From: Romeriopsis navalis LEGE 11480
Lineage (GTDB): Bacteria > Cyanobacteriota > Cyanobacteriia > Leptolyngbyales > Leptolyngbyaceae
Assembly: GCF_015207035.1 (NCBI RefSeq)
Contig: NZ_JADEXQ010000015.1
Coordinates: forward strand, 1 to 64,000
Length of the DNA: 64,000 nt
Direction: 5' to 3'
The notes beneath the pieces were generated by a model. It saw nothing but the letters and a program-made list of their open reading frames with translations. It had not been told where the DNA came from and did no database searches. Shown here in pieces: positions 1-64,000 of this stretch. Position numbers and translations under genes: made by a program. Numbering within the stretch: position 1 is the stretch's first letter; each line of letters starts with the position of its first letter.

Positions 1-280
1 GCGGATATTCACCACCACCCCCTCCCCACTTTTGCGTCCTTCCCAAAAGCGATCGTGAGCTGTATTCGTCCGAAACACGAGCAGCAGGGCCAACACCAAA
101 TTCGGGATTAACGCGGCTAAACCAGGAAATGCCAGATTCTGACCACCATGAATATGGAGATAAGCCACCACTGCACCTAACCCGAACAGAGAAAGGCACG
201 TGGAAAAACGGCGGTGAGTACAATCCTTTGAGTTGTAGAGCGAGCTTGAACCAATTACCTTCGTCAGTAATTTGCCTGGA
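1..280 (-). pseudogene. Bestrophin-family channel protein, 5' remnant with broken frame, cut by window edge
   Basis: Translating the minus strand by eye gives clear bestrophin (UPF0187) N-terminal signature pieces, but not in one frame. Around 225-256 one frame reads NWFKLALQLKG. Around 200-222 a second frame reads VLTAVFPR. From about 196 down to the window edge a third frame reads LFGLGAVVAYLHIHGG, then LALLLVFRTNTAHDRFWEGRK. In intact relatives these pieces are one continuous N-terminal region with the FRTNTxxDRFWEGRK signature. Two single-base indels explain the shifts. The frame carrying the N-terminal piece has a stop just upstream and no ATG. Family members are membrane anion channels; cyanobacterial and plastid members are linked to thylakoid ion balance. 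The remainder lies outside the window. This is either real gene decay or a sequencing error. The family call is fairly secure and the pseudogene status less so. Confidence 0.6.
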
Positions 281-356
281 GTGAGAATAATCAGCGATTC
301 AGAACTGCCAGCACGGGTCTAGCATACCCGCACAAAATCAGGCAATCGCAGTCAAA

Positions 357-839
357 TTATTCCGCATCCGATGGAATTATTTGTTCACGACGAATTTGCT
401 GGGCAAACCCAGTTGCTTTAAATTGCTTCAGTGATAGTGGCTCCGGTTGGCTGGGATCAACCGTGATCCGAACCTGAATTTGACTTTCACCGGGTGGAAT
501 CTCTGCCACCGTACCAATCCGACCGCGATTTTCAAACACCGTATCGCCATTGGCGTCATAAATCCGGCCGAACACATCAGCATCATACAAATACTTGCTG
601 GAGTCATTCCGGGCCATCGCCGATACAATAAAACACTTCGCGGGCTGACTATTGCGGGTTGTGACTGTTCCTTTCGCAATCTCAGGGGGACAAGTCTCAT
701 AGGTGACATCAGTCAGCTTCACCGGCGTTAAAGCATCAGCCGCCGGTGCGATCGCCAAACTCCCGAACCAGATCAAGAGTGACAATACAAAGGCACTGCA
801 TAACGATACAAATGAGCGGGCTTTGAGAGAATTCAGCAT
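357..839 (-). CDS. Secreted hypothetical protein with possible FxLYD-like beta domain
   Basis: A 160-aa product is read from the ATG at 839; the open frame extends to a TTG at 887. The N-terminus is a clear signal peptide: basic MLNSLKAR, a hydrophobic stretch to about residue 30, then a likely cleavage after APAADA. The mature part is about 120 residues with two cysteines (in YETCPPE and AKCFIV) that could form a disulfide outside the cytoplasm. The stretch NDSSKYLYDADVFGRIYDANGD resembles the beta-sandwich pattern of FxLYD and related domains that handle secreted or lipoprotein surfaces. No catalytic motif is visible. The neighbour upstream is the broken bestrophin gene on the same strand. 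Function is unknown; export is well supported. Confidence 0.75.
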   Translation of the reverse strand: MLNSLKARSFVSLCSAFVLSLLIWFGSLAIAPAADALTPVKLTDVTYETCPPEIAKGTVTTRNSQPAKCFIVSAMARNDSSKYLYDADVFGRIYDANGDTVFENRGRIGTVAEIPPGESQIQVRITVDPSQPEPLSLKQFKATGFAQQIRREQIIPSDAE

Positions 840-1019
840 CAGGAGACCAAATCGTAAAAATCGCGACCGCCGCAGGTAATACCCCAAATGGATTGACCTA
901 CCGCATAATCCAAAGCTTAACGCGAATTGCGAAGGTCAAATCTGGATTTGCCAGATTTTTGCACCAGCTTCTCCCCTAAAATAACGGGAGTAGAAGACAT
1001 TGATTGCGGGCAATCGGCC

Positions 1020-1253
1020 ATGAACTCCCTCGCTAATTTATCCGCCATTGTGATTGTGGCCCTCTGGATGCTGGCCATCGCCTTAATTTCGATCCAAAAC
1101 GCACAACCCGTCAGTATTGAGTTTTTTGGCACCCGATCGATCGCCATTCCGTTTGGGCTACTCCTCACTTGCACCACAGTCATCGGTATGATCGGTACCG
1201 TTCTGCTACAACCAATTCTGCGGCCCAGTCATCGCTCAGCAGACGAAGAATAA
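1020..1253 (+). CDS. LapA/DUF1049-like small membrane protein
   Basis: The product is 77 aa from the ATG at 1020, which gives a compact two-helix membrane protein; an upstream in-frame start at 927 would add an uncharged-poor leader unlike the family. Hydrophobic segments are roughly residues 6-22 and 39-59, separated by SIQNAQPVSIEFFGTRS. The pattern of a first helix, IQNxxPVxIxFF and a second helix is characteristic of the LapA (lipopolysaccharide assembly protein A, DUF1049) family. Family members are inner-membrane proteins; the E. coli protein acts with LapB in envelope homeostasis, but the role in cyanobacteria is not established. It is divergent from the secreted protein at 357-839. 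Confidence 0.7.
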   Translation: MNSLANLSAIVIVALWMLAIALISIQNAQPVSIEFFGTRSIAIPFGLLLTCTTVIGMIGTVLLQPILRPSHRSADEE

Positions 1254-1319
1254 GTGGTGCAGCAGCGGACGGCAGTGAGAGAACTTCGCCGCTAACACCA
1301 ATGACTTAAATTTAGTACT

Positions 1320-2192
1320 TTAGTTAAGCGTATAAACCTGACCATCTAGCAAGAAACGCTTAATCCCCTTCGCCGTCAAATGACGGGTTGTTTTGTAGAA
1401 CAAACGATTGTCCGGGACTTTAATCACACGCTGCGTTCGCACATTCGAAAATCGCTTGGCGACACGATGGTTGTCAAACATCGGGAGTGTGCGGTTTTCA
1501 GCCTCTTCACTCGACATCTCACCCAACTCACCAAAGTCTCGTAGCGGCGGTGCAATTAGATCCGCACCACGATCGACCACGAGATAGAACACCTTAGGCA
1601 CCACTGCCGCCGCTAATGGCAATACAGTGAGCTGATCGCGCGCCTCAAACTGCCAGGCTGGGCTATCATCATCATCGGCGACATCTTCTTCATCCTCTTC
1701 TTCGCCAAAGTCCTCTTCTTCATCGAAGTCTTCCTCTTCATCGGCAGCATCAGTGCTGCCCAGTTCCGCCGCTAACTCCAAATATTCCGGATCAGCCGGT
1801 TCATTCTCATCTTCAAAATCCGCCTCAACATCCGTCATTTCTAGCTCGAGCTGAGGCTCATCAAGCGGTTCGGATTCAACCGTCACCGGTTCTTCAACGA
1901 CTTTTCTACGCGGCGCACTGCGCTTTTTCGGCGCCGCTTTCTTTGAGGTGATCACTTTTTTGCGCTTCGGCGCTGCGTCGTCGGCGCTGTCGTTACTGCT
2001 GCTGCTACGTCCCCGCTTTTGTTGCACTAAAGCATCATATTCCGCCGTCTCGATCCCATTCTTCAGTACGCGACCGATCGTGGAGTTACTCACACCAAAA
2101 CGCTCGGCAAGCGAGATCGATGTCTCACCAGTTTGACGATATAGCTCAATAATTTCTTGCTTTTCCGAATCGTTTAGTCGTCGAGCGCTCAT
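1320..2192 (-). CDS. HTH protein with long acidic linker and conserved C-terminal domain
   Basis: The product is 290 aa. Residues 1-50 form a helix-turn-helix of the transposase/Resolvase-like kind (LNDSEKQEIIELYRQTGE, then SLAERFGVSNSTIGRVLK), so it probably binds DNA. It is followed by a basic patch (KRKKVITSKKAAPKKR, about 75-95), then a very acidic low-complexity stretch (about 100-180, rich in E and D, including EEEDFDEEEDFGEEEDEED). The C-terminal 100 residues are ordered (LPLAAAVVPKVFYLVVDRG and GIKRFLLDGQVYTLN). There is no DDE or other transposase catalytic core, so it is unlikely to be an insertion-sequence enzyme. A DNA-binding regulator or nucleoid-associated protein is an inference. 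It is divergently transcribed from the subtilase at 2468. Confidence 0.7.
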   Translation of the reverse strand: MSARRLNDSEKQEIIELYRQTGETSISLAERFGVSNSTIGRVLKNGIETAEYDALVQQKRGRSSSSNDSADDAAPKRKKVITSKKAAPKKRSAPRRKVVEEPVTVESEPLDEPQLELEMTDVEADFEDENEPADPEYLELAAELGSTDAADEEEDFDEEEDFGEEEDEEDVADDDDSPAWQFEARDQLTVLPLAAAVVPKVFYLVVDRGADLIAPPLRDFGELGEMSSEEAENRTLPMFDNHRVAKRFSNVRTQRVIKVPDNRLFYKTTRHLTAKGIKRFLLDGQVYTLN

Positions 2193-2467
2193 TAAAAGAC
2201 ACAGGAGAAATAGGCTTATCTATTCTATGCCGAACATTCACGGGAAGATCGAGAATTCTCGAATCCGCTCGAAGAAGTTTCCGCTCAGGCTTCCTCTAAA
2301 CTTAGCTTTAGCACCAGCAAAGTTAGCTATTACAGACTTTTTGCCACATTTTTTGTCTCTGGCACCCTGAGATTAAACCCCGAAGATTAAAAATTCAGGG
2401 CAATGTGGTGTATCCTCCTGGTGACGTGTATTCTCCCGACGACTTTCTGAGCGTCACCCGTGCCAAC

Positions 2468-4453
2468 ATGAAACGCTGGTTGCTATCAATTGGGATTTGC
2501 CTTGCCCTCGGCTGGACACTGGTCACATTGACTGGACTCACGACCCAAGGTAGCTACAATGCCATCATCATTGATTTTCGTGAAGATATCGGGCGTGGCA
2601 AAGTCGTCGCAGCCTTGGAAAATATTACTCAGATATCGAACGTTCGACCCCGCTTAAACAGCGAGTTTTCGGAGGAAGATCAAGTTTATGTCGTGGAAGG
2701 TGATCGATCGCTCCTCGGCAAATTGCGGCGATCGTCCTGGGCAAAACTGACCGAAATCATTGAACCAAACTATTTTTACAGTCTGCCGGAAGCCAGCCAA
2801 ACGCAGTTTCCAGTGAATCCCGGCAAAGAAGTTAGCCAGAAAAGCACATCCAGTCTTCCCAACGATCCCCTTTACCCCCAGCAATGGAATCTACATAAGG
2901 TCAAACTGGAATCCGCCCGCGCCATCAGCACCGGCAAAAACGTCACCGTCGCCATCATTGATACGGGCATTGCCAAAGTGCCAGACCTCGATGATTTGAA
3001 GTTTGTCCGGGGCTACGACTTCATTAATGACGAAACCAACGCCTCTGACGATCAAGGCCACGGCACCCACATCGCTGGGACGATCGCTCAAATGACCAAT
3101 AATGGCTATGGCGCGGCGGGGATTGCCCCCGATGCCAAGCTGATGCCCTTGAAGGTTGTCACAGTTGGCGGCTCGGCGACCGCCGCCGATATTGCTGAAG
3201 CAGTACGATTAGCGGCAGATCGTGCCGCCGATGTGATTAATCTCAGTTTGTCCGGCAGCGGCTATAGCAAACTGATGCAACAGTCGATCGATTATGCCTA
3301 CCGTAAAGGTGCCGTCATTGTTGCTGCCGCCGGCAACAGCAACCAAAGTGCTGTCACGTATCCCGCCCGCTATCACCATGTACTCAGCGTCAGCGCCACC
3401 GATATCACCGGCAAACGTGCGAGTTATTCCAACTTTGGCGCTGGCGTCAACTTCGCCGCACCGGGGGGAGTCGTCACCAGTGAAAAACCCACCGGTGGGA
3501 TTATTCAAAATACATTTGATCTAAAAAGTAAGGAAGCCTTTTTCGCGCCCTACCAAGGATCCAGCTTTGCAGCGGCCCATGTCTCCGGTGCCGCCGCGTT
3601 GATCAAGTCCATCAAACCACTGGACCCGGCTCAAATCGAGCAAGTCCTGGCCCAAACGAGTCAGAAGCCGAATAGTGACCCCCTAAATGAGTACGGCGTG
3701 GGCCAGATTAATATTACCGCCGCCTTAAACCTCGTACAGACGAATCAAATTCCGCGCCTGGGATTCTGGCAACAACTCAATCATACGGGCCAACTGGGTC
3801 AGCATATTTGGATCGATGCGGACATGATCGCCTCCAAAGAACGGTTGCTTACCCTCACCGGAGCAATTGTTTTAGCCTTATTAATCAGTCTAAAATTTGC
3901 CCTGCAATGGAACGGCTGGCTGCTGCTCGGGCTGATTCTCAGTAGTTCGGGATTTTTCGTGCTGCAGGGCACTTACGTTTACGGCGCGCCACAGTGGATA
4001 TTTCGGCTGTTAGGCAGTGCCTTACCGGAAGTGGGCACAGTCGTTCAGGGACTAGCCGCACTTGATCCACTCTCAGCCAGCGTACTTTTGCCAACGGCCT
4101 TATGGCTGCTGCTGGGTAAATTCAAGTCCCTTAAATGGTTCGCGATCGGCAGCAGTATTGGGATTGTGCCAAGCTTAATCAGCCAAATGCTATCGGCCCC
4201 AGAAATTCTCCAAATCGGCACTGGTTTGGGCTCGCAAATTTTTCTCCTGGCTAACATTCTTGCTTGTATTGGGCTCAACGGCTTTATTCTCAAAACCTAC
4301 CAACGGCCCAAACGTCGAACCCCGAACGCCTCAAATGCAACCCGCACCGCTCGAACACCACAAGCAAACAGCTCAGCCAGTACGACTAATCACCGACCAG
4401 TCGCACCGACCAACTCAGCTAGCGAAGGAACGGTGGACGGTGGAGATCTTTAG
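2468..4453 (+). CDS. Membrane-anchored subtilisin-like serine protease (S8) with polytopic C-terminus
   Basis: The product is 661 aa from the ATG at 2468, which gives a proper signal anchor (MKRWLLSIGICLALGW); a GTG at 2405 would put 21 polar residues in front. The subtilase domain covers about residues 130-430 and has the full triad: Asp165 in VAIIDTGIA, His198 in GHGTHIAGTIA and Ser366 in GSSFAAAHVSGAAAL, with the oxyanion Asn in AAAGNSN. The serine box has Ala where subtilases normally have Pro (GTSxAxPH). Residues 30-130 look like an inhibitor-type propeptide region. After the protease come several hydrophobic segments (about 455-625), so the C-terminus is a multi-pass membrane module, followed by a polar Thr/Ser/Asn tail. 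The predicted location is membrane, with the catalytic domain outside the cytoplasm. Its 3' end overlaps the convergent small gene by 35 bases. Confidence 0.88.
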   Translation: MKRWLLSIGICLALGWTLVTLTGLTTQGSYNAIIIDFREDIGRGKVVAALENITQISNVRPRLNSEFSEEDQVYVVEGDRSLLGKLRRSSWAKLTEIIEPNYFYSLPEASQTQFPVNPGKEVSQKSTSSLPNDPLYPQQWNLHKVKLESARAISTGKNVTVAIIDTGIAKVPDLDDLKFVRGYDFINDETNASDDQGHGTHIAGTIAQMTNNGYGAAGIAPDAKLMPLKVVTVGGSATAADIAEAVRLAADRAADVINLSLSGSGYSKLMQQSIDYAYRKGAVIVAAAGNSNQSAVTYPARYHHVLSVSATDITGKRASYSNFGAGVNFAAPGGVVTSEKPTGGIIQNTFDLKSKEAFFAPYQGSSFAAAHVSGAAALIKSIKPLDPAQIEQVLAQTSQKPNSDPLNEYGVGQINITAALNLVQTNQIPRLGFWQQLNHTGQLGQHIWIDADMIASKERLLTLTGAIVLALLISLKFALQWNGWLLLGLILSSSGFFVLQGTYVYGAPQWIFRLLGSALPEVGTVVQGLAALDPLSASVLLPTALWLLLGKFKSLKWFAIGSSIGIVPSLISQMLSAPEILQIGTGLGSQIFLLANILACIGLNGFILKTYQRPKRRTPNASNATRTARTPQANSSASTTNHRPVAPTNSASEGTVDGGDL

Positions 4454-4697
4454 GTTTTGTTTTCACGACTTCACTCATAAATCGCCTGAGTGCCCGCTCC
4501 CGATTTTTCATAAACTCCGACCAAAATCCTGGTTGGAACTCATCCATCGTCTTCGCCAAGGCCCAAACATCAACCGCCAAAATGTTGTAAAGCGTCTCAT
4601 CCTCACGCTGTAGCGAATCAATCCGCTGCACCAGGTGATCCATCTCCTCTACATCCGACGGTAGATCCGATGGTATATTTTCAGACTGTGACGACAT
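4419..4697 (-). CDS. Small hypothetical protein (92 aa)
   Basis: I do not recognise the family. The start is the ATG at 4697, preceded by GGGAG at a good distance; a GTG directly upstream would add one residue. The product is acidic at the N-terminus (SENIPSDLPSDVEEMD) and then strongly helical and amphipathic: MDHLVQRIDSLQREDETLYNI looks like a short coiled coil, followed by LAVDVWALAKTMDEFQPGFW and the basic helix EFMKNRERALRRFMSEVVK. There is no signal peptide or membrane segment. It is convergent with the subtilase gene and shares 35 bases with its 3' end, which could allow antisense interference. The regular helical composition and the ribosome-binding site support a real gene. Confidence 0.6.
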   Translation of the reverse strand: MSSQSENIPSDLPSDVEEMDHLVQRIDSLQREDETLYNILAVDVWALAKTMDEFQPGFWSEFMKNRERALRRFMSEVVKTKPKDLHRPPFLR

Positions 4698-5184
4698 CAC
4701 GTATGCTCCCTAAGCCAAACCTAAAATCACAAAATAAAATTTTCAATCACACTGTCCATGGACAGAGGATTCCCATAAGCGGCAGATAAATAATTACATA
4801 ACTAAAATAAATGACCTACTGACTACCATATCGGCTAATCACATAAATCGCGGCGGCATGGTGAGATTATTCATCAAATGCTCATACCAAATTATCAACA
4901 GAGAAACCAGCCAATCCAAATTCCTCCCTGGCGCTCAAGCCGCTTCAGCAGTTCATTCGCATCAACCTATTGTCATCATATGATCGCCAACTAGCGAATT
5001 ATTATGGTTCGAACTATCTATAGCCAAATCACGTAAGTCAGCTAGTTGATTGGCGGATTTTAGCTCGCTCGCCCAAAGTTTCTCGAGTGATGGCCTAGTA
5101 ATCCCGCAAAGCAAATTGGATAATAGACAATGCTGGCTTGTCCTCTTGCCCCATCATCCACCATAGAAAATTCGCCCAAGGCTT
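4698..5184. other. Intergenic region with palindrome and long-range stem
   Basis: About 490 bases between two divergent genes with no convincing ORF. It holds a perfect 14-base palindrome (4752-4765, listed separately) and an 8-bp inverted repeat, CAACTAGC at 4988-4995 with GCTAGTTG at 5041-5048. That repeat could close a 45-base loop and may belong to a leader or small RNA. No tRNA or known RNA motif was recognised. Confidence 0.5.
4752..4765. promoter_or_regulatory. Perfect 14-bp palindrome, possible operator
   Basis: CTGTCCATGGACAG is its own reverse complement. It lies 55 bases upstream of the start of the small gene on the minus strand (ATG at 4697), where an operator for a dimeric regulator would be expected. 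No regulator family is assigned. Confidence 0.35.
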
Positions 5185-5778
5185 ATGCTTGAAAAAATTC
5201 CATTTCTCGGGAAAGTCCCCTTCGCGTTGCTCCTACTAATTGCTGGCGGGATTTTGACGCTGATTGGCACGATCGCCTTTGTCATGAACTATGCCGCACT
5301 CAATATGGCCGGCTTTTTCTATGGGATTCCGATGTTCTTGGGCGGCATTGCCTTTAAGATTACCGAACTGAAGCCCGTCCCCATCACCCAACCATTGACG
5401 GCTGAAGTGGAAGCCCTGCGGGAGAGCCAAGCGAATGACACGCAGAAGAAAATTTTTGAAGAAGTGACACGCTATCGTTATGGTGAACGTGCACACCTGA
5501 TTGCGGCCTTAAAATTTCTTGGTCTCAGCCCAACTGATGAAGAACGTCCAGAGATTGTGGGCATTTATGAAACTGCTGTGGACGGTGCCTATGCGCTAAT
5601 TCTCGGGTTTGATTCACCCATGATCAAACTCCAACAATGGCAAGGCAAGCAGGAAAAAATGAGTAAATTCTTCGGTCCCGATGTCCGTGTAGAAGTGGCC
5701 GAGCCAGAGGAAGAGTTAATTAAAGTTTCGATTATTTCCACACCCAAAAGCCAGCAAACCGAAGCGATCGCCGCCTAA
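5185..5778 (+). CDS. DUF2854-like cyanobacterial/plastid membrane protein
   Basis: The product is 197 aa and starts at the ATG at 5185 after an AAGG. Two adjacent hydrophobic segments, about residues 14-34 and 37-57 (LLLLIAGGILTLIGTIAF and MAGFFYGIPMFLGGIAFK), form a membrane hairpin. The remaining 140 residues are soluble and charged (TRYRYGERAHLIAALKFLGL, then EIVGIYETAVDGAYALILGF). This arrangement matches the DUF2854 family found in cyanobacteria and plants, whose role is not established. The gene is convergent with the CRR7 gene, with a strong hairpin between them. Confidence 0.7.
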   Translation: MLEKIPFLGKVPFALLLLIAGGILTLIGTIAFVMNYAALNMAGFFYGIPMFLGGIAFKITELKPVPITQPLTAEVEALRESQANDTQKKIFEEVTRYRYGERAHLIAALKFLGLSPTDEERPEIVGIYETAVDGAYALILGFDSPMIKLQQWQGKQEKMSKFFGPDVRVEVAEPEEELIKVSIISTPKSQQTEAIAA

Positions 5779-5816
5779 AGTCGCCGCTTCAAACCGAATT
5801 CATCGCTCACGTCTTC

Positions 5817-5854
5817 ACGGTTGTCTCCCCATTCCACTCCAGGGAGGCAACCGT
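5817..5854. terminator. Bidirectional hairpin terminator
   Basis: A 13-bp stem (5817-5829 with 5842-5854, one G-T wobble) and a 12-base loop lie between two convergent genes. Short T-rich sequence follows on the plus side. It most likely ends both transcripts. Confidence 0.65.
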
Positions 5855-5867
5855 TTCTAATTGCCTA

Positions 5868-6128
5868 TTATTTCTCGATTCGCACGGCATACCACTGCAA
5901 ATAGGCCTCGGGGCCAAGGGGCAACTCACAGACCGTATCAATCAAATGCTGGGCCTGCTGCGGTGCTGTATCAAATTGTTCTAAATCCAATCCTGGCGGG
6001 AGATTGCCCGATTGCTGCAGGAGCACCTGGGTCAGTTTTTCGATCGTTTCTGCCGCGGTCAATATTTGCTCCGGCTGGTTAGTTTCGAGAACTACAAAGT
6101 AATCCTCCTGATAAAGGGAAGCCGCCAT
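5868..6128 (-). CDS. CRR7-family NDH-1 biogenesis protein
   Basis: The product is 86 aa from the ATG at 6128, which gives MAASLYQEDYFVVLETNQPE, the expected family N-terminus; the open frame upstream (to 6212) is unlike the family. The conserved features are YQEDxxVVLETNQPEQ at the start and QAQHLIDTxCEL followed by YLQWYAVRIEK at the end. Chlororespiratory reduction 7 proteins of cyanobacteria and chloroplasts are needed to assemble or stabilise the NAD(P)H dehydrogenase-like complex at the thylakoid. That fits a genome that also encodes ndhF at 47490. There is no membrane segment; it is probably a soluble or stromal-side factor. Confidence 0.8.
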   Translation of the reverse strand: MAASLYQEDYFVVLETNQPEQILTAAETIEKLTQVLLQQSGNLPPGLDLEQFDTAPQQAQHLIDTVCELPLGPEAYLQWYAVRIEK

Positions 6129-6341
6129 AGAAATATGCACTGAGGAGTTTTGCCATATCATCCTACCGGATTTAAGTTGGCTGAGGGATCCTACTGATTC
6201 AGTCAATTGCAAAACTTGGGCACACTGAACCTACAGATTGCCCTGTGCGATCGGAATTCGGGGTGACTACAACAAGATAAATGCCTCAACCGGCGTAGGC
6301 GATCGCTTCTTTGAGCATTGCCCGATTATTTGTGCTTGGCC

Positions 6342-7298
6342 ATGTCTGACGTAATGAATTTGATAACTGAAGATTCGCCGCTTATCCTCGTTGCCGACGA
6401 CGATAAGGTGACTCGGGCTTGCCTGCGGCAAGCGATGGAACAAGAAGGCTACCGGGTGATCGAAGCGAACGATGGGGAGAGTTGTTTAGCCACATTTACC
6501 CGCACTCAACCCGACGTTGTCCTCCTCGATGCCGTCATGCCGATCATGGACGGTTTCACCTGCTGCAATAAACTCAAAGACCTAGACCCCGAGCAACGAA
6601 CACCAATTTTGATGATTACCGCCTTAGAAGATGCGGAATCAGTAAATCACGCCTTTGAATCGGGCGCTGTAGATTTTGTCACCAAACCCATCCATTGGGC
6701 GGTGCTCTACCAGCGCGTCCGACGTTTAATTAAACAAGTTAGACTCTACGCCGAACTCGAACGCGCCAACCAGGAACTCAAACGATTGGCAACTTCGGAT
6801 GGCCTCACGCAAGTCGCTAATCGACGACATTTCGACGAATATTTAGACCAAGAGTGGCAGCGCAGTCAGCGCGAACAAGCACCACTATCATTGCTACTCT
6901 GCGATATTGATTTTTTCAAACCGTTTAATGATACCTATGGTCACCAGAGCGGTGATGAATGCTTACAGAAAATCGCGGCGCTATTACAGGAAGCGGCTAA
7001 ACGATCGCTTGATTTAGCCGCACGCTATGGTGGCGAAGAATTTGCCATTATTTTGCCGAATACCGATCTCGAAGGCGCAGAACAGGTCGCACAAGATATC
7101 CAGACTAATTTGCAAGACTTAGCTATCCCACATCGCAAATCCCAAGTTGGTGAAATCGTCACCATCAGTATGGGCGTTGCCACAACGATACCTGTCCCAT
7201 TTATCGCACCAAGGATGCTGATTGAAGCTGCAGATCGCGCTTTATATCAAGCCAAAGACAGCGGTCGTAATTGTTATCGCACTTTCCAATTGCCCTAG
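6342..7298 (+). CDS. Response regulator with GGDEF diguanylate cyclase output
   Basis: The product is 318 aa using the ATG at 6342 (MSDVMNLITED); an earlier in-frame start at 6318 is less likely. A receiver domain occupies about residues 12-130, with the acidic pair DDD in LILVADDDK, phospho-acceptor Asp63 in VVLLDAVMP and Lys115 in VTKPI. A helical linker leads to a GGDEF domain (about 155-318) with an intact active-site GGEEF at 230-234. The inhibitory I-site RSLD is correctly placed five residues before it. It should therefore be an active, feedback-inhibited cyclase making cyclic di-GMP in response to a histidine kinase. No kinase is encoded nearby. Confidence 0.92.
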   Translation: MSDVMNLITEDSPLILVADDDKVTRACLRQAMEQEGYRVIEANDGESCLATFTRTQPDVVLLDAVMPIMDGFTCCNKLKDLDPEQRTPILMITALEDAESVNHAFESGAVDFVTKPIHWAVLYQRVRRLIKQVRLYAELERANQELKRLATSDGLTQVANRRHFDEYLDQEWQRSQREQAPLSLLLCDIDFFKPFNDTYGHQSGDECLQKIAALLQEAAKRSLDLAARYGGEEFAIILPNTDLEGAEQVAQDIQTNLQDLAIPHRKSQVGEIVTISMGVATTIPVPFIAPRMLIEAADRALYQAKDSGRNCYRTFQLP

Positions 7299-7342
7299 GC
7301 CATGGTCGTCTCCTGCCCCGAGCAAACGCGTCACCGCAAACG

Positions 7343-7385
7343 GCAATCGCCTGATTTTCACTCACAATGAAAATCAGGCGATTGC
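7343..7385. terminator. Perfect 18-bp hairpin between convergent genes
   Basis: The arms 7343-7360 and 7368-7385 are exact reverse complements with a 7-base loop. The element lies between the GGDEF gene and dapL, so it probably acts as a bidirectional transcription stop. There is no long T tract. Confidence 0.6.
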
Positions 7386-7469
7386 TGTCTATTTGAGCAT
7401 CGTCAGGTGACTCAGCATCACGCCGATCACCTAACGATGATGGGCTCCAGCCATCTCATCGCGATCGAC

Positions 7470-8705
7470 CTACACTTTGAACTTTTCGGTAATGCGTTGC
7501 ATCGCCTCATTCACATTTTCCCGGCTGTTAAAGGCCGAGATCCGGAAATAGCCTTCACCGGCAGCTCCAAAACCAGAACCTGGCGTACCGACAACATGGC
7601 AGGTCTTGAGCAACTGATCGAAGAAATCCCAACTAGATAGACCAGCAGGGGTCTTGACCCAGACATAAGGCGCATTCGTCCCACCGTGAACTTCTAAACC
7701 AGCCGCCGTCAGTTGCTCCCGGATAATCTTGGCATTCTCCATATAGAAACTCACTAACGCCCGCGTTTCGGCTTGACCCGCTTCGGAGTAAACCGCTTCG
7801 GCACCCCGCTGAACGATATAGGAAACGCCATTAAATTTCGTGGACTGACGACGATTCCATAACTTCCACAGTTCGACGTCCGAGCCATCCGCGGCTTTAC
7901 CCGTCAAGGTTTTGGGGACCACCGTGAGGGCACAGCGCGTCCCTGTAAAGCCCGCATTTTTCGAGAAGGAGCGGAATTCGATCGCGCATTCGCGGGCGCC
8001 AGGAATCTCATAAATCGAATGCGGAATCTCTGGGTCAGAGATAAAGGCTTCGTAGGCCGCATCAAACAGTAACAACGAACCATGCTTACGCGCATAATCA
8101 ACCCAGGCTTGCAGAGCGGCTTTCGTTGCCACGGCCCCAGTCGGATTATTCGGGAAACAAAGATAGATTAGATCAACTTTCTCACTGGGGATTTCCGCCG
8201 TGAAGCTATTGTCAGCCGAGATGGGCAAATAGGTTAATCCCGCATACTCGCCCTGCTCGTTCGCATCGCCCGTATTGCCAGCCATGACATTCGTATCAAC
8301 ATACACAGGGTAAACCGGATCCGTCACAGCAATTGTGTTATCAGGCCCCAAAATATCGAGGATATTGCCGCAATCGCACTTGGAGCCATCCGAAACAAAG
8401 ATTTCCGATGCGTCAATGTCACAGCCCCGCGCCTGAAAATCATGTTTGGCGATCGCCTCACGCAACCACGCATATCCTTGCTCAGGACCATAGCCCTTAA
8501 ATTTCGACCGATCACCCATATCCGCGATCGCGCTGACCATCGCATCACGACAAGCCTGGGGCAATGGCTCTGTCACATCGCCAATCCCAAGCTTGATAAT
8601 CGGTGCATCGGGATTTTCTTCAACAAACGCATTGACCCGCCGCGCAATCTCCGGGAACAAGTAACCAGCCTTAAGCTTCAAGTAATTATCGTTAATTCTT
8701 GCCAT
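7470..8705 (-). CDS. dapL: LL-diaminopimelate aminotransferase
   Basis: The product is 411 aa, the family's normal length, beginning [20 protein letters not shown]. It is a PLP-dependent class I/II aminotransferase that converts tetrahydrodipicolinate directly to LL-diaminopimelate, the lysine and peptidoglycan route used by cyanobacteria and plants. Diagnostic stretches are [53 protein letters not shown] and the PLP-lysine motif [12 protein letters not shown] (Lys near residue 250). The enzyme is cytoplasmic. The gene stands alone on the minus strand, convergent with the GGDEF gene. Confidence 0.96.
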
Positions 8706-8820
8706 GATGGATTCGCTACAGATTCATTGACCTAGGACAGTGTAGCGCCCGAGGGTCAGTGTCCCAAGCCCAAAGCAAGTGATCGAATCAATCAGCCATC
8801 AGAGCGGCAACCGCCGGCAA

Positions 8821-9018
8821 CTAGCAACTGGCGACTAATTGCACCCGGCCCGAGTCCATTTCTTCCATCAACAATTCCAACGCTTCATACTCCACGTCGG
8901 AAATATGCCCCTGCTGGGTCAACGCACAGTTAATTTGATCTTCAATCCTTGGGGTGAGGCGGCGCAGATGCAACGCTTCGGAAACGAGTTGGCGGATGAT
9001 GACATTAGTGCTTTCCAT
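8821..9018 (-). CDS. Small conserved cyanobacterial protein (65 aa)
   Basis: A strong AAGGAG seven bases upstream fixes the start at the ATG at 9018, giving MESTNVIIRQLVSEALHLRR; the longer open frame to 9219 is not needed. The protein is helical and acidic (TPRIEDQINCALTQQGHISD, then ALELLMEEMDSGRVQL). It resembles small conserved cyanobacterial proteins of unknown role that share IIRQLV-EAL and TPRIE-QIN. There are no membrane or signal segments. Function is unknown. Confidence 0.65.
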   Translation of the reverse strand: MESTNVIIRQLVSEALHLRRLTPRIEDQINCALTQQGHISDVEYEALELLMEEMDSGRVQLVASC

Positions 9019-9573
9019 TGGCAGTCTCCTTAAGCCATAAAGCAATATTGATATTCTTTCCTTACTTGAAGCACCAAAACGATGACAGGTTCCCGTATCG
9101 GCGGTGACCTTCATCACAAGTTGCAGCACATCCGCGATTCCAGATATATGCCTCGCATACGAGGTCCAACGAAAAGACATATATCGCAGGTTCATCTTCT
9201 CTTCCCGATGTTCTACCACCAGTTGGTACAGCTCACAACCGCTGCCAGTAGTCCTGACTAAACAGCTATGTGAATATAGTCAAACCCATGACTGGCACAG
9301 TTCCCAAAAATTTTACATTTTCTGTAGTATTCCATAGAAAGACAGCGCCCCTGCAATAAATCATCATCATTGCCCCAGTAAAAACGTGGCGAAGTGTATC
9401 TAAAGTCACACTCTTCTACCTCTTCTTACTGAAAATTAAACAATTCCCTCTCTCTCAATAAAGATTTTGAGAACCCCCCCTTGTGGAGTGGCATCCACCC
9501 AGAAGGTGAGGTTATCGTCAGAGCTATCAGTGTTCAGTCTGTTGTCAAGCATTTAAGATTCGAGGTTATCGTT
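9019..9573. other. Intergenic region, 555 bases, no gene seen
   Basis: This is the divergent spacer between the small protein and the STAS gene. I see no convincing ORF, RNA motif or long repeat. It should contain promoters for both genes, but no clear -35/-10 pair stands out. Confidence 0.4.
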
Positions 9574-9900
9574 ATGCAGAGCTTGCTTTCTCGCGCTCAA
9601 GGTTCACTAGTCCGGGCCCAAGGCCACGTCAATGCGGCTACCGCGAGTGAATTGGAAACTCAAATTCATCAGGCAGTGAAGTCGGAAGCCACAGCCGTAC
9701 TCGTCGATATGGGGCAAGTCGAGTCCCTCGACAGCGCTGGGTTGATGGCGTTAGTCTCTTCCCTCACTTTGGCTCAGCAGTTGAACAAACGCCTCAGTCT
9801 TTGTTCCATGCCCGCCAACGTTCAAATCATTTTGGAAATGACACAGCTCGATCAAGTATTTGAAATCTTGCCTAGCCCCGCTGCATTCGAGCTGGCATAG
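9574..9900 (+). CDS. STAS-domain protein, anti-sigma-factor-antagonist type
   Basis: The product is 108 aa from the ATG at 9574, which has GAGG eight bases upstream; the upstream open frame to 9481 is not supported. The whole protein is one STAS domain. The phosphorylatable-serine motif is intact (VESLDSAGLMALVSSL), preceded by VLVDMGQV and followed by the LCSMPANVQIILEMTQLDQV helix. Family members bind and are phosphorylated by anti-sigma or partner-switching kinases and dephosphorylated by PP2C phosphatases. No such partner is adjacent, so the target is unknown. A terminator follows at 9953. Confidence 0.85.
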   Translation: MQSLLSRAQGSLVRAQGHVNAATASELETQIHQAVKSEATAVLVDMGQVESLDSAGLMALVSSLTLAQQLNKRLSLCSMPANVQIILEMTQLDQVFEILPSPAAFELA

Positions 9901-9952
9901 GTTCACAAACTCAATCGGCTGTTTTCAATCAAGTTAATCACCTAAATCCAAT

Positions 9953-9990
9953 AAGTGAGGGCGACTTAGAAAAGTCATCCTCACTTTTTT
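9953..9990 (+). terminator. Rho-independent terminator after the STAS gene
   Basis: The stem AAGTGAGG (9953-9960) pairs with CCTCACTT (9979-9986). An inner stem GACTT/AAGTC is also present, and a run of T follows to 9990. Confidence 0.8.
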
Positions 9991-10088
9991 CATTCGGGTC
10001 ACTATGCTAAGGCTATCGGTCCATAATCTCGGTGCCAGCTTCGGTATACTTGGGGATGGCCAATTAACCTTTGACATTGAGGATTGCT

Positions 10089-12707
10089 GTGGCAATTGCC
10101 GTTGAGACTTTACTGACCCCGGATGTGATGCGACCCGCACGTTACCTGGGGAATGAATTAGGCGCGGTCCATCGCGATTGGGATAGCGCGGTTGTGCGTT
10201 GGTCCCTCACATATCCTGAGATTTATGAGGTTGGGTCATCGAACTTAGGCCACATAATCCTCTACAGCATCATCAATCACCAACCGCGGCAGTTATGCGA
10301 TCGGGCCTATCTCCCCGCCTCCGACTTGACCAGCAAACTGAAGGAAACTGGCACCCCGCTGTTCGCGGTGGAGTCGCGTCGTCCACTTATCGACTTTGAT
10401 ATATTGGGCTTCAGCCTGAGCTATGAACTGGGCGCCACCAACATTTTGGAAATGCTGACGCTGGCCGGCATTCCCCTCACCTGGCAGGAACGGCAAACTG
10501 GGAACTGGCCATTAATTTTTGCTGGGGGACAAACTGCTACCTCCAATCCGGAACCCTACGCCGATTTCTTTGACTTCATTGCCATGGGTGATGGGGAGGA
10601 ATTATTACCGGAGATTGGTCTGATTGTCGAAGAGGGCAAGCTCGCCGGCATCGATCGTCAGGCCATGCTCCTGGATCTAGCCCAAATCCCTGGCATTTAT
10701 GTCCCAGAGTTCTACGACATGAACGAGGACGGGTCCGTTACCCCGAATCGATCCGGTGTCCCGCAGAAAATTCTGCGCCGCGTGGCGGAACCCATGCCGC
10801 ACTATTCCATTGGCCTCGTGCCGTACGTCGAAACTGTCCACGATCGGCTGACGGTGGAAATTCGTCGCGGTTGCACAAGGGGATGTCGCTTTTGCCAACC
10901 AGGCATGCTGACCCGTCCAGCCCGCGATGTCGAACCCGAAAAAGTAATCAACGCAATCGAACGGGGCATTCGGGAAACGGGTTATAACGAGTTTTCACTG
11001 CTGTCACTCTCCTGTTCCGATTACCTCGCGCTACCAGCGCTCGGGGTCGAAATTAAAAATCGGCTCAAGCACGAAAATATTTCACTCTCCTTGCCCAGTC
11101 AACGAGTCGATCGATTCGATGAGAACATCGCCAATATTATTGGTGGCACGCGCCAAATGAGTCTGACCTTTGCCCCGGAAGCGGGCACCCAGCGAATGCG
11201 CGACATCGTTAATAAGGGACTCACAAATGAAGAACTCCTGCGCGGGGTGAAGACCGCCTGGGAAAAAGGCTGGGATAAGGTCAAGCTATACTTCATGATT
11301 GGTTTACCCGGTGAAACCGATGCCGACGTCATTGGCATCGTCGAAACATTGGCCTGGCTCCGGCGCGAGTGCGCGGCCAAGGGGCGCAAGCGACTGAATT
11401 TCAACGTCACAATTTCCAACTTCACACCCAAACCCCACACGCCGTTCCAATGGCACTCAGTCTCAATTTCAGAATTTCAACGCAAAAAGGCACTGCTGAA
11501 GGAAGCATTCTGGGATTTACGCGGCGTCAAAGCCAATTTCACGGATTACCGGATTTCGGCAATGGAAGACTTTGTCGGCCGCGGCGATCGTCGCTTAGCC
11601 CCAGTGATTAAACGCGCTTGGGAACTAGGAGCGGGGATGGATGCCTGGTGGGAGAGCACCGAGAATGCATTTAATGCTTGGACCCAAGCAATCGATGAAG
11701 CCGGCTTGAGTTGGAAGTATCGTCAAGTTGAGGACGGCGAATGGAATACCTTCGAGCTGGATGAAGCAATCGGCGAATACCGTTTACCGGACGTCAACAA
11801 ACCGTTGCCTTGGGACCATTTGGATACCGGCATCGATAAAATCTGGCTACATGATGATCTGAAGAAGGCACTCGAAGCCGCCGTTGTCCCCGACTGTTCC
11901 TTTGAAGGCTGCTCACATTGCGGCGTCTGTAGTGTTGATTTTGGCCATAACGTGGTCATTCCCCCCACGCCCATTCCCCAGTTTGACGGGCACTTCAAAC
12001 CCGATAATACCCGGGCACAGCGAATTCGCATCTGGCATGGCAAACAAGGCAATATGGCGCTCGTCAGCCATTTAGACCTCCTCCGATTGTTCGATCGGGC
12101 CGTCCGCCGCGCCGCCATTCCCATCTCTTTTACCGGCGGTTATCACCCCAGCCCACGGATTAGCCCAGCGAATGCCCTGTCGCTCGGCTATCGAAGCTCC
12201 GGGGAAATCGTCGAGTTTGAACTAATTCGACCGATGGATGTGGCCGACTTCCGCCAAGCCCTAGCCGCCCAATTACCGCCGGAAATGGCCATCTTCCGGG
12301 CCGAAGAAGTCCCTGTATCATCGCCGTCCGCCACCGTCCTGCTCGATCGAGGTGAATATGAAATCACCCTCCATAGCGACACCCCGATTGACTGGCCAAC
12401 GGTCGCCCAGGATATTCTGGGCGCAACGGACATCATGACAAACCACACCACCAAATCTGGCAAAACTTATCCGATCAACTTGCGGGAACGCTTGTACGAG
12501 CTCGAAGTCCTTGAGACTGACACAAATCAAGCCACCGTGAAATATATCGGTAGTTGTCGCAACGATGGCACCATGCTACGCCCCCAAGCAGTCCTCGACA
12601 TGTTCGCTCAAATTGCTGGTTTAGACAGCGCTGAAGAGGCCGCCCAAGGCAAGCTGCACCTGGGTCAAGTCCACCGATTGCAAGTCATCCTCGGAGACAA
12701 GAAATAG
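10089..12707 (+). CDS. TIGR03960-type radical SAM protein with C-terminal DUF2344
   Basis: The product is about 872 aa. The start is uncertain: GTG at 10089 has TGAGG six bases upstream and gives VAIAVETLLTPDVMRPARYL as in relatives; a TTG at 10071 is also open. Order: a B12-binding-like N-terminal region (about 20-230, with LTYPEIYEVGSSNLGH), then a radical SAM core with the 4Fe-4S motif Cys262-Cys266-Cys269 (GCTRGCRFCQPG), then a DUF2344 domain from about residue 640 (MALVSHLDLLRLFDRA, SFTGGYHPSPR). A Cys-rich knot (CSFEGCSHCGVCSVDFG) sits between them. It is a cytoplasmic SAM-radical enzyme; the substrate is unknown, though homology and its place before rne suggest RNA or ribosome modification. 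It may be co-transcribed with rne, but rne has its own promoter candidate. Confidence 0.9.
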   Translation: MAIAVETLLTPDVMRPARYLGNELGAVHRDWDSAVVRWSLTYPEIYEVGSSNLGHIILYSIINHQPRQLCDRAYLPASDLTSKLKETGTPLFAVESRRPLIDFDILGFSLSYELGATNILEMLTLAGIPLTWQERQTGNWPLIFAGGQTATSNPEPYADFFDFIAMGDGEELLPEIGLIVEEGKLAGIDRQAMLLDLAQIPGIYVPEFYDMNEDGSVTPNRSGVPQKILRRVAEPMPHYSIGLVPYVETVHDRLTVEIRRGCTRGCRFCQPGMLTRPARDVEPEKVINAIERGIRETGYNEFSLLSLSCSDYLALPALGVEIKNRLKHENISLSLPSQRVDRFDENIANIIGGTRQMSLTFAPEAGTQRMRDIVNKGLTNEELLRGVKTAWEKGWDKVKLYFMIGLPGETDADVIGIVETLAWLRRECAAKGRKRLNFNVTISNFTPKPHTPFQWHSVSISEFQRKKALLKEAFWDLRGVKANFTDYRISAMEDFVGRGDRRLAPVIKRAWELGAGMDAWWESTENAFNAWTQAIDEAGLSWKYRQVEDGEWNTFELDEAIGEYRLPDVNKPLPWDHLDTGIDKIWLHDDLKKALEAAVVPDCSFEGCSHCGVCSVDFGHNVVIPPTPIPQFDGHFKPDNTRAQRIRIWHGKQGNMALVSHLDLLRLFDRAVRRAAIPISFTGGYHPSPRISPANALSLGYRSSGEIVEFELIRPMDVADFRQALAAQLPPEMAIFRAEEVPVSSPSATVLLDRGEYEITLHSDTPIDWPTVAQDILGATDIMTNHTTKSGKTYPINLRERLYELEVLETDTNQATVKYIGSCRNDGTMLRPQAVLDMFAQIAGLDSAEEAAQGKLHLGQVHRLQVILGDKK

Positions 12708-12783
12708 ACATCAACACAGTGCCATGCCCGTGCTGAACGTTAAACAATTCAAACAAACCTGTATCAGTCGCAACTGATTAGGT

Positions 12784-13213
12784 TATAATTCGGTGCGACA
12801 GCATTGGTTGCGGCTGCTTTTTGCTATTTCTAAAATTTAGTGAAGGCATTACGATCGCCGCGAGAAACCTTGCTAGTCCCCAAAGCTTTATTCACTTACA
12901 AACGATATGTTTAGATCTTTGCAGATGGTTAGCGCCGCTGTGAATGTCGCCGTATATCAAAGTTTCAGTCGAAATTATTCATTTCCCGCGATATTTCTAC
13001 AGCGATATAGAGATGCCGTAACGAATTGAACCAATGATTCTGAGGCTGTGAAGCAAACTTGCTTGATGGTTGGTGAGCTTGTCTTTGACTAACTATCCCA
13101 GTCCCACAATTGGGAAACGGGTCGCTCTCGCCATCAGGATTGTGTATCCCACTTCAAGTGCGCCAGGGAAAAGTTTCAGCATCCCGACGCCCATAGGAAT
13201 TTGAGGAAATTGA
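12784..13213 (+). promoter_or_regulatory. Putative rne promoter and long 5' leader
   Basis: A TATAAT box (12784-12789, in GGTTATAAT) lies about 425 bases before the rne start codon with no ORF between. Long leaders that let RNase E control its own mRNA are established for enterobacteria and reported for a cyanobacterium. The leader here is U-rich in places and has several small dyads. The ribosome-binding site GAGGAA lies six bases before the ATG at 13214. No good -35 box is visible. Confidence 0.5.
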
Positions 13214-15433
13214 ATGTCTAAGCAGATCATCATCGCTGAGGAGCATCGGATTGCCGCCGTTGTCGACGAAGATCAGATTCAAGAGCTGATTGTGGCAACT
13301 GGGACTCACCAGGTGGGCGATATTTATCTGGGTGTGGTCGAAAATGTCCTCCCCAGTATCGACGCAGCTTTCGTTAATATCGGCGATTCCGATCGCAATG
13401 GCTTTATCCATGTCACCGATCTCGGTCCATTGAAGCTTCGCCGCAGTGCTGGCTCGATTACTGAACTCCTGGCACCACAGCAAAAGGTGCTGGTTCAGGT
13501 GATGAAGGAGCCGACCGGCACCAAGGGGCCACGATTAACTGGGAATATTTCCTTGCCGGGTCGTTATCTAGTCCTGATGCCCTATGGCCGTGGGGTAAAT
13601 CTGTCACGCCGCATCCGCAACGAAAATGAGCGGAACCGGCTACGGGCCCTGGCGATTTTGGTAAAGCCTGCGGGAATGGGCATGGTCGTCCGCACAGAAG
13701 CCGAAAATATTCCCGAAGAAGCCATTATTGAGGATCTCGAAGCACTACAGCGGTCTTGGGAAGGCACCACCGAAGAAGCACTTAATAACCGCGCACCCGC
13801 GCTACTGACGCGCGACGACGACTTTATTCAAAAAGTTTTGCGGGATGCTTATAACGACGATGTCAATCGCATTGTTGTGGATTCAAGTCTGGGCATCAAA
13901 GGCGTGAAGCAACACCTAACGAATTGGGGCGGCGGACGTTTGCCCCAGGGTGTACTCGTCGATCACCACCGCGAACGCACACCGATTCTCGAGTATTTCC
14001 GGGTCAATGCGGCCATTCGTGAAGCCCTTAAACCCCGCGTTGACTTGCCATCAGGCGGCTATATTATCATTGAGAAAACGGAAGCACTCACCGTTATCGA
14101 CGTGAACTCCGGTTCCTTTACCCGATCGCAAACCTCGCGCGAAACTGTCCTCTGGACCAACTGCGAGGCCGCGACAGAATTAGCCCGACAGCTAAAGCTG
14201 CGCAATATTGCCGGTGTGATTGTGGTGGACTTCATTGATATGGATTCCCGCCGCGATCAACAGCAGGTGCTTGAACACTTCAACCGGGCCCTGCAATCGG
14301 ATAAAGCTAAACCGCAGATTGCCCAGCTCACCGAACTCGGACTGGTCGAGCTGACTCGGAAACGCCAGGGGAAAAATATCTACGAATTATTTGGTGAAGC
14401 CTGTGGCAGCTGTTCTGGTGTTGGCCTCGTTGCCAAACTGCCGGGCGAAAGCGGTGTCCAACAGATTCAACCGGGATACGATCGGGTACCCGATGCGACA
14501 CCGAGAGAATCGCGCCGGCCCGAACCGCGTACCGCTGCCGCTGCAACGCCGGATTATGAAGGCGATAGTTCACTCGAATTAATGCACCATCCGAGCTATC
14601 AAGAGCGTAGTGGAGGCAGACGGGGTCGCGGCGGTCGCCGCCGTCGGGGCGAGTTATCGCTGCCCAAAGAACCCGTAACCGCCCGGATGAGTCCCTGGGA
14701 AGAAGAGGCTCGCTACGGCAATGGCCGTCCCACACCCGCCGTCGAAACAGAAGCAGCACCCGAGTTCGAGGTAGCGGATCAGCGCGGAGATCGTGAAGAA
14801 CGCTTGGAACGGGGCGAACGACCAGAACGGGGCGAACGACCGGAACGCGGTGAACGGCGGGGACGGGGACGCCGCGATCGCTTCCCATCAGAACCACCGG
14901 AATTCGTCCATGTAGAGATGACCGCCGATGAACAGGAAGTTTATTCCTGGATGGGTATTTCACCCCTCGTCTTAACCGATCAGGAAGTGAAAAACCCGCG
15001 TAATGCCTTTGTTGCCGTAACCTTACCGGGTGAACCAGCGCCCGAACCACCGGCCGCAAACAGTGGGGCAGAAAGCGAGGCAAAACCCCGGCCAACACTC
15101 GTTAGTGCGGATGTAGAACAGGTGCCATCATCACCAGCGACATTAGAATTGGCGGCGGAGCCAGTTGAAAGCACACCCGAACCAGTTGAAAGCATGCCCG
15201 AGCCAGAAGAAGAAGCACCAAAACGATTGGTGCGCCGGCGGGGACGCACAAGTAGTAGCACAATAGATGAACCGAAAAGTGCTCCAAAACGACGACGGAG
15301 TACGAAGCCGGAAAAGGCAATTGATCCACCCATCGCCCAACCACAGGCAGAAGTCGCCTCGTCAGCCGAAGAGGAAGAAGAGGAGGCCCCAGTGGTGCGT
15401 CGCCGTCGTCGTCGCTCTTCCGCCAAGTCGTAA
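13214..15433 (+). CDS. rne: Ribonuclease E/G family endoribonuclease
   Basis: The product is 739 aa. The catalytic part (about 1-415) holds the S1 RNA-binding region (GDIYLGVVENVLPSIDAAFV), the 5' sensor and the DNase I-like region with metal ligands in VIDVNSGSFTR and VVDFIDMD. A zinc-link-type CxxC (EACGSCSGVG) follows. The C-terminal 320 residues are disordered and charged, with the repeat GERPERGERPERGERRGRG and EPVEST/EPVESM. The last residues contain RRRRRRSSA, the nonapeptide known in cyanobacteria to dock polynucleotide phosphorylase. The enzyme starts mRNA decay and processes rRNA and tRNA precursors. The radical SAM gene lies before it and rnhB 78 bases after it. Confidence 0.96.
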   Translation: MSKQIIIAEEHRIAAVVDEDQIQELIVATGTHQVGDIYLGVVENVLPSIDAAFVNIGDSDRNGFIHVTDLGPLKLRRSAGSITELLAPQQKVLVQVMKEPTGTKGPRLTGNISLPGRYLVLMPYGRGVNLSRRIRNENERNRLRALAILVKPAGMGMVVRTEAENIPEEAIIEDLEALQRSWEGTTEEALNNRAPALLTRDDDFIQKVLRDAYNDDVNRIVVDSSLGIKGVKQHLTNWGGGRLPQGVLVDHHRERTPILEYFRVNAAIREALKPRVDLPSGGYIIIEKTEALTVIDVNSGSFTRSQTSRETVLWTNCEAATELARQLKLRNIAGVIVVDFIDMDSRRDQQQVLEHFNRALQSDKAKPQIAQLTELGLVELTRKRQGKNIYELFGEACGSCSGVGLVAKLPGESGVQQIQPGYDRVPDATPRESRRPEPRTAAAATPDYEGDSSLELMHHPSYQERSGGRRGRGGRRRRGELSLPKEPVTARMSPWEEEARYGNGRPTPAVETEAAPEFEVADQRGDREERLERGERPERGERPERGERRGRGRRDRFPSEPPEFVHVEMTADEQEVYSWMGISPLVLTDQEVKNPRNAFVAVTLPGEPAPEPPAANSGAESEAKPRPTLVSADVEQVPSSPATLELAAEPVESTPEPVESMPEPEEEAPKRLVRRRGRTSSSTIDEPKSAPKRRRSTKPEKAIDPPIAQPQAEVASSAEEEEEEAPVVRRRRRRSSAKS

Positions 15434-15448
15434 ACCTAACGCAAGCAA

Positions 15449-15480
15449 CAATCTGAATGCTTAATACTCGAATCAGATTG
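15449..15480 (+). other. Hairpin between rne and rnhB
   Basis: Exact 8-bp arms CAATCTGA (15449-15456) and TCAGATTG (15473-15480) with a 16-base loop fill most of the 78-base spacer. There is no T tract, so it is more likely an RNA-stability or processing element than a terminator. Confidence 0.4.
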
Positions 15481-15511
15481 ATGTTTCCACAATCGTGCCT
15501 TGCGTAGCACA

Positions 15512-16180
15512 ATGCCGGTAAAACCCATGCCCGATCAACCTGGCCTGACCTACGAGCAAAGTCTTTGGCAACAGGGTAAAACCTGGATTGCCGGAGTCGA
15601 TGAAGTGGGGCTCGGTTGTTTGGCCGGACCGATCGTTGCGGCCGCCATCATCATCCCCCAAAACTGCCATCCCATACCTGGAGTGCGTGATTCGAAGCAG
15701 ATGTCAGCGAAGCAGCGGGAGTCAGCCTTTGAGACGGTCCTGCAGCAGGCGGTCCGGTTTGGGTTTGGCCTCGCGACGATTGCCGAAATCGATCAGATCA
15801 ATATTTTGCAGGCTTCATATTTGGCGATGAACCGGGCTTTAGCGCGTGTGCAGCCGGTTGATAATGCCTTGATTGATGGCCGGGCGATTAAACCCGGAAA
15901 AATTACGGGTGAATATACAACGATTGTCAAAGGCGATGCCCATTCCTACGCGATCGCCTGTGCTTCCGTCATCGCCAAAGTGCGGCGAGATCGCTTGATG
16001 CGGCGATTGGCTCAGAAATATCCCGGTTATGGCTGGGAAAAGAATGCGGGCTACGGCACAAAGCAACATCGGGAAGCCCTCCTGCGACTCGGGATTACCC
16101 CCTGGCATAGACAGAGCTATGCACCCGTTAAACAAGTTATGGAACAATTGTCGCTGTTTTACGAGCTGGGAGGAATTTAA
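15512..16180 (+). CDS. rnhB: Ribonuclease HII with altered GRG motif
   Basis: The product is 222 aa using the ATG at 15512 (MPVKPMPDQPG); a TTG at 15500 would add four residues. The enzyme removes RNA from RNA-DNA hybrids, including single ribonucleotides. Catalytic acidic residues are present: Asp30 and Glu31 in AGVDEVG, the Asp in ALIDGR and the Asp in KGDAHSYAIACASVIAK. The conserved Gly-Arg-Gly just after the first acidic pair reads Gly33-Leu34-Gly35 (codon CTC; one base from the Arg codon CGC). In characterised enzymes this motif contacts the junction phosphates. The protein may have changed specificity. It is probably co-transcribed with rne. Confidence 0.93.
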   Translation: MPVKPMPDQPGLTYEQSLWQQGKTWIAGVDEVGLGCLAGPIVAAAIIIPQNCHPIPGVRDSKQMSAKQRESAFETVLQQAVRFGFGLATIAEIDQINILQASYLAMNRALARVQPVDNALIDGRAIKPGKITGEYTTIVKGDAHSYAIACASVIAKVRRDRLMRRLAQKYPGYGWEKNAGYGTKQHREALLRLGITPWHRQSYAPVKQVMEQLSLFYELGGI

Positions 16181-16193
16181 GCTGGGAGGAATT
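16164..16193 (+). repeat. Short tandem duplication at the end of rnhB
   Basis: AGCTGGGAGGAATT occurs at 16164-16177 and again at 16180-16193 (period 16). The first copy encodes the last codons of rnhB. The second supplies GGAGGA, the ribosome-binding site of the 10-codon ORF that follows. Confidence 0.85.
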
Positions 16194-16196
16194 ATC

Positions 16197-16229
16197 ATGG
16201 GAATGATGAGCATCGGTATAAATCTATGA
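16197..16229 (+). CDS. Ten-codon leader peptide coupled to the Uma2 gene
   Basis: ATG at 16197 opens MGMMSIGINL and ends at TGA 16227-16229. GGAGGA lies six bases upstream at 16185-16190. The stop overlaps the Uma2 start in an ATGA, so ribosomes finishing this peptide can restart on Uma2, which has no clear ribosome-binding site of its own. The peptide itself need not have a function. The arrangement is seen directly; the coupling is inferred. Confidence 0.5.
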   Translation: MGMMSIGINL

Positions 16230-16831
16230 CGATCGCCACTACCGCCCCTGCCACAAAATTACCGGAAAATTCTCCCCTGCTATTTGAGGGGTTGACTTGG
16301 CGTGAGTTCAAAATTACTGAGCAGTTGCTTGATCGGCCAGGGTATCGATTGTCTTTTCTTGATGGGGTATTGGAGATTCAAGCGATGCCGAGCGAACAGC
16401 ATGAAACTGCCAAGAAGCGAATTGCAGGTTTGCTAGAGTTATATTTCTTACTACAGGGTTTTGACTTTACCCCAACCGGTTCAATGACTTTGGAAAGTGA
16501 ATCAGGTCTGGTCAAACGTGAGGCAGATGAATCCTATCGGCTGCGTGAGGGGCGCAAAAATCCGGATTTGGCGATCGAGATTGTCGTGAGCAGTGGTGGA
16601 CTTAATAAACTTGAGGCCTACAAGCGACTGCAAATTCCGGAGGTCTGGTTTTGGGAGGATGGGGTGCTGGAGCTACATCATCTGGATGGCGAAGGGGATG
16701 CGATGCATTACGAGAGAATTACTCAGAGTCAAGTGATACCCGGCATTGACTTGGAATTGCTGGGTCGCTGTATGACAATGGTCAATCACGTCGAAGCGAT
16801 TAAAACGTTCCAAAAGGGAATTCAGGCATAG
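16226..16831 (+). CDS. Uma2-family (DUF820) PD-(D/E)xK endonuclease-like protein
   Basis: The product is 201 aa. The Uma2 fold is recognised from GLTWREFKITEQLLDRPGYR, the acidic site in SFLDGVLEIQAMPSEQHE, the PD-(D/E)xK core in RKNPDLAIEIVVSSGG and KLEAYKRLQIPEVWFWEDG. These are very abundant in cyanobacteria, often in many copies. They are predicted nucleases, but a cellular role has not been firmly shown. The gene follows rnhB by 45 bases and starts inside an ATGA overlap with a leader ORF. It is probably the last gene of the rne-rnhB unit. Confidence 0.88.
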   Translation: MTIATTAPATKLPENSPLLFEGLTWREFKITEQLLDRPGYRLSFLDGVLEIQAMPSEQHETAKKRIAGLLELYFLLQGFDFTPTGSMTLESESGLVKREADESYRLREGRKNPDLAIEIVVSSGGLNKLEAYKRLQIPEVWFWEDGVLELHHLDGEGDAMHYERITQSQVIPGIDLELLGRCMTMVNHVEAIKTFQKGIQA

Positions 16832-16968
16832 AACCCAGAGTTAGTTGGTTAATTTGCTGTCTGTAGATAATCATCGTCCAGTCTATGTTCATCGCGACAC
16901 ATCGTTATCCCTATGATGGTTGCGATGCATGCTCGCTCAATCTGAGTGAACTGTGTTGATGGACACAA

Positions 16969-17013
16969 GAAAATTGCCCCCACGCCATGATTGTTAGACA
17001 GGGGACAGTTTTC
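16969..17013 (-). terminator. Hairpin downstream of the glutamate synthase gene
   Basis: Arms 16969-16981 and 17001-17013 pair over 12 of 13 positions (one mismatch, one wobble) with a 19-base loop, just past the stop codon at 17027. It lies in the convergent space with the Uma2 gene and may stop both transcripts. Confidence 0.5.
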
Positions 17014-17026
17014 TCGAAAGCGCGTT

Positions 17027-20000
17027 TTATACCTGACTTGGCACCTTCGCCCCGTCCGGGTTAGCCTGCGGCGAATCTTTTTCTGATGGTGGTACAACCT
17101 GCCAGAACTGCGGTAGGTAAGTTGTCCAATTCGCTAGAATTGCTGCCGATTTCGCACTGCCGGTCTTCTCCGCGTGGGCTTGGAGCAATTCCTTTAACTG
17201 CTGCTCTCCGGCGGGGGAAAGCACCCGCTGCACGGAGACAATCTCCGGGTTGACCTTGGCTTGGAAGGAGCCATCTTCATCCAGGAAGTAAGCTACCCCC
17301 CCCGTCATACCAGCTCCGACGTTGCGGCCAACACCACCCAGAACAACGACAACACCGCCGGTCATATATTCACAGCAATGGTCCCCGGCTCCTTCGACGA
17401 CAGCTTGGGCCGCCGAGTTGCGCACGGCAAATCGCTCACCGGCACGCCCATTGGCGTAGAGATACCCGCCCGTCGCACCGTAGAGACAGGTATTGCCGAG
17501 GATCGAGCTATTAGACGGGTCGAAGGTCGCATCAGGACTCGGCTTGATAATGATTTCGCCACCGTGAATCCCTTTACCGACGTAGTCATTTGCCTCGCCG
17601 GTCAGAGTCATCGTCATACAGGGCAGATTAAAGGCCCCGAAGCTCTGACCGACTGATCCCGTAAAGTCGAGGTTGATCTGCGCACCAAACCCACCGTTGC
17701 CGTATTGCTTGGCGATCGTCCCACTCACCCGTGCCCCCACTGAACGATCGGTGTTCACGACTTTATGAGTAATGGTGATGTCAGATTGATTGGCAATCGC
17801 CGATCGCAGTGCATCATCAGCCAAAATCTCGTCGTCGAGGACAAACCCATTGCTATGGGCTTCGCCATGATTTAGCCAGGTGCGATCGGTCTTGGTATCC
17901 GGTAGGTTCGTGAGGCAATCGAGGTTAAAACTTGCCGTTTTTGTAAGTGTCGCCCCGGCCCGCACTTTCAACAAGTCGGCCCGACCAATGACTTCATTCA
18001 AGCTGCGATAGCCCAATTTCGCCAAGATTGTCCGCACTTCTTCTGCCACAAACAAGAAGAAATTCACCACATGCTCAGGGATGCCGGTAAAGCGTTTGCG
18101 CAACTCTTCGCGCTGACTCGCAACCCCCACAGGACAACTATTGGTATGACAAATCCGGGCCATAATGCAGCCTTCCGCAATCATGGCGATCGAGCCAAAC
18201 CCAAATTCCTCACCGCCCATCAGCGCTGCCATCAGCACATCCCAGCCGGTCTTGATCCCGCCATCCACCCGGAGTAGCACCCGATTACGCAGTTGGTTTT
18301 CCATTAAGGTGCGGTGGACTTCCGTCAGACCCAGCTCCCACGGGCTGCCTGCGTGCTTAATCGAAGATAGCGGCGAGGCTCCAGTCCCGCCATCGTGGCC
18401 AGAAATTTGGATAATGTCCGCATTGGCTTTGGCCACACCTGCGGCAATCGTGCCAATTCCAACTTCTGATACCAGCTTCACCGATACCTTGGCGACCGGA
18501 TTAATCTGGTGCAAGTCATAGATTAACTGAGCCAAATCTTCGATCGAATAAATATCGTGGTGCGGTGGTGGTGAAATCAAAGTCACACCCGGCTTCGAAC
18601 GCCGCAGCATCGCAATATAAGAACTCACCTTAGGTCCGGGTAATTGCCCCCCTTCACCGGGTTTTGCCCCTTGGGCCATTTTGATTTCTAGCTGCTTGCC
18701 GTTCATCAAGTATTCCGGCGTCACGCCAAACCGCCCCGAGGCAATTTGCTTAATTGCAGAGTTGGCTGTATCGCCGTTCCGCAAGCCTTTCAAGTGTGGT
18801 AAGTCCGGTGACACACCATCCGCCACATTATCAAAGGTCTTGAACCGCACGACATCTTCGCCCCCTTCACCGGAGTTCGATTTTGCGCCCATCCGGTTCA
18901 TGGCGATCGCCAGGACTTCGTGGGCTTCACGGGACAAAGCGCCGAGGGACATGCCGCCTGTGGCAAACCGCTTGACGATTTCTGTCGCGGATTCGACTTC
19001 GCTGAGCTCAATGCTGGGTCGATCGCTCTCAAACTCCAACAGGTCACGCAATGCGGTGGGTGGCCGATCTTCTTGGTATTTCTGGTAGGACTCGTAGTGA
19101 TCGTAGCTATTTTGTTCTACGGCTTTGTGCAAGTACTTCGCCATCTCGGGGCTATTCATGTGGTACTCACCGCCCGGACGATACTGGACAAAGCCCATAT
19201 TCGCCAGCTTCTTGCTGCTCAATTCTGGGAAGGCGCGGGTATGGAAGGACATGGTTTCCTGGGCCAACTCCTGTAGCGTCAAGCCGCCCATGCGGGAAGC
19301 GGTGCCGTTGAAAGCGGTCTCCAGTAAATCCCCGCCAATCCCGATCGCCTCAAAGATTTGTGCCCCGTGGTAACTGGCCAACAAGGAAATTCCCATCTTC
19401 GAGAGAATCTTCAGCAACCCATTTTGAATTGACTTGCGGAAATTCTCTTGCGCCCCGACTAAGCTGATCGCGGGAATCTTACCGGTTTCCATCATCTTCT
19501 GGGTCCGGGGCATGGCCCACCAGTTGCGCACCGTATCCAATGCCAAGTACGGACAAACGGCACTGGCACCGTAGCCGACTAAGCAAGCAAAATGGTGGGT
19601 GCTCCAGGCTTGGGCCGTATCCGCGACAATCGAAGCATGCATCCGCAAGCCCTGGCGAATCAGGTGATGGTGGACCGCACCAACTGCGACTAAGGGCGGA
19701 ATGTAACTTTGCTCTGGGGTAAGAGCAACGGGATTACCCGTCGCATCCACCCGATCGCTCAAGATCAGGATTTGATTACCCGCATTTACCTGCTCGGCAG
19801 CCTTCCCACATAATGCTTTGACTGCTGTAGCCAACCCCGCAGGACCGGCAGCAACGTTGTACAACGTGGAAATCGCAGCGGATGGAATCACCCCGGCTTT
19901 GACCGAATTCAGTTCGGCTTCTGTCAATACTGGCGATTCGATCGTCAATGTCTTGGCCAATTCCGGCGTTGCTTCCAAGACGTTGCCGCGTGCGCCAAGG

Positions 20001-21658
20001 GACATATTCAGCGACATCACCAATTTTTCCCGGAGGGGATCGATCGGTGGATTTGTCACCTGGGCAAACCGCTGTTTGAAGTAGTCATATAGCAGGTGCG
20101 GTCGCTGAGAGAGCACTGCTAACGGCGCATCATCACCCATACAGAAGGTCGGCTCTTTCCCTTGGGCGGCCATCTCGTTGATGATCATTTCCACATCTTC
20201 CGAGGTGTAGCCAAAGGCGCTCTGATGTTGCAATAGTGCTTGACCTTCGTACAGACCTTGTTCTTGGAAATCCCCTTCTTTGAGGCTTTGGCGATGCTGA
20301 CGGAGCCATTCACCATAGGGCTGCTCCGAGGCAATCTTCTGCTTCAGATCCCAGTTTTTGTAGAGCTGCTGGGTTTCCAAGTCAAAGGCAATCATTTGGC
20401 CCGGACCGAGACGACCTTTTTCGACAATCTCTGATTCTGGCAAGGGTACGACACCCGCTTCGGATGCGACGACAATGTAGCCATCCTTGGTGACGGCATA
20501 ACGCGCGGGCCGCAGACCATTGCGATCGAGGGTTGCCCCGACTTTTTTGCCATCGGAAAAGACCAATAGCGCCGGACCATCCCACGGCTCCTGAATCCCT
20601 CGGTAGTATTCGTAGAAATCAACGATTTCCGGGTATTTCAGCAAATCTGGCTGATTCTTATACGCCTCTGGCACCAGAATCATCAGCGATTCCATCGGAC
20701 TCCGCCCTGCCTGCACCAGTAGCTCTAAGACGTTATCGAGGTTGGCGGAATCACTGTTCTTGGCATTGACGATCGGCTTAATCTGTTCCACGTCTGCACC
20801 GAGTTTGGCGCTCTGTAGATCGGACTGGCGGGCCACCATCCAGTTAATGTTGCCGAGGAGGGTATTGATTTCCCCGTTGTGGCCGAGGTAGCGCATCGGC
20901 TGCGCGAGCGGCCATTTCGGCATTGTGTTTGTACTGAAGCGGCGGTGATACACCGAGAATACGCTTTTATAGGAAGGATTTTTGAAGTCGAGGTAGAAGT
21001 CACCGAGGACTTCCGATCGCACCATGCCTTTGTAGACGATCGTCCGGCTGGAGAAGGAGCAGAAGTAGAAATCCGGCGACTCAACGGCTTGCTCAATTTT
21101 TTTGCGGGCGACATAAAGCTGCTGTTCCAGGGCTTCTCCGGACTGCGATGCCGTGACAATTACCTGTTCAATCTGGGGTAAAAATCCCTTGGCCTGGACA
21201 CCGAGGATCTCGGGTTTGATCGGTACGACGCGCCAGCCCAGAACCGTGAAACCCTCTGATTGCAAAATTGTTTCGGTGATTTTGCGTTCCTTGGCCGCCG
21301 CCAGATCACCTTGGGGTAGGAACACCATGCCGACGGCGGTTGAATGCTCGACTAACGAACGGCCCAACCCCTTGGCCCAATTGGCAATAATCTCCCAAGG
21401 GATCATGGTCATCACACCCGCCCCATCACCGGAGTCATAGTCCGCGCTACAGCCACCTCGGTGTTCCATGCAACCGAGGGCGACCAATGACTTCCGCACC
21501 AAATCATGGGAAGCACGACCCTGCTGATCAACCACAAATCCCACACCACAGGCATCGCGTTCTTCGACCAACCAACGCTGCCCCACATAGCCGTTATTCT
21601 CAGAACTGAGCGGATACCCCTGATGCGTATTAGTCTTTGGCATGATGTGGTTTTTCAT
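17027..21658 (-). CDS. gltS: Glutamate synthase large subunit, probably ferredoxin-dependent
   Basis: The product is 1543 aa using the ATG at 21658; an ATG at 21643 (MPKTNTHQ) is also possible and no ribosome-binding site decides. The glutaminase (class II amidotransferase) domain is N-terminal: after a short propeptide the nucleophile is the Cys in [15 protein letters not shown]. The central and FMN-binding synthase domains follow, with [27 protein letters not shown] and [16 protein letters not shown]. The 3Fe-4S cysteines are in [19 protein letters not shown]. The C-terminal beta-helix is Gly-rich ([20 protein letters not shown]). It makes two glutamates from glutamine and 2-oxoglutarate. 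No small NAD(P)H subunit gene is adjacent, which favours the ferredoxin type usual in cyanobacteria; this is an inference. Confidence 0.93.
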
Positions 21659-21794
21659 ATCGATAGTTAGGTTCAAACGGATGGGCGGGAGTGAGCACGC
21701 CATTGATCAGTTTCGCGCAGTCTGATCGCCATTTACAATTGCCCAATCTCAGAAAAGCGACAGAATCTTTTGCACCTTCGACCACACAAATCTG

Positions 21795-21811
21795 CCTGAG
21801 CAGTGCTCAGG
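21795..21811. promoter_or_regulatory. 17-bp dyad upstream of glutamate synthase
   Basis: CCTGAGCA and TGCTCAGG are exact reverse complements around one central base, 137 bases before the gltS start. A one-base centre is too tight for an RNA loop without fraying, so a protein-binding operator is the simpler reading. The binding factor is unknown. Confidence 0.4.
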
Positions 21812-21847
21812 GAGGATTTGGGGATGAATGATTGAAGACCACAGAAT

Positions 21848-21902
21848 GTGGTGGTGAGTTTAGAAATTGCAGATCGGCACTAATGACTAAACTCACATTC
21901 CA
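21848..21902. repeat. Extended imperfect inverted repeat
   Basis: GTGAGTTTAG (21854-21863) pairs exactly with CTAAACTCAC (21887-21896). Outside these arms TGTGG and CCACA continue the stem with small mismatches. It could be a transcribed hairpin or a binding region. Confidence 0.45.
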
Positions 21903-21959
21903 CACTGAGATTGCTAATTGAGGTTGGAAGAAAGATTCTATAAAACTTTTGCATGACTG

Positions 21960-21986
21960 GCAATCCCCGATAAATCAGGGGATTGC
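21960..21986 (-). terminator. Hairpin after the small ORF at 21994-22176
   Basis: GCAATCCCC (21960-21968) and GGGGATTGC (21978-21986) form a perfect 9-bp stem with a 9-base loop. It lies seven bases past the stop of the minus-strand small ORF, where a terminator would be expected. There is no T tract. Confidence 0.4.
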
Positions 21987-21993
21987 GAGGGTG

Positions 21994-22176
21994 TCAGGTG
22001 ATACAGAAAATCCAGCCTGAGCATGTGTGTCGTAGCATCGCAGCAGATGTGCCCTGCATCGTTTCGACTTTCGCACTACATCCTCTATTGGCATGAACTA
22101 ACAATAAACCAACGTCATCGTAAATCAGCTCAAACATACAGCAGCCTATTGACAGGACGACTCTGATGACGCACAT
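21994..22176 (-). CDS. Possible small protein (60 aa) upstream of glutamate synthase
   Basis: The ATG at 22176 is preceded by AAGGAGG, a very strong ribosome-binding site, with four bases between. The product begins MCVIRVVLSIGCCMFELIYD, has the segment DVGLLLVHANRGCSAKVETM, and carries six cysteines. A terminator-like hairpin follows its stop. I recognise no family. It lies on the same strand as the glutamate synthase gene and upstream of it, so it could be the first gene of that transcript or a separate short transcript. It could also be a chance ORF. Confidence 0.35.
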   Translation of the reverse strand: MCVIRVVLSIGCCMFELIYDDVGLLLVHANRGCSAKVETMQGTSAAMLRHTCSGWIFCIT

Positions 22177-22658
22177 GCCACCTCCTTGCACCATGGTCTC
22201 TGATGAACCCATCAACGCAATCATGCCAGTGAATCAAGCACAATCTGTAATTTGCCGGACTACAAATTCATCGAGATAAATCAATGAAATATCCCGATTC
22301 AGCGGAAGTGCTTGAACCAGCGGCAATCATACCGACTGCCATCGATAAATAGGAATAAATCGCCAACACAAGTTCTCTTGAGTCACTTCCGCTTCTCTTT
22401 ATGCACTTCCGCTCAGGCAGATCAATCCTGCTTCGCATCATCCGGAGGGTCAGCTAGCTGCTGGAACAATAAACTTGAGACCACTGAAATAGTTGGTCAA
22501 AAATTAAATCGCAACACAACCCCTAAACGCAACCGTCCCCAAATAACAGAGCGATCTTGTCCTAGATCTGGAACGTTATCAGCGAGTTCGCCGTCTCCCA
22601 AAACATCGCCTAAAATATCGCTGCATCAGCTAACCCATCTACCCAATCTCTAATCATA
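22177..22658. other. Spacer upstream of the glycosidase gene with CACTTCCGCT repeats
   Basis: There is no convincing gene. AGCGGAAGTGC (22301-22311) is inverted at 22403-22413 (GCACTTCCGCT), with a further 10-base direct copy CACTTCCGCT at 22384-22393. The open frame covering 22312-22653 starts with TTG, has no ribosome-binding site and looks like noise. Confidence 0.4.
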
Positions 22659-24644
22659 ATGAAGGCTGTCTTTCTTCTAGCTGGCACGATCGGCTTGCTC
22701 ACACCCATCATCGCCCGGGCCGAAGCCACGTCAAGAACAGACACAGCGGCTACCGCAACGATCGTCAACACCCTACCCGTCGAAACTACTCCGCAGCCAC
22801 AGTCGATCGCCCAAACCAATTCAGCCCAGCCACTCCAGCAAGGCCGCCAAATTCGCTTCAATGGCCAATCGGAAACCGCTGGCTGGAGTCAATGGCAAAC
22901 AGCGCAGGGCAAACGCCTATTTATTAGTGAGATCGCCCTGACCCAACTCCTCGGCATCCAACTATTCAGCAGCGATACTCCAAATCTGCAGCCGATCGGC
23001 TGGTTTTCCGGCGATACTCAACCGATCGGGCAATTACCTGTACGCTTTATCGGAACCGAACGTCACTTTGACATCACCGACTTCGCGGCCCTCATGAGTT
23101 GGGACCTCCGACTCCAATCCAACCAACTCAGCCTCAATACCCTGAGCGCAACAGTCAAAGGCATTCGGGTAGCCAAACGGACTTGGGGCGATCGACTCGT
23201 GATTGACCTCGATGGTCCAATCGCTTATCAATACACCGCCAAAAGCAATGAATTTAGCCTCACACTAAATGCCCAGACAGAAACGACGATCGCCAAATCG
23301 ATTAACCAAAACTGGCAGTATCCCAAACCCATTGACCCCGACCAACCAAAACCGCCAGCACCCATCACAACGTCAGAACCAGCCGCCGAACCACCAAAAC
23401 TCGGTGAAGACCCCCTAGACAAACCGATTCCCAAACCGATCGAATCCTCAAAATTCAAGCGCATTCAAGCCTTCAAACTCGATACAAGTCGCAATCGCAC
23501 CACCCTCAAACTCGGCATTCCGATCGCTGTGCGACCGCAAATCCTGACACTGAATAACCCCAGTCGTCTAGTCATTGATGTCGGCAATCCCGTTCAAACC
23601 AGCCGCGATATTAACTGGATGGATGGACTGCAATGGCGATCCCAAGTCGTCGATGGCTTTCCCCTCAATTGGCTAGAGATTGATCCAAAACAACCAGAAC
23701 TGAGCATTCAGCCAATCTTGCCGAACCAAAAAGGCATCAATCAACCCGCGATCGAACAACCACCCTTATCTGGCATCGCCACACTGATCCAAACCGCCCG
23801 TCAAACTGGCGCGATCGGTGCCATTAACGGCGGTTTCTTCAACCGCAACAACAAGTTCCCGCTCGGTGCGATTCGGATCAATCAAAACTGGCGATCCGGA
23901 CCCATTCTGGCGCGCGGCGTTGTCGGTTGGAATCCCCGTGGTGATTTTCGCTTCGATCGGCTGATTCACCAAGCCGCCGTGCTCAAAGACGGCGAACGGT
24001 TTGAACTAAAAAGTTTTAATAGCGCCTACCTCCAAGCCGGAATCGCCCGCTATAACCAAGACTGGGGACTGAACTACACGAGCATGACAGACGGCGAAGT
24101 GATCGCCACCGTCCGCAACGGCCAAATCATCACCCAGAAAATCGCCGAAAAACCCGGCACCATCGTCCCAATCAGTACCGGAGACGAGCTCCTAGTCTTT
24201 CGCTCAAATCGCACTGGCGCAGCTAAATTCCCCATCGGCACCGCAGTCAAATTTGACTCGAAATTCTCGCCCGATTTGGACAACTACCAACATGTCATCG
24301 GGGGTGGACCGCTGCTGATCCAAAATCGTCAGATTATCTTGGATGGTGCGAGCGAAAAATTTAGTCCGGCATTTGTCAAAGGCCTCGCCGCCCGTAGTGC
24401 AATCGCCCAAACCAGCACTGGCAAGATTCTCCTCGTCGCTGCCCAAAACACAGCCGACTCCCGCGGCCCCACCCTGGCTGCATTCGCTCAAATGTTGCAA
24501 AAGCTCGACGCGGTAAATGCCCTTAATCTCGATGGGGGAAGCTCCACGACGCTCTATTTAGGTGGCCAAATCATCGATCGGGCACCCCGCAGTTCGGCCC
24601 GTGTACATAATGCGATCGGCATATTTTTCACCCCGAAAAAGTGA
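22659..24644 (+). CDS. Exported phosphodiester glycosidase (NAGPA-type) family protein
   Basis: The product is 661 aa with a signal peptide (MKAVFLLAGTIGLLTPIIARA). The N-terminal half resembles exported copper-amine-oxidase-like and AMIN-type beta modules (about 60-210: GKRLFISEIALTQLLGIQLF). A Pro-rich linker (about 225-260) leads to a second such module (NRTTLKLGIPIAVRPQ). The C-terminal 300 residues are a NAGPA/phosphodiester glycosidase domain with INGGFFNRNN, VIGGGPLLIQN and the signature LNLDGGSSTTLYLGG. Family members remove N-acetylglucosamine or similar sugars from phosphodiesters. The probable location is periplasm or cell wall, with a role in peptidoglycan or polysaccharide modification inferred. 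It stands alone in its neighbourhood. Confidence 0.85.
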   Translation: MKAVFLLAGTIGLLTPIIARAEATSRTDTAATATIVNTLPVETTPQPQSIAQTNSAQPLQQGRQIRFNGQSETAGWSQWQTAQGKRLFISEIALTQLLGIQLFSSDTPNLQPIGWFSGDTQPIGQLPVRFIGTERHFDITDFAALMSWDLRLQSNQLSLNTLSATVKGIRVAKRTWGDRLVIDLDGPIAYQYTAKSNEFSLTLNAQTETTIAKSINQNWQYPKPIDPDQPKPPAPITTSEPAAEPPKLGEDPLDKPIPKPIESSKFKRIQAFKLDTSRNRTTLKLGIPIAVRPQILTLNNPSRLVIDVGNPVQTSRDINWMDGLQWRSQVVDGFPLNWLEIDPKQPELSIQPILPNQKGINQPAIEQPPLSGIATLIQTARQTGAIGAINGGFFNRNNKFPLGAIRINQNWRSGPILARGVVGWNPRGDFRFDRLIHQAAVLKDGERFELKSFNSAYLQAGIARYNQDWGLNYTSMTDGEVIATVRNGQIITQKIAEKPGTIVPISTGDELLVFRSNRTGAAKFPIGTAVKFDSKFSPDLDNYQHVIGGGPLLIQNRQIILDGASEKFSPAFVKGLAARSAIAQTSTGKILLVAAQNTADSRGPTLAAFAQMLQKLDAVNALNLDGGSSTTLYLGGQIIDRAPRSSARVHNAIGIFFTPKK

Positions 24645-24991
24645 TGCAGCTTACGCCAAAGACCACCAAATCCTGGCAAAGTGATCCCAATCAGCGGTAT
24701 GCTGCCTGACTGAGTGGACAACTCACCGTAGTCCTGTGAGCAATATCACCCAATTGAGCCAGGTTCTCAAACCTCTGATAAAGCCTCCTTAAAATATCGG
24801 TAAATTGCGTATTTCCCGATGGCCATCAGTCGAAGGGTTTGTTAGCGTTGATGGTGAAAGTTTGCGATTAATCGACGTCCGCCAAGTTGACTGAAGTTCG
24901 ATGTTCAGTCACTTTGTGGGGCCGCACCAACACTTTCATCATGAATCAAATCCTATACTGAAAATCCTAAATTTTAGGCTCCACCAACTCC
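24645..24991. other. Spacer with short hairpin before the cupin gene
   Basis: About 350 bases without a gene. TGACTGAA (24888-24895) and TTCAGTCA (24904-24911) form a perfect 8-bp stem with an 8-base loop, 80 bases before the cupin start. It could be an operator or part of the leader. Nothing else was seen. Confidence 0.4.
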
Positions 24992-25435
24992 ATGCAAGTA
25001 TCTGTAGAAGAAAGAGAGGCATCCGTGGTTCAAGCGCAAGAGATTACTCCAACATCCGCCCTTGCCAGCTTCGCGACCAACCCGCTCGCAGCCACAGAGC
25101 TACGACCTTGGGGATCTTTCACCATTCTCGAAGAAGGCAAGGGTTACAAAATTAAGCGGATCGAAGTCAAGCCCGGACACCGTCTGAGCTTGCAGATGCA
25201 TCACCATCGTAGTGAGCATTGGATCGTCGTTGCCGGTACAGCCAAGGTTGAATGTGGCGAGGCCCAAATCACCCTCAGCAGCAACCAGTCCACCTACGTA
25301 CCTCAGTGCACCTCACATCGACTGGAGAACCCTGGTGTCATTCCCTTAATTCTGATCGAAGTTCAGAATGGTGAGTACCTCGGTGAAGATGACATCGTCC
25401 GTTTCCAAGACGACTATTCCCGCGCCAACGCTTAA
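24992..25435 (+). CDS. Stand-alone mannose-6-phosphate isomerase type II cupin
   Basis: The product is 147 aa from the ATG at 24992; a GTG at 25025 with a GAGAGG in front is an alternative start. The domain is the C-terminal cupin of bifunctional GDP-mannose pyrophosphorylase/phosphomannose isomerases, seen from RPWGSFTILEEGKGYKIKR, PGHRLSLQMHHHRSEHWIVV (metal-binding histidines) and SNQSTYVPQCTSHRLENPG. As a separate protein it probably isomerises mannose-6-phosphate and fructose-6-phosphate for GDP-mannose and polysaccharide synthesis. The guanylyltransferase half is absent from this gene and not nearby. A large hairpin follows. Confidence 0.88.
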   Translation: MQVSVEEREASVVQAQEITPTSALASFATNPLAATELRPWGSFTILEEGKGYKIKRIEVKPGHRLSLQMHHHRSEHWIVVAGTAKVECGEAQITLSSNQSTYVPQCTSHRLENPGVIPLILIEVQNGEYLGEDDIVRFQDDYSRANA

Positions 25436-25475
25436 ACCAAAAGGCCATTGGGAATGCGCGGTTAAACTCAGTCAG

Positions 25476-25537
25476 CGTTAAATAGCCTATGCGGGGCAGT
25501 TTGTTAAGTCGAACTGCCCCGCATAGGCTATTTAACG
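25476..25537 (+). terminator. Perfect 26-bp hairpin
   Basis: Arms 25476-25501 and 25512-25537 are exact reverse complements over 26 bases with a 10-base loop, 40 bases after the cupin stop. The size and perfection are unusual for a simple terminator, and there is no T tract. It may instead be a dispersed palindromic element. It also separates the cupin gene from the Fe-S carrier gene. Confidence 0.5.
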
Positions 25538-25600
25538 AAGTCGATCACTGTAGGATATTTGATATAAGCCAATCCTAAAAATCTGCCCAATTGCTTTAAC

Positions 25601-25966
25601 ATGATTCAATTTTCCGATAGTGCGATCGCCGAAATTCAACGTATTCAAACCAAGCAAAGTAGCAACAACAGTCACTTTCGACTGGCCGTAATTCAGGACG
25701 GTTGTGCGGGACTCGCTTACGATTTGAAATTTGATCCGCAGATTCAAGCCGACGATCAGCACTTCACGATTCAGGATTTGTCCATTGTGGTCGATGCGAA
25801 CAGCGCGGCCCAGATTCAAGGCATCGCGATCGACTACACCGAAGACTTGATGGGCGGCGGCTTTCAATTCAGCAATCCCCAAGCCCAACGTAGCTGTAGC
25901 TGTGGCATGTCTTTCTCAATGTCTACTGACAACACCGACGAATGGCAAGTCGACTGCGGTTTATAA
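25601..25966 (+). CDS. A-type iron-sulfur cluster carrier (IscA/SufA family)
   Basis: The product is 121 aa. The three cluster-binding cysteines of the family are present: Cys35 in QDGCAGLAY (usual form GGCSGxxY) and Cys99 and Cys101 in CSCGMSF. The fold pattern follows (VVDANSAAQIQGIAIDYTED, LMGGGFQFSNP). An unusual short tail adds a further cysteine (Cys119, VDCGL). A-type carriers accept and pass Fe-S clusters or iron, and cyanobacterial forms have also been tied to redox sensing. It is cytoplasmic. The gene precedes rpsL but a separate promoter candidate lies between them. Confidence 0.9.
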   Translation: MIQFSDSAIAEIQRIQTKQSSNNSHFRLAVIQDGCAGLAYDLKFDPQIQADDQHFTIQDLSIVVDANSAAQIQGIAIDYTEDLMGGGFQFSNPQAQRSCSCGMSFSMSTDNTDEWQVDCGL

Positions 25967-26075
25967 CGCCTCAAACTCAAGCCATCCCACCCGGAAACGA
26001 TCGCATTGCCCACCCGAACACCAGGTAAGATCTAAACTAAATTGGCACCAAAACCAATCTTTTCTCACTGAGCAC

Positions 26076-26106
26076 TTCAAAATTACCCAGACATCCAGTA
26101 TACTGG
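26076..26106 (+). promoter_or_regulatory. Putative promoter of the str operon
   Basis: TTCAAA (26076-26081) and TATACT (26099-26104) are 17 bases apart, about 50 bases before rpsL. The -10 box is embedded in a perfect 12-base palindrome, CCAGTATACTGG (26095-26106), which could let a regulator block or assist polymerase. The -35 match is weak. Confidence 0.45.
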
Positions 26107-26155
26107 GAGGCTGTTGAAAACTTTGGAATAGCCAGGAAAATAAGGCAAGATAACA

Positions 26156-26536
26156 ATGCCAACAATCCAGCAACTCATTCGTGAACGGCGCAGTACTACC
26201 GGTCAAAAGACCAAGTCACCTGCCCTCAAAAGCTGCCCGCAGCGGCGTGGGGTTTGCACACGTGTGTACACCACAACGCCAAAGAAGCCGAATTCCGCCT
26301 TGCGCAAAGTAGCGCGGGTTCGCTTAACCTCTGGTTTTGAAGTTACGGCCTACATCCCTGGGATCGGTCACAACCTTCAAGAGCACTCCGTAGTCATGAT
26401 CCGAGGTGGTCGTGTCAAGGACTTACCGGGTGTGCGCTATCACATTATTCGCGGTACTTTGGATACGGCGGGCGTGAAAGACCGTCGCCAAGGCCGATCG
26501 AAGTACGGTGCGAAGCGCCCGAAGGCTGACAAGTAA
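26156..26536 (+). CDS. rpsL: 30S ribosomal protein S12
   Basis: The product is 126 aa, beginning [12 protein letters not shown] with the conserved [18 protein letters not shown] and [19 protein letters not shown]12 sits at the decoding centre and monitors codon-anticodon pairing; the Lys of the PKKPNSA loop is the classic streptomycin-resistance position and is wild type here. It is the first gene of the str operon (rpsL, rpsG, fusA, tuf, rpsJ). Spacing to rpsG is unusually long (349 bases). Confidence 0.98.
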
Positions 26537-26885
26537 GTTTGAATTTTTTCGAAATTCTCCTGATATGAGTTGCCAGCGAGAATTTTTGCTAAATCGATTA
26601 GTTGGTCTTGCGTGAATTACTTGCAACGCAGCCAAAACAGTTGTTTAGCACTAGGTTGAACTTGAGCGATGAGTGGTTTCCCTCAAAGATCGATGCTGGA
26701 TCTGAAACCTTTCCTGGCTTATGGCTACCTAGTCTTTCTCTGTGTTTAGTGCTAAGCCCGTAATCTCATTTCATGCTGAATTGGGAGAGTTGACTTAACG
26801 AATGCTGAGCTGAGTTGGCTCGGCATTTAACCGCGCTTCAAACATCATTGATTGTCTACAGATCTAGTAAGGAAACCAAAGCAAA
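26537..26885 (+). other. Long rpsL-rpsG spacer with hairpin
   Basis: The spacer is 349 bases with no ORF. AATGCTGAGC (26801-26810) pairs with GCTCGGCATT (26818-26827) over 10 bp (one wobble, 7-base loop) about 60 bases before rpsG. It may be an internal control element, such as a target for S7 autoregulation or an attenuator. No T tract follows. Confidence 0.45.
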
Positions 26886-27356
26886 ATGTCTCGTCGTACA
26901 GAGATTAAGAAACGTCCGATTCCACCCGATCCAGTGCACAATTCGCGGCTGGTGACAATGATGGTGCGACGCATCATGCGTAGCGGCAAGAAGTCCCTTT
27001 CGAACCGAATTGTCTATGGGGCATTCGACATCATTAAAGAACGTACCGGTTCGGAACCCCTCGAAGTATTTGAGCGGGCCATCAAGAACACCACACCTTT
27101 GGTTGAGGTGAAAGCTCGCCGTGTGGGTGGTGCGACTTACCAGGTACCGATGGAAGTCAAAAACGAGCGGGGTATCGCCCTATCGTTGCGGTGGTTGATC
27201 CAATTTTCCCGTCAGCGTGCTGGTAAATCGATGGCGATGAAACTCGCAAACGAGCTGATGGACGCGGCTAACCAGACTGGTGGCGCGATTCGGAAACGGG
27301 AAGAAACCCACCGGATGGCTGAGGCGAACAAAGCATTCGCGCACTATCGGTATTAA
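26886..27356 (+). CDS. rpsG: 30S ribosomal protein S7
   Basis: The product is 156 aa, starting [20 protein letters not shown], with [20 protein letters not shown] and [14 protein letters not shown]7 nucleates assembly of the 30S head by binding the 3' domain of 16S rRNA and lines the E site. The order rpsL-rpsG-fusA-tuf is the bacterial str operon. In enterobacteria S7 represses its own operon through the rpsL-rpsG spacer; whether that applies here is not known. Confidence 0.98.
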
Positions 27357-27443
27357 AACGTATAGAATCTTAACGGTGCTGTAATATCCCTGGAGGATAC
27401 TGCAGCACCAAACCCTAGTCCCTTAATTATCGAGGAGGTAACC

Positions 27444-29564
27444 GTGGCTCGTACCGTTCCGCTCGAGAGAGTACGAAATATCGGCATCGCGGCGCATATT
27501 GACGCTGGCAAAACTACTACGACGGAACGGATCTTGTTCTATTCCGGCGTGGTTCACAAGATCGGTGAAGTTCACGACGGTGCGGCAACCACCGACTGGA
27601 TGGCGCAAGAGAAAGAGCGCGGTATCACCATTACAGCTGCGGCAATCAGCACTCAGTGGACGCACCGCGATCCCGAGTCGCCGAATGATTCCCAGGCTGG
27701 CGCAGAAGAGCACCAGATCAACATCATTGATACGCCAGGACACGTGGACTTCACGATCGAAGTTGAGCGTTCCATGCGCGTACTCGATAGTGTGATCGCC
27801 GTATTCTGCTCCGTCGGTGGCGTACAGCCCCAGTCAGAAACTGTTTGGCGTCAAGCGGATCGTTATGAAGTCCCCCGCGTCATCTTTGTGAATAAGATGG
27901 ATCGCACCGGTGCGAACTTCTTCAACGTCTTTGACCAAGTCAAAGAGCGCTTGATGGCTCCGGCTGTGCCGATGCAGATTCCCATCGGGGCCGAGGACAA
28001 TTTCCAAGGCGTCGTCGACCTCGTGCGCATGAAAGCCTATATCCACAAGGATGACTTGGGCCGCGAAATTGAAGTCACGGATGTGCCGGACGACCTCAAA
28101 GAGAAGGCGGACGAGTTCCGCACGATGCTGATTGAGGCCGTGGCGGAAACCGACGAAGACTTGATGAACAAGTACTTCGAAGGTGAAGAGCTAACTGTCG
28201 ATGAAATCCAGGATGCTATCCGTAAGGGTGTGTTGGATGGTTCGATGGTGCCCGTGTTCTGTGGTTCTGCCTTTAAGAACAAGGGTGTACAGCAGCTGCT
28301 TGATGCGGTTGTGGACTACATGCCGGCCCCGATCGACGTGAAGCCGATCGAAGGTACATTGCCCGACGGTTCTACGGAAGCGCGTCCGGCGGATGACGAA
28401 GCGAAGATGTCAGCTTTAGCCTTTAAGGTGATGACTGACAAATTTGTGGGTCGTCTGACGTTTGTCCGGGTTTACTCCGGCGTGCTGAAGAAAGGTAGTT
28501 ATATCTACAACACCAGCAAAGACGCCAAAGAGCGTGTGTCGCGTTTGATCATCATGAAGGCCGACGATCGGTTGGATGTGGATGAGCTGCGCGCGGGTGA
28601 CTTAGGCGCAATCCCGGGTCTATCCAACACACTCACGGGTGATACGTTGGCGGCAGAAGGCGATGAAATTATTTTGGAATCGCTGTTTATTCCGGAACCG
28701 GTAATTTCGGTTGCGGTCGAGCCGAAGACGAAGAGTGACATGGAGAAGCTCTCCAAAGCCCTCAAGGCTTTGTCGGAGGAAGATCCCACTTTCCGCGTCA
28801 ACAGTGATCCCGAGACGAATCAAACGGTAATCGCCGGTATGGGCGAATTGCACCTGGAGATTCTGGTCGATCGGATGATGCGCGAATTCAAGGTCGAAGC
28901 CAACGTGGGTGCACCACAGGTGGCTTACCGTGAGACAATTCGTAAGTCAGTCGAGGCCGAAGGCAAGTTTGTCCGTCAGTCCGGTGGTAAGGGTCAGTAC
29001 GGTCACGTTGTGATCCAGCTCGAACCGGGTGAGACAGGCTGTGGCTTCGAGTTTGTTTCGAAGATCGTTGGTGGTTCGGTACCGAAAGAGTACGTAAACC
29101 CAGCGGAATCTGGTATGAAAGAGGCCTGTGAATCAGGTATCTTGGCTGGCTATCCGCTGATCGACGTGAAAGCGACACTGCTTGACGGTTCGTATCACGA
29201 TGTTGACTCTTCGGAGATGGCCTTTAAGATTGCCGGTTCAATGGCAGTCAAAGAGGCTGTGATGAAGGCTTCGCCGGTTCTACTAGAGCCTGTAATGAAG
29301 GTTGAGGTAGAAGCGCCGGAAGACTTCCTGGGCACGGTCATGGGGAATCTGATTTCCCGCCGTGGTCAAATTGAATCCCAGGATGTGGAACGTGGTGTGG
29401 CGAAAGTCAGCACCAAGGTTCCTCTGGCTGAGATGTTTGGTTATGCTACCGACATCCGGTCAATGACCCAAGGTCGCGGGACCTTTACGATGGAATTCGC
29501 CAACTACGAGGAAGTTCCTCGGAACGTGGCCGAAACCATCATTGCCAAAAACAAAGGCAACTAA
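27444..29564 (+). CDS. fusA: Translation elongation factor G
   Basis: The product is 706 aa, starting with GTG at 27444 after GAGGAGGT. The GTPase motifs are complete: G1 [17 protein letters not shown]2/switch I with [16 protein letters not shown]3 DTPGHVDF, G4 NKMD and G5 SAF. Domains II to V follow, with [14 protein letters not shown] in domain IV and [16 protein letters not shown] in domain V. EF-G drives translocation of tRNA and mRNA on the ribosome and helps recycle ribosomes. It lies between rpsG and tuf in the str operon. Confidence 0.98.
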
Positions 29565-29606
29565 ACTTTTTGGGAACGTTTAATCAGCAACGAGGAACAA
29601 CATTAA

Positions 29607-30836
29607 ATGGCACGCTCTAAATTTGACCGCTCTAAGCCCCACGTCAACATCGGCACGATCGGCCACGTTGACCACGGTAAAACAACTTTGACTGCGGCAA
29701 TCACGACAACTTTGTCGGCTTTGGGTCAAGCATCCGCTCAGGACTATGCAGACATCGATGCTGCACCTGAGGAGAAAGCGCGTGGTATCACAATCAACAC
29801 AGCGCACGTTGAGTATGAGACTGAAACACGCCACTACGCGCACGTTGATTGCCCCGGACACGCTGACTATGTCAAGAACATGATCACCGGCGCCGCGCAA
29901 ATGGACGGCGGTATCTTGGTTTGTTCCGCAGCGGATGGCCCGATGCCACAAACGCGTGAGCATATCTTGTTGGCACGTCAGGTGGGCGTTCCCCGTCTGG
30001 TTGTGTTCATGAACAAGAAAGACCAGGTTGACGATGAAGAGCTGCTTGAGCTCGTCGAGCTGGAATTACGTGAGCTACTAAGCTCCTACGACTTCCCTGG
30101 TGATGATATTCCCATCACTGCGGGTTCTGCGTTGAAGGCGTTGGAGGCCATGCAGGAGAATCCCAAAACTCAGAAGGGCGAAAATGATTGGGTGGACGAT
30201 ATCCACGCATTGATGGCGACTGTCGATGAGTACATCGAAACACCTGAGCGTGAAGTTGATAAGCCGTTCTTGATGGCGGTTGAGGATGTCTTCTCGATTA
30301 CTGGTCGTGGTACGGTCGCCACTGGTCGGATCGAGCGCGGCATCGTCAAGGTTTCCGATGAAATCGAAATCATCGGTATCCGCGACACTCGTAAGAGCAC
30401 AGTGACTGGGATCGAAATGTTCCGGAAGCAGCTCGACGAAGGTCAAGCTGGCGATAACGCTGGTATCCTGCTGCGTGGTATCCAGAAAGAAGATATCGAG
30501 CGCGGTATGGTCTTGGCGAAGCCCGGTTCGATCACGCCTCACACGGAGTTCGAAGCTGAGGTATACATTCTCAAGAAGGAAGAAGGTGGCCGTCACACAC
30601 CATTCTTCCCAGGTTACCGTCCTCAGTTCTACGTGCGGACAACTGACGTAACTGGTACTATCGCTAAGTTCACAGCTGACGATGGTAGCGCCGCTGAAAT
30701 GGTGATGCCGGGTGACCGGATTAAGATGACTGGTGAGTTGATCAACCCTGTGGCAATTGAGCAAGGAATGCGTTTTGCAATCCGTGAGGGTGGTCGTACT
30801 GTGGGTGCCGGTGTTGTATCCAAGATCATCAAGTAA
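29607..30836 (+). CDS. tuf: Translation elongation factor Tu
   Basis: The product is 409 aa, the usual cyanobacterial length (about 15 residues longer than the E. coli protein, with the insertion near residues 180-195, [15 protein letters not shown]). GTPase motifs: [43 protein letters not shown] and NKKD. It delivers aminoacyl-tRNA to the ribosome. It is 42 bases downstream of fusA and has GAGGAA before the start. A strong hairpin follows the stop, so tuf may be the end of much of the transcript. Confidence 0.98.
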
Positions 30837-30846
30837 CTGATTGATG

Positions 30847-30879
30847 CGAGGCAGGGAAAGATTTTCCCTGCCTCGTTTC
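30847..30879 (+). terminator. Terminator-like hairpin after tuf
   Basis: A perfect 13-bp stem (30847-30859 with 30863-30875) with a 3-base loop lies ten bases past the tuf stop. Only a short T run follows, so it may terminate partly and reduce rpsJ expression relative to tuf, or act as an RNA-stability structure. Confidence 0.6.
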
Positions 30880-30910
30880 GTCCCATTTCTTCCCTACTTT
30901 TCAATCATTG

Positions 30911-30944
30911 GTATTAGTTGCTTTCATCGCGTATTAGTTGCTTT
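30911..30944 (+). repeat. Direct repeat in the tuf-rpsJ spacer
   Basis: GTATTAGTTGCTTT occurs at 30911-30924 and 30931-30944, a 20-base period. It is one of several short duplications in spacers of this window. Confidence 0.8.
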
Positions 30945-31064
30945 TGCAAATTTTGCCCGAGCACCTATCTCAATGTTTTGAACCCCTTCTGAACCTTGAA
31001 AATTCATCGGCAGCCCGCCGAGTCCTAATTTCGATTCAACCATTTCTCCAACTGGTATTACACA

Positions 31065-31382
31065 ATGGCTACTGTTACACAGCAAAAAATCCGCATCCGC
31101 CTCAAGGGTTTTGATCGTCGCTTGCTCGATACGTCTTGCGAAAAGATTGTTGATACCGCAAACCGGACACAGGCAACTGCGGTTGGACCAATTCCTTTGC
31201 CGACAAAGCGCAAAATCTACTGTGTACTGCGTTCTCCCCACGTTGATAAGGATTCCCGTGAGCACTTCGAGACTCGCACCCACCGTCGTTTGATCGACAT
31301 CTATCAGCCTTCTTCTAAGACGATCGATGCGTTGATGAAGCTCGACTTGCCTTCTGGTGTAGATATTGAAGTCAAGCTCTAA
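31065..31382 (+). CDS. rpsJ: 30S ribosomal protein S10
   Basis: The product is 105 aa with [34 protein letters not shown] and [20 protein letters not shown]10 is part of the 30S head and, as NusE, takes part in transcription antitermination. In cyanobacteria rpsJ follows tuf at the end of the str cluster instead of heading the S10 operon. A hairpin lies between tuf and rpsJ, so a promoter of its own is possible. Confidence 0.98.
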
Positions 31383-31400
31383 GAATTCGATCGCTTGATT

Positions 31401-31435
31401 AAAAAAAGCCTCCGGCGATCGTCGGGGGCTTTTTT
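31401..31435 (+). terminator. Rho-independent terminator of the str operon
   Basis: AAAAAAGCCtCCG pairs with CGGgGGCTTTTTT around a GCGATCGT-containing loop, directly after rpsJ. It ends in a T run and has a matching A run on the other side. Confidence 0.85.
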
Positions 31436-31465
31436 ACTGCCAGACCGTTTTTTACTGCCAGACCG
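31430..31465 (+). repeat. Perfect tandem duplication of 18 bases
   Basis: TTTTTTACTGCCAGACCG is present twice head to tail (31430-31447 and 31448-31465), starting in the T tract of the terminator. It looks like a replication-slippage duplication. Confidence 0.9.
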
Positions 31466-31628
31466 CCTCAGATACAATTAATCCTCACAATCAGAAGCAA
31501 AATATATTCATAATTAGGTAGAAAAATAATGCAAATTAATCACGAAGTTTTCATGCCAATCCCACAAATCCTTGAGCGAGATCGGCTACATTAGAGTTAA
31601 GGTTTACATTGCGTTACTAGATCCCCTC

Positions 31629-32282
31629 ATGACCTTTTCTTCAATCGCTGTCCGGGAACTACCACTTTTTCCGCTTCCAGGTGTGGTGTTATTTCCGGGG
31701 CGACCCTTACCGCTTCACATTTTCGAATATCGCTATCGCATCATGATGAATACGATTCTGGAGAGCGATCGCCGCTTCGGAATTCTCATGTGGGACCAAG
31801 AAAAAAATCAACCCAGCAATATTGGCTGTTGTGCCGAAATTGTCCAGTTTCAACGCTTGCCCGACGATCGGATGAAAGTTCTGACCCTCGGACAACAACG
31901 ATTTCGCGTTTTGGAATATACGCGCGAGAAGCCTTACCGAGTGGGTTTGGTTGAATGGATTGAAGATAAACCCACATCCCAGGATCTACGGCCATTGGGT
32001 AAAGAAGTCGATACGTTACTGAATGACGTGGTGCGACTATCTTCAAAACTAATGGATCAAGACATTGAAATGCCCGACGATGTGCCAGAGCTGCCGCTCG
32101 AACTTTCTTACTGGATTGCCAGTAACCTGCATGGGGTACCAGAAGAACAGCAAGCCTTGCTCGAAATGCAGAATACCGAAGAGCGGCTGCAGCGCGAAGT
32201 TGAAATCTTGGGTTCTACCCGCAGTCACTTAGCGGCAAAAAGCGTCCTGAAAGATACTTTGACTGACGTTGACCTCGACTAA
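31629..32282 (+). CDS. Lon protease N-terminal (substrate-binding) domain protein
   Basis: The product is 217 aa from the ATG at 31629 (MTFSSIAVRELPLFPLPGVV); a longer open frame to 31572 is not needed. The whole protein is the LON N-terminal domain: LPLFPLPGVVLFPGRPLPLH, IFEYRYRIMM, VLTLGQQRFRVL and a helical C-terminal part ending LGSTRSHLAAKS. There is no AAA+ or protease domain. Such proteins are thought to bind unfolded or specific proteins; the precise role in cyanobacteria is not known. It follows the str operon terminator. Confidence 0.88.
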   Translation: MTFSSIAVRELPLFPLPGVVLFPGRPLPLHIFEYRYRIMMNTILESDRRFGILMWDQEKNQPSNIGCCAEIVQFQRLPDDRMKVLTLGQQRFRVLEYTREKPYRVGLVEWIEDKPTSQDLRPLGKEVDTLLNDVVRLSSKLMDQDIEMPDDVPELPLELSYWIASNLHGVPEEQQALLEMQNTEERLQREVEILGSTRSHLAAKSVLKDTLTDVDLD

Positions 32283-32319
32283 GTCTAATCACTGGCCATT
32301 ACTCACTCGAAAACAGCCC

Positions 32320-33180
32320 CTATAGGACTGATCGGACGAACTCATCTGGCAACAGATCATAACTACCAAATACCTTGAGCATTTCACTGTTCGACTTCAG
32401 ATCAGATAATGCCGCCTGGGCCAACGGGTCACGGGTATCTCCTTCCATATCCAGAAAAAACAAATAATCCCCCATCGATCGCTTGCTCGGGCGCGATTCA
32501 ATTCGGCTGAGATTAATTCCCCGATCGGCAAAGGCTTGGAGTAGCTGCAACAGGCTCCCTGGTTGATTTGCTTTGAGACTCAGTGCCAAAGAAGTGAAGC
32601 AACCGCCCGGAGCAGCCTCACGACTAATCAATAGAAATCGGGTGCAGTTATCCTGGTGGTCATTAATTGGACAAGCCACAACAGTCTCACCATAGAGTTG
32701 TGCGGCCCGCTGTGAAGAAATCGCCGCAATCGTGGGATTACTGAGATATTGAATTCCTTCGGTCGTAGAATTAGCTGGTATCAACTCCGCCTGGGGAAGA
32801 TTTTCCGCCAACCAAAGTGGACATTGCCCCAATGCCTGGGGATGCGAATAAACTTGCTTAATTTGCTCTAGGGATGTTGCATGGCTGAGTAAAGCATGCT
32901 GAATTGGCATCACCAAAGCCGCATGGATCTGCAGTTGGTCAAGCCGCCAGAGCGTATCCATAGTCATCGTCACACCACCCTGCAACGAATTCTCAACCGG
33001 GACAATCGCCAAAGGAACTTCGCCCCGTGCAACCGCTTCTAAAGTCAAAGCAATACTCGGATAAGGCTTGAGCTGATATTGGTTGGACACATCGTTTTGG
33101 GTCAGCCAGGCTTGACAAATCAAGGCGGCGGCTTCGGTATAAGTGCCAACTGGCCCCAGATGAGCGATCGTCTGGGACAT
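32320..33180 (-). CDS. pheA: Prephenate dehydratase
   Basis: The product is 286 aa from the ATG at 33180 (MSQTIAHLGPVGTYTE); an ATG at 33201 is also possible. The catalytic domain (about 1-185) contains AHLGPVGTYTEAA, VPVENSLQGGV and the active-site Thr in DNCTRFLLIS. An ACT domain follows (about 200-275: NQPGSLLQLLQAFADRGINL, then RIESRPSKRSMGDYLFFLD), which gives feedback control by phenylalanine in relatives. It converts prephenate to phenylpyruvate for phenylalanine synthesis. It has no chorismate mutase domain, unlike the E. coli fusion. It is convergent with the Lon-domain gene. Confidence 0.95.
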   Translation of the reverse strand: MSQTIAHLGPVGTYTEAAALICQAWLTQNDVSNQYQLKPYPSIALTLEAVARGEVPLAIVPVENSLQGGVTMTMDTLWRLDQLQIHAALVMPIQHALLSHATSLEQIKQVYSHPQALGQCPLWLAENLPQAELIPANSTTEGIQYLSNPTIAAISSQRAAQLYGETVVACPINDHQDNCTRFLLISREAAPGGCFTSLALSLKANQPGSLLQLLQAFADRGINLSRIESRPSKRSMGDYLFFLDMEGDTRDPLAQAALSDLKSNSEMLKVFGSYDLLPDEFVRSVL

Positions 33181-33510
33181 TGCGGCAGGCATCTTAGTCA
33201 TAGGTTTGGCGGAGAGAACTCAGTCATCTTTAGGTAGATCAAGCTAGTAAAACTATCGTTTCATAAAGGTAGGCGAATTGTTCTGAGTAATTTTTCGGAT
33301 CAACCTTTAAAATCTAGTTAAGCTGAATTGAGCCAAGTAACTCGTGTTTCACGAATTTCATGCAAAATCGCTAACCCGCGATCTATAACTGCGGATTTGG
33401 CCCTCAACCTTTATGCTAATTGTCATCAAGGTTTTTACGTCCCTCATACAATCAACATTTATAACCAAAATCATCCCACTTTTACTCAACCATTCGTACC
33501 AGTAAACTGT
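33181..33510. other. Divergent spacer between pheA and the DUF1997 gene
   Basis: About 330 bases. The DUF1997 frame stays open upstream to a TTG at 33328, but that extension does not look like the family. No hairpin or clear promoter was identified. Confidence 0.4.
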
Positions 33511-34071
33511 ATGGACACCTGCTTCCAGGCCAAACAATCCGTTGAACTCTTCATTCCAAATGAGGCAGTCCCCATTCAGCCTTACCTGCGTGAATCCGAG
33601 CGAATTGTGCGGGCCATCGGCAATTCGGGTACCGTCATGCCATTGGGGGGTGAATTATTTCAACTCAAGCTAAAACCGATTAATTTTATTTCTCTACAGT
33701 TGCAACCGATCGTTGATATGCGTGTCTGGACAAGCAATGATGATTGTTTGCATATCCAATCTGTCGCTTGCGAAATTCTCGGTTTAGAACAGTTCAACGA
33801 CCCCCAATTCATCCTCAACCTTGTGGGAGAGTTAAAACCCGTAACCATCCGGCGGAGTATTCGCCTTCAGGGACATGTCCATCTGAGTGTGCAGGTGAAT
33901 ATGCCCATGCCGATCGCCCTCACCCCCAAACCAATTCTCGAAGGTACGGGCAATACAATCATGGGCGGGGTTTTAAGCAGTATGAAGCAGCGGCTGAAAA
34001 AGAACTTAGTTAAAGATTATCAAGACTGGGTCCGGACAACTGCCGATACCTCCTTGGTGGGTGCCGGTTAG
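33511..34071 (+). CDS. DUF1997-family protein
   Basis: The product is 186 aa from the ATG at 33511, which gives the family N-terminus MDTCFQAKQSVELFIPNEAV; the upstream open part is ignored. The pattern RESERIVRAIGNSGTVMPLG, ELFQLKLKPINFISLQLQP and VDMRVW matches DUF1997, a cyanobacterial and plant family with a predicted beta-rich START-like or lipid-binding fold. The C-terminus (TIMGGVLSSMKQRLKKNLV, then DYQDWVR) is also typical. Function is not established. Confidence 0.75.
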   Translation: MDTCFQAKQSVELFIPNEAVPIQPYLRESERIVRAIGNSGTVMPLGGELFQLKLKPINFISLQLQPIVDMRVWTSNDDCLHIQSVACEILGLEQFNDPQFILNLVGELKPVTIRRSIRLQGHVHLSVQVNMPMPIALTPKPILEGTGNTIMGGVLSSMKQRLKKNLVKDYQDWVRTTADTSLVGAG

Positions 34072-34209
34072 AGCCACTAAGATTTGATTTTGGGCAAATC
34101 ACTGCATTGTTTTACACGGGCAAATCGATAAATCATACGGTCAAATTTTCCATTTCCCTGTACAGTATTGAAACTGTAAACACCAACATCGGCGCGGGAG
34201 ATGGGATTT

Positions 34210-34896
34210 ATGAGGATGCGGATTTTACTCATCGGCGGTATGGCCCTTATGCTAGGTGCCTGCGGTGGGAAGCAAGCGGAAGTCACAGAACCCACGACTC
34301 CCTCAGAGGAGACAACTGCCCCTTCCGTGATGCCAGAAATTTCAACTAGTCCTGAACCGAGTCCGAGTGCTTCGCCAAGCGCCAAGAAAGATACTAAAGA
34401 CCCAGAAAAAAAAGCCGCGACAACGAGTAAAACTGCATCTACAAGTAGTTCTAGCATCAACCGTCAACCGGCCAGTCGCACCACGAGTCGGACAACCACC
34501 CGCTCGTCTTCAAGTAGTGCGAGAAACTATCAACCGGCACCCAAATCCTACACCCCACCAAAATCAACTTATCAACCAGCACCGAAGCCAGCAGCAGTCG
34601 TGAAGCCGAAGCCTGCACCCGTTGCCCAGCCGAAGCCAGCAGCACCTATTGCCCAGCCGAAGCCCGCACCCGTTGCTCAGCCGAAACCCGCGCCAGTAAA
34701 ACCAGCATTAGGCTCGGCGATTATCCCCAAATTTGATAGCCCCGCGCCCGCACCGGTTGCACCGGCACCGGTTGCTCCAGCGCCTATCGCGCCAGCACCC
34801 GCGCCCGTCGCACCGGCGCCCGCACCGCCAGCAGCAGTCGAACCAGCACCACCAGTCGAACCAGCTTCCGCAGAACCAGCGCCACCCGCTATCTAA
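34210..34896 (+). CDS. Pro/Ala-rich lipoprotein
   Basis: The product is 228 aa from the ATG at 34210, nine bases after GGGAG; ATGs at 34201 and 34216 are also in frame. A type II signal peptide ends in the lipobox LGAC (MALMLGACGG), so the protein is lipid-anchored. Nothing globular follows: a Ser/Thr-rich stretch, then repeats of QPKPAPVA and APAPVAPAP. The repeats probably form an extended, PII-like spacer across the periplasm or through the cell wall. No domain of known function is present. A hairpin terminator follows. Confidence 0.7.
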   Translation: MRMRILLIGGMALMLGACGGKQAEVTEPTTPSEETTAPSVMPEISTSPEPSPSASPSAKKDTKDPEKKAATTSKTASTSSSSINRQPASRTTSRTTTRSSSSSARNYQPAPKSYTPPKSTYQPAPKPAAVVKPKPAPVAQPKPAAPIAQPKPAPVAQPKPAPVKPALGSAIIPKFDSPAPAPVAPAPVAPAPIAPAPAPVAPAPAPPAAVEPAPPVEPASAEPAPPAI

Positions 34897-34941
34897 AGCA
34901 AACGCACTCGACCAAACAAAAACGAACGAACACATAGAAAA

Positions 34942-34974
34942 CGCCTGCTGCATCGATGAAGTGCGCAGCAGGCG
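34942..34974. terminator. Hairpin between the lipoprotein gene and pntB
   Basis: CGCCTGCTGC (34942-34951) pairs with GCAGCAGGCG (34965-34974) over 10 bp with a 13-base loop, between convergent genes. Confidence 0.6.
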
Positions 34975-35046
34975 TGATAACCATGACGTTTGACCTTTGA
35001 GACACAGAAGTCTTAACTTCCGTGGTTGCTCAAGGCTCGAGCAACG

Positions 35047-36474
35047 CTAGCAGGCGACTTCCAAACAGCTAAGCTTACCAACGATCGCGTCGGCAGTCTT
35101 GCGGGCATCGCCAAATAACATGCGGGTATTTTCCCGATAGAACAGGGGATTCTCGACACCGGCATAACCGCTGGCCAGACCACGCTTCAGGACGATGACT
35201 TGCTTGGCTTTCCAAACCTCAAGCACGGGCATCCCAGCGATCGCGCAGTTTGGATCATCCAGTGCATTCGGGTTCACCGTATCGTTTGCCCCAATGACGA
35301 GCACTACATCGGTTTCCGGTAGGTCATCATTGATTTCATCCATTTCAAATACGATGTCGTAGGGCACCTTGGCTTCCGCAAGTAAGACATTCATATGACC
35401 AGGTAAGCGACCGGCAACGGGGTGAATCCCAAATCGCACTTCGATATTCCGCTCACGCAGCATCTTGGTTAATTCAGCCACGGGATGCTGGGCTTGCGCC
35501 ACAGCCATGCCATAACCCGGCACAATCATCACACTACGGGCCGATTTCAATGCCTCAGTCGCAGCTTCAGCGTCGATCGATTGGGCTTCCCCTTCAACCG
35601 CCACAGCGGATGCCGTGCTCTTGGCATTACCAAAGCCACCCAGAATCACGCTCAAGAATGAACGATTCATGGCGCGGCACATGATGTAGCTGAGAATTGC
35701 GCCACTACTACCGACTAAAGCACCCGTGATAATCAACAGGTCATTATTCAGCATGAAGCCTGCCGCTGCTGCTGCCCAACCAGAGTAGCTGTTGAGCATC
35801 GAGATCACGACAGGCATATCAGCGCCACCGATCGCGGCGACAAGATGTGCTCCGAGCAGTCCGGCAATGACTGTCATTGCCAGGAGCGGCCAGAGTGGGG
35901 CGTCAGCGCCGCCTAGGAGAAACTGGGATCCAAGCCAGACGGTGATGCCGAGGGCCGCGAGATTAAGCCCATGACGCGCTGGGAGCAAAAGCGGACGAGC
36001 AGCGATAAGACCCCGCAGCTTACCAAAAGCAACCAAAGAGCCCGTAAACGTAATTGCCCCAATGAATACGCCGATAAAAATCTCAATTTCATGAATCACT
36101 ACCTCATGTGCTGGAAGGGAATTTGGTTGGAGCTGATTAGCAATTCCGACTAATACTGCGGCGAGTCCAACGAAGCTATGCAGGATGGCCACCAGTTCAG
36201 GCATCTCTGTCATGGCGACTCGTCCGGCCAAGAACCACCCTAGGATACCCCCGGGGATGATCACGGCTGCGAGAATGCCATAACCCGTAACATCGTTACG
36301 AAGAATTGTTGCAATGAGCGCGATCGCCATGCCGAGCATGCCGAAGAAATTGCCCTGTTTTGCCGATTCTTGCCGAGATAAGCCGCTTAAGCTCAGAATG
36401 AAGAGCCCACTCGCGGCAATGTAAGCGACATTTGACAAGTTACCGAGTAAACCATCGGAAATTAAATCATTCAT
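35047..36474 (-). CDS. pntB: NAD(P) transhydrogenase subunit beta
   Basis: The product is 475 aa. The first 280 residues carry about eight to nine membrane helices ([33 protein letters not shown]). The C-terminal domain III binds NADP(H): [14 protein letters not shown] (GxGxxxA/V), [20 protein letters not shown] and [15 protein letters not shown]. With PntA it couples hydride transfer from NADH to NADP+ with proton flow, supplying NADPH. It lies 178 bases downstream of pntA on the same strand. Confidence 0.96.
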
Positions 36475-36652
36475 ATCATCGTTTTCTGAGTGAGGACAAA
36501 ATGCTGAAACGTTTGATTGGTATAAGTTTCAAGTTTTGATGTAGGTTGGCGATCGCGCCGCGAAGCCGGGCCATGCGAGGCCAATTTCCGCTGTTGGATC
36601 GCGTTACATCGGCTCATGCTTCTTCGCACTAAGCAACGTGAAGACTCACTCA

Positions 36653-38311
36653 TCATTTCTGAAACATCTTTAACATTCGCTGGGTGACGAGAAAGCCGCC
36701 GACGATATTGACCGTACCGATCAGAATCGCAAATGCGCCGAGTAAGGTGGTCGGTGCGGTTAACTGACCCGAAACCTGCAACATGCCGCCCAGGATGATG
36801 ATGCCGCTAATCGCATTAGTCACACTCATCAATGGCGTATGCAATGCCGGTTTGACATTCCAAATCACCTGCCAGCCAACAAAGCAAGCCAAGACAAATA
36901 CGGTGAAGTGCGATAGGAAACTCGACGGCATAATGGAGCCGACGGCTAGTAGTGCGACTAAACCGGATAGGGCGATCGCGCTCTTCAGCCAGTCTTGCCC
37001 GAGCACTTGCTGTAGTGATGCTTTTAGTGATGTTGTTTGAGTAACTTGATCATCACTACTGACGCCTTGCACTTGTTCGAGGGCGATTTTAACAGCGGCT
37101 TCGGTCGTGGCCGTGGGAACTACTGTGGGTGCTGGTTTGGGGGGGAGTGGTTCGGGTTTGACACCTTCATAGAGCAACAGTGCGCCATTCACCACTTCAT
37201 CATTTAGATCAATGTGGTAGTCGTCATTCCGGCCTAAATCATCCAGGATATGACAGAGATTTTTGCCGTAGAGCTGACTGGCTTGTGCGGCCATGCGACT
37301 CGGCAAATCGGTGAAACCGATAATCGTCACATTGCCGTGGCGATGACAGCGACCGGGTTCGGTGACTTCACAGTTACCACCTTGCTCAGCCGCCAAATCG
37401 ACGACGACGGAGCCGGGTTTCATGCTCTCCACCATGGACTGCGTAATCAGCTTGGGTGCCGGTCGTCCCGGAATGAGCGCTGTGGTAATGATGATGTCAA
37501 CATCTTTGGCTTGCTCAGCAAATAGGGCCATTTCCGCGGCGATGAATTCTGGACTCATCACCTTGGCATAGCCACCTTGTCCCGAGCCATCTTCCTCAAT
37601 CTCAACTTGGAGGAATTCAGCCCCGAGGCTTTCGACTTGTTCTTTGACCGCTGGACGCGTATCAAAGGCCCGGACGATCGCGCCGAGTCCTTTGGCGGTG
37701 CCGATCGCGGCCAAACCCGCCACACCGGCCCCAATCACTAGTACCTTAGCGGGCGGAATCTTGCCCGCCGCCGTAATCTGGCCCGTGAAGAATCGGCCAA
37801 AGTGGTTAGCGGCTTCAATCACCGCACGGTAACCGGCAATATTAGCCATCGAGCTGAGCGCATCCAACTTCTGGGCCCGGCTAATCCGGGGCACTGTTTC
37901 CATCGCTAGCACGGTTGCCTGCTTCTCAGTCAACTTCTGGACTAGTTCCGGATGCTGGTTGGCCCAGATAAAGCTAATTAAAGTATTACCCGCCGGTAGT
38001 TGCTCTGCTTCATCCGTAGCTGGAGGACGGACCTTCAGCACGATATCGGATTCGGACCAGAGGGCTTGGGGATTCGGTGCAATCTGACAACCCACCGCTT
38101 CATAATCAGCATCATGAAAGTTCGCGGCTTCTCCAGCACCGGCTTCCAATGTGACGGCAAAGCCATAATCACACAGGATTTTTGCGGTTTCGGGCGTCGC
38201 GGCCACCCGACATTCGCCGGGGAAAATTTCTTTGGGGATACCAACCCGTTTTGTGGGTTGTGGTGGTGCGTTTAACTCGCTCGCGCCTTGCCTTTGGGAG
38301 GCGATCGTCAT
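36653..38311 (-). CDS. pntA: NAD(P) transhydrogenase subunit alpha, fused form
   Basis: The product is 552 aa. Domain I, which binds NAD(H), covers about residues 20-390 and includes [39 protein letters not shown], and the dinucleotide-binding [20 protein letters not shown] Pro/Ala linker leads to the membrane part with about four helices (residues 440-550: [35 protein letters not shown], ending RMLKMFQK). In some bacteria these two parts are separate genes; here they are one, as in E. coli. It forms a complex with PntB. Confidence 0.95.
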
Positions 38312-38951
38312 GGGAGATGACTCCTGAATAGTGATGGGAACAACAGGTCGATCAGAAAATGAACCAGATCAATGAACGAGAGTTCTAATCTCCAGAGGCA
38401 TATCTCCAGCCGAAGAATATACCCCGATGAATGCATACTAGGTTGATCTTTCGGCAGAGATTTTCAGCTTCAGCAAGTCTTAGGATTCTTTGCCTATCAA
38501 GGGTTTCAGAGTCTAAACAAATAATGCGAAATGCAACATTAGCCCCAAAAAACATGAAGCGATCGTCATCAATCGCAATCCAAACACAGCCATTTCCAGC
38601 GTGCGGGCAACCCATCCAAAAGCTTCGGTCCTTACACCATCACTCAGACGCTGTAATTGCTTGCCAGTCGGCAACTACGCTATTTTTGATTCGGTTCTCC
38701 CCAGTGTCCTCTCTAGCGTTTCCGTTTACATTGGATACATCGAACGACACCTGAATAAACCGCCTCGCAAATCCCATTCTGGAGCACCCGAGGTTCTGTA
38801 TGAATGTCATCTGGATGAATATCCAGTGGTGTCGCTTCCTTAAACGTTTTTCTCTCTTCTCTCTCAACCCAAAGGCGAAATAAGTCTCATGATGAAATAC
38901 CGCATAACTCGCTCACCTCGACCCAATGCAATCGTTTCTGGAGGTAATCCG
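38312..38951. other. Spacer between pntA and hsp20
   Basis: This 640-base divergent spacer holds one minus-strand open frame of doubtful status (38385-38615, listed separately). I see no CIRCE element (TTAGCACTC-N9-GAGTGCTAA) or other known heat-shock operator. The hsp20 ribosome-binding site GGAGGT is at its right end. Confidence 0.4.
38385..38615 (-). other. Doubtful ORF or gene remnant
   Basis: A 76-codon frame (starting MGCPHAGNGCVWIAIDDDRF) has protein-like stretches such as FRIICLDSETLDRQRILRLA. In the same frame another open stretch runs from 38867 to 38640, so one TGA and a few codons separate the two parts. No ribosome-binding site and no family were recognised. It may be a decayed gene or noise. 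Confidence 0.2.
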
Positions 38952-39572
38952 ATGTCTTTACTCCGTTGGCAACCCTGGCAAGAAATTGACAGCATGCGCC
39001 GTCAGCTTGACCAAGCATTTGATGAACTCACCCATGATGCAGTGTTCAAGTCAATTAATACCGTGGTCCGCGTTCCGGCGATCGAACTCAGCAGCACTGA
39101 AGATCGGGTGATGCTTAAGGCGGAGCTGCCCGGCATTGAGGCCAAAGACCTCGATATTGAAGTAACGCGTGACGCGATCTCCCTCAAAGGTGAGTATCGC
39201 CATACCGAAAAAGACGCGCATCAGCAGGTCTATCGTACAGAACTCCGCTATGGCAGTTTCCACCGGGTAATTCCGCTACCCGTGGAAGTCGATAACACGG
39301 CAGCAACGGCGGAATTTCAGCAAGGTGTCTTGACCCTCAGCATTCCTAAGCTCCAGGAAGTTCAACCGGAAGCGGTCAAGGTGGCGATCGGTTCAACTGA
39401 GGCCGTAGGGTCAACAACCGAGACCGCAGCGGCAACAATCGACCCCGCAACGCTGGCGCTAGAAACCGACGATCGAGAAACCCATGATCCAGTGGCGCAG
39501 CCGCTGCCGGAAACACTGCCGGAAACAGCTGTCCAGAGCGCGGACACGACAACCAACGACGCTTGGCAATAG
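38952..39572 (+). CDS. hspA: Small heat-shock protein (Hsp20/alpha-crystallin) with long tail
   Basis: The product is 206 aa from the ATG at 38952, which has GGAGGT seven bases upstream; an ATG at 38889 has no such site. The N-terminus MSLLRWQPWQEIDSMRRQLD is typical of cyanobacterial HspA. The alpha-crystallin domain covers about residues 35-140 (RVMLKAELPGIEAKDLDIEV, then the closing LTLSIPK). A short V-x-V motif (AVKVAI) that could serve as the IxI oligomer contact follows. Beyond it is an acidic, Thr/Ala-rich tail of about 60 residues not usual in the family. The chaperone holds unfolded proteins for DnaK, which is encoded next. Confidence 0.9.
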   Translation: MSLLRWQPWQEIDSMRRQLDQAFDELTHDAVFKSINTVVRVPAIELSSTEDRVMLKAELPGIEAKDLDIEVTRDAISLKGEYRHTEKDAHQQVYRTELRYGSFHRVIPLPVEVDNTAATAEFQQGVLTLSIPKLQEVQPEAVKVAIGSTEAVGSTTETAAATIDPATLALETDDRETHDPVAQPLPETLPETAVQSADTTTNDAWQ

Positions 39573-39858
39573 CCTTGCTGGATGGGGCTTCAAGGCATCT
39601 TTGTGCCCAACCGCCCCATCCTTGGTTCGGTAATCTTCCCTTCATCAAATCGCCTTCGCTGAACACACTATACGGTGAGGGGATATTATGCCGCTCCGAA
39701 GAAGGTGCAGCCTTCCGGCTTACGGGAAGAGGCTTAAGCGACGCACCATTCATCGCCAAACCGGTTTGATGTCGATACCGACGCTGTTGTCCGGCGATTC
39801 GGTGCGCACAAATCTCTGAAACATTGACCAAAAGTATTGATGGAGTCTTGGTAGCCCT

Positions 39859-41781
39859 ATGGCAAAGGTAGTTGGAATTGACTTAGGTACAACAAACTCG
39901 TGCGTCGCTGTGATGGAAGGTGGTAAGCCCACCGTCATCGCTAATGCCGAAGGTGCGCGCACAACCCCCTCTGTCGTCGCATATACGAAGAATAACGATC
40001 GCTTGGTCGGCCAAATCGCCAAGCGCCAGTCGGTGATGAACCCGGAAAACACGTTTTACTCCGTGAAGCGGTTTATCGGTCGTCGGTTTGACGAAGTCAC
40101 TAGCGAGACGACTGACGTCCCCTATAAAGTAATTAACAACGGTGGTAATGTCCGCCTTGATAGCGGCAACGCCGGTAAGCAGTTCGCCCCGGAAGAGATT
40201 TCGGCCCAGGTGCTGCGCAAGCTGAAAGAAGATGCCAGTAAGTATCTCGGTGAAGATGTCACCCAGGCTGTAATCACGGTTCCGGCATACTTCAATGACT
40301 CCCAGCGTCAAGCCACAAAGGATGCGGGTAAGATTGCCGGTCTGGAAGTGCTGCGGATTATCAACGAGCCGACCGCTGCATCCTTGGCCTATGGCTTGGA
40401 TAAGAAAGCGAACGAAACAATCCTCGTATTTGACTTGGGTGGTGGTACGTTCGACGTTTCCATCCTGGAAATCGGCGACGGTGTATTTGAAGTGCTATCG
40501 ACTTCGGGTGACTCCCACTTGGGTGGTGACGACTTCGATAAGAAGATCGTCGATTACATGGCGGCTGAGTTTCAGAAAGTCGAAGGCATGGACTTGCGCA
40601 AGGATAAGCAAGCCCTCCAGCGTTTGACCGAAGCGGCGGAGAAAGCCAAGATTGAGCTATCCAGCGTGACCCAAGCGGACATTAACTTGCCGTTTATCAC
40701 GGCGACCCAAGATGGTCCGAAGCACTTGGAGTTGACCCTGACTCGGGCCAAGTTTGAAGAGCTATGTGCGGACTTGATCGATCGCTGCCGTATCCCTGTG
40801 GAGAACGCGCTGCGTGATGCCAAGCTCGATAAGAGCAAGATTCAAGAAATCGTTATGGTGGGTGGTTCTAGCCGGATTCCCGCCGTGCAGCAGGTTGTGA
40901 AGAACCTGATGGGCAAAGACCCGAACCAAGGTGTTAACCCGGATGAAGTGGTGGCAGTTGGTGCGGCAATTCAGGCCGGTGTACTTTCCGGTGAGAAGGG
41001 CACAGAAGGTCTGTTGTTGCTGGATGTGACACCACTGTCCTTGGGTGTTGAAACCTTGGGTGGTGTGATGACCAAGATCATTGCCCGCAACACGACTGTC
41101 CCGACGAAGAAATCGGAAGTCTTCTCAACGGCAGTTGATGGTCAGTCCAACGTGGAAATTCACGTGCTCCAGGGTGAGCGCGAGATGTCCAACGACAACA
41201 AGAGCTTGGGAACCTTCCGCTTGGATGGCATTCCCCCGGCACAACGTGGTGTCCCCCAAATCGAAGTGACCTTTGATATCGATGCGAACGGTATCTTGAG
41301 TGTGACAGCGAAGGATAAGGGGTCAGGCAAAGAGCAGACGATTAGCATCACGGGTGCTTCGACCTTGGATAAGGACGAAGTCGATCGGATGGTACAGGAT
41401 GCCGAAGTCAATGCTTCCAGCGACCAAGAGCGGCGTGAGAAGATTGATACCAAAAACCAAGCTGACTCCCTGGCTTACCAGGCTGAGAAGCAAATCAGTG
41501 ACCTCGGTGATAAGGTTCCAGAAGACGACAAGACGAAGATCGAAGGGATGGTCAAGGACTTGCGTGATGCAATCCAGTCTGACGATGCTGATGCGATCAA
41601 GTCGAAGAAAGAGGAGCTGGAGAAGACCCTATACGAAATTAGCTCCAACATCTACCAGCAAGCTGGTGGCGATGGCGCCGCTCCAGGCGCTGAGCCAAGT
41701 GCGGATGCTGGCGGTGATGCCGGTACGTCCGATGATAGCGGCGAAGACGTGATTGATGCTGACTTCACTGAGTCGAAGTAA
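39859..41781 (+). CDS. dnaK: Molecular chaperone DnaK (Hsp70)
   Basis: The product is 640 aa. The nucleotide-binding domain has [38 protein letters not shown] and [14 protein letters not shown]. The substrate-binding domain begins near residue 390 ([19 protein letters not shown]), and a helical lid and flexible Gly/Ala tail end in [11 protein letters not shown], the end typical of the main cyanobacterial form, DnaK2. It refolds and protects proteins with DnaJ and GrpE, neither of which is encoded nearby. The 286 bases upstream hold no gene. A terminator follows. Confidence 0.97.
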
Positions 41782-41817
41782 CTCCAACTGATTCGGATTC
41801 ACGGAAATAGCATGTGC

Positions 41818-41844
41818 AAAGGGTGGCCAATGGTCACCCTTTTT
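41818..41844 (+). terminator. Rho-independent terminator of dnaK
   Basis: AAAGGGTGGCC (41818-41828) pairs with GGTCACCCTTT (41832-41842, one wobble) with a 3-base loop, followed by T residues. Confidence 0.8.
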
Positions 41845-41988
41845 CATTAATCAATTTCTCTGAGCAATTTCTCTTAGACGCGGGTGATATCGTGGAGACA
41901 GTGATAACAAAAGTAATCCCGAACTTGAGCCTGAGCGGTTTACGGCAAACACATTGAAAGTCGGTGGAAAACTCCGACCGAAGACATT

Positions 41989-42357
41989 ATGACAACGAGC
42001 ACAACGCCAAAACCCAACTTTCAACGCGGTGATGTGGTTCTCGTATTATTTCCAAATTCCGACCTACGATCGGCCAAAACTAAACCCGCTTTGATCATCC
42101 AAACAAACAATCTCGAAACGGGTTTATCTCAAATTATTATTGCGATGATTACGAGCAATATGTCGCGAGCCGGGCATCCTAGCCGGTATCTCATTGATGT
42201 CCGGTCAAGTATTGGTCAAGCATCCGGCCTTGTGACTGATTCGATCGTCATGACCGATAATCTAACGACGATTGCGGCCTCGGCAATATACCGGGTGATT
42301 GGTTCATTGCCGATGGCTGAGATCGATCAGGCCTTGCGTCATACATTGGGCCTCTAA
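41989..42357 (+). CDS. PemK/MazF-family endoribonuclease toxin, apparently without antitoxin
   Basis: The product is 122 aa. The MazF fold is clear: RGDVVLVLFPNSDLRSAKTK with the following PALII, then LSQIIIAMITSN (the Thr-containing active-site strand), GLVTDSIVMTDNLTTI, and the closing helix MAEIDQALRHTLGL. Family toxins cut mRNA at short sequences. Their antitoxin is normally the gene just upstream and overlapping; here only a 22-codon frame (41892-41957) with no antitoxin likeness is seen. The gene downstream is on the other strand. It could be a solitary toxin, one neutralised by a distant antitoxin, or a domesticated RNase. Confidence 0.82.
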   Translation: MTTSTTPKPNFQRGDVVLVLFPNSDLRSAKTKPALIIQTNNLETGLSQIIIAMITSNMSRAGHPSRYLIDVRSSIGQASGLVTDSIVMTDNLTTIAASAIYRVIGSLPMAEIDQALRHTLGL

Positions 42358-42406
42358 ACAGTGCGTGGGGTTAGTGATATCGCCAACCAGAAGCGGATAG
42401 GGAGCA

Positions 42407-42892
42407 TTAATCATTCAATGCAACATCCTGGCCATCGGCATTAATATCCTGGGCAAACAAAGCCGCATCTTCTGGCACTTCCTGGGCGATATTACCGGTG
42501 ATTGCTGGCAACATGGGCAGTTGGCTGAGTGCTTCTGGCGTATTTAGTGCTTCGATGCTTGACAAAGCCGTCGGTTGTTCAGCGTCAAGCATGGGTGATT
42601 CAGCTTGCGACATGGTTGGCTCAGTCGGCATATCAGCTGTATCCAGAGACTCACTTTCAGACTCAGAATTAACCGCCGAAGTTGTTGTTGCTGTCCGACG
42701 AATTGAGACAGAAGGCAGCGGAATGCAAGTCCCCGTTTTTTCTAGCTCTAGGGGTAAACAATTTGCGGCGGCTGTTTCCATGGGTTCCATCGACTCAGTT
42801 GTCTCAGCCATTGCTGGACTAATCGCCGCGACCGCAGCAGCAAAACCAATCATCGCGGGAATAATGACGAACTTCTTAGTAGTAGCGAACAT
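42407..42892 (-). CDS. Exported low-complexity protein
   Basis: The product is 161 aa; AAGGAG nine bases before the ATG supports the start. A signal peptide is clear (MFATTKKFVIIPAMIGFAAA, cleavage likely after SPAMA). The mature part is acidic and Ser/Glu/Pro-rich (NSESESESLDTADMPTEPTM) with only two cysteines (in NCLPLELEKTGTCIPLP), which may form a disulfide. The end is very acidic (LFAQDINADGQDVALND). No family was recognised. It is convergent with the MazF-like gene. Confidence 0.65.
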   Translation of the reverse strand: MFATTKKFVIIPAMIGFAAAVAAISPAMAETTESMEPMETAAANCLPLELEKTGTCIPLPSVSIRRTATTTSAVNSESESESLDTADMPTEPTMSQAESPMLDAEQPTALSSIEALNTPEALSQLPMLPAITGNIAQEVPEDAALFAQDINADGQDVALND

Positions 42893-43040
42893 GGCAGATT
42901 CTCCTTAAATTTTTAGATGAGATGAATCACAATCACCGAGCTAATAAAACTATTCCCTCGGTCGATTTGATATCAGGACATAGTGATCAGGTTTCTGTAC
43001 TTATGCTGTTTGTGGTCGAAATTTGATCGTTAGCTAAAAC

Positions 43041-43071
43041 AAAACGGCTTAGCCTTCCGACTAAACCGTTT
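43041..43071 (-). terminator. Terminator of the thioredoxin gene
   Basis: On the minus strand AAACGGTTTAG pairs with CTAAGCCGTTT (one wobble) with an 8-base loop, followed by T-rich sequence, about 50 bases past the stop. Confidence 0.7.
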
Positions 43072-43120
43072 AACGTTTGTACTGAGATTTTTATGCAATC
43101 AATGAGCCAATTAACTGCGA

Positions 43121-43441
43121 CTAGCGGATCAGGGGGCGTAGTCGATCGACGAGTTCATCCGCTCCCATCAGCCCTTCAATTCGATGTACAGCCTTTCCAC
43201 CATTGAAGACGACCATCGTGGGGAGGGCCGTAATATTGTGTTGGCTGGCGAGGCCGGGATACTTCTCGGTGTCGATCTTGACGATTTTCAAGCGTCCGCT
43301 GAGGTCTTCGTTGACTTCTTCGAGGACCTTGGCCATCATTTTGCAGGGACCGCACCATTCGGCGTAAAAATCGACTAAAACAGGTGTAGTGGACCCGGCT
43401 AATAGTTCATTTAAGTTGCGATACTTCTTTTTGACTGCCAT
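43121..43441 (-). CDS. trxA: Thioredoxin
   Basis: The product is 106 aa. The redox active site is Cys30-Gly-Pro-Cys33 in AEWCGPCKMM, with the usual cis-proline in ITALPTMVVF and the family's KIDTEKYPGLA. It reduces protein disulfides and, in cyanobacteria, links ferredoxin-thioredoxin reductase or NADPH to enzyme control. The gene is single and has its own terminator. I cannot assign it firmly to the m, x or y type. Confidence 0.94.
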   Translation of the reverse strand: MAVKKKYRNLNELLAGSTTPVLVDFYAEWCGPCKMMAKVLEEVNEDLSGRLKIVKIDTEKYPGLASQHNITALPTMVVFNGGKAVHRIEGLMGADELVDRLRPLIR

Positions 43442-43571
43442 ACCAGGGAAACCTCTGTGTGCTTATTTGCGTCCCGCGTGAATGCGATCGGATGTGTAAT
43501 TGCGATCGTAATGCGAAATCGTACCAGTTGCCCAGGTCTGAAGATAGAGAAACCCCTACTCCGTTATAAAA

Positions 43572-44423
43572 ATGCAAGTTCAGCAATATAGCGACATTTC
43601 TCAGTTTCTAACTGATACAGAGCCGTTTTTAATGCAGCATGAAGCTACACATTGTTTGCTCTTGGGCATGATGGCGCGTTTGGCGAATCAAGGACTGAGC
43701 GATGATGCAATGCTGATTGTGGTTAAAGCAGATGCGGTGCCGTTATTGGTGGCGGTGCAGACAGCACCGTACAATTTGGCGCTGTCGGTGGCGGCAGATA
43801 TGGCGGCGGTTGATTATTTAGCAGATAGGCTAGCGGCGCAGGCGATCGCGTTGCCTGGGATTAATGGTGGTGTGGCAGAAACGACTCGATTTGCGGCCCG
43901 TTGGCAAACTCTGATGGAACAGCAGGCAAAGGTGACGATGGATATGAAGGTCCATGAGTTAGCTCAGGTATCGGAGATTGATTATCCTGTGGGGCAACTG
44001 CGGCGGGCGACGATCGCGGATCTTGATCTGCTGTGCGAATGGTTTCGCGATTTCTATGCTGAAGCGATGTTTCGGCCGTTTACGGATGACATGGTGGGTG
44101 TTGTGCGGCAGCAGATTCAGGATGGCATTTTATATCTTTGGGAAGATGGGAATGGTGTGCCAGTGACGATGCTGGGGAAACATCCCATGACTTCAGGTAA
44201 TGCCCGCGTGGGGCCAGTTTATACGCCGCTGGCTTATCGGTGTCGGGGGTATGGGACTGCCAGCGTTGCGCGAGTGAGCCAGCAGATTTTGGATGCTGGG
44301 GGTACGGCAGGTTTCATTTTTACTGATGTGACGAATCCGACTTCAAATAGCATTTATCACAAGGTTGGGTATCGAGTGGTGGGGGATTATCAAATGATGG
44401 CCTTTGCTGATTTGGCGACATGA
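43572..44423 (+). CDS. GNAT-family N-acetyltransferase
   Basis: The product is 283 aa. The N-terminal half (QYSDISQFLTDTEPFLMQHE) and the middle (LRRATIADLDLLCEWFRDFY) resemble two-domain GNAT proteins. The C-terminal GNAT core has the acetyl-CoA-binding motif in VYTPLAYRCRGYGTASVARV (R-x-x-G-x-G/A) and the end SNSIYHKVGYRVVGDYQM. The substrate is unknown. Its stop codon overlaps the start of a second short GNAT-like frame by ATGA. Confidence 0.85.
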   Translation: MQVQQYSDISQFLTDTEPFLMQHEATHCLLLGMMARLANQGLSDDAMLIVVKADAVPLLVAVQTAPYNLALSVAADMAAVDYLADRLAAQAIALPGINGGVAETTRFAARWQTLMEQQAKVTMDMKVHELAQVSEIDYPVGQLRRATIADLDLLCEWFRDFYAEAMFRPFTDDMVGVVRQQIQDGILYLWEDGNGVPVTMLGKHPMTSGNARVGPVYTPLAYRCRGYGTASVARVSQQILDAGGTAGFIFTDVTNPTSNSIYHKVGYRVVGDYQMMAFADLAT

Positions 44424-44569
44424 TTACGATTCAAGTTGATCGACAAAAACAAGCAGCAGCGATCCGGCTTTATCAGCAGCTCGGATTTGAGTTTATCGAT
44501 CGGTCTAACGATAACCAAATAGCGCAGGTTTTTATGGAGAAGCAACTTTGTCACGGCAGCGTGATTTAA
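44420..44569 (+). pseudogene. Orphan C-terminal GNAT fragment (49 codons)
   Basis: Starting in the ATGA overlap with the GNAT gene, the frame reads MITIQVDRQKQAAAIRLYQQ, then LGFEFIDRSNDNQIAQVFME. The N-x-AAxRLYQQLGFE pattern is the end of the GNAT fold (strand and helix 4). The acetyl-CoA motif is missing, so it cannot be an active enzyme by itself. It is probably the relic of a second acetyltransferase gene, possibly still translated by coupling. Its end overlaps the convergent reductase gene by four bases. Confidence 0.6.
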
Positions 44570-45519
44570 GCCAACCAGCTCATATCCACAGGCGTCGGCA
44601 CAATTCCCCCCGGATTTAGTGGGAATAGATTCCCATAATAATCTTGCTGAATTGCCTGAAAATCACAGGTGTCAGCCACTCCCGGCAACTGATAAATCCG
44701 CTGAACGTACTGGCTGAGATTGGCGTAGTCGCGAATCCGCCGCCGACTGCATTTGAATAATCCGTGATAGGCCGAGTCAAACCGAATCAGGGTGGTGAAT
44801 AGCCGCACATCGGCGAGGGTAATTTGCTCACCCCAAAGGAATGACTGATTGGCTAAATGATCGTCGATCGTATCCAACATCCCAAACAACTCATTTACGG
44901 CTTCGTCATAGGCCGCCTGGGTTTGAGCAAATCCACAGCGGTAAACCCCATTGTTCACACTGGGATAGATTTGGGCATTCCAACGATCGATCTCCGCTTT
45001 ACCCGCAGCAGGATATAAGTCCAAATCCCCATGCGTCGCAAATTCATTAAACTCAGCGTTTAAGATTTCGATAATCTCAGCGCTTTCGTTATTAATAATC
45101 GTCTTGGTCGTCTCATCAAATAAAATTGGCACCGTCGATCGGCCTTTGAAACCCGGTGAGGCCGTCTGGTAGAGCTCCGGCATATTCTGACAATTCAGAT
45201 ATGGCTCGGTCAGCAGCCACCGACCATCATCTGCTGATGGGACCACGATGGAGATGTCGATCGCCGCTTCCAATCCCTTCAATGCCCGCACAATCAAAGT
45301 CCGATGTGCCCACGGGCAGCCCATCCCGACAAATAAACGATAACGCCCGGCTGCGGCTGGATGGTCAGCATCGATCGTCCCTCGAAATACACTTTCCGGT
45401 CGGACATAGGCTCCAGTTTTACTGCGGGGAGCCATTTGCGACATCATCACCTGCCACATCGTTGTCCAGGTAAAGCGCCCGAGTTTGATAATTGATGCCG
45501 CCGGTAGACTTTTAGGCAC
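44566..45519 (-). CDS. Glutathione S-transferase omega-like, glutathionyl-hydroquinone reductase family
   Basis: The product is about 317 aa if it starts at the GTG at 45519; the frame is open to 45636 but that would overlap the lipoprotein gene, and an ATG at 45459 is also possible. The catalytic Cys is in LFVGMGCPWAHRTLIV, the hallmark of GS-hydroquinone reductases (Cys-Pro-Trp). Further family features are RGRSTVPILFDETTK-like glutathione contacts, NNESAEIIEIL, and the all-helical C-terminal domain (TLADVRLFTTLIRFD). These enzymes use glutathione to reduce glutathionyl-quinones or related adducts. It is the last gene of a three-gene minus-strand run. Confidence 0.85.
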   Translation of the reverse strand: MPKSLPAASIIKLGRFTWTTMWQVMMSQMAPRSKTGAYVRPESVFRGTIDADHPAAAGRYRLFVGMGCPWAHRTLIVRALKGLEAAIDISIVVPSADDGRWLLTEPYLNCQNMPELYQTASPGFKGRSTVPILFDETTKTIINNESAEIIEILNAEFNEFATHGDLDLYPAAGKAEIDRWNAQIYPSVNNGVYRCGFAQTQAAYDEAVNELFGMLDTIDDHLANQSFLWGEQITLADVRLFTTLIRFDSAYHGLFKCSRRRIRDYANLSQYVQRIYQLPGVADTCDFQAIQQDYYGNLFPLNPGGIVPTPVDMSWLA

Positions 45520-45547
45520 GGGTTGATTTTGGGTGAGTGGGCCACCT

Positions 45548-46201
45548 CTATTTGACAATACGGAACTGGTCTTTGTCGAATGCCACCTTCGCCACGAGCT
45601 GATTATTATCATCCAGTAGTTCGATCGTCCGGCCATAGCGCGGCAGTTTCACCACCCGGTAGGACTTTTCTTTCTCGCCGATGGGAAATACCTGAGCCGT
45701 AACGTCTTGCCAGTTTTGGTCAGGATCAAGAATCGTCAACGTATCCCCGATCGTGCAACCCAGATTCAGGGCGACTAAGTGTGAACCGCGCGATCGGCGG
45801 AAAATTGCCATCTCATAGTTACAGAGATCGGGATAAATCGAACTCGTTGAGATATAGCCATTCTTTGTATCGACTACTGCTACGGATGCTTGCAACAGCT
45901 TGCGCCGAACCGCTGGACTCGCATCATCTTGACGGTCAGTTGTGAAATATGGCGCGGGCGCTTGGATAAAATAGTCCGATACGGTGCGGCGGGCGGGCGT
46001 TGTGACAATCTTGTCCGGTGCTTTTTCGATCACCAGTGGTGTGGCCGCGACTCCGGGTGAGGCGACTGCCGGCGGTGTCGCCACTGTTGGCTGCGTTGCG
46101 GCGGGGGAAGAAACGGCTTGCGGCCCACCACAGGCAATCAGCGGGACAGTTGCAAAGGTGGCAACGATCGTCAGCGCCAATCGATTAACAGGAAGTCGCA
46201 T
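45548..46201 (-). CDS. Lipoprotein of unknown function
   Basis: The product is 217 aa using the ATG at 46201, which has GAGGTGAT seven bases upstream and begins MRLPVNRLALTIVATFATVP; the longer frame to 46315 is not needed. A lipobox (LIAC) gives lipidation. After a Pro/Ala/Val-rich linker (to about residue 70) comes a 145-residue globular region with VSDYFIQAPAPYFTTDRQDD and four cysteine-poor beta stretches such as SHLVALNLGCTIGDTLTILD and the end LVAKVAFDKDQFRIVK. No domain family was recognised. It lies between the glycosyltransferase and the reductase genes. Confidence 0.7.
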   Translation of the reverse strand: MRLPVNRLALTIVATFATVPLIACGGPQAVSSPAATQPTVATPPAVASPGVAATPLVIEKAPDKIVTTPARRTVSDYFIQAPAPYFTTDRQDDASPAVRRKLLQASVAVVDTKNGYISTSSIYPDLCNYEMAIFRRSRGSHLVALNLGCTIGDTLTILDPDQNWQDVTAQVFPIGEKEKSYRVVKLPRYGRTIELLDDNNQLVAKVAFDKDQFRIVK

Positions 46202-46318
46202 AGCAATCACCTCAGTCAGAAATTTGTTAGCCAGAAACTCGGATTCGTCCCTCGGACACGATCGGGGCATATTCAAATACTGGCAAATTTCCGCGATCAT
46301 TTCCTCCGCATGCACCGG

Positions 46319-47323
46319 CTATTTCCCTGACTTCAGCAGCTTTTTCTGAACCTTCTGCCAAAAAGTCTTCATGCGTAACTGGCGTAGTCGATTGGGTGTC
46401 AGATCCGGAATCAGCGTTTGGTAAGTCGGCGCGAGATCAAAGAAGGTATTAATTTCTGTCAGGATGGTCTCTAAACGCTGGGCGATTGACGCCACTCGGT
46501 AGGGTGCCAAGAAACCCGCTGGCAGTTCAAATGTTTGTTGCTGTTGGACGCGCTGCATAATCTGGTGCAAGTCATATTCCATCGCGTATCCCGCGATTTT
46601 GTGACAGTTGAACCCTGGATCAAGATAGTCCGCTAAAGCATTATTCACACTGGAAAACACATGACAGCCCGATGCCATCGCCTCCATTGGCGGCAACCCA
46701 AAGCCCTCCGTCACGCCCTGCTGTGCCCAGTATTCGGCGGAGTCGTAGAGATAGACTTGCGATCGGTTAAACAACTCGCCCAGATTATCCACAAAGTGAT
46801 CGATCACATAGACGTTGCATTGGGACTGTAAGGCGGGGATCAGTTGCTTGAGAAGATACTCCGAGGACTTGCGCGCTTGGACTAAGACATCAATATCCCG
46901 TGTTTGATGTTGGTTGGAAAACTCCGGCGAGATTTCGTTCGGCAAGTGGAAAATCAGCGAATTCGGTGCCAGCTGCCCCCAGTAACCCATGGTGTTGCGA
47001 CTGACCGTGACGATCGGGACATTCGCCGGCAAGCGAAATCCATAGTGCGCACTGTGGGCATGGTAAATCACCTGCTGCGCTTTCAGTCGCTTCAGCAATT
47101 TCGGCACATCAAAGCCCCAACTCACGACAAAAATTGCATCGAGATGTGCGCCTTTTGCGAGCAAATCATCCAAAAATAATGTGTCGGCTTCCCGCTGGCG
47201 ATAGGTGACAACTTCAGCTGTGCAGACCTGCTGGGCAATCTTCAGCGTCTTTAGCTCCGCAAACAGCCCACCGCAGTAGAACTTGCCCGTTGTCCCCGGG
47301 ACCAAGAAATAGAGACGACGCAT
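46319..47323 (-). CDS. Glycosyltransferase, GT4-like
   Basis: The product is 334 aa from the ATG at 47323, with GGAG seven bases upstream (MRRLYFLVPGTTGKFYCGGL); the frame is open to 47416. It has a GT-B type layout. The N-terminal acceptor half includes VVSWGFDVPKLLKRLKAQ, and the C-terminal half has the nucleotide-sugar motif EGFGLPPMEAMASGCHVFSS characteristic of GT4 enzymes (E-x7-E). The donor and acceptor sugars are unknown. No signal or membrane segment is present. The neighbours are a lipoprotein and a reductase, so it is not in a typical polysaccharide cluster. Confidence 0.85.
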   Translation of the reverse strand: MRRLYFLVPGTTGKFYCGGLFAELKTLKIAQQVCTAEVVTYRQREADTLFLDDLLAKGAHLDAIFVVSWGFDVPKLLKRLKAQQVIYHAHSAHYGFRLPANVPIVTVSRNTMGYWGQLAPNSLIFHLPNEISPEFSNQHQTRDIDVLVQARKSSEYLLKQLIPALQSQCNVYVIDHFVDNLGELFNRSQVYLYDSAEYWAQQGVTEGFGLPPMEAMASGCHVFSSVNNALADYLDPGFNCHKIAGYAMEYDLHQIMQRVQQQQTFELPAGFLAPYRVASIAQRLETILTEINTFFDLAPTYQTLIPDLTPNRLRQLRMKTFWQKVQKKLLKSGK

Positions 47324-47414
47324 AGACTGCTCCAACCGCTGACACAACTGGCCTCTGATGTTACCAGATGAATCCAATCGATCGACAAAACAACTACCCG
47401 CTAAAAATACCTGC

Positions 47415-47446
47415 AAAAAAAGCAGCGCCTCCTAATTGAGACGCTG
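47415..47446 (-). terminator. Rho-independent terminator of ndhF
   Basis: On the minus strand GCAGCGTCTC pairs with GAGGCGCTGC (10 bp, one wobble) with a short loop, followed by seven T residues, 43 bases past the ndhF stop. Confidence 0.85.
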
Positions 47447-47489
47447 CCATCGAAAAACAATTTTTAAACCACGCGCTGAAATTTAGGCG

Positions 47490-49553
47490 CTAGCTAATAC
47501 CCGAGAAGATCACTAAGCCCAGCACCGCACCGAAGACGATCAATGCGTAGAACTGTGCCCGGCCATTTTCCAAGTATTTCAAGCCTTCACCCGTGAGTAG
47601 CGTGACCAAACCCGTGAGGTTAACCACACCATCAACCACCTTGGAATCGACTTCCAAGACCTGCCGCGCCACATTGCGCGAACCTTGGACAAAGAACTTG
47701 TCGTAAAACTCATCGAAGTACCACTTGTTCTTCGACCAGTTGTAAAGTGTCGGGAACTTGTCCGCGATGTTGGCCGGATCGATTTTCTTCTGGCCATACA
47801 TCATCACAGCCAGGGTGATCCCGATTAAGCCCACACCGACGGAGCTACCGCCCATCAATAAGAATTCGCCCATATTCACCGGCTCAAGCTGGAAGACTTC
47901 CCCCGGTGCATGAATAAATTCTTCAAAGTAGTTGTGGAAGGGTGTGCCCACCAAACCAATCAACATCGATGGCACCGCCAACGCCATCAGCGGGAACGTC
48001 ATGGCGAATGGTGACTCGTGCGGCTCACTGGCATGATGTCCATGATCGCCGTGGCTCGCATCATGCTCGGACTTCGCCTCCAACTCTTTGGATGACATCG
48101 CACCAGGACCAACCGCCACACCCATCAGGCGCAGTTGCTCCCCTTCAATCAGCTGCATGGCCGCGTTATCCGTCCCGCGAAACTCCCCTTCAAAGGTAGA
48201 GATATACATGCGGAACATATAGAAGGCCGTGATCCCAGCGGTAATAAACCCGACGAACCAAAGGCCCGGATTTGACTCATAAGCCAAGTGCAGAATCTCA
48301 TCCTTCGACCAGAAACCCGCGAACGGTGGCACACCGCAAATCGCCAAGGTGCCAATCAAGAAAGTAATCGCGGTGATCGGCATAAACTTGCGCAGCCCCC
48401 CCATCAGACGCATGTCCTGGGCGTAGGCCGGGTTGTGACCGACAACATCTTCCATGCCGTGAATCACTGAGCCGGAACCCAAGAACAGCATCGCTTTGAA
48501 GTAAGCATGGGTCATCAAGTGAAATAGTCCGGCGCTATAGCCGCCAACGCCCATCGCCATAACCATGTAGCCCAACTGGGACATGGTGGAATAGGCCAAC
48601 CCTTTCTTGATATCGTTCTGCGTCATTGCCGTTGTCGCACCGATGAATGCCGTTGCGGCCCCGGTCCAGGCAATTACATTCATTGCGGTCGGAATGTTCT
48701 CAAACACCGGGAACATCCGCGCAATTAGGAATACACCAGCGGCAACCATTGTGGCCGCGTGGATCAAAGCGGAAATTGGTGTCGGACCTTCCATCGCATC
48801 TGGCAGCCAGACATGCAGTGGGAACTGGGCGGACTTGGCCACTGGCCCGAGGAACACCAAGATCGCAAATAGGGCGGCCAAACCGCCAGTAATTGCGCCG
48901 CTCTCGACTAGACCTTCGAGGCGCGAACCCATTACATCAAACTCGAAGCTGTGGGTGGCCCAAAACAGGCCCAAAATCCCTAGCAGCAGACCAAAGTCAC
49001 CGACGCGGTTCGTGACAAAGGCTTTTTGGCAGGCATCGGCGGCGCCCTTACGATCGAACCAAAAGCCGATCAGCAGGTAGGAGCACATGCCCACCAATTC
49101 CCAAAAGACATAGACCTGAATCAAGTTCGGACTGAGCACCAGACCCAGCATCGACGAACTAAACAAACTCAAGTACGCATAAAACCGGACATAGCTCTTG
49201 TCATGGGCCATATAGCCATCGGTGTAGATCATCACCAATAGCGCTACCGTCGTCACCACCACCAGCATCAGGGATGTCAGGTGATCGACCGTATAGCCCA
49301 TCGTTAGCTTAAAGTCGCCCGCTGCGGCCCACTCAATCATATGAGTATAAGGAGCGTGACCTTGGAACTGGCTCACAAAAATGCCCAGCGACAAGACCAT
49401 AGCGGTGCCAATCAGCGAAACGATAAACATCGCGACTGGCTTGCGCAGACGATTCGTGTCCTTGTTAAAAGAGATCAGCCCGACCCCAACCAGTACTGCC
49501 CCGAAGAGTGGCAATACCGGAATCAGCCAAGCATATTGATATAGCTGTTCCAT
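47490..49553 (-). CDS. ndhF: NAD(P)H-quinone oxidoreductase subunit 5
   Basis: The product is 687 aa from the ATG at 49553 (a GTG just before it is also open). It has about 16 membrane helices. The antiporter-like core holds the proton-path residues of this family, with FWELVGMCSYLLIGFWFDRK, VAKSAQFPLHVWLPDAMEGP (Lys and the DAMEGPTP loop) and ISALIHAATMVAAG. A His-rich loop (HGDHGHHASEPHESP) follows, then the C-terminal lateral helix. It is the distal proton-pumping subunit of the respiratory and cyclic-electron-flow NDH-1 complex in the thylakoid. Length and sequence fit the constitutive NdhF1 form. Confidence 0.95.
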   Translation of the reverse strand: MEQLYQYAWLIPVLPLFGAVLVGVGLISFNKDTNRLRKPVAMFIVSLIGTAMVLSLGIFVSQFQGHAPYTHMIEWAAAGDFKLTMGYTVDHLTSLMLVVVTTVALLVMIYTDGYMAHDKSYVRFYAYLSLFSSSMLGLVLSPNLIQVYVFWELVGMCSYLLIGFWFDRKGAADACQKAFVTNRVGDFGLLLGILGLFWATHSFEFDVMGSRLEGLVESGAITGGLAALFAILVFLGPVAKSAQFPLHVWLPDAMEGPTPISALIHAATMVAAGVFLIARMFPVFENIPTAMNVIAWTGAATAFIGATTAMTQNDIKKGLAYSTMSQLGYMVMAMGVGGYSAGLFHLMTHAYFKAMLFLGSGSVIHGMEDVVGHNPAYAQDMRLMGGLRKFMPITAITFLIGTLAICGVPPFAGFWSKDEILHLAYESNPGLWFVGFITAGITAFYMFRMYISTFEGEFRGTDNAAMQLIEGEQLRLMGVAVGPGAMSSKELEAKSEHDASHGDHGHHASEPHESPFAMTFPLMALAVPSMLIGLVGTPFHNYFEEFIHAPGEVFQLEPVNMGEFLLMGGSSVGVGLIGITLAVMMYGQKKIDPANIADKFPTLYNWSKNKWYFDEFYDKFFVQGSRNVARQVLEVDSKVVDGVVNLTGLVTLLTGEGLKYLENGRAQFYALIVFGAVLGLVIFSGIS

Positions 49554-50187
49554 CACTCCAAAACCAGAATTTATTTTGCTTGCTTGTATTTCCTACGGTT
49601 CTATCTTGACCGAATTCCTGCGGGGTGAGCCATGTTCCGTTGTAAAGCCTTTAGAATTTGCCCACCACGAAAGATTGGGAGACTACGCGACCCGCATTCG
49701 GCTCAAGTTCGATCGTGCCCAACCTTCGTCGTTCAGTTTGTATCGCTGAACAAACAATTACATCAAGCACCATCCACCGACATCAGCTTAACGCGCTCTG
49801 TCAGTTTCGGTGCCGCTCTGCCAACGGGTCTTTAGGATTTTTTCAGTCCAATTGCCGAGGCCAACCCATCAGTTCGTGGGGACATGGCGCAATCATTCTC
49901 GGTTGACTGAGTTACTGGGGGCCACAACAACTGAACGACTGACACTGGCTGAGCCAACGCCCGTCAATTCCCTGCAAACGCAAACAACAGAGGAATTCTA
50001 AGGGGATTTCGCGCAGCGATCCCCAAGGAACATGCGCGATCGACCAAACCACGTAACCCCCAAATCAATCTACGCAATTTCCGTATTACTTTTCTTGCAA
50101 TTGTATAAAATATTTCTCTCCGTGCTAACCTAACACGCAATTCTGACGCATTTGCCGCGTTAGTTTTTTTGTCAGGTGTGTCTTTTT
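49554..50187. other. Divergent spacer between ndhF and the HEAT-NTPase gene
   Basis: About 630 bases without a convincing gene. Near its right end it holds a TATAAA box and a terminator-like hairpin (listed separately). A weaker stem, GGGGAT/ATCCCC, is at 50002-50007 and 50019-50024. Nothing else was recognised. Confidence 0.45.
50104..50170 (+). promoter_or_regulatory. TATAAA box and terminator-like leader hairpin of the HEAT-NTPase gene
   Basis: TATAAA at 50104-50109 would start transcription near 50116. Soon after, CTAA(CA)CGC (50130-50138) can pair with GCGTTAG (50157-50163, 2-base bulge), directly followed by seven T (50164-50170) and then the start codon at 50188. A terminator inside a leader suggests transcription attenuation. 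The stem is short, so this is tentative. Confidence 0.4.
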
Positions 50188-53100
50188 ATGTCCAGTCCCC
50201 AGCGTAATCCCCGTGTCCGACGGGGCCGGAAAGCCACGGCCCAAAAGATATCGTTTCAACCATTCCGACGGCTTGCAGTGCTGAAAATTGCATTGCTCTG
50301 CCTCCTTGCGCCATTCCAAATTAGCGGTGCTAAACCACCCACCGAACCATCCCCAAAACTCTCTTCGCAGATTCAGCAAATCGACGATGAACAGGAAAAA
50401 GAACGCGCCTTAGAGTTCCTCAATCAGGTGTTAGCCCCTGCTGTCGAGGGCCTAATTGTCGTAATTGACAACCCCAAAGCCTCCGTTAGTCAACGCATCG
50501 ATGCGATCGAAATTCTCCGCACGATGGGCGCTGATGCCGAAATGGCAGTGCCATCCCTAACGCAAATCCTCAAAATCCGGGATCCAAATCTCCGTTTAGC
50601 CGCGGTCAAAGCCCTCGCAGCAATTGGACCCAAATCAAAATCGGCGGTACCAGAACTCACAAATTTGCTGAAGGATAGCAACGAAAACGTCCGAATTGTC
50701 ACAACCAGTTTGCTGGGACAGCTGGGCCTCGATGCCAAACGAGCGATTCCCAACCTCACCGCCATCCTCGATGATCCCAGCCCCACAGTGCGCAAAAATG
50801 CGATTAAGGCACTAACCGCCATGGGCAATGAGGCGAAGGCCGCCGTACCAGAATTACTCAACGCACTACGCGATCAAAATCCTGAAATTCGGCGGGAAGC
50901 AACGATCGCCCTCGGACGCATGGGCAGTGATGCCAAACCAGCGGTGAATGCCCTCGCTGAAACCCTGAATGATCCAGATAAAAATATTCGCATTAGTGCC
51001 GCCACTGCATTGGGTCGAATTGGCGCAGATGCCAAAGTCGCTGTACCAGAATTAGTCCGCCTGCTCAAAAACAAAGACCCACAATTACGCTCCTTTGCGG
51101 CATTTGCCCTCGGCAAAATTGGCACAGACGCCAAAGCCAGCATTCCAGACCTGACGAAGGCTCTCGATGATCAAAATAAAGATGTTCGGCTGAATGCTGC
51201 CGGTGCATTGGGCCGCATCGGGGTCGAGGCTCGATCGGCCTTACCGCAATTAGTGAAAAATCTACAAGACATCAAAGGGGATGTACGCCTCAATACAGGC
51301 GCCGCGATCAGTCGTATTGCCGGGGCCTTACAGGATCAAGCCGGAGGTCTGCGCAGCCAAGACTTACTCAAAGTCATTGGTCAGCTCGAACAAGCAGCGC
51401 CAATTCTGGAAGATCCAGAACAGGGGTTTAACGAAGACATTCGCGATGCCGTCCGACGCTCCATCAGCGCCCTCAAAACGGAGAAAGATGCCCGCCCTTT
51501 TGATCGGGTGACGGAGTGGTCAAAACGGAACTGGATCCTGACAGCACTTCTGCTCTACGGTACAGTGACCCCCGTCGTTTGGTTAATCATCTTGGGCTGG
51601 AAACCACTGTGGATTCTCAAGATGAATGACACACTGCAGCCCTACACCGATTTTGAGATGCCACTGCCCACCGGGAATTCCCTCAAAATCCCTCTACGGT
51701 TTGTGCTGTTTTTGGGCTGGTTTCACTACCACCCACGGGTGCTCGACGCTTGGGTAGAAAAACAAGTGGGCGTCGCACGGTACGCCTTTGCCCAAAAATC
51801 AACGGTACGGGAGCGTAAAGTACATATCCCCATTCCCGTGGTGCTCCAGGGCAAAACCATCGCCGAACTGGCGAGCCGGAATCTCCACACCACCTTTGGC
51901 GACGGACGACAATGTCTCTTGGTCTGGGGCGAAGGCGGCAGTGGCAAAACCAGCATTGCTTGCTATCTGGGGAAATGGGCCATGGCCAATCGCAAAAATC
52001 AACGGCTCGCCAAACACCGGATGTTACCTGTATTAATCGAGCAAGAACTCGACTTTCGGGTGCCGGCTAACAAAGATCCGTTTCGCGAGGCAATCCGGGG
52101 ACAGTTACAGGCACTGATCGACTCGGCTCATCCCATTTCCGATGATTTTCTCGATCGATTGCTCCGACTGCGCCGCGTGTTAGTCATCGTTGATCACCTG
52201 TCCGAAATGAGTCCCGAAAGCCGGGCAGCAATTCGCCCCGGCCACCCCGACTTCCCGGCCAACGCCTTGATTGTCACTTCCCGGGCCGAGGAATCCCTCG
52301 ATCGCGTCCCCAAAACGGTGATTAAACCGCTGCGCATTGAGGGCAATCGCCTGTCTTCTTTCTTGGAAGCCTACCTCATGAAATGCCAAAAGCGAGAGCT
52401 CTTCACTGACGCCGAATACTTTGATGCCTGCAGCCAGCTTTCCAAAATGGTGGGCCAACGCAACGTCACAGTATTACTGGCCAAACTGTACGCCGAACAA
52501 ATGATTGCCATGAAATCGGGGATTAACGATGGCTTTTTGCCGGACAACATTCCCGACTTGATGCTGAGTTACCTGAACGAACTAAACCGAGACAACAACA
52601 ACCATGAGCCTGAAAATCGTCGCGTCCACCAACTCAGCAAAATCGTCGCCTGGGAGTGCCTCAAGCAAACTTATCGCCCTGCCCCAGCGAAGCGTCAAAC
52701 CATCCTCATTGCCCTGCAACGGGAATTACGAGTTGATGAAACTCAGGCGATCGACTGGCTCAACCACCTGGAAAACAGCCTCCGCATCGTCCATACGGTG
52801 GGGCCAGCTCAAGACCAAATGTGCTTCGCCCTCGATCCCCTCGCAGAATGTCTGGCAGCACTGTATTGGGTGGAACATTATGGCTCTGATGTAGGGGCTT
52901 GGAGCCAGTGGTTTATGCAAGCTGATACCATGCCCGGCAATCCCGATAGCATTCAGGGTTTGCTCCTGGCGATGCGTGACTGCTGCCTCCACCGGAGTGC
53001 CGAAATGGATATTCCCGAATTTGTCTTGGACGAACTCGGTCGGCGGGTGGGCCTCAGCACCGAACTCCTACGCAAATCCCAAGTCGAACAACGCATGGTG

Positions 53101-53730
53101 CGGCTACATCCACGCATCCTCGACGGCGACGTCCCTGTCAGAGTGCGGGCAATCCGCGAATTGGGCGACCTTGGCAATGCCGCAAAGCCCCTATTACCGG
53201 TTTTAGTCCGAGCCTTAGAAGACGAGAATTGGCGTATCCGCTATGAGGTGGCCAAAGCGATCGGGGCCATGGGTATCGAAGCCCGGACAGCGATTCCAGC
53301 ACTGACCGAACGTTTAGTTGATCCAGATCGGCGCGTAGCCTGTGAGGCCATTTCCAGTCTCGGCAAAATTGGGACAGCCTCCATGCCTTGCCTGATCGAT
53401 GCGCTGGAATCACAAATTAGCTATGTCCGCAGCACCGCCGCTTGGGTATTAGCCAGCTTCGAATCGAGTGCGCGGGCGGCCGTGCCATCCCTCATGAATG
53501 CACTCAGCGATCCAGACTGGCAAGTCCAGTGGGTTGCGGCTTACACCCTTGGCTGCATTGGAGCTGACGCAAAACCCGCCGTGTTTCGGCTAATCGATGC
53601 TTGCAAAGGGGATTATGTCCTCGTCGCCAAAGAAGCCAGCCGCGCTCTATGGCGGATTAATGGCGAGGAAGCCGATGCGATCGTGTCTGCGCTTGGCGAT
53701 CGCCAACGACAATCGATGCTGGCCCATTAG
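50188..53730 (+). CDS. Membrane-spanning HEAT-repeat NTPase (NACHT/STAND-like)
   Basis: The product is 1180 aa from the ATG at 50188. Order: a basic N-terminus, then a hydrophobic segment (29-47, LAVLKIALLCLLAPFQISG), about nine HEAT repeats of 33 residues (about 87-385; units such as AVPELTNLLKDSNENVR and LGRIGADAKV), a transmembrane helix (about 448-470, NWILTALLLYGTVTPVVWL), a P-loop NTPase (Walker A GEGGSGKTS at 581-589; Walker B RRVLVIVDHLSE at 662-673), a helical region, and about six further HEAT repeats (about 978-1170). The positive-inside rule puts the first HEAT array outside the cytoplasm and the NTPase inside. STAND/NACHT ATPases are signal switches in defence and regulation; here a sensing role is inferred. 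The neighbours (ndhF, gyrA) give no hint of function. Confidence 0.85.
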   Translation: MSSPQRNPRVRRGRKATAQKISFQPFRRLAVLKIALLCLLAPFQISGAKPPTEPSPKLSSQIQQIDDEQEKERALEFLNQVLAPAVEGLIVVIDNPKASVSQRIDAIEILRTMGADAEMAVPSLTQILKIRDPNLRLAAVKALAAIGPKSKSAVPELTNLLKDSNENVRIVTTSLLGQLGLDAKRAIPNLTAILDDPSPTVRKNAIKALTAMGNEAKAAVPELLNALRDQNPEIRREATIALGRMGSDAKPAVNALAETLNDPDKNIRISAATALGRIGADAKVAVPELVRLLKNKDPQLRSFAAFALGKIGTDAKASIPDLTKALDDQNKDVRLNAAGALGRIGVEARSALPQLVKNLQDIKGDVRLNTGAAISRIAGALQDQAGGLRSQDLLKVIGQLEQAAPILEDPEQGFNEDIRDAVRRSISALKTEKDARPFDRVTEWSKRNWILTALLLYGTVTPVVWLIILGWKPLWILKMNDTLQPYTDFEMPLPTGNSLKIPLRFVLFLGWFHYHPRVLDAWVEKQVGVARYAFAQKSTVRERKVHIPIPVVLQGKTIAELASRNLHTTFGDGRQCLLVWGEGGSGKTSIACYLGKWAMANRKNQRLAKHRMLPVLIEQELDFRVPANKDPFREAIRGQLQALIDSAHPISDDFLDRLLRLRRVLVIVDHLSEMSPESRAAIRPGHPDFPANALIVTSRAEESLDRVPKTVIKPLRIEGNRLSSFLEAYLMKCQKRELFTDAEYFDACSQLSKMVGQRNVTVLLAKLYAEQMIAMKSGINDGFLPDNIPDLMLSYLNELNRDNNNHEPENRRVHQLSKIVAWECLKQTYRPAPAKRQTILIALQRELRVDETQAIDWLNHLENSLRIVHTVGPAQDQMCFALDPLAECLAALYWVEHYGSDVGAWSQWFMQADTMPGNPDSIQGLLLAMRDCCLHRSAEMDIPEFVLDELGRRVGLSTELLRKSQVEQRMVRLHPRILDGDVPVRVRAIRELGDLGNAAKPLLPVLVRALEDENWRIRYEVAKAIGAMGIEARTAIPALTERLVDPDRRVACEAISSLGKIGTASMPCLIDALESQISYVRSTAAWVLASFESSARAAVPSLMNALSDPDWQVQWVAAYTLGCIGADAKPAVFRLIDACKGDYVLVAKEASRALWRINGEEADAIVSALGDRQRQSMLAH

Positions 53731-54371
53731 CGACTGGGAAAACACACCTTAATTAGGGCTTTTTTTATCAAAAGATCGAAACTTCACGCTAGATATAGGG
53801 TTAAAAAACAATTGGATTTAGCAATTTTTCGAGGTCGGGATGTGTGATAGCAATATCTCAATATTGTCATGGAATGATGAGGTGATTGGCCATCCGATGA
53901 ATCATCACCTTGCTAGAACCACTGAAGCGTAAGGGTTCGGTTCAGCAATTTAAAATCCAACGGATAAATCACTCAGTTTCTTAGCCTTAAAAGCTGTCCC
54001 CAATTGGCCATTTTTACTAATCCTTTTGATGAAATTAAACCCATTTCAAACGATCGAATTAGCACCTATCTTCGACTCATTATTTATGACCGAAAAAACT
54101 CTTTTAAATAACAAACAAATATGGCGACCAAATCAGCAGTTCGCCCATGCCGCACAACAAAACTGAAGGCAATCTCCACAAGCCTTTCACCGTTTATCAC
54201 AGCAGGGTTTTCCTAACTGCTATTGCGTCCCCCAAATCACCCACAAAATCTGCTAAAATATTAGCGGATCAAACTGATTTTTTTCAGCTATGATCAAGCG
54301 TCCCGCGCTAGTACCAAAAGGGCGGGAACAAATCTTTTGCTGAATCTGTTGCTTGTGGAGTATTTCAAGGT
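53731..54371. other. Spacer before gyrA
   Basis: About 640 bases. AGGTGAT (near 53878) and ATCACCT (near 53905) pair across the start of the spacer. TCCCGC (54301-54306) and GCGGGA (54322-54327) form a hairpin about 45 bases before the gyrA start. A T-rich stretch follows the HEAT-NTPase stop (around 53759). No gene was seen. Confidence 0.45.
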
Positions 54372-57026
54372 ATGACCTATTCGCAGGAGCCGCCCAACGA
54401 AGAGCGGATTATCCCGACCGATTTGCGTAATGAAATGCAGCGGTCGTATTTGGAATACGCCATGAGCGTAATCGTGGGGCGCGCGCTACCAGACGCCCGC
54501 GATGGACTGAAACCGGTACACCGGCGTATCCTCTACGCAATGCATGAATTGGGGCTGACCCATGATCGCCCCTTTAGGAAGTGCGCCCGTGTGGTCGGTG
54601 AAGTATTGGGTAAGTATCATCCTCACGGTGACACAGCGGTTTATGACGCCCTGGTGCGGATGGCCCAAGACTTCTCGATGCGGGTGCCGTTGATCGACGG
54701 TCACGGTAACTTTGGCTCGATCGATAACGATCCACCAGCGGCCATGCGATATACCGAGTCACGGCTCACGCCGCTGACTGGGGCTTCGCTACTAGCCGAC
54801 ATCGAAATGGAGACGGTGGACTTCGCCGACAACTTCGATGGCTCGCAGCAAGAACCCGTGGTCATGCCATCGCGGATTCCCCAGCTGCTAGTGAATGGGT
54901 CCGCCGGGATCGCCGTGGGCATGGCGACGAATATTCCCCCCCATAACTTGGGTGAAGTGATTGACGGCTTGATCGCCATGATCGAGAACCCAGAGATTAC
55001 AGATCTGGAATTGATGCAATACATTCCCGGTCCGGACTTCCCGACTGGCGCCCTGATTATTGGTAAGGGCGGCAACCGTGACACCTACACCACGGGTCGC
55101 GGTTCAGTCACGATGCGCGGTGTCGCAAATATCGAGACGATTGAAGCACCGGGCCGTCCTGACCGCGATGCCATCATCGTGACTGAGTTGCCTTACCAAA
55201 CCAACAAAGCGGCATTAATTGAGAAGATTGCCGATTTGGTCAACGATAAGAAAATTGATGGTATTGCGGATATTCGGGATGAAAGCGATCGCGACGGGAT
55301 GCGGATCGTCATCGAGATGAAGCGGGATGCCTATGCACGGGTGGTATTAAACAACCTGTACAAGCAAACGCCCATTCAGACTAATTTTGGCGCCAATATG
55401 CTGGCGTTGGTCAACAACGAACCGCAACTGTTGACCCTGAGCGGCTTCCTCAAAACGTTCCTCGATTTCCGAATTGAGGCGATCACGCGCCGGACACAGT
55501 TCTTGCTGCGCAAGGCCGAAGCTCGTGATCACCTGTTGATGGGCTTGTTGACGGCATTGGCCAATCTCGATGCGATTATCGCCCTGATTCGCGGCTCCGC
55601 TGATGTCAGTATCGCCAAAGATGAACTAATCGAGACCTATGGTCTTTCGGCCGTCCAAGCCGATGCCATTTTGCAAATGCAATTGCGGCGATTGACCGCA
55701 TTAGAAGCGGAGAAAATCGAGCGCGAGCACCAAGAATTACTGGCGCAAATTACAGACTATCGTGACATCCTCGATCGGCGCGAGCGGATTCTGGAAATTA
55801 TCGTCAATGAAGTGACGGCAATTAAGGAAGCACATTCGACACCGCGGCGCACCCGGATCGAAATGGGTGATAACGAGCTGATGGATGAGGATTTGATTGC
55901 GAATGAAAAGTCCGTCATCTTGATCACTGAGCAGGGCTACGTGAAGCGGATGCCGGTGGATACCTTTGGGGCACAAAGCCGTAATACACGGGGTAAAGCC
56001 GGTGCCAAGATGAAAGACGACGACGCCGTCGATCACTTCCTCACGGTGCACGATCATGATGTGGTGATGGTGTTTAGCGATCGCGGGGTGGTCTACGCGC
56101 TGAAGGCATACCAAATTCCGACTTGTTCCCGCACAGCGCGGGGCACACCGATGGTGCAACTGATCAATGTCGGCAATGATGAAAAGATTACTTCAGTGAT
56201 TGGCGTTAGCGAATTTAACGAAGAAGTCTACTTGGTGATGTTGACCCAGAGGGGCTTCATTAAGAAGACAAGCCTGGCGAAGTTCTCCAACATTCGATCG
56301 AACGGCATTATTGCCATTAGTTTGGAAGACGAAGATCTGCTCCGGTGGGTCAGTCTGGCTACGGCGAATGACAGTATCATCATTGGTTCAAGTCAGGGAA
56401 GATCGATTCACTTCCGGGTCGATAATGAGCAGCTCCGTCCATTGGGCCGTGCGACTCGTGGTGTCCGATCGATGAATCTGCGTGAAGGGGATAGCCTGAT
56501 CGGGATGGCGATTATTTCGAGCCAAATCCTGGCCGATCAAGCGGCGCTGATGGATGCCGATAGCGATGACGACTCGGATGAAGAAGTCAATGATAGTAAA
56601 AAACAGGGTCCGTGGATGCTGGTCGTCACCTCTGGTGGCTATGGCAAACGGGTACCGGTAAACATGTTCCGCCTGCAAAAGCGCGGGGGCATGGGTATTA
56701 TCGCCACCAAGTTCCGCAAGAAAAAAGACACATTGGTAGGTCTAACCATGGTGACTGATGGTGAGGAACTGATGATTGTGACCAATCGCAGTATCATTAT
56801 TCGTCAATTAACTGATGCGATTTCGATTCAGTCTCGTCCAGCGAGTGGGGTGCGGTTGCAGCGACTCGATGACGAAAACGAGATTGTGGCGATCGCAGTT
56901 GTGCCATTAGCGGATGGCGAGGAAGACCTCGACGACGATCTGGAAGTCTTAGACGCGGATGGCAATCCAGTTGCGACCGATGATGATGCCGTCGATGTGG
57001 AAAGCGAAGCGGTTGAAGAAGAGTAG
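54372..57026 (+). CDS. gyrA: DNA gyrase subunit A (type IIA topoisomerase)
   Basis: The product is 884 aa. The N-terminal breakage-reunion domain has [40 protein letters not shown] and the catalytic Tyr127 in [10 protein letters not shown]. The C-terminal half is the six-bladed DNA-wrapping domain. At the first blade, where the gyrase GyrA-box QRRGGKG is expected, this protein reads [11 protein letters not shown]; a closer match (QKRGGMG) occurs later. An acidic insertion ([16 protein letters not shown]) lies near residue 730, and the tail is acidic. Gyrase introduces negative supercoils. A ParC (topoisomerase IV) paralog is possible but less likely. Confidence 0.9.
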
Positions 57027-57059
57027 GCCTAGTTAGACCGGAATCTCGATGAAATTGCA

Positions 57060-57092
57060 AACCTCTTTCCCGATCTGGGGAAGAGGTTTTTT
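57060..57092 (+). terminator. Rho-independent terminator of gyrA
   Basis: AACCTCTTTCCC (57060-57071) pairs with GGGGAAGAGGTT (57077-57088, one wobble) with a 5-base loop, followed by T residues. It also lies between convergent genes. Confidence 0.85.
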
Positions 57093-57165
57093 ATCAACTT
57101 GACTTACACAAACATTGCCAGACCAAAAATCACCAATAGCGACCTAATGTTTCCATACCGCTCAT

Positions 57166-60100
57166 CTATCCTTCTTGAATCAACCGCAACAAATCCTCGG
57201 TCGAAATTCGTCCACTGATATCCGTTCCTTCTAGCAAACTGCTGGCCAAATCGCGCTTCTGATGATGCAAGTCTACAATCTGCTCTTCGATCGTCCCCTT
57301 TGCCACTAACCGATAAATCGTCACCGGCCGCTGCTGTCCCATGCGATGGGCCCGATCGGATGCCTGATCTTCCACCGCCGGATTCCACCACGGGTCCATA
57401 TGAATCACATAATCCGCCGCAGTTAAATTTAGTCCTGTCCCACCGGCTTTCAGACTAATCAGAAACACATCACCCTCGCCATTTTGAAACGCATCCACAC
57501 GTTTTTTACGCTGCTTCACCGGAGTCTGGCCATCGAGGTACTGATAGGCAATACCTTGATGATCAAGATAATCCCGCAATATACCCAAGTGATCGACAAA
57601 CTGACTAAATACCAAGGCTTTATGGTCATTCTCGAGCAATTCCGTAATCAATTCAGCAAACATTGCTAACTTAGAACTAGGGACCTTAATTCGCGGTTGC
57701 ACCAACGCGGGGTTGCAGCAAGCCCGGCGCAATTTCATAATCGCGGCTAAGACCTGCACATGCTGGCCTGTCACCATCACATCTGGGTCGGTTAGCTTCG
57801 TCACAACTTCCTGGCGCAAGGCCTCATAGAACGCAATCTCCTCTTTGCTCAGTTCTACTGGCATTAGAATTTCGGTGCGGGGTGGCAGCTCGGACAATAC
57901 TTGGGCTTTCGTCCGCCGCAACATAAATGGTTGAATCAGTTTCCGCAGATTTTCTCGCACACGCGGGTCTTCGCCTTTCTCGATCGCCGCTGAAAATCGT
58001 TGCTTAAACTGGTCGGGCGTCCCCAGTAAGCCCGGATTGATAAACCGGAACAAATTCCACAGCTCGCCCAGGTGATTCTCGATCGGCGTCCCCGTCGTAA
58101 TCAGCTTGAATCCTGCTGGCAACTTCATCGCGGCTTTCGATCGTTTTGTCTGGGAATTTTTAATCGCCTGGGCCTCATCTAGCACCACTGTCTGCCACTG
58201 CACCTGCGCCAACATCGCCGACACATCGACCTGTTGCAACAGCCCATAACTACAAACTAATAAATCATTTGCACCTAAGCGATCGAGAATCACTTGGCGA
58301 TCGCCCGCGCCCAACTGCACCACATTCAAACTCGGCGCAAACTTAGCCACCTCACTGATCCAATTCATACAAACCGACAACGGCGCAACGACCAGCGTTG
58401 GTCCATCGGGCGATCGCGACAAAATCAAGGCCAAGGCTTGCAACGTTTTGCCTAAGCCCATATCATCCGCCAGACAAGCACCCACACCCCAATGCGCTAA
58501 CCGCGCCAACCATTCAAATCCTTCTAGTTGATATTCCCGCAACTCCGCCTTCAAGGTCACGGGCAACACCGGCTGATAATCCTGCGCCGCCTTTAACTTT
58601 TGCGTATGGTCATGCCAAGCCTGATCAGCACTCAGCCCCTCCAAGTCATGCAACGTATGGTCCAAAGCCGATGCCGCCAAAGGATGAAACCGCATCCCTC
58701 GCTCATACAGTTCCCCACAGCCGCGCAGCTCCGCCAACTGCTGCCGAAACCGCTCCGTCAAAGCCAAAAATTCACCATTACCCAGGGGAATAAATCGTCC
58801 CTGGGCTTGATCCAGTAACTCCAGCAATTCCTGCATATTCAGGACTTCGCCTTGATTAATTTGCAGCTCCCCACTCGCCTCAAACCAATCACGATCGCGC
58901 CGAATTCCCATCGTGAACTGTCCACCACCGACGGGAGGACGTACCCGCATCTTTTCCCCTTCTGGCCATTCCAACGTGACCCGATCGCCTAACGCCTGCA
59001 ACTCCAACAGCAGCTCAAGACAAGCATCTGGTTCGGCAATATACCACTCGCCATCCTCCGGCACCCACTCATCCAAAACCCGACAATCCTGCTGCACCGA
59101 CTTTGCAAGGGCAATTTCCTGGGCCAAATCCCGCGTCGTCTGCACCCGCTGCTGCTCAATCTCCGCCACCACCATTTGTCCGCCTTGACCCGGCCGAAAA
59201 TAGGGGCCACCCGCCACAAAGGGTTTGACCAACATTGACACTCGCAAACCACCATCGACCAGTAACAACTGCACATGGGGTTTAGCATCACAAGGCAACT
59301 TCGCGACATCCTCTAATCCGCCACCAATATCGGAATGGATCGTGACTAAACCGGCGATCGTCCCAATCACGGATAATACCCGCTCCCGCGCCGAAATCGG
59401 GACTTCTAGACAGTTCTCATCCCCTAGAATTTCCGCAATCCGCCGATGACTATCTTGGATCTTGATTACGCGCAATCGCGTTAACGTTTCCTTGTAGCAA
59501 GCCACTTTTTGTTTGACATCGAGCAGTGGTGGCGATAACTCAATCAGCAATCGATCGCTATAGTTGTCTTTTTTCACCAGCAACTCCGGTTCGGCGGCCA
59601 CAATCTCAACTCGCACATCCGGCAGATCTTCCCAAAACACTAATGGATGACCCACCAACTCCAATAGTGCCGTCATCCCCACCTGATAAACCGCATCACT
59701 CGCATAATAATTCGCGTTGTACTCCACCCGAATATGCTGACAAACCTGACGGTCCTGCGGCGTCAAATAGGCATACTCATCGGTTGATTTCGCGAGTCGC
59801 TTCAGGCCCACCGATCGCCCCTTACTCCAGTCACCTTTTGCCGTGAGTTTCTGCTCCTTCGGCGAAATCGTGCAACGCTCGCCCGCCAATTTAATTAGCC
59901 AGACCATGCGTAAGCCCGGCTGACTAGCACACTTGGCTGCCGCTTGTTTGGGGACAAGATTCGTCAGCGCCGTTAAACTCAACTCCCACGGTTCAGTCGG
60001 TTTGACGATCGACAGCAGCGAAGTTATCCCACTTGGTTCCCGCAGTTGTTGGGCACGATCGGCATAGGCACTATCGGTCTGTACGGCTGATAACAGTGTC

Positions 60101-61389
60101 GCACTCTCCATCTCCAGCCAACTGTACTCCCCAAAATTCGCCAGGTCACAAATCACTTCGACCCGCAACTCGGCTTTATGGGTAAAGCGCTTTGGCTCAC
60201 ACCAGTACAAACACAACCCGGCAAATAATGCATCCAAGCCCGACGCTTCGCCATACACATCGTTCACCAGCTCAGCGTTATAGACCATCTCTCCCTGGAG
60301 AAATCGAATCAACAACACTAACTGCGCATAAACCGCTGTGAAGCGATGGGGCTGTTTCCGCGTTGATAAAATCTCGGCATAGCTACGGGCCGCATGAAAG
60401 TCGTCGGGTTCACCACGTTTCACCAGCGCCAAGATAAAAAACACGCCACTCAAGTCATCAAAGAAAACCTTGCGCTTCCGCAATGGCTTTTTCAACACCT
60501 GATAGGCTAATTCATATAGCTCAATCGCCCGATCGGTATTGCCCCGCAGAAATTCCAGCCAGGCCCAATACTGTCCCATCTCACTTTGCTGTGCTGCGGA
60601 GATTCGTTTGAGACAAAACTCGGCCTCAGTCAGTTGATTGCGCAGGATAAACTGCTCTGCGCCACACTGTAAAAACTGATCGGAACAGGGGACGCCAGTA
60701 TCAAGACACAGATCTTCTAAACAGGAAAACTGGACCAGCATTGGCGCTAGCGATCGCATCCCCCCACGCAAGGCCGACTCCAGGACGACTTCGACCACTG
60801 ACTGGGGAAATGTCCTGGCCCAATCCGGATCGAACGGATTATGAAACACTAAATCCATCACTTCTTCCAAAGTCATGGGATTGACGGCATAGGTATAGTC
60901 TTCGAGCATTGTGATCAGGCGGGGCAGCTCATCTAATTGCTGCCGATAGATCGCCCAACGCGCGACCCGCAGAAATTGATCGCGGTTCGCAAAAACGATA
61001 TTGCGACTTCTGCCGATGTAGGTGAGCGGCAATGTTTCCTCGACCGCCTCCGCCATCGCTTCAAAAATGCCGGATTGCAGCGTTTCCCGCGTCAAAATCT
61101 CAACTAATACCTCATCACAGCGGTAGCCCCGTCCCTGGACTGGCAGCAACACCCCCTGCGCCAATAGTTCCGTCACAACGGGCTTGAAGGTGGCGCGATT
61201 AAACTTGGGATAGCGCTTATTCAAATAATGCAGCTCATTACAGGCGTCAATTACCTGCGGCCACGCCATTGGCTCATAGGCCACGGCCATTAGCTGCAAC
61301 ACTGGCTGCGCCTTGATCGGCAACGCCTGATACGCCTTGAGCAAATACGATCGCTGACGGGCAATTTCGGCAAATTGGTCAACATTCAT
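57166..61389 (-). CDS. SNF2-family ATPase with very long N-terminal region
   Basis: The product is 1407 aa. The C-terminal 430 residues are a complete SNF2 motor: motif I ADDMGLGKTLQALALIL (about 980), motif II VVLDEAQAIKN (about 1070), motif III with TGTPIENHLGELWNL, and in lobe 2 FSQFVDHLGILRDYL, DVFLISLKAGGTGLNL and DRAHRMGQQRPVTIYRL. The first 950 residues hold a winged-helix-like start (MNVDQFAEIARQRSYLLKAY), a TPR-like helical middle (ELAYQVLKKPLRKRK) and a beta-rich part. Bacterial SNF2 proteins of this size are thought to remodel or clear proteins from DNA; RapA-type recycling of RNA polymerase is another option. It may be co-transcribed with cruP (59 bases upstream on the same strand). 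Confidence 0.92.
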   Translation of the reverse strand: MNVDQFAEIARQRSYLLKAYQALPIKAQPVLQLMAVAYEPMAWPQVIDACNELHYLNKRYPKFNRATFKPVVTELLAQGVLLPVQGRGYRCDEVLVEILTRETLQSGIFEAMAEAVEETLPLTYIGRSRNIVFANRDQFLRVARWAIYRQQLDELPRLITMLEDYTYAVNPMTLEEVMDLVFHNPFDPDWARTFPQSVVEVVLESALRGGMRSLAPMLVQFSCLEDLCLDTGVPCSDQFLQCGAEQFILRNQLTEAEFCLKRISAAQQSEMGQYWAWLEFLRGNTDRAIELYELAYQVLKKPLRKRKVFFDDLSGVFFILALVKRGEPDDFHAARSYAEILSTRKQPHRFTAVYAQLVLLIRFLQGEMVYNAELVNDVYGEASGLDALFAGLCLYWCEPKRFTHKAELRVEVICDLANFGEYSWLEMESATLLSAVQTDSAYADRAQQLREPSGITSLLSIVKPTEPWELSLTALTNLVPKQAAAKCASQPGLRMVWLIKLAGERCTISPKEQKLTAKGDWSKGRSVGLKRLAKSTDEYAYLTPQDRQVCQHIRVEYNANYYASDAVYQVGMTALLELVGHPLVFWEDLPDVRVEIVAAEPELLVKKDNYSDRLLIELSPPLLDVKQKVACYKETLTRLRVIKIQDSHRRIAEILGDENCLEVPISARERVLSVIGTIAGLVTIHSDIGGGLEDVAKLPCDAKPHVQLLLVDGGLRVSMLVKPFVAGGPYFRPGQGGQMVVAEIEQQRVQTTRDLAQEIALAKSVQQDCRVLDEWVPEDGEWYIAEPDACLELLLELQALGDRVTLEWPEGEKMRVRPPVGGGQFTMGIRRDRDWFEASGELQINQGEVLNMQELLELLDQAQGRFIPLGNGEFLALTERFRQQLAELRGCGELYERGMRFHPLAASALDHTLHDLEGLSADQAWHDHTQKLKAAQDYQPVLPVTLKAELREYQLEGFEWLARLAHWGVGACLADDMGLGKTLQALALILSRSPDGPTLVVAPLSVCMNWISEVAKFAPSLNVVQLGAGDRQVILDRLGANDLLVCSYGLLQQVDVSAMLAQVQWQTVVLDEAQAIKNSQTKRSKAAMKLPAGFKLITTGTPIENHLGELWNLFRFINPGLLGTPDQFKQRFSAAIEKGEDPRVRENLRKLIQPFMLRRTKAQVLSELPPRTEILMPVELSKEEIAFYEALRQEVVTKLTDPDVMVTGQHVQVLAAIMKLRRACCNPALVQPRIKVPSSKLAMFAELITELLENDHKALVFSQFVDHLGILRDYLDHQGIAYQYLDGQTPVKQRKKRVDAFQNGEGDVFLISLKAGGTGLNLTAADYVIHMDPWWNPAVEDQASDRAHRMGQQRPVTIYRLVAKGTIEEQIVDLHHQKRDLASSLLEGTDISGRISTEDLLRLIQEG

Positions 61390-61448
61390 GAGCGAGGAGC
61401 GCCGAGAGATCGGAACACAGAGAAAACCGCTGAATCTATTCTACCGTC

Positions 61449-63008
61449 TCACTCCTGGGAATAATCCTGGCCCGATCCATACTTCCAAGCATCCAGCCGA
61501 CACTGCCAGTCATAGCGCTCTGGCGGGGGTAGCTGCTTGACCCAATTTTGCAAGCGATCGCCCACCATCGAAAGCCCCGTAAACCCAGCCAAACTGGCAT
61601 AATGGCCCATCCAGTTCACTAATGTTGGCACACCTACCTGGGGCAACAACTTCAGCGTCAGGGTTGGATGCACGATCGCCGTCCGGCCCAAGGTTTGCAG
61701 TAGCGGCAGAAACTGCACCACATCTTGCAAAAATGGCTTCAGCACAGGTTCACCCAATGCCTGCATTTCTGCAAACACATTGACTAACAGTTGATTAATC
61801 TGATCGGGTTTGGCCTTTTGGTTGACGCCCACACTCATTGACTTTTGGAATAGCCATGTGACCGAAAGATTCGGCTGGTAGGGCAGGAGTTTTGCTAGAT
61901 CAGTTTTAGTTAGTCGATCGGCTGCCACTGCCCCCACAATTCCATCGGTTAGCCGCCCCAGATGTCGCACCATTGCGCCAAATCCGCCAAAGCTCAGTGG
62001 CGACTGCAACCCACTGCTATCACCCAACGGCAAAATTCGATTCCAGCTCGGAGCCAACGGACTATTGCGATAACAGGGAAAGAAACCAAATAACGCCCGT
62101 TTAAAATCGAGCTGCTCTAATTCGACATTCTGGTACTGCGGCAACAGTCTAAAGTATTCATCAAACAGAAATTCTAAGGAGAATCGATCGGGGTCAGCAT
62201 CAATATAGGTAAACAAGTAAGTCGTCCGGCCATCACTTGCAGGAAACGCTTCCCAGAAATACTGACACTGGTGCTGAATCGGCGTAAATGAATAAATCAA
62301 ATCACCGGCCTGATTCTCGGCAAACCCCTCGGCACAAGTCCCCACGACCAAACAAACAGCATCCGGCTTCTGGCCCTGGCGAGCTTGCTTGACGATCGGC
62401 GAAAAATGCCCCATCACATCTAGCAGTAGCTGCGCTTTGATTTCCGCATTAATCACAACACCATTCGGATGCACATTCACCGATGCAAATGGCATATGCT
62501 CTAGTAGCTTTCCACCGGCTTCCAGAAATGTTTGCTTTAGCGTTTCTAATAGCTTGACTGGACTAACGCCAATATTCAAGACATCTTCAACCCAAATATC
62601 CTCACCGCCATCAAATCCGACCCGCACCGGATTAAACTCTGACGAAATTACCGCTTGCAATTCCGCTTCAGTCAGCAATCCCAATTCGACAAATTCTTGC
62701 AGTTCACGCCGCGAGATATTCCACTCCTGCACCCGACCCTGCAGTTCACCACGCTCCAGCAAAACCACTCGCAAGCCTCGCCGCACTAAGGACGCACCGA
62801 TCAAAATTCCCAGGGTACCGCCACAGATCGCAACGTCGTATTCGATCGCATCCAAAACTTCATCCGACTCATGCACCACCGTCGGCATCTCACCCACATT
62901 GCCCTGCCGCAAATCCGACCACAGATGGTCAACCCTACGCAAACCCGGCAGCGCTCCCGGCACTTGCTTCAAAATCGTTTCTGCCAAAGTTGCTTCTGCC
63001 TGACCCAC
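61449..63008 (-). CDS. cruP: CruP-type lycopene cyclase paralog, FAD-dependent
   Basis: The product is 519 aa. Start: GTG at 63008 with AGGGG six bases before. The dinucleotide-binding fold is near residues 58-85 (YDVAICGGTLGILIGASLVR, then RGLRVVLLERG). The signature GRVQEWNISRRELQEFVELG, close to G-R-E-Q-E-W-N-I-S-R in relatives, places it in CruP, sister to lycopene cyclase CruA. A second flavin motif is RILPLGDSSGLQSPLSFGGF. CruP is found in oxygenic phototrophs; cyclase activity of CruP itself is debated, and in plants it is linked to limiting oxidative stress. It is upstream of and same-strand with the SNF2 gene. Confidence 0.88.
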   Translation of the reverse strand: MGQAEATLAETILKQVPGALPGLRRVDHLWSDLRQGNVGEMPTVVHESDEVLDAIEYDVAICGGTLGILIGASLVRRGLRVVLLERGELQGRVQEWNISRRELQEFVELGLLTEAELQAVISSEFNPVRVGFDGGEDIWVEDVLNIGVSPVKLLETLKQTFLEAGGKLLEHMPFASVNVHPNGVVINAEIKAQLLLDVMGHFSPIVKQARQGQKPDAVCLVVGTCAEGFAENQAGDLIYSFTPIQHQCQYFWEAFPASDGRTTYLFTYIDADPDRFSLEFLFDEYFRLLPQYQNVELEQLDFKRALFGFFPCYRNSPLAPSWNRILPLGDSSGLQSPLSFGGFGAMVRHLGRLTDGIVGAVAADRLTKTDLAKLLPYQPNLSVTWLFQKSMSVGVNQKAKPDQINQLLVNVFAEMQALGEPVLKPFLQDVVQFLPLLQTLGRTAIVHPTLTLKLLPQVGVPTLVNWMGHYASLAGFTGLSMVGDRLQNWVKQLPPPERYDWQCRLDAWKYGSGQDYSQE

Positions 63009-63218
63009 GCTGAACCCCTGCCATTTAAAAATGCTGATCCATAGGTAATTCTAGTGGATTCCTTCGATCGTGGATATTCCGGCTCAACTTACTCCCGACT
63101 TAAACCCTCTCAGAAAAAACTATATATCGCTCGACACTTTCAAGTATTACGATGTAGTATATGTAATCTATTGTGCTTTATGGCATCTATCCCTGCCCTG
63201 ATGGGTGGGAGGATTTCT

Positions 63219-64000
63219 ATGTTGATTTTTCAGAAAATTGTGCTCTATTTCCGCAATTATTGGCGGATTGCGCTCTTCAGTATCGTGGGCATGAGCTTGT
63301 TCGAGATTATGGACTTGTTTGTGCCCTACGGCATCGGCCAAATTCTTAATGTGCTCTCAGGGCAAACCCTCGATCGACCCCTGGCCCAATTGATCGCAGC
63401 GATCGCCCAACTCGCCAATTGGCAAAACTCCCCCAGTTTCGCCCTCGGCATCATCGTTGGACTGATCGGGATTATCTCCGTCGGTCGGGCCCCGATTCAA
63501 CCCTGGATTGGCGGCTGGTTTCAGTGGGATGTGGCTTTCCGGGCTCGCCGTGAACATACCCGCAAATCGTTGGAAAAAATTCTCACTCTCCCGTTGGAAT
63601 ATTACGACGAAAATAATGCGGGTCGTGTTGCTTCTCGCGTTGCCAAAGGTTTATCCAACCACACCTGGACTTACCCCGAACTTACGGGCCAACTGATTCC
63701 GAAGTTTTTTCGGGTGATTGGAATTTTCATCGTCATTGCGGTGATCGATTGGCGGATTGCTCTGCTACTGCTGACCTTCTTTCTCGGTGTCCTGACCTAT
63801 AGCCTCCTGGGTCTCAAGCAGCTCGCAACCCAAGAGGAAAAGCTAGATAAGTACATGGAGGATACCGACAGCCGCACTGCCGAAATCATCACCAATATCA
63901 AAACGGTAAAGGCGTTTGCTACGGAAATCGATGAACTAAAGCGCCAACAAACGCGCATCGATCGTGAGTTCAAAGTGCTGGATTACCGTATCCATAAAGG
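63219..64000 (+). CDS. ABC transporter, exporter type, permease-ATPase (partial)
   Basis: The first 260 codons are present; the rest is beyond the window. The start is ATG 63219 with GGGAGGA seven bases before. The reading frame gives MLIFQKIVLYFRNYWRIALF with membrane helices at about 15-38 (FSIVGMSLFEIMDLFVPYGI), 70-92, 162-185 and nearby. After helix 2, PLEYYDENNAGRVASRVAKG is the type-1 exporter ICL signature, and RTAEIITNIKTVKAFATEID matches the second coupling region. The nucleotide-binding domain is not yet reached. It is probably a homodimeric exporter of lipid, peptide or drug type. It is divergent from cruP. Confidence 0.88.
   Translation, partial: MLIFQKIVLYFRNYWRIALFSIVGMSLFEIMDLFVPYGIGQILNVLSGQTLDRPLAQLIAAIAQLANWQNSPSFALGIIVGLIGIISVGRAPIQPWIGGWFQWDVAFRARREHTRKSLEKILTLPLEYYDENNAGRVASRVAKGLSNHTWTYPELTGQLIPKFFRVIGIFIVIAVIDWRIALLLLTFFLGVLTYSLLGLKQLATQEEKLDKYMEDTDSRTAEIITNIKTVKAFATEIDELKRQQTRIDREFKVLDYRIHK

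Follow-up and report, generated by a model that had tools for sequence, protein, structure and literature searches.

A putative receptor-like NACHT/STAND ATPase with a predicted exported HEAT-repeat sensor in the cyanobacterium Romeriopsis navalis

Could a bacterial NTPase switch be controlled from outside the cytoplasm? A gene of Romeriopsis navalis LEGE 11480 raises this question. It lies in the window, the stretch of 64,000 nucleotides that we analysed, as an open reading frame on the plus strand (50188-53730) that encodes 1180 amino acids (coding sequence 50188-53727, stop codon 53728-53730). The ATG at 50188 agrees with the start of related proteins in the alignment. A first, sequence-only reading had described two hydrophobic segments, about nine HEAT units before the second of them, a P-loop and about six further HEAT units at the end, and we recovered each of these elements. 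The protein is ordered as signal peptide, outer HEAT array, transmembrane (TM) helix, NACHT-type NTPase, NCH4 and C-terminal HEAT array. Pfam matched HEAT_2 to eight stretches of the protein (E = 3.2e-68), and repeat anchors are spaced exactly 33 residues apart from residue 120 to residue 285. The N-terminal array (residues ~70-380, 50395-51327; approximately nine units of 33 amino acids) is predicted to be extracytoplasmic and the C-terminal array (residues 976-1165, 53113-53682; approximately six units) cytoplasmic. Two single-sequence AlphaFold runs gave mean pLDDT values of 46.1 and 36.6, too poor for a fold search, and a PDB sequence search matched P-loop and similar fragments only.

We assigned the signal peptide and the TM helix from sequence, using hydropathy and site patterns. 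The first hydrophobic segment (residues 29-47) resembles a cleavable signal peptide, with a basic n-region, an h-region and an AxA-type site cut, by prediction, between SGA and K at 48; this signal-peptide-like N terminus (residues 1-48, 50188-50331) recurs in relatives. The second (450-468, hydropathy 2.14) marks the TM helix (residues 449-474, 51532-51609). Of these two segments of the first reading, the second holds as membrane-spanning, and the first is likely to be cleaved rather than to serve as an anchor, so that the mature protein is probably single-pass, N-out and C-in. A helical stalk defined by the alignment and by region identity (residues 381-448, 51328-51531) leads from the outer array to the membrane, and the TM helix is followed by a juxtamembrane segment (residues 475-560, 51610-51867) that is conserved in the motif table of 25 relatives and bears the signature HYHPRVLDAWV at residues 513-523.

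The same layout recurs among the relatives. A hydropathy peak near the N terminus was present in 20 of the 25 and a single peak, one TM segment, before the P-loop in 24; on visual inspection, the N termini of the others resemble weaker signal peptides, or they are off-frame (L096). In the window protein, the hydropathy scan also weakly marked residues 75-93, where the repeats begin, but with unfavourable transfer energy. Six relatives (L046, L048, L049, L099, L102 and L106) carry a Cys pair and then a Gly directly after the signal peptide, which would be compatible with an oxidising compartment. Hydropathy and site patterns thus yield the layout of a single-pass receptor: signal peptide, outer domain, one TM segment and inner signalling domain. 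The two hydrophobic segments flank the HEAT array instead of being buried within it, and the proposal that the first array faces outwards and the NTPase inwards is, as a prediction, well supported by the recurrent signal peptides, the one TM segment before the NTPase, the Cys pair of some relatives and an exported-type beta-propeller that replaces the HEAT repeats in Rhizobium. The membrane crossed may be the plasma membrane or the thylakoid membrane. In one relative (L093:27-2486, G323), the TM segment is missing in frame and the signal peptide, repeats and NTPase are kept, through either a genuine deletion or an error in the assembly.

The NTPase (residues 561-790, 51868-52557) was delimited by hhalign, the motif table and dN/dS. 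Aligned with a profile built from 14 NACHT proteins that R. navalis itself encodes, the sole profile in this comparison, the core scored a probability of 98.5 and E = 3.5e-15 over 301 columns. In this alignment the two Walker A motifs coincide, VDHLSE lies on the D-G-L-D-E Walker B, the NALIVTSR strand on the VTSR sensor (the sensor R being aligned) and ALDPLAE on the FxH..F.EY winged-helix motif. Walker A is the P-loop GEGGSGKTS at residues 581-589 (51928-51954); 24 of the 25 relatives share GEGGxGKT, and the Rhizobium member has AEGGAGKT. Walker B, VLVIVDHLSEM (residues 664-674, 52177-52209), falls on the NACHT pattern hhhhDGLDE, and in the motif table D669, S672 and E673 are present in all 25 relatives, with Ser at the place of the middle acidic D throughout. 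The Walker B motif had been said to lack its acidic pair. The middle acid is indeed lost, but the final E is there, and the argument for weak hydrolysis was built on a misread motif.

The core stayed below the threshold of the Pfam NACHT model (PF05729), with 14.9 of the required 26.7 bits and 25.7 bits for the best relative. In addition, the LDPLAE motif (residues 882-887, 52831-52848), which aligns to the winged-helix FxH..F.EY, has Leu in 25 of 25 relatives at the position of the His that typifies NACHT proteins. This His contacts ADP in animal NLRs, so the lock on the off state may differ in this family. Beyond it lies NCH4 (PF22731, NACHT C-terminal helical domain 4; residues 915-957, 52930-53058), matched by Pfam at E = 1.4e-18. 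Together with the profile comparison, this domain supports the assignment to the NACHT/STAND ATPases. The genome as a whole contains at least 23 places that match the NACHT model, a large switch repertoire. Among 20 other NACHT proteins of this genome that we examined, L113 (L113:3212-6856, contig C74) combines a signal-peptide-like N terminus with a short outer segment and a TM segment ahead of NACHT, and carries a second P-loop ATPase-like region near its C terminus; in L123 a single TM-like segment precedes NACHT, and L116 shows a single weak pair.

Relatives occurred in 22 of 58 genomes searched (the genome itself, its family and its class), including 18 of 35 from the same family, about half, and most were full-length with 54-60% identity. 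The core was found in 15 of 386 cyanobacterial genomes. Pfam detected NCH4 in 7 of 194 genomes, all of which also have a member of the family of the window protein, and NCH4 thus marks the family in cyanobacteria; its one copy in R. navalis is in the window protein. Some relatives are encoded on plasmids, in Nostoc, Scytonema and Rhizobium, and a search of phages and viral contigs found none. We discarded as spurious one match of 25 residues from the scan of genome contigs (L029). Many relatives are broken (L038, L043, L047, L096, L101, L106 and L108), by frames split in the N-terminal array, an internal stop, truncation beside transposase genes or survival as fragments only, and part of the frame splits may be assembly errors.

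The outer part differs in a plasmid protein of Rhizobium phaseoli (L107, 1266 amino acids). Its signal-peptide-like N terminus is followed by a YCF48-type beta-propeller (PSII_BNR, E = 3.2e-59), a TM segment and, as far as the NCH4 region, the shared core, which hhalign matched at E = 4.9e-39. A beta-propeller here takes the place of the outer HEAT array, indicating that the outer module is exchangeable and the TM-NTPase core constant. Two further relatives (L045 and L100) keep the signal peptide and TM segment with the outer part reduced to a short linker, and forms that end after NCH4, without C-terminal repeats, occur in several families. In the tree, the window clade, which has the C-terminal HEAT array, forms one well-supported group (100/100), and relatives bearing an FGE domain form a separate one (98/97); with the root uncertain, gain of the C-terminal array is likely, not proved. 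One relative (L090:7560-10418, G381) has several near-identical outer repeats in series, suggesting recent duplication of the unit.

Evolutionary rates differ along the protein. Among 13 window-clade proteins, mean pairwise identity was 82% in the NTPase, approximately 70% in the NCH4 region and C-terminal array, and 46% in the N-terminal array. For close pairs, dN/dS was mostly ~0.02-0.03 in the NTPase, 0.04-0.06 in the C-terminal array and 0.11-0.19 in the N-terminal array, values that are rough, as dS was near saturation and infinite in some pairs. The whole protein is under strong purifying selection, and the pattern of rates fits a fixed switch joined to a faster-evolving outer part, all of it constrained.

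In the window, an ndhF-like gene on the minus strand and gyrA flank the gene, which is a lone chromosomal gene in all window-clade members. No conserved operon partner emerged, and no gene was common to most of the relatives' neighbourhoods. Genes adjoining relatives include those for a cysteine-desulfurase-type aminotransferase, a histidine-kinase-type ATPase, transporter parts, a CHASE2 kinase, a UvrA-type protein and an amidohydrolase; PADLOC matches among the neighbours belong to generic kinase, aminotransferase and ATPase families. Around window-clade members, we saw neither a defence island nor defence-specific neighbours. No linked RNA element was found, and counts of promoters and terminators were at chance level.

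We favour, with a probability of about 0.6, a reading in which the protein would be a receptor-like, single-pass STAND ATPase of the NACHT clade whose extracytoplasmic sensor gates a cytoplasmic switch. The Sec signal peptide would, on strong sequence grounds, direct the N-terminal HEAT solenoid into the periplasm or the thylakoid lumen, and the one membrane helix and conserved juxtamembrane segment appear to join it to the cytoplasmic NACHT NTPase, which retains most of its key residues, and to the winged-helix-like and NCH4 regions. The outer solenoid would be the sensor, and ligand binding would alter the packing of the membrane helices; the TM helix and the HYHPRVLDAWV segment would transmit the signal. 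The NTPase, freed from a nucleotide-locked state, would then switch by nucleotide exchange and oligomerise, and the slowly evolving C-terminal HEAT array could dock a cytoplasmic output partner. Since the protein has no built-in enzyme effector, its output would probably be the recruitment of another protein. The receptor reading draws on the frequency of signal-peptide-like N termini (20/25) and of one TM segment before the P-loop (24/25), on the hhalign relationship to NACHT and the NCH4 match, on the variable outer module (propeller in Rhizobium, linker in L045 and L100), on the Cys pairs, on the region rates and on the widespread forms that lack a C-terminal sensor. Against it count the sub-threshold Pfam NACHT score, the Leu at the winged-helix His, the poor AlphaFold models and the absence of the outer array from some relatives.

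The first alternative, which we consider unlikely, is that the protein would be an antiphage bNACHT in which the cytoplasmic C-terminal part acts as the sensor of infection and the membrane part at the N terminus as the effector, disturbing the membrane upon oligomerisation of the NTPase. Relatives with NACHT and NCH domains do act against phage, among them bNACHT25 (PMC12169576), and both the patchy distribution (15 of 386 cyanobacterial genomes) and the several broken relatives, common among costly defence genes, are in keeping with such a role, as is the setting of a Nostoc plasmid relative, which has a MoxR ATPase and a restriction enzyme nearby. However, Pfam, NCBIfam and PADLOC scans revealed no known effector domain, PADLOC had no match to the NTPase core, the neighbours of window-clade members are housekeeping or generic genes, many relatives lack the C-terminal sensor and phage or viral relatives were not found. 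A role in defence, as first suggested for this locus, was therefore not supported. The Nostoc relative in question (L106, Nostoc sp. C057 plasmid p057_J) is split and bears an FGE domain; besides the MoxR ATPase, a SAV_2336-domain protein is encoded nearby, and the restriction enzyme is XcyI.

Quite improbable, in our view, is a part in assembly or scaffolding at the envelope or thylakoid, in which the HEAT arrays would dock partners on either side and the NTPase would power or time assembly instead of serving in sensing. Two repeat arrays predicted on opposite sides of the membrane, strong purifying selection over the whole protein and a lone chromosomal gene throughout the window clade would suit this role, but the gene is missing from roughly half of the same-family genomes, which argues against a core assembly function, and the outer module is a beta-propeller in Rhizobium and absent from some relatives. 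The reading as an ordinary phycobilisome lyase, or as a HEAT protein of phycobilisome degradation, is refuted for practical purposes: the NCBIfam NblB, CpcE and CpcF models match the repeats only, at 103.6 of 300, 89.5 of 330 and 49.7 of 220 bits, far under their curated cut-offs, and the protein has a signal peptide, a TM segment and an NTPase besides.

We compared the window protein with systems described in the literature. Bacterial NACHT proteins are described as consisting of an N-terminal effector, NACHT and a C-terminal sensor (PMC12169576). Like the window protein, bNACHT25 has a NACHT C-terminal helical domain behind its NACHT-type NTPase; its N terminus is a nuclease effector, it is not described as membrane-bound and its helical domain is NCH1 (PMC12169576), whereas the window protein has an exported-type HEAT array and a TM segment in the N-terminal position, and NCH4. 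TM segments accompany NACHT in bNACHT42, which has two at its N terminus, and in the sea-cucumber NLRs AjNLRC4 and AjNLR-new, with AjNLRC4 placing Ig outside and NACHT inside (PMC13133943). As described, these three differ from the window protein in that no signal peptide with a large outer repeat solenoid is reported for them (PMC13133943). In Thiohalocapsa PB-PSB1, NACHT/STAND proteins with C-lectin/FGE tails are diversified by DGRs, and one is predicted to be periplasmic (PMC10907252). Distant family members (L046, L048, L049, L102 and L106) resemble these targets in having a C-terminal FGE domain; in the window protein, HEAT repeats take its place. In loci of 5-17 kb from five FGE-bearing relatives, no second copy was present that would be a DGR template repeat matching the FGE tail, and we set aside a DGR link for want of a local template; reverse transcriptase genes are present elsewhere in their genomes. 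Finally, a STAND protein already characterised in a cyanobacterium is XssQ of Synechocystis, a transcription activator whose role is regulatory and not one in defence (PMC8205485); we liken it to the window protein by description, and it differs in its N-terminal DNA-binding domain and in having no described membrane part (PMC8205485). In the open-access literature, we found no report of a signal peptide and large outer repeat sensor before a NACHT core, which is weak evidence of absence.

STAND/NACHT switches have mainly been described as cytosolic with a C-terminal sensor, and an exported N-terminal sensor is unusual. We tentatively propose, at a little under even odds, a bacterial receptor-NACHT class in which an exported, swappable sensor, either a HEAT solenoid or a beta-propeller, directly gates NACHT across a single helix. 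Since these two modules replace each other before the same core, domain swaps would test the idea directly. If true, a STAND ATPase would do in this class what the kinase does in sensor kinases, and outside-in signalling through a bacterial NACHT switch would be a layout to place beside sensor kinases and receptor cyclases.
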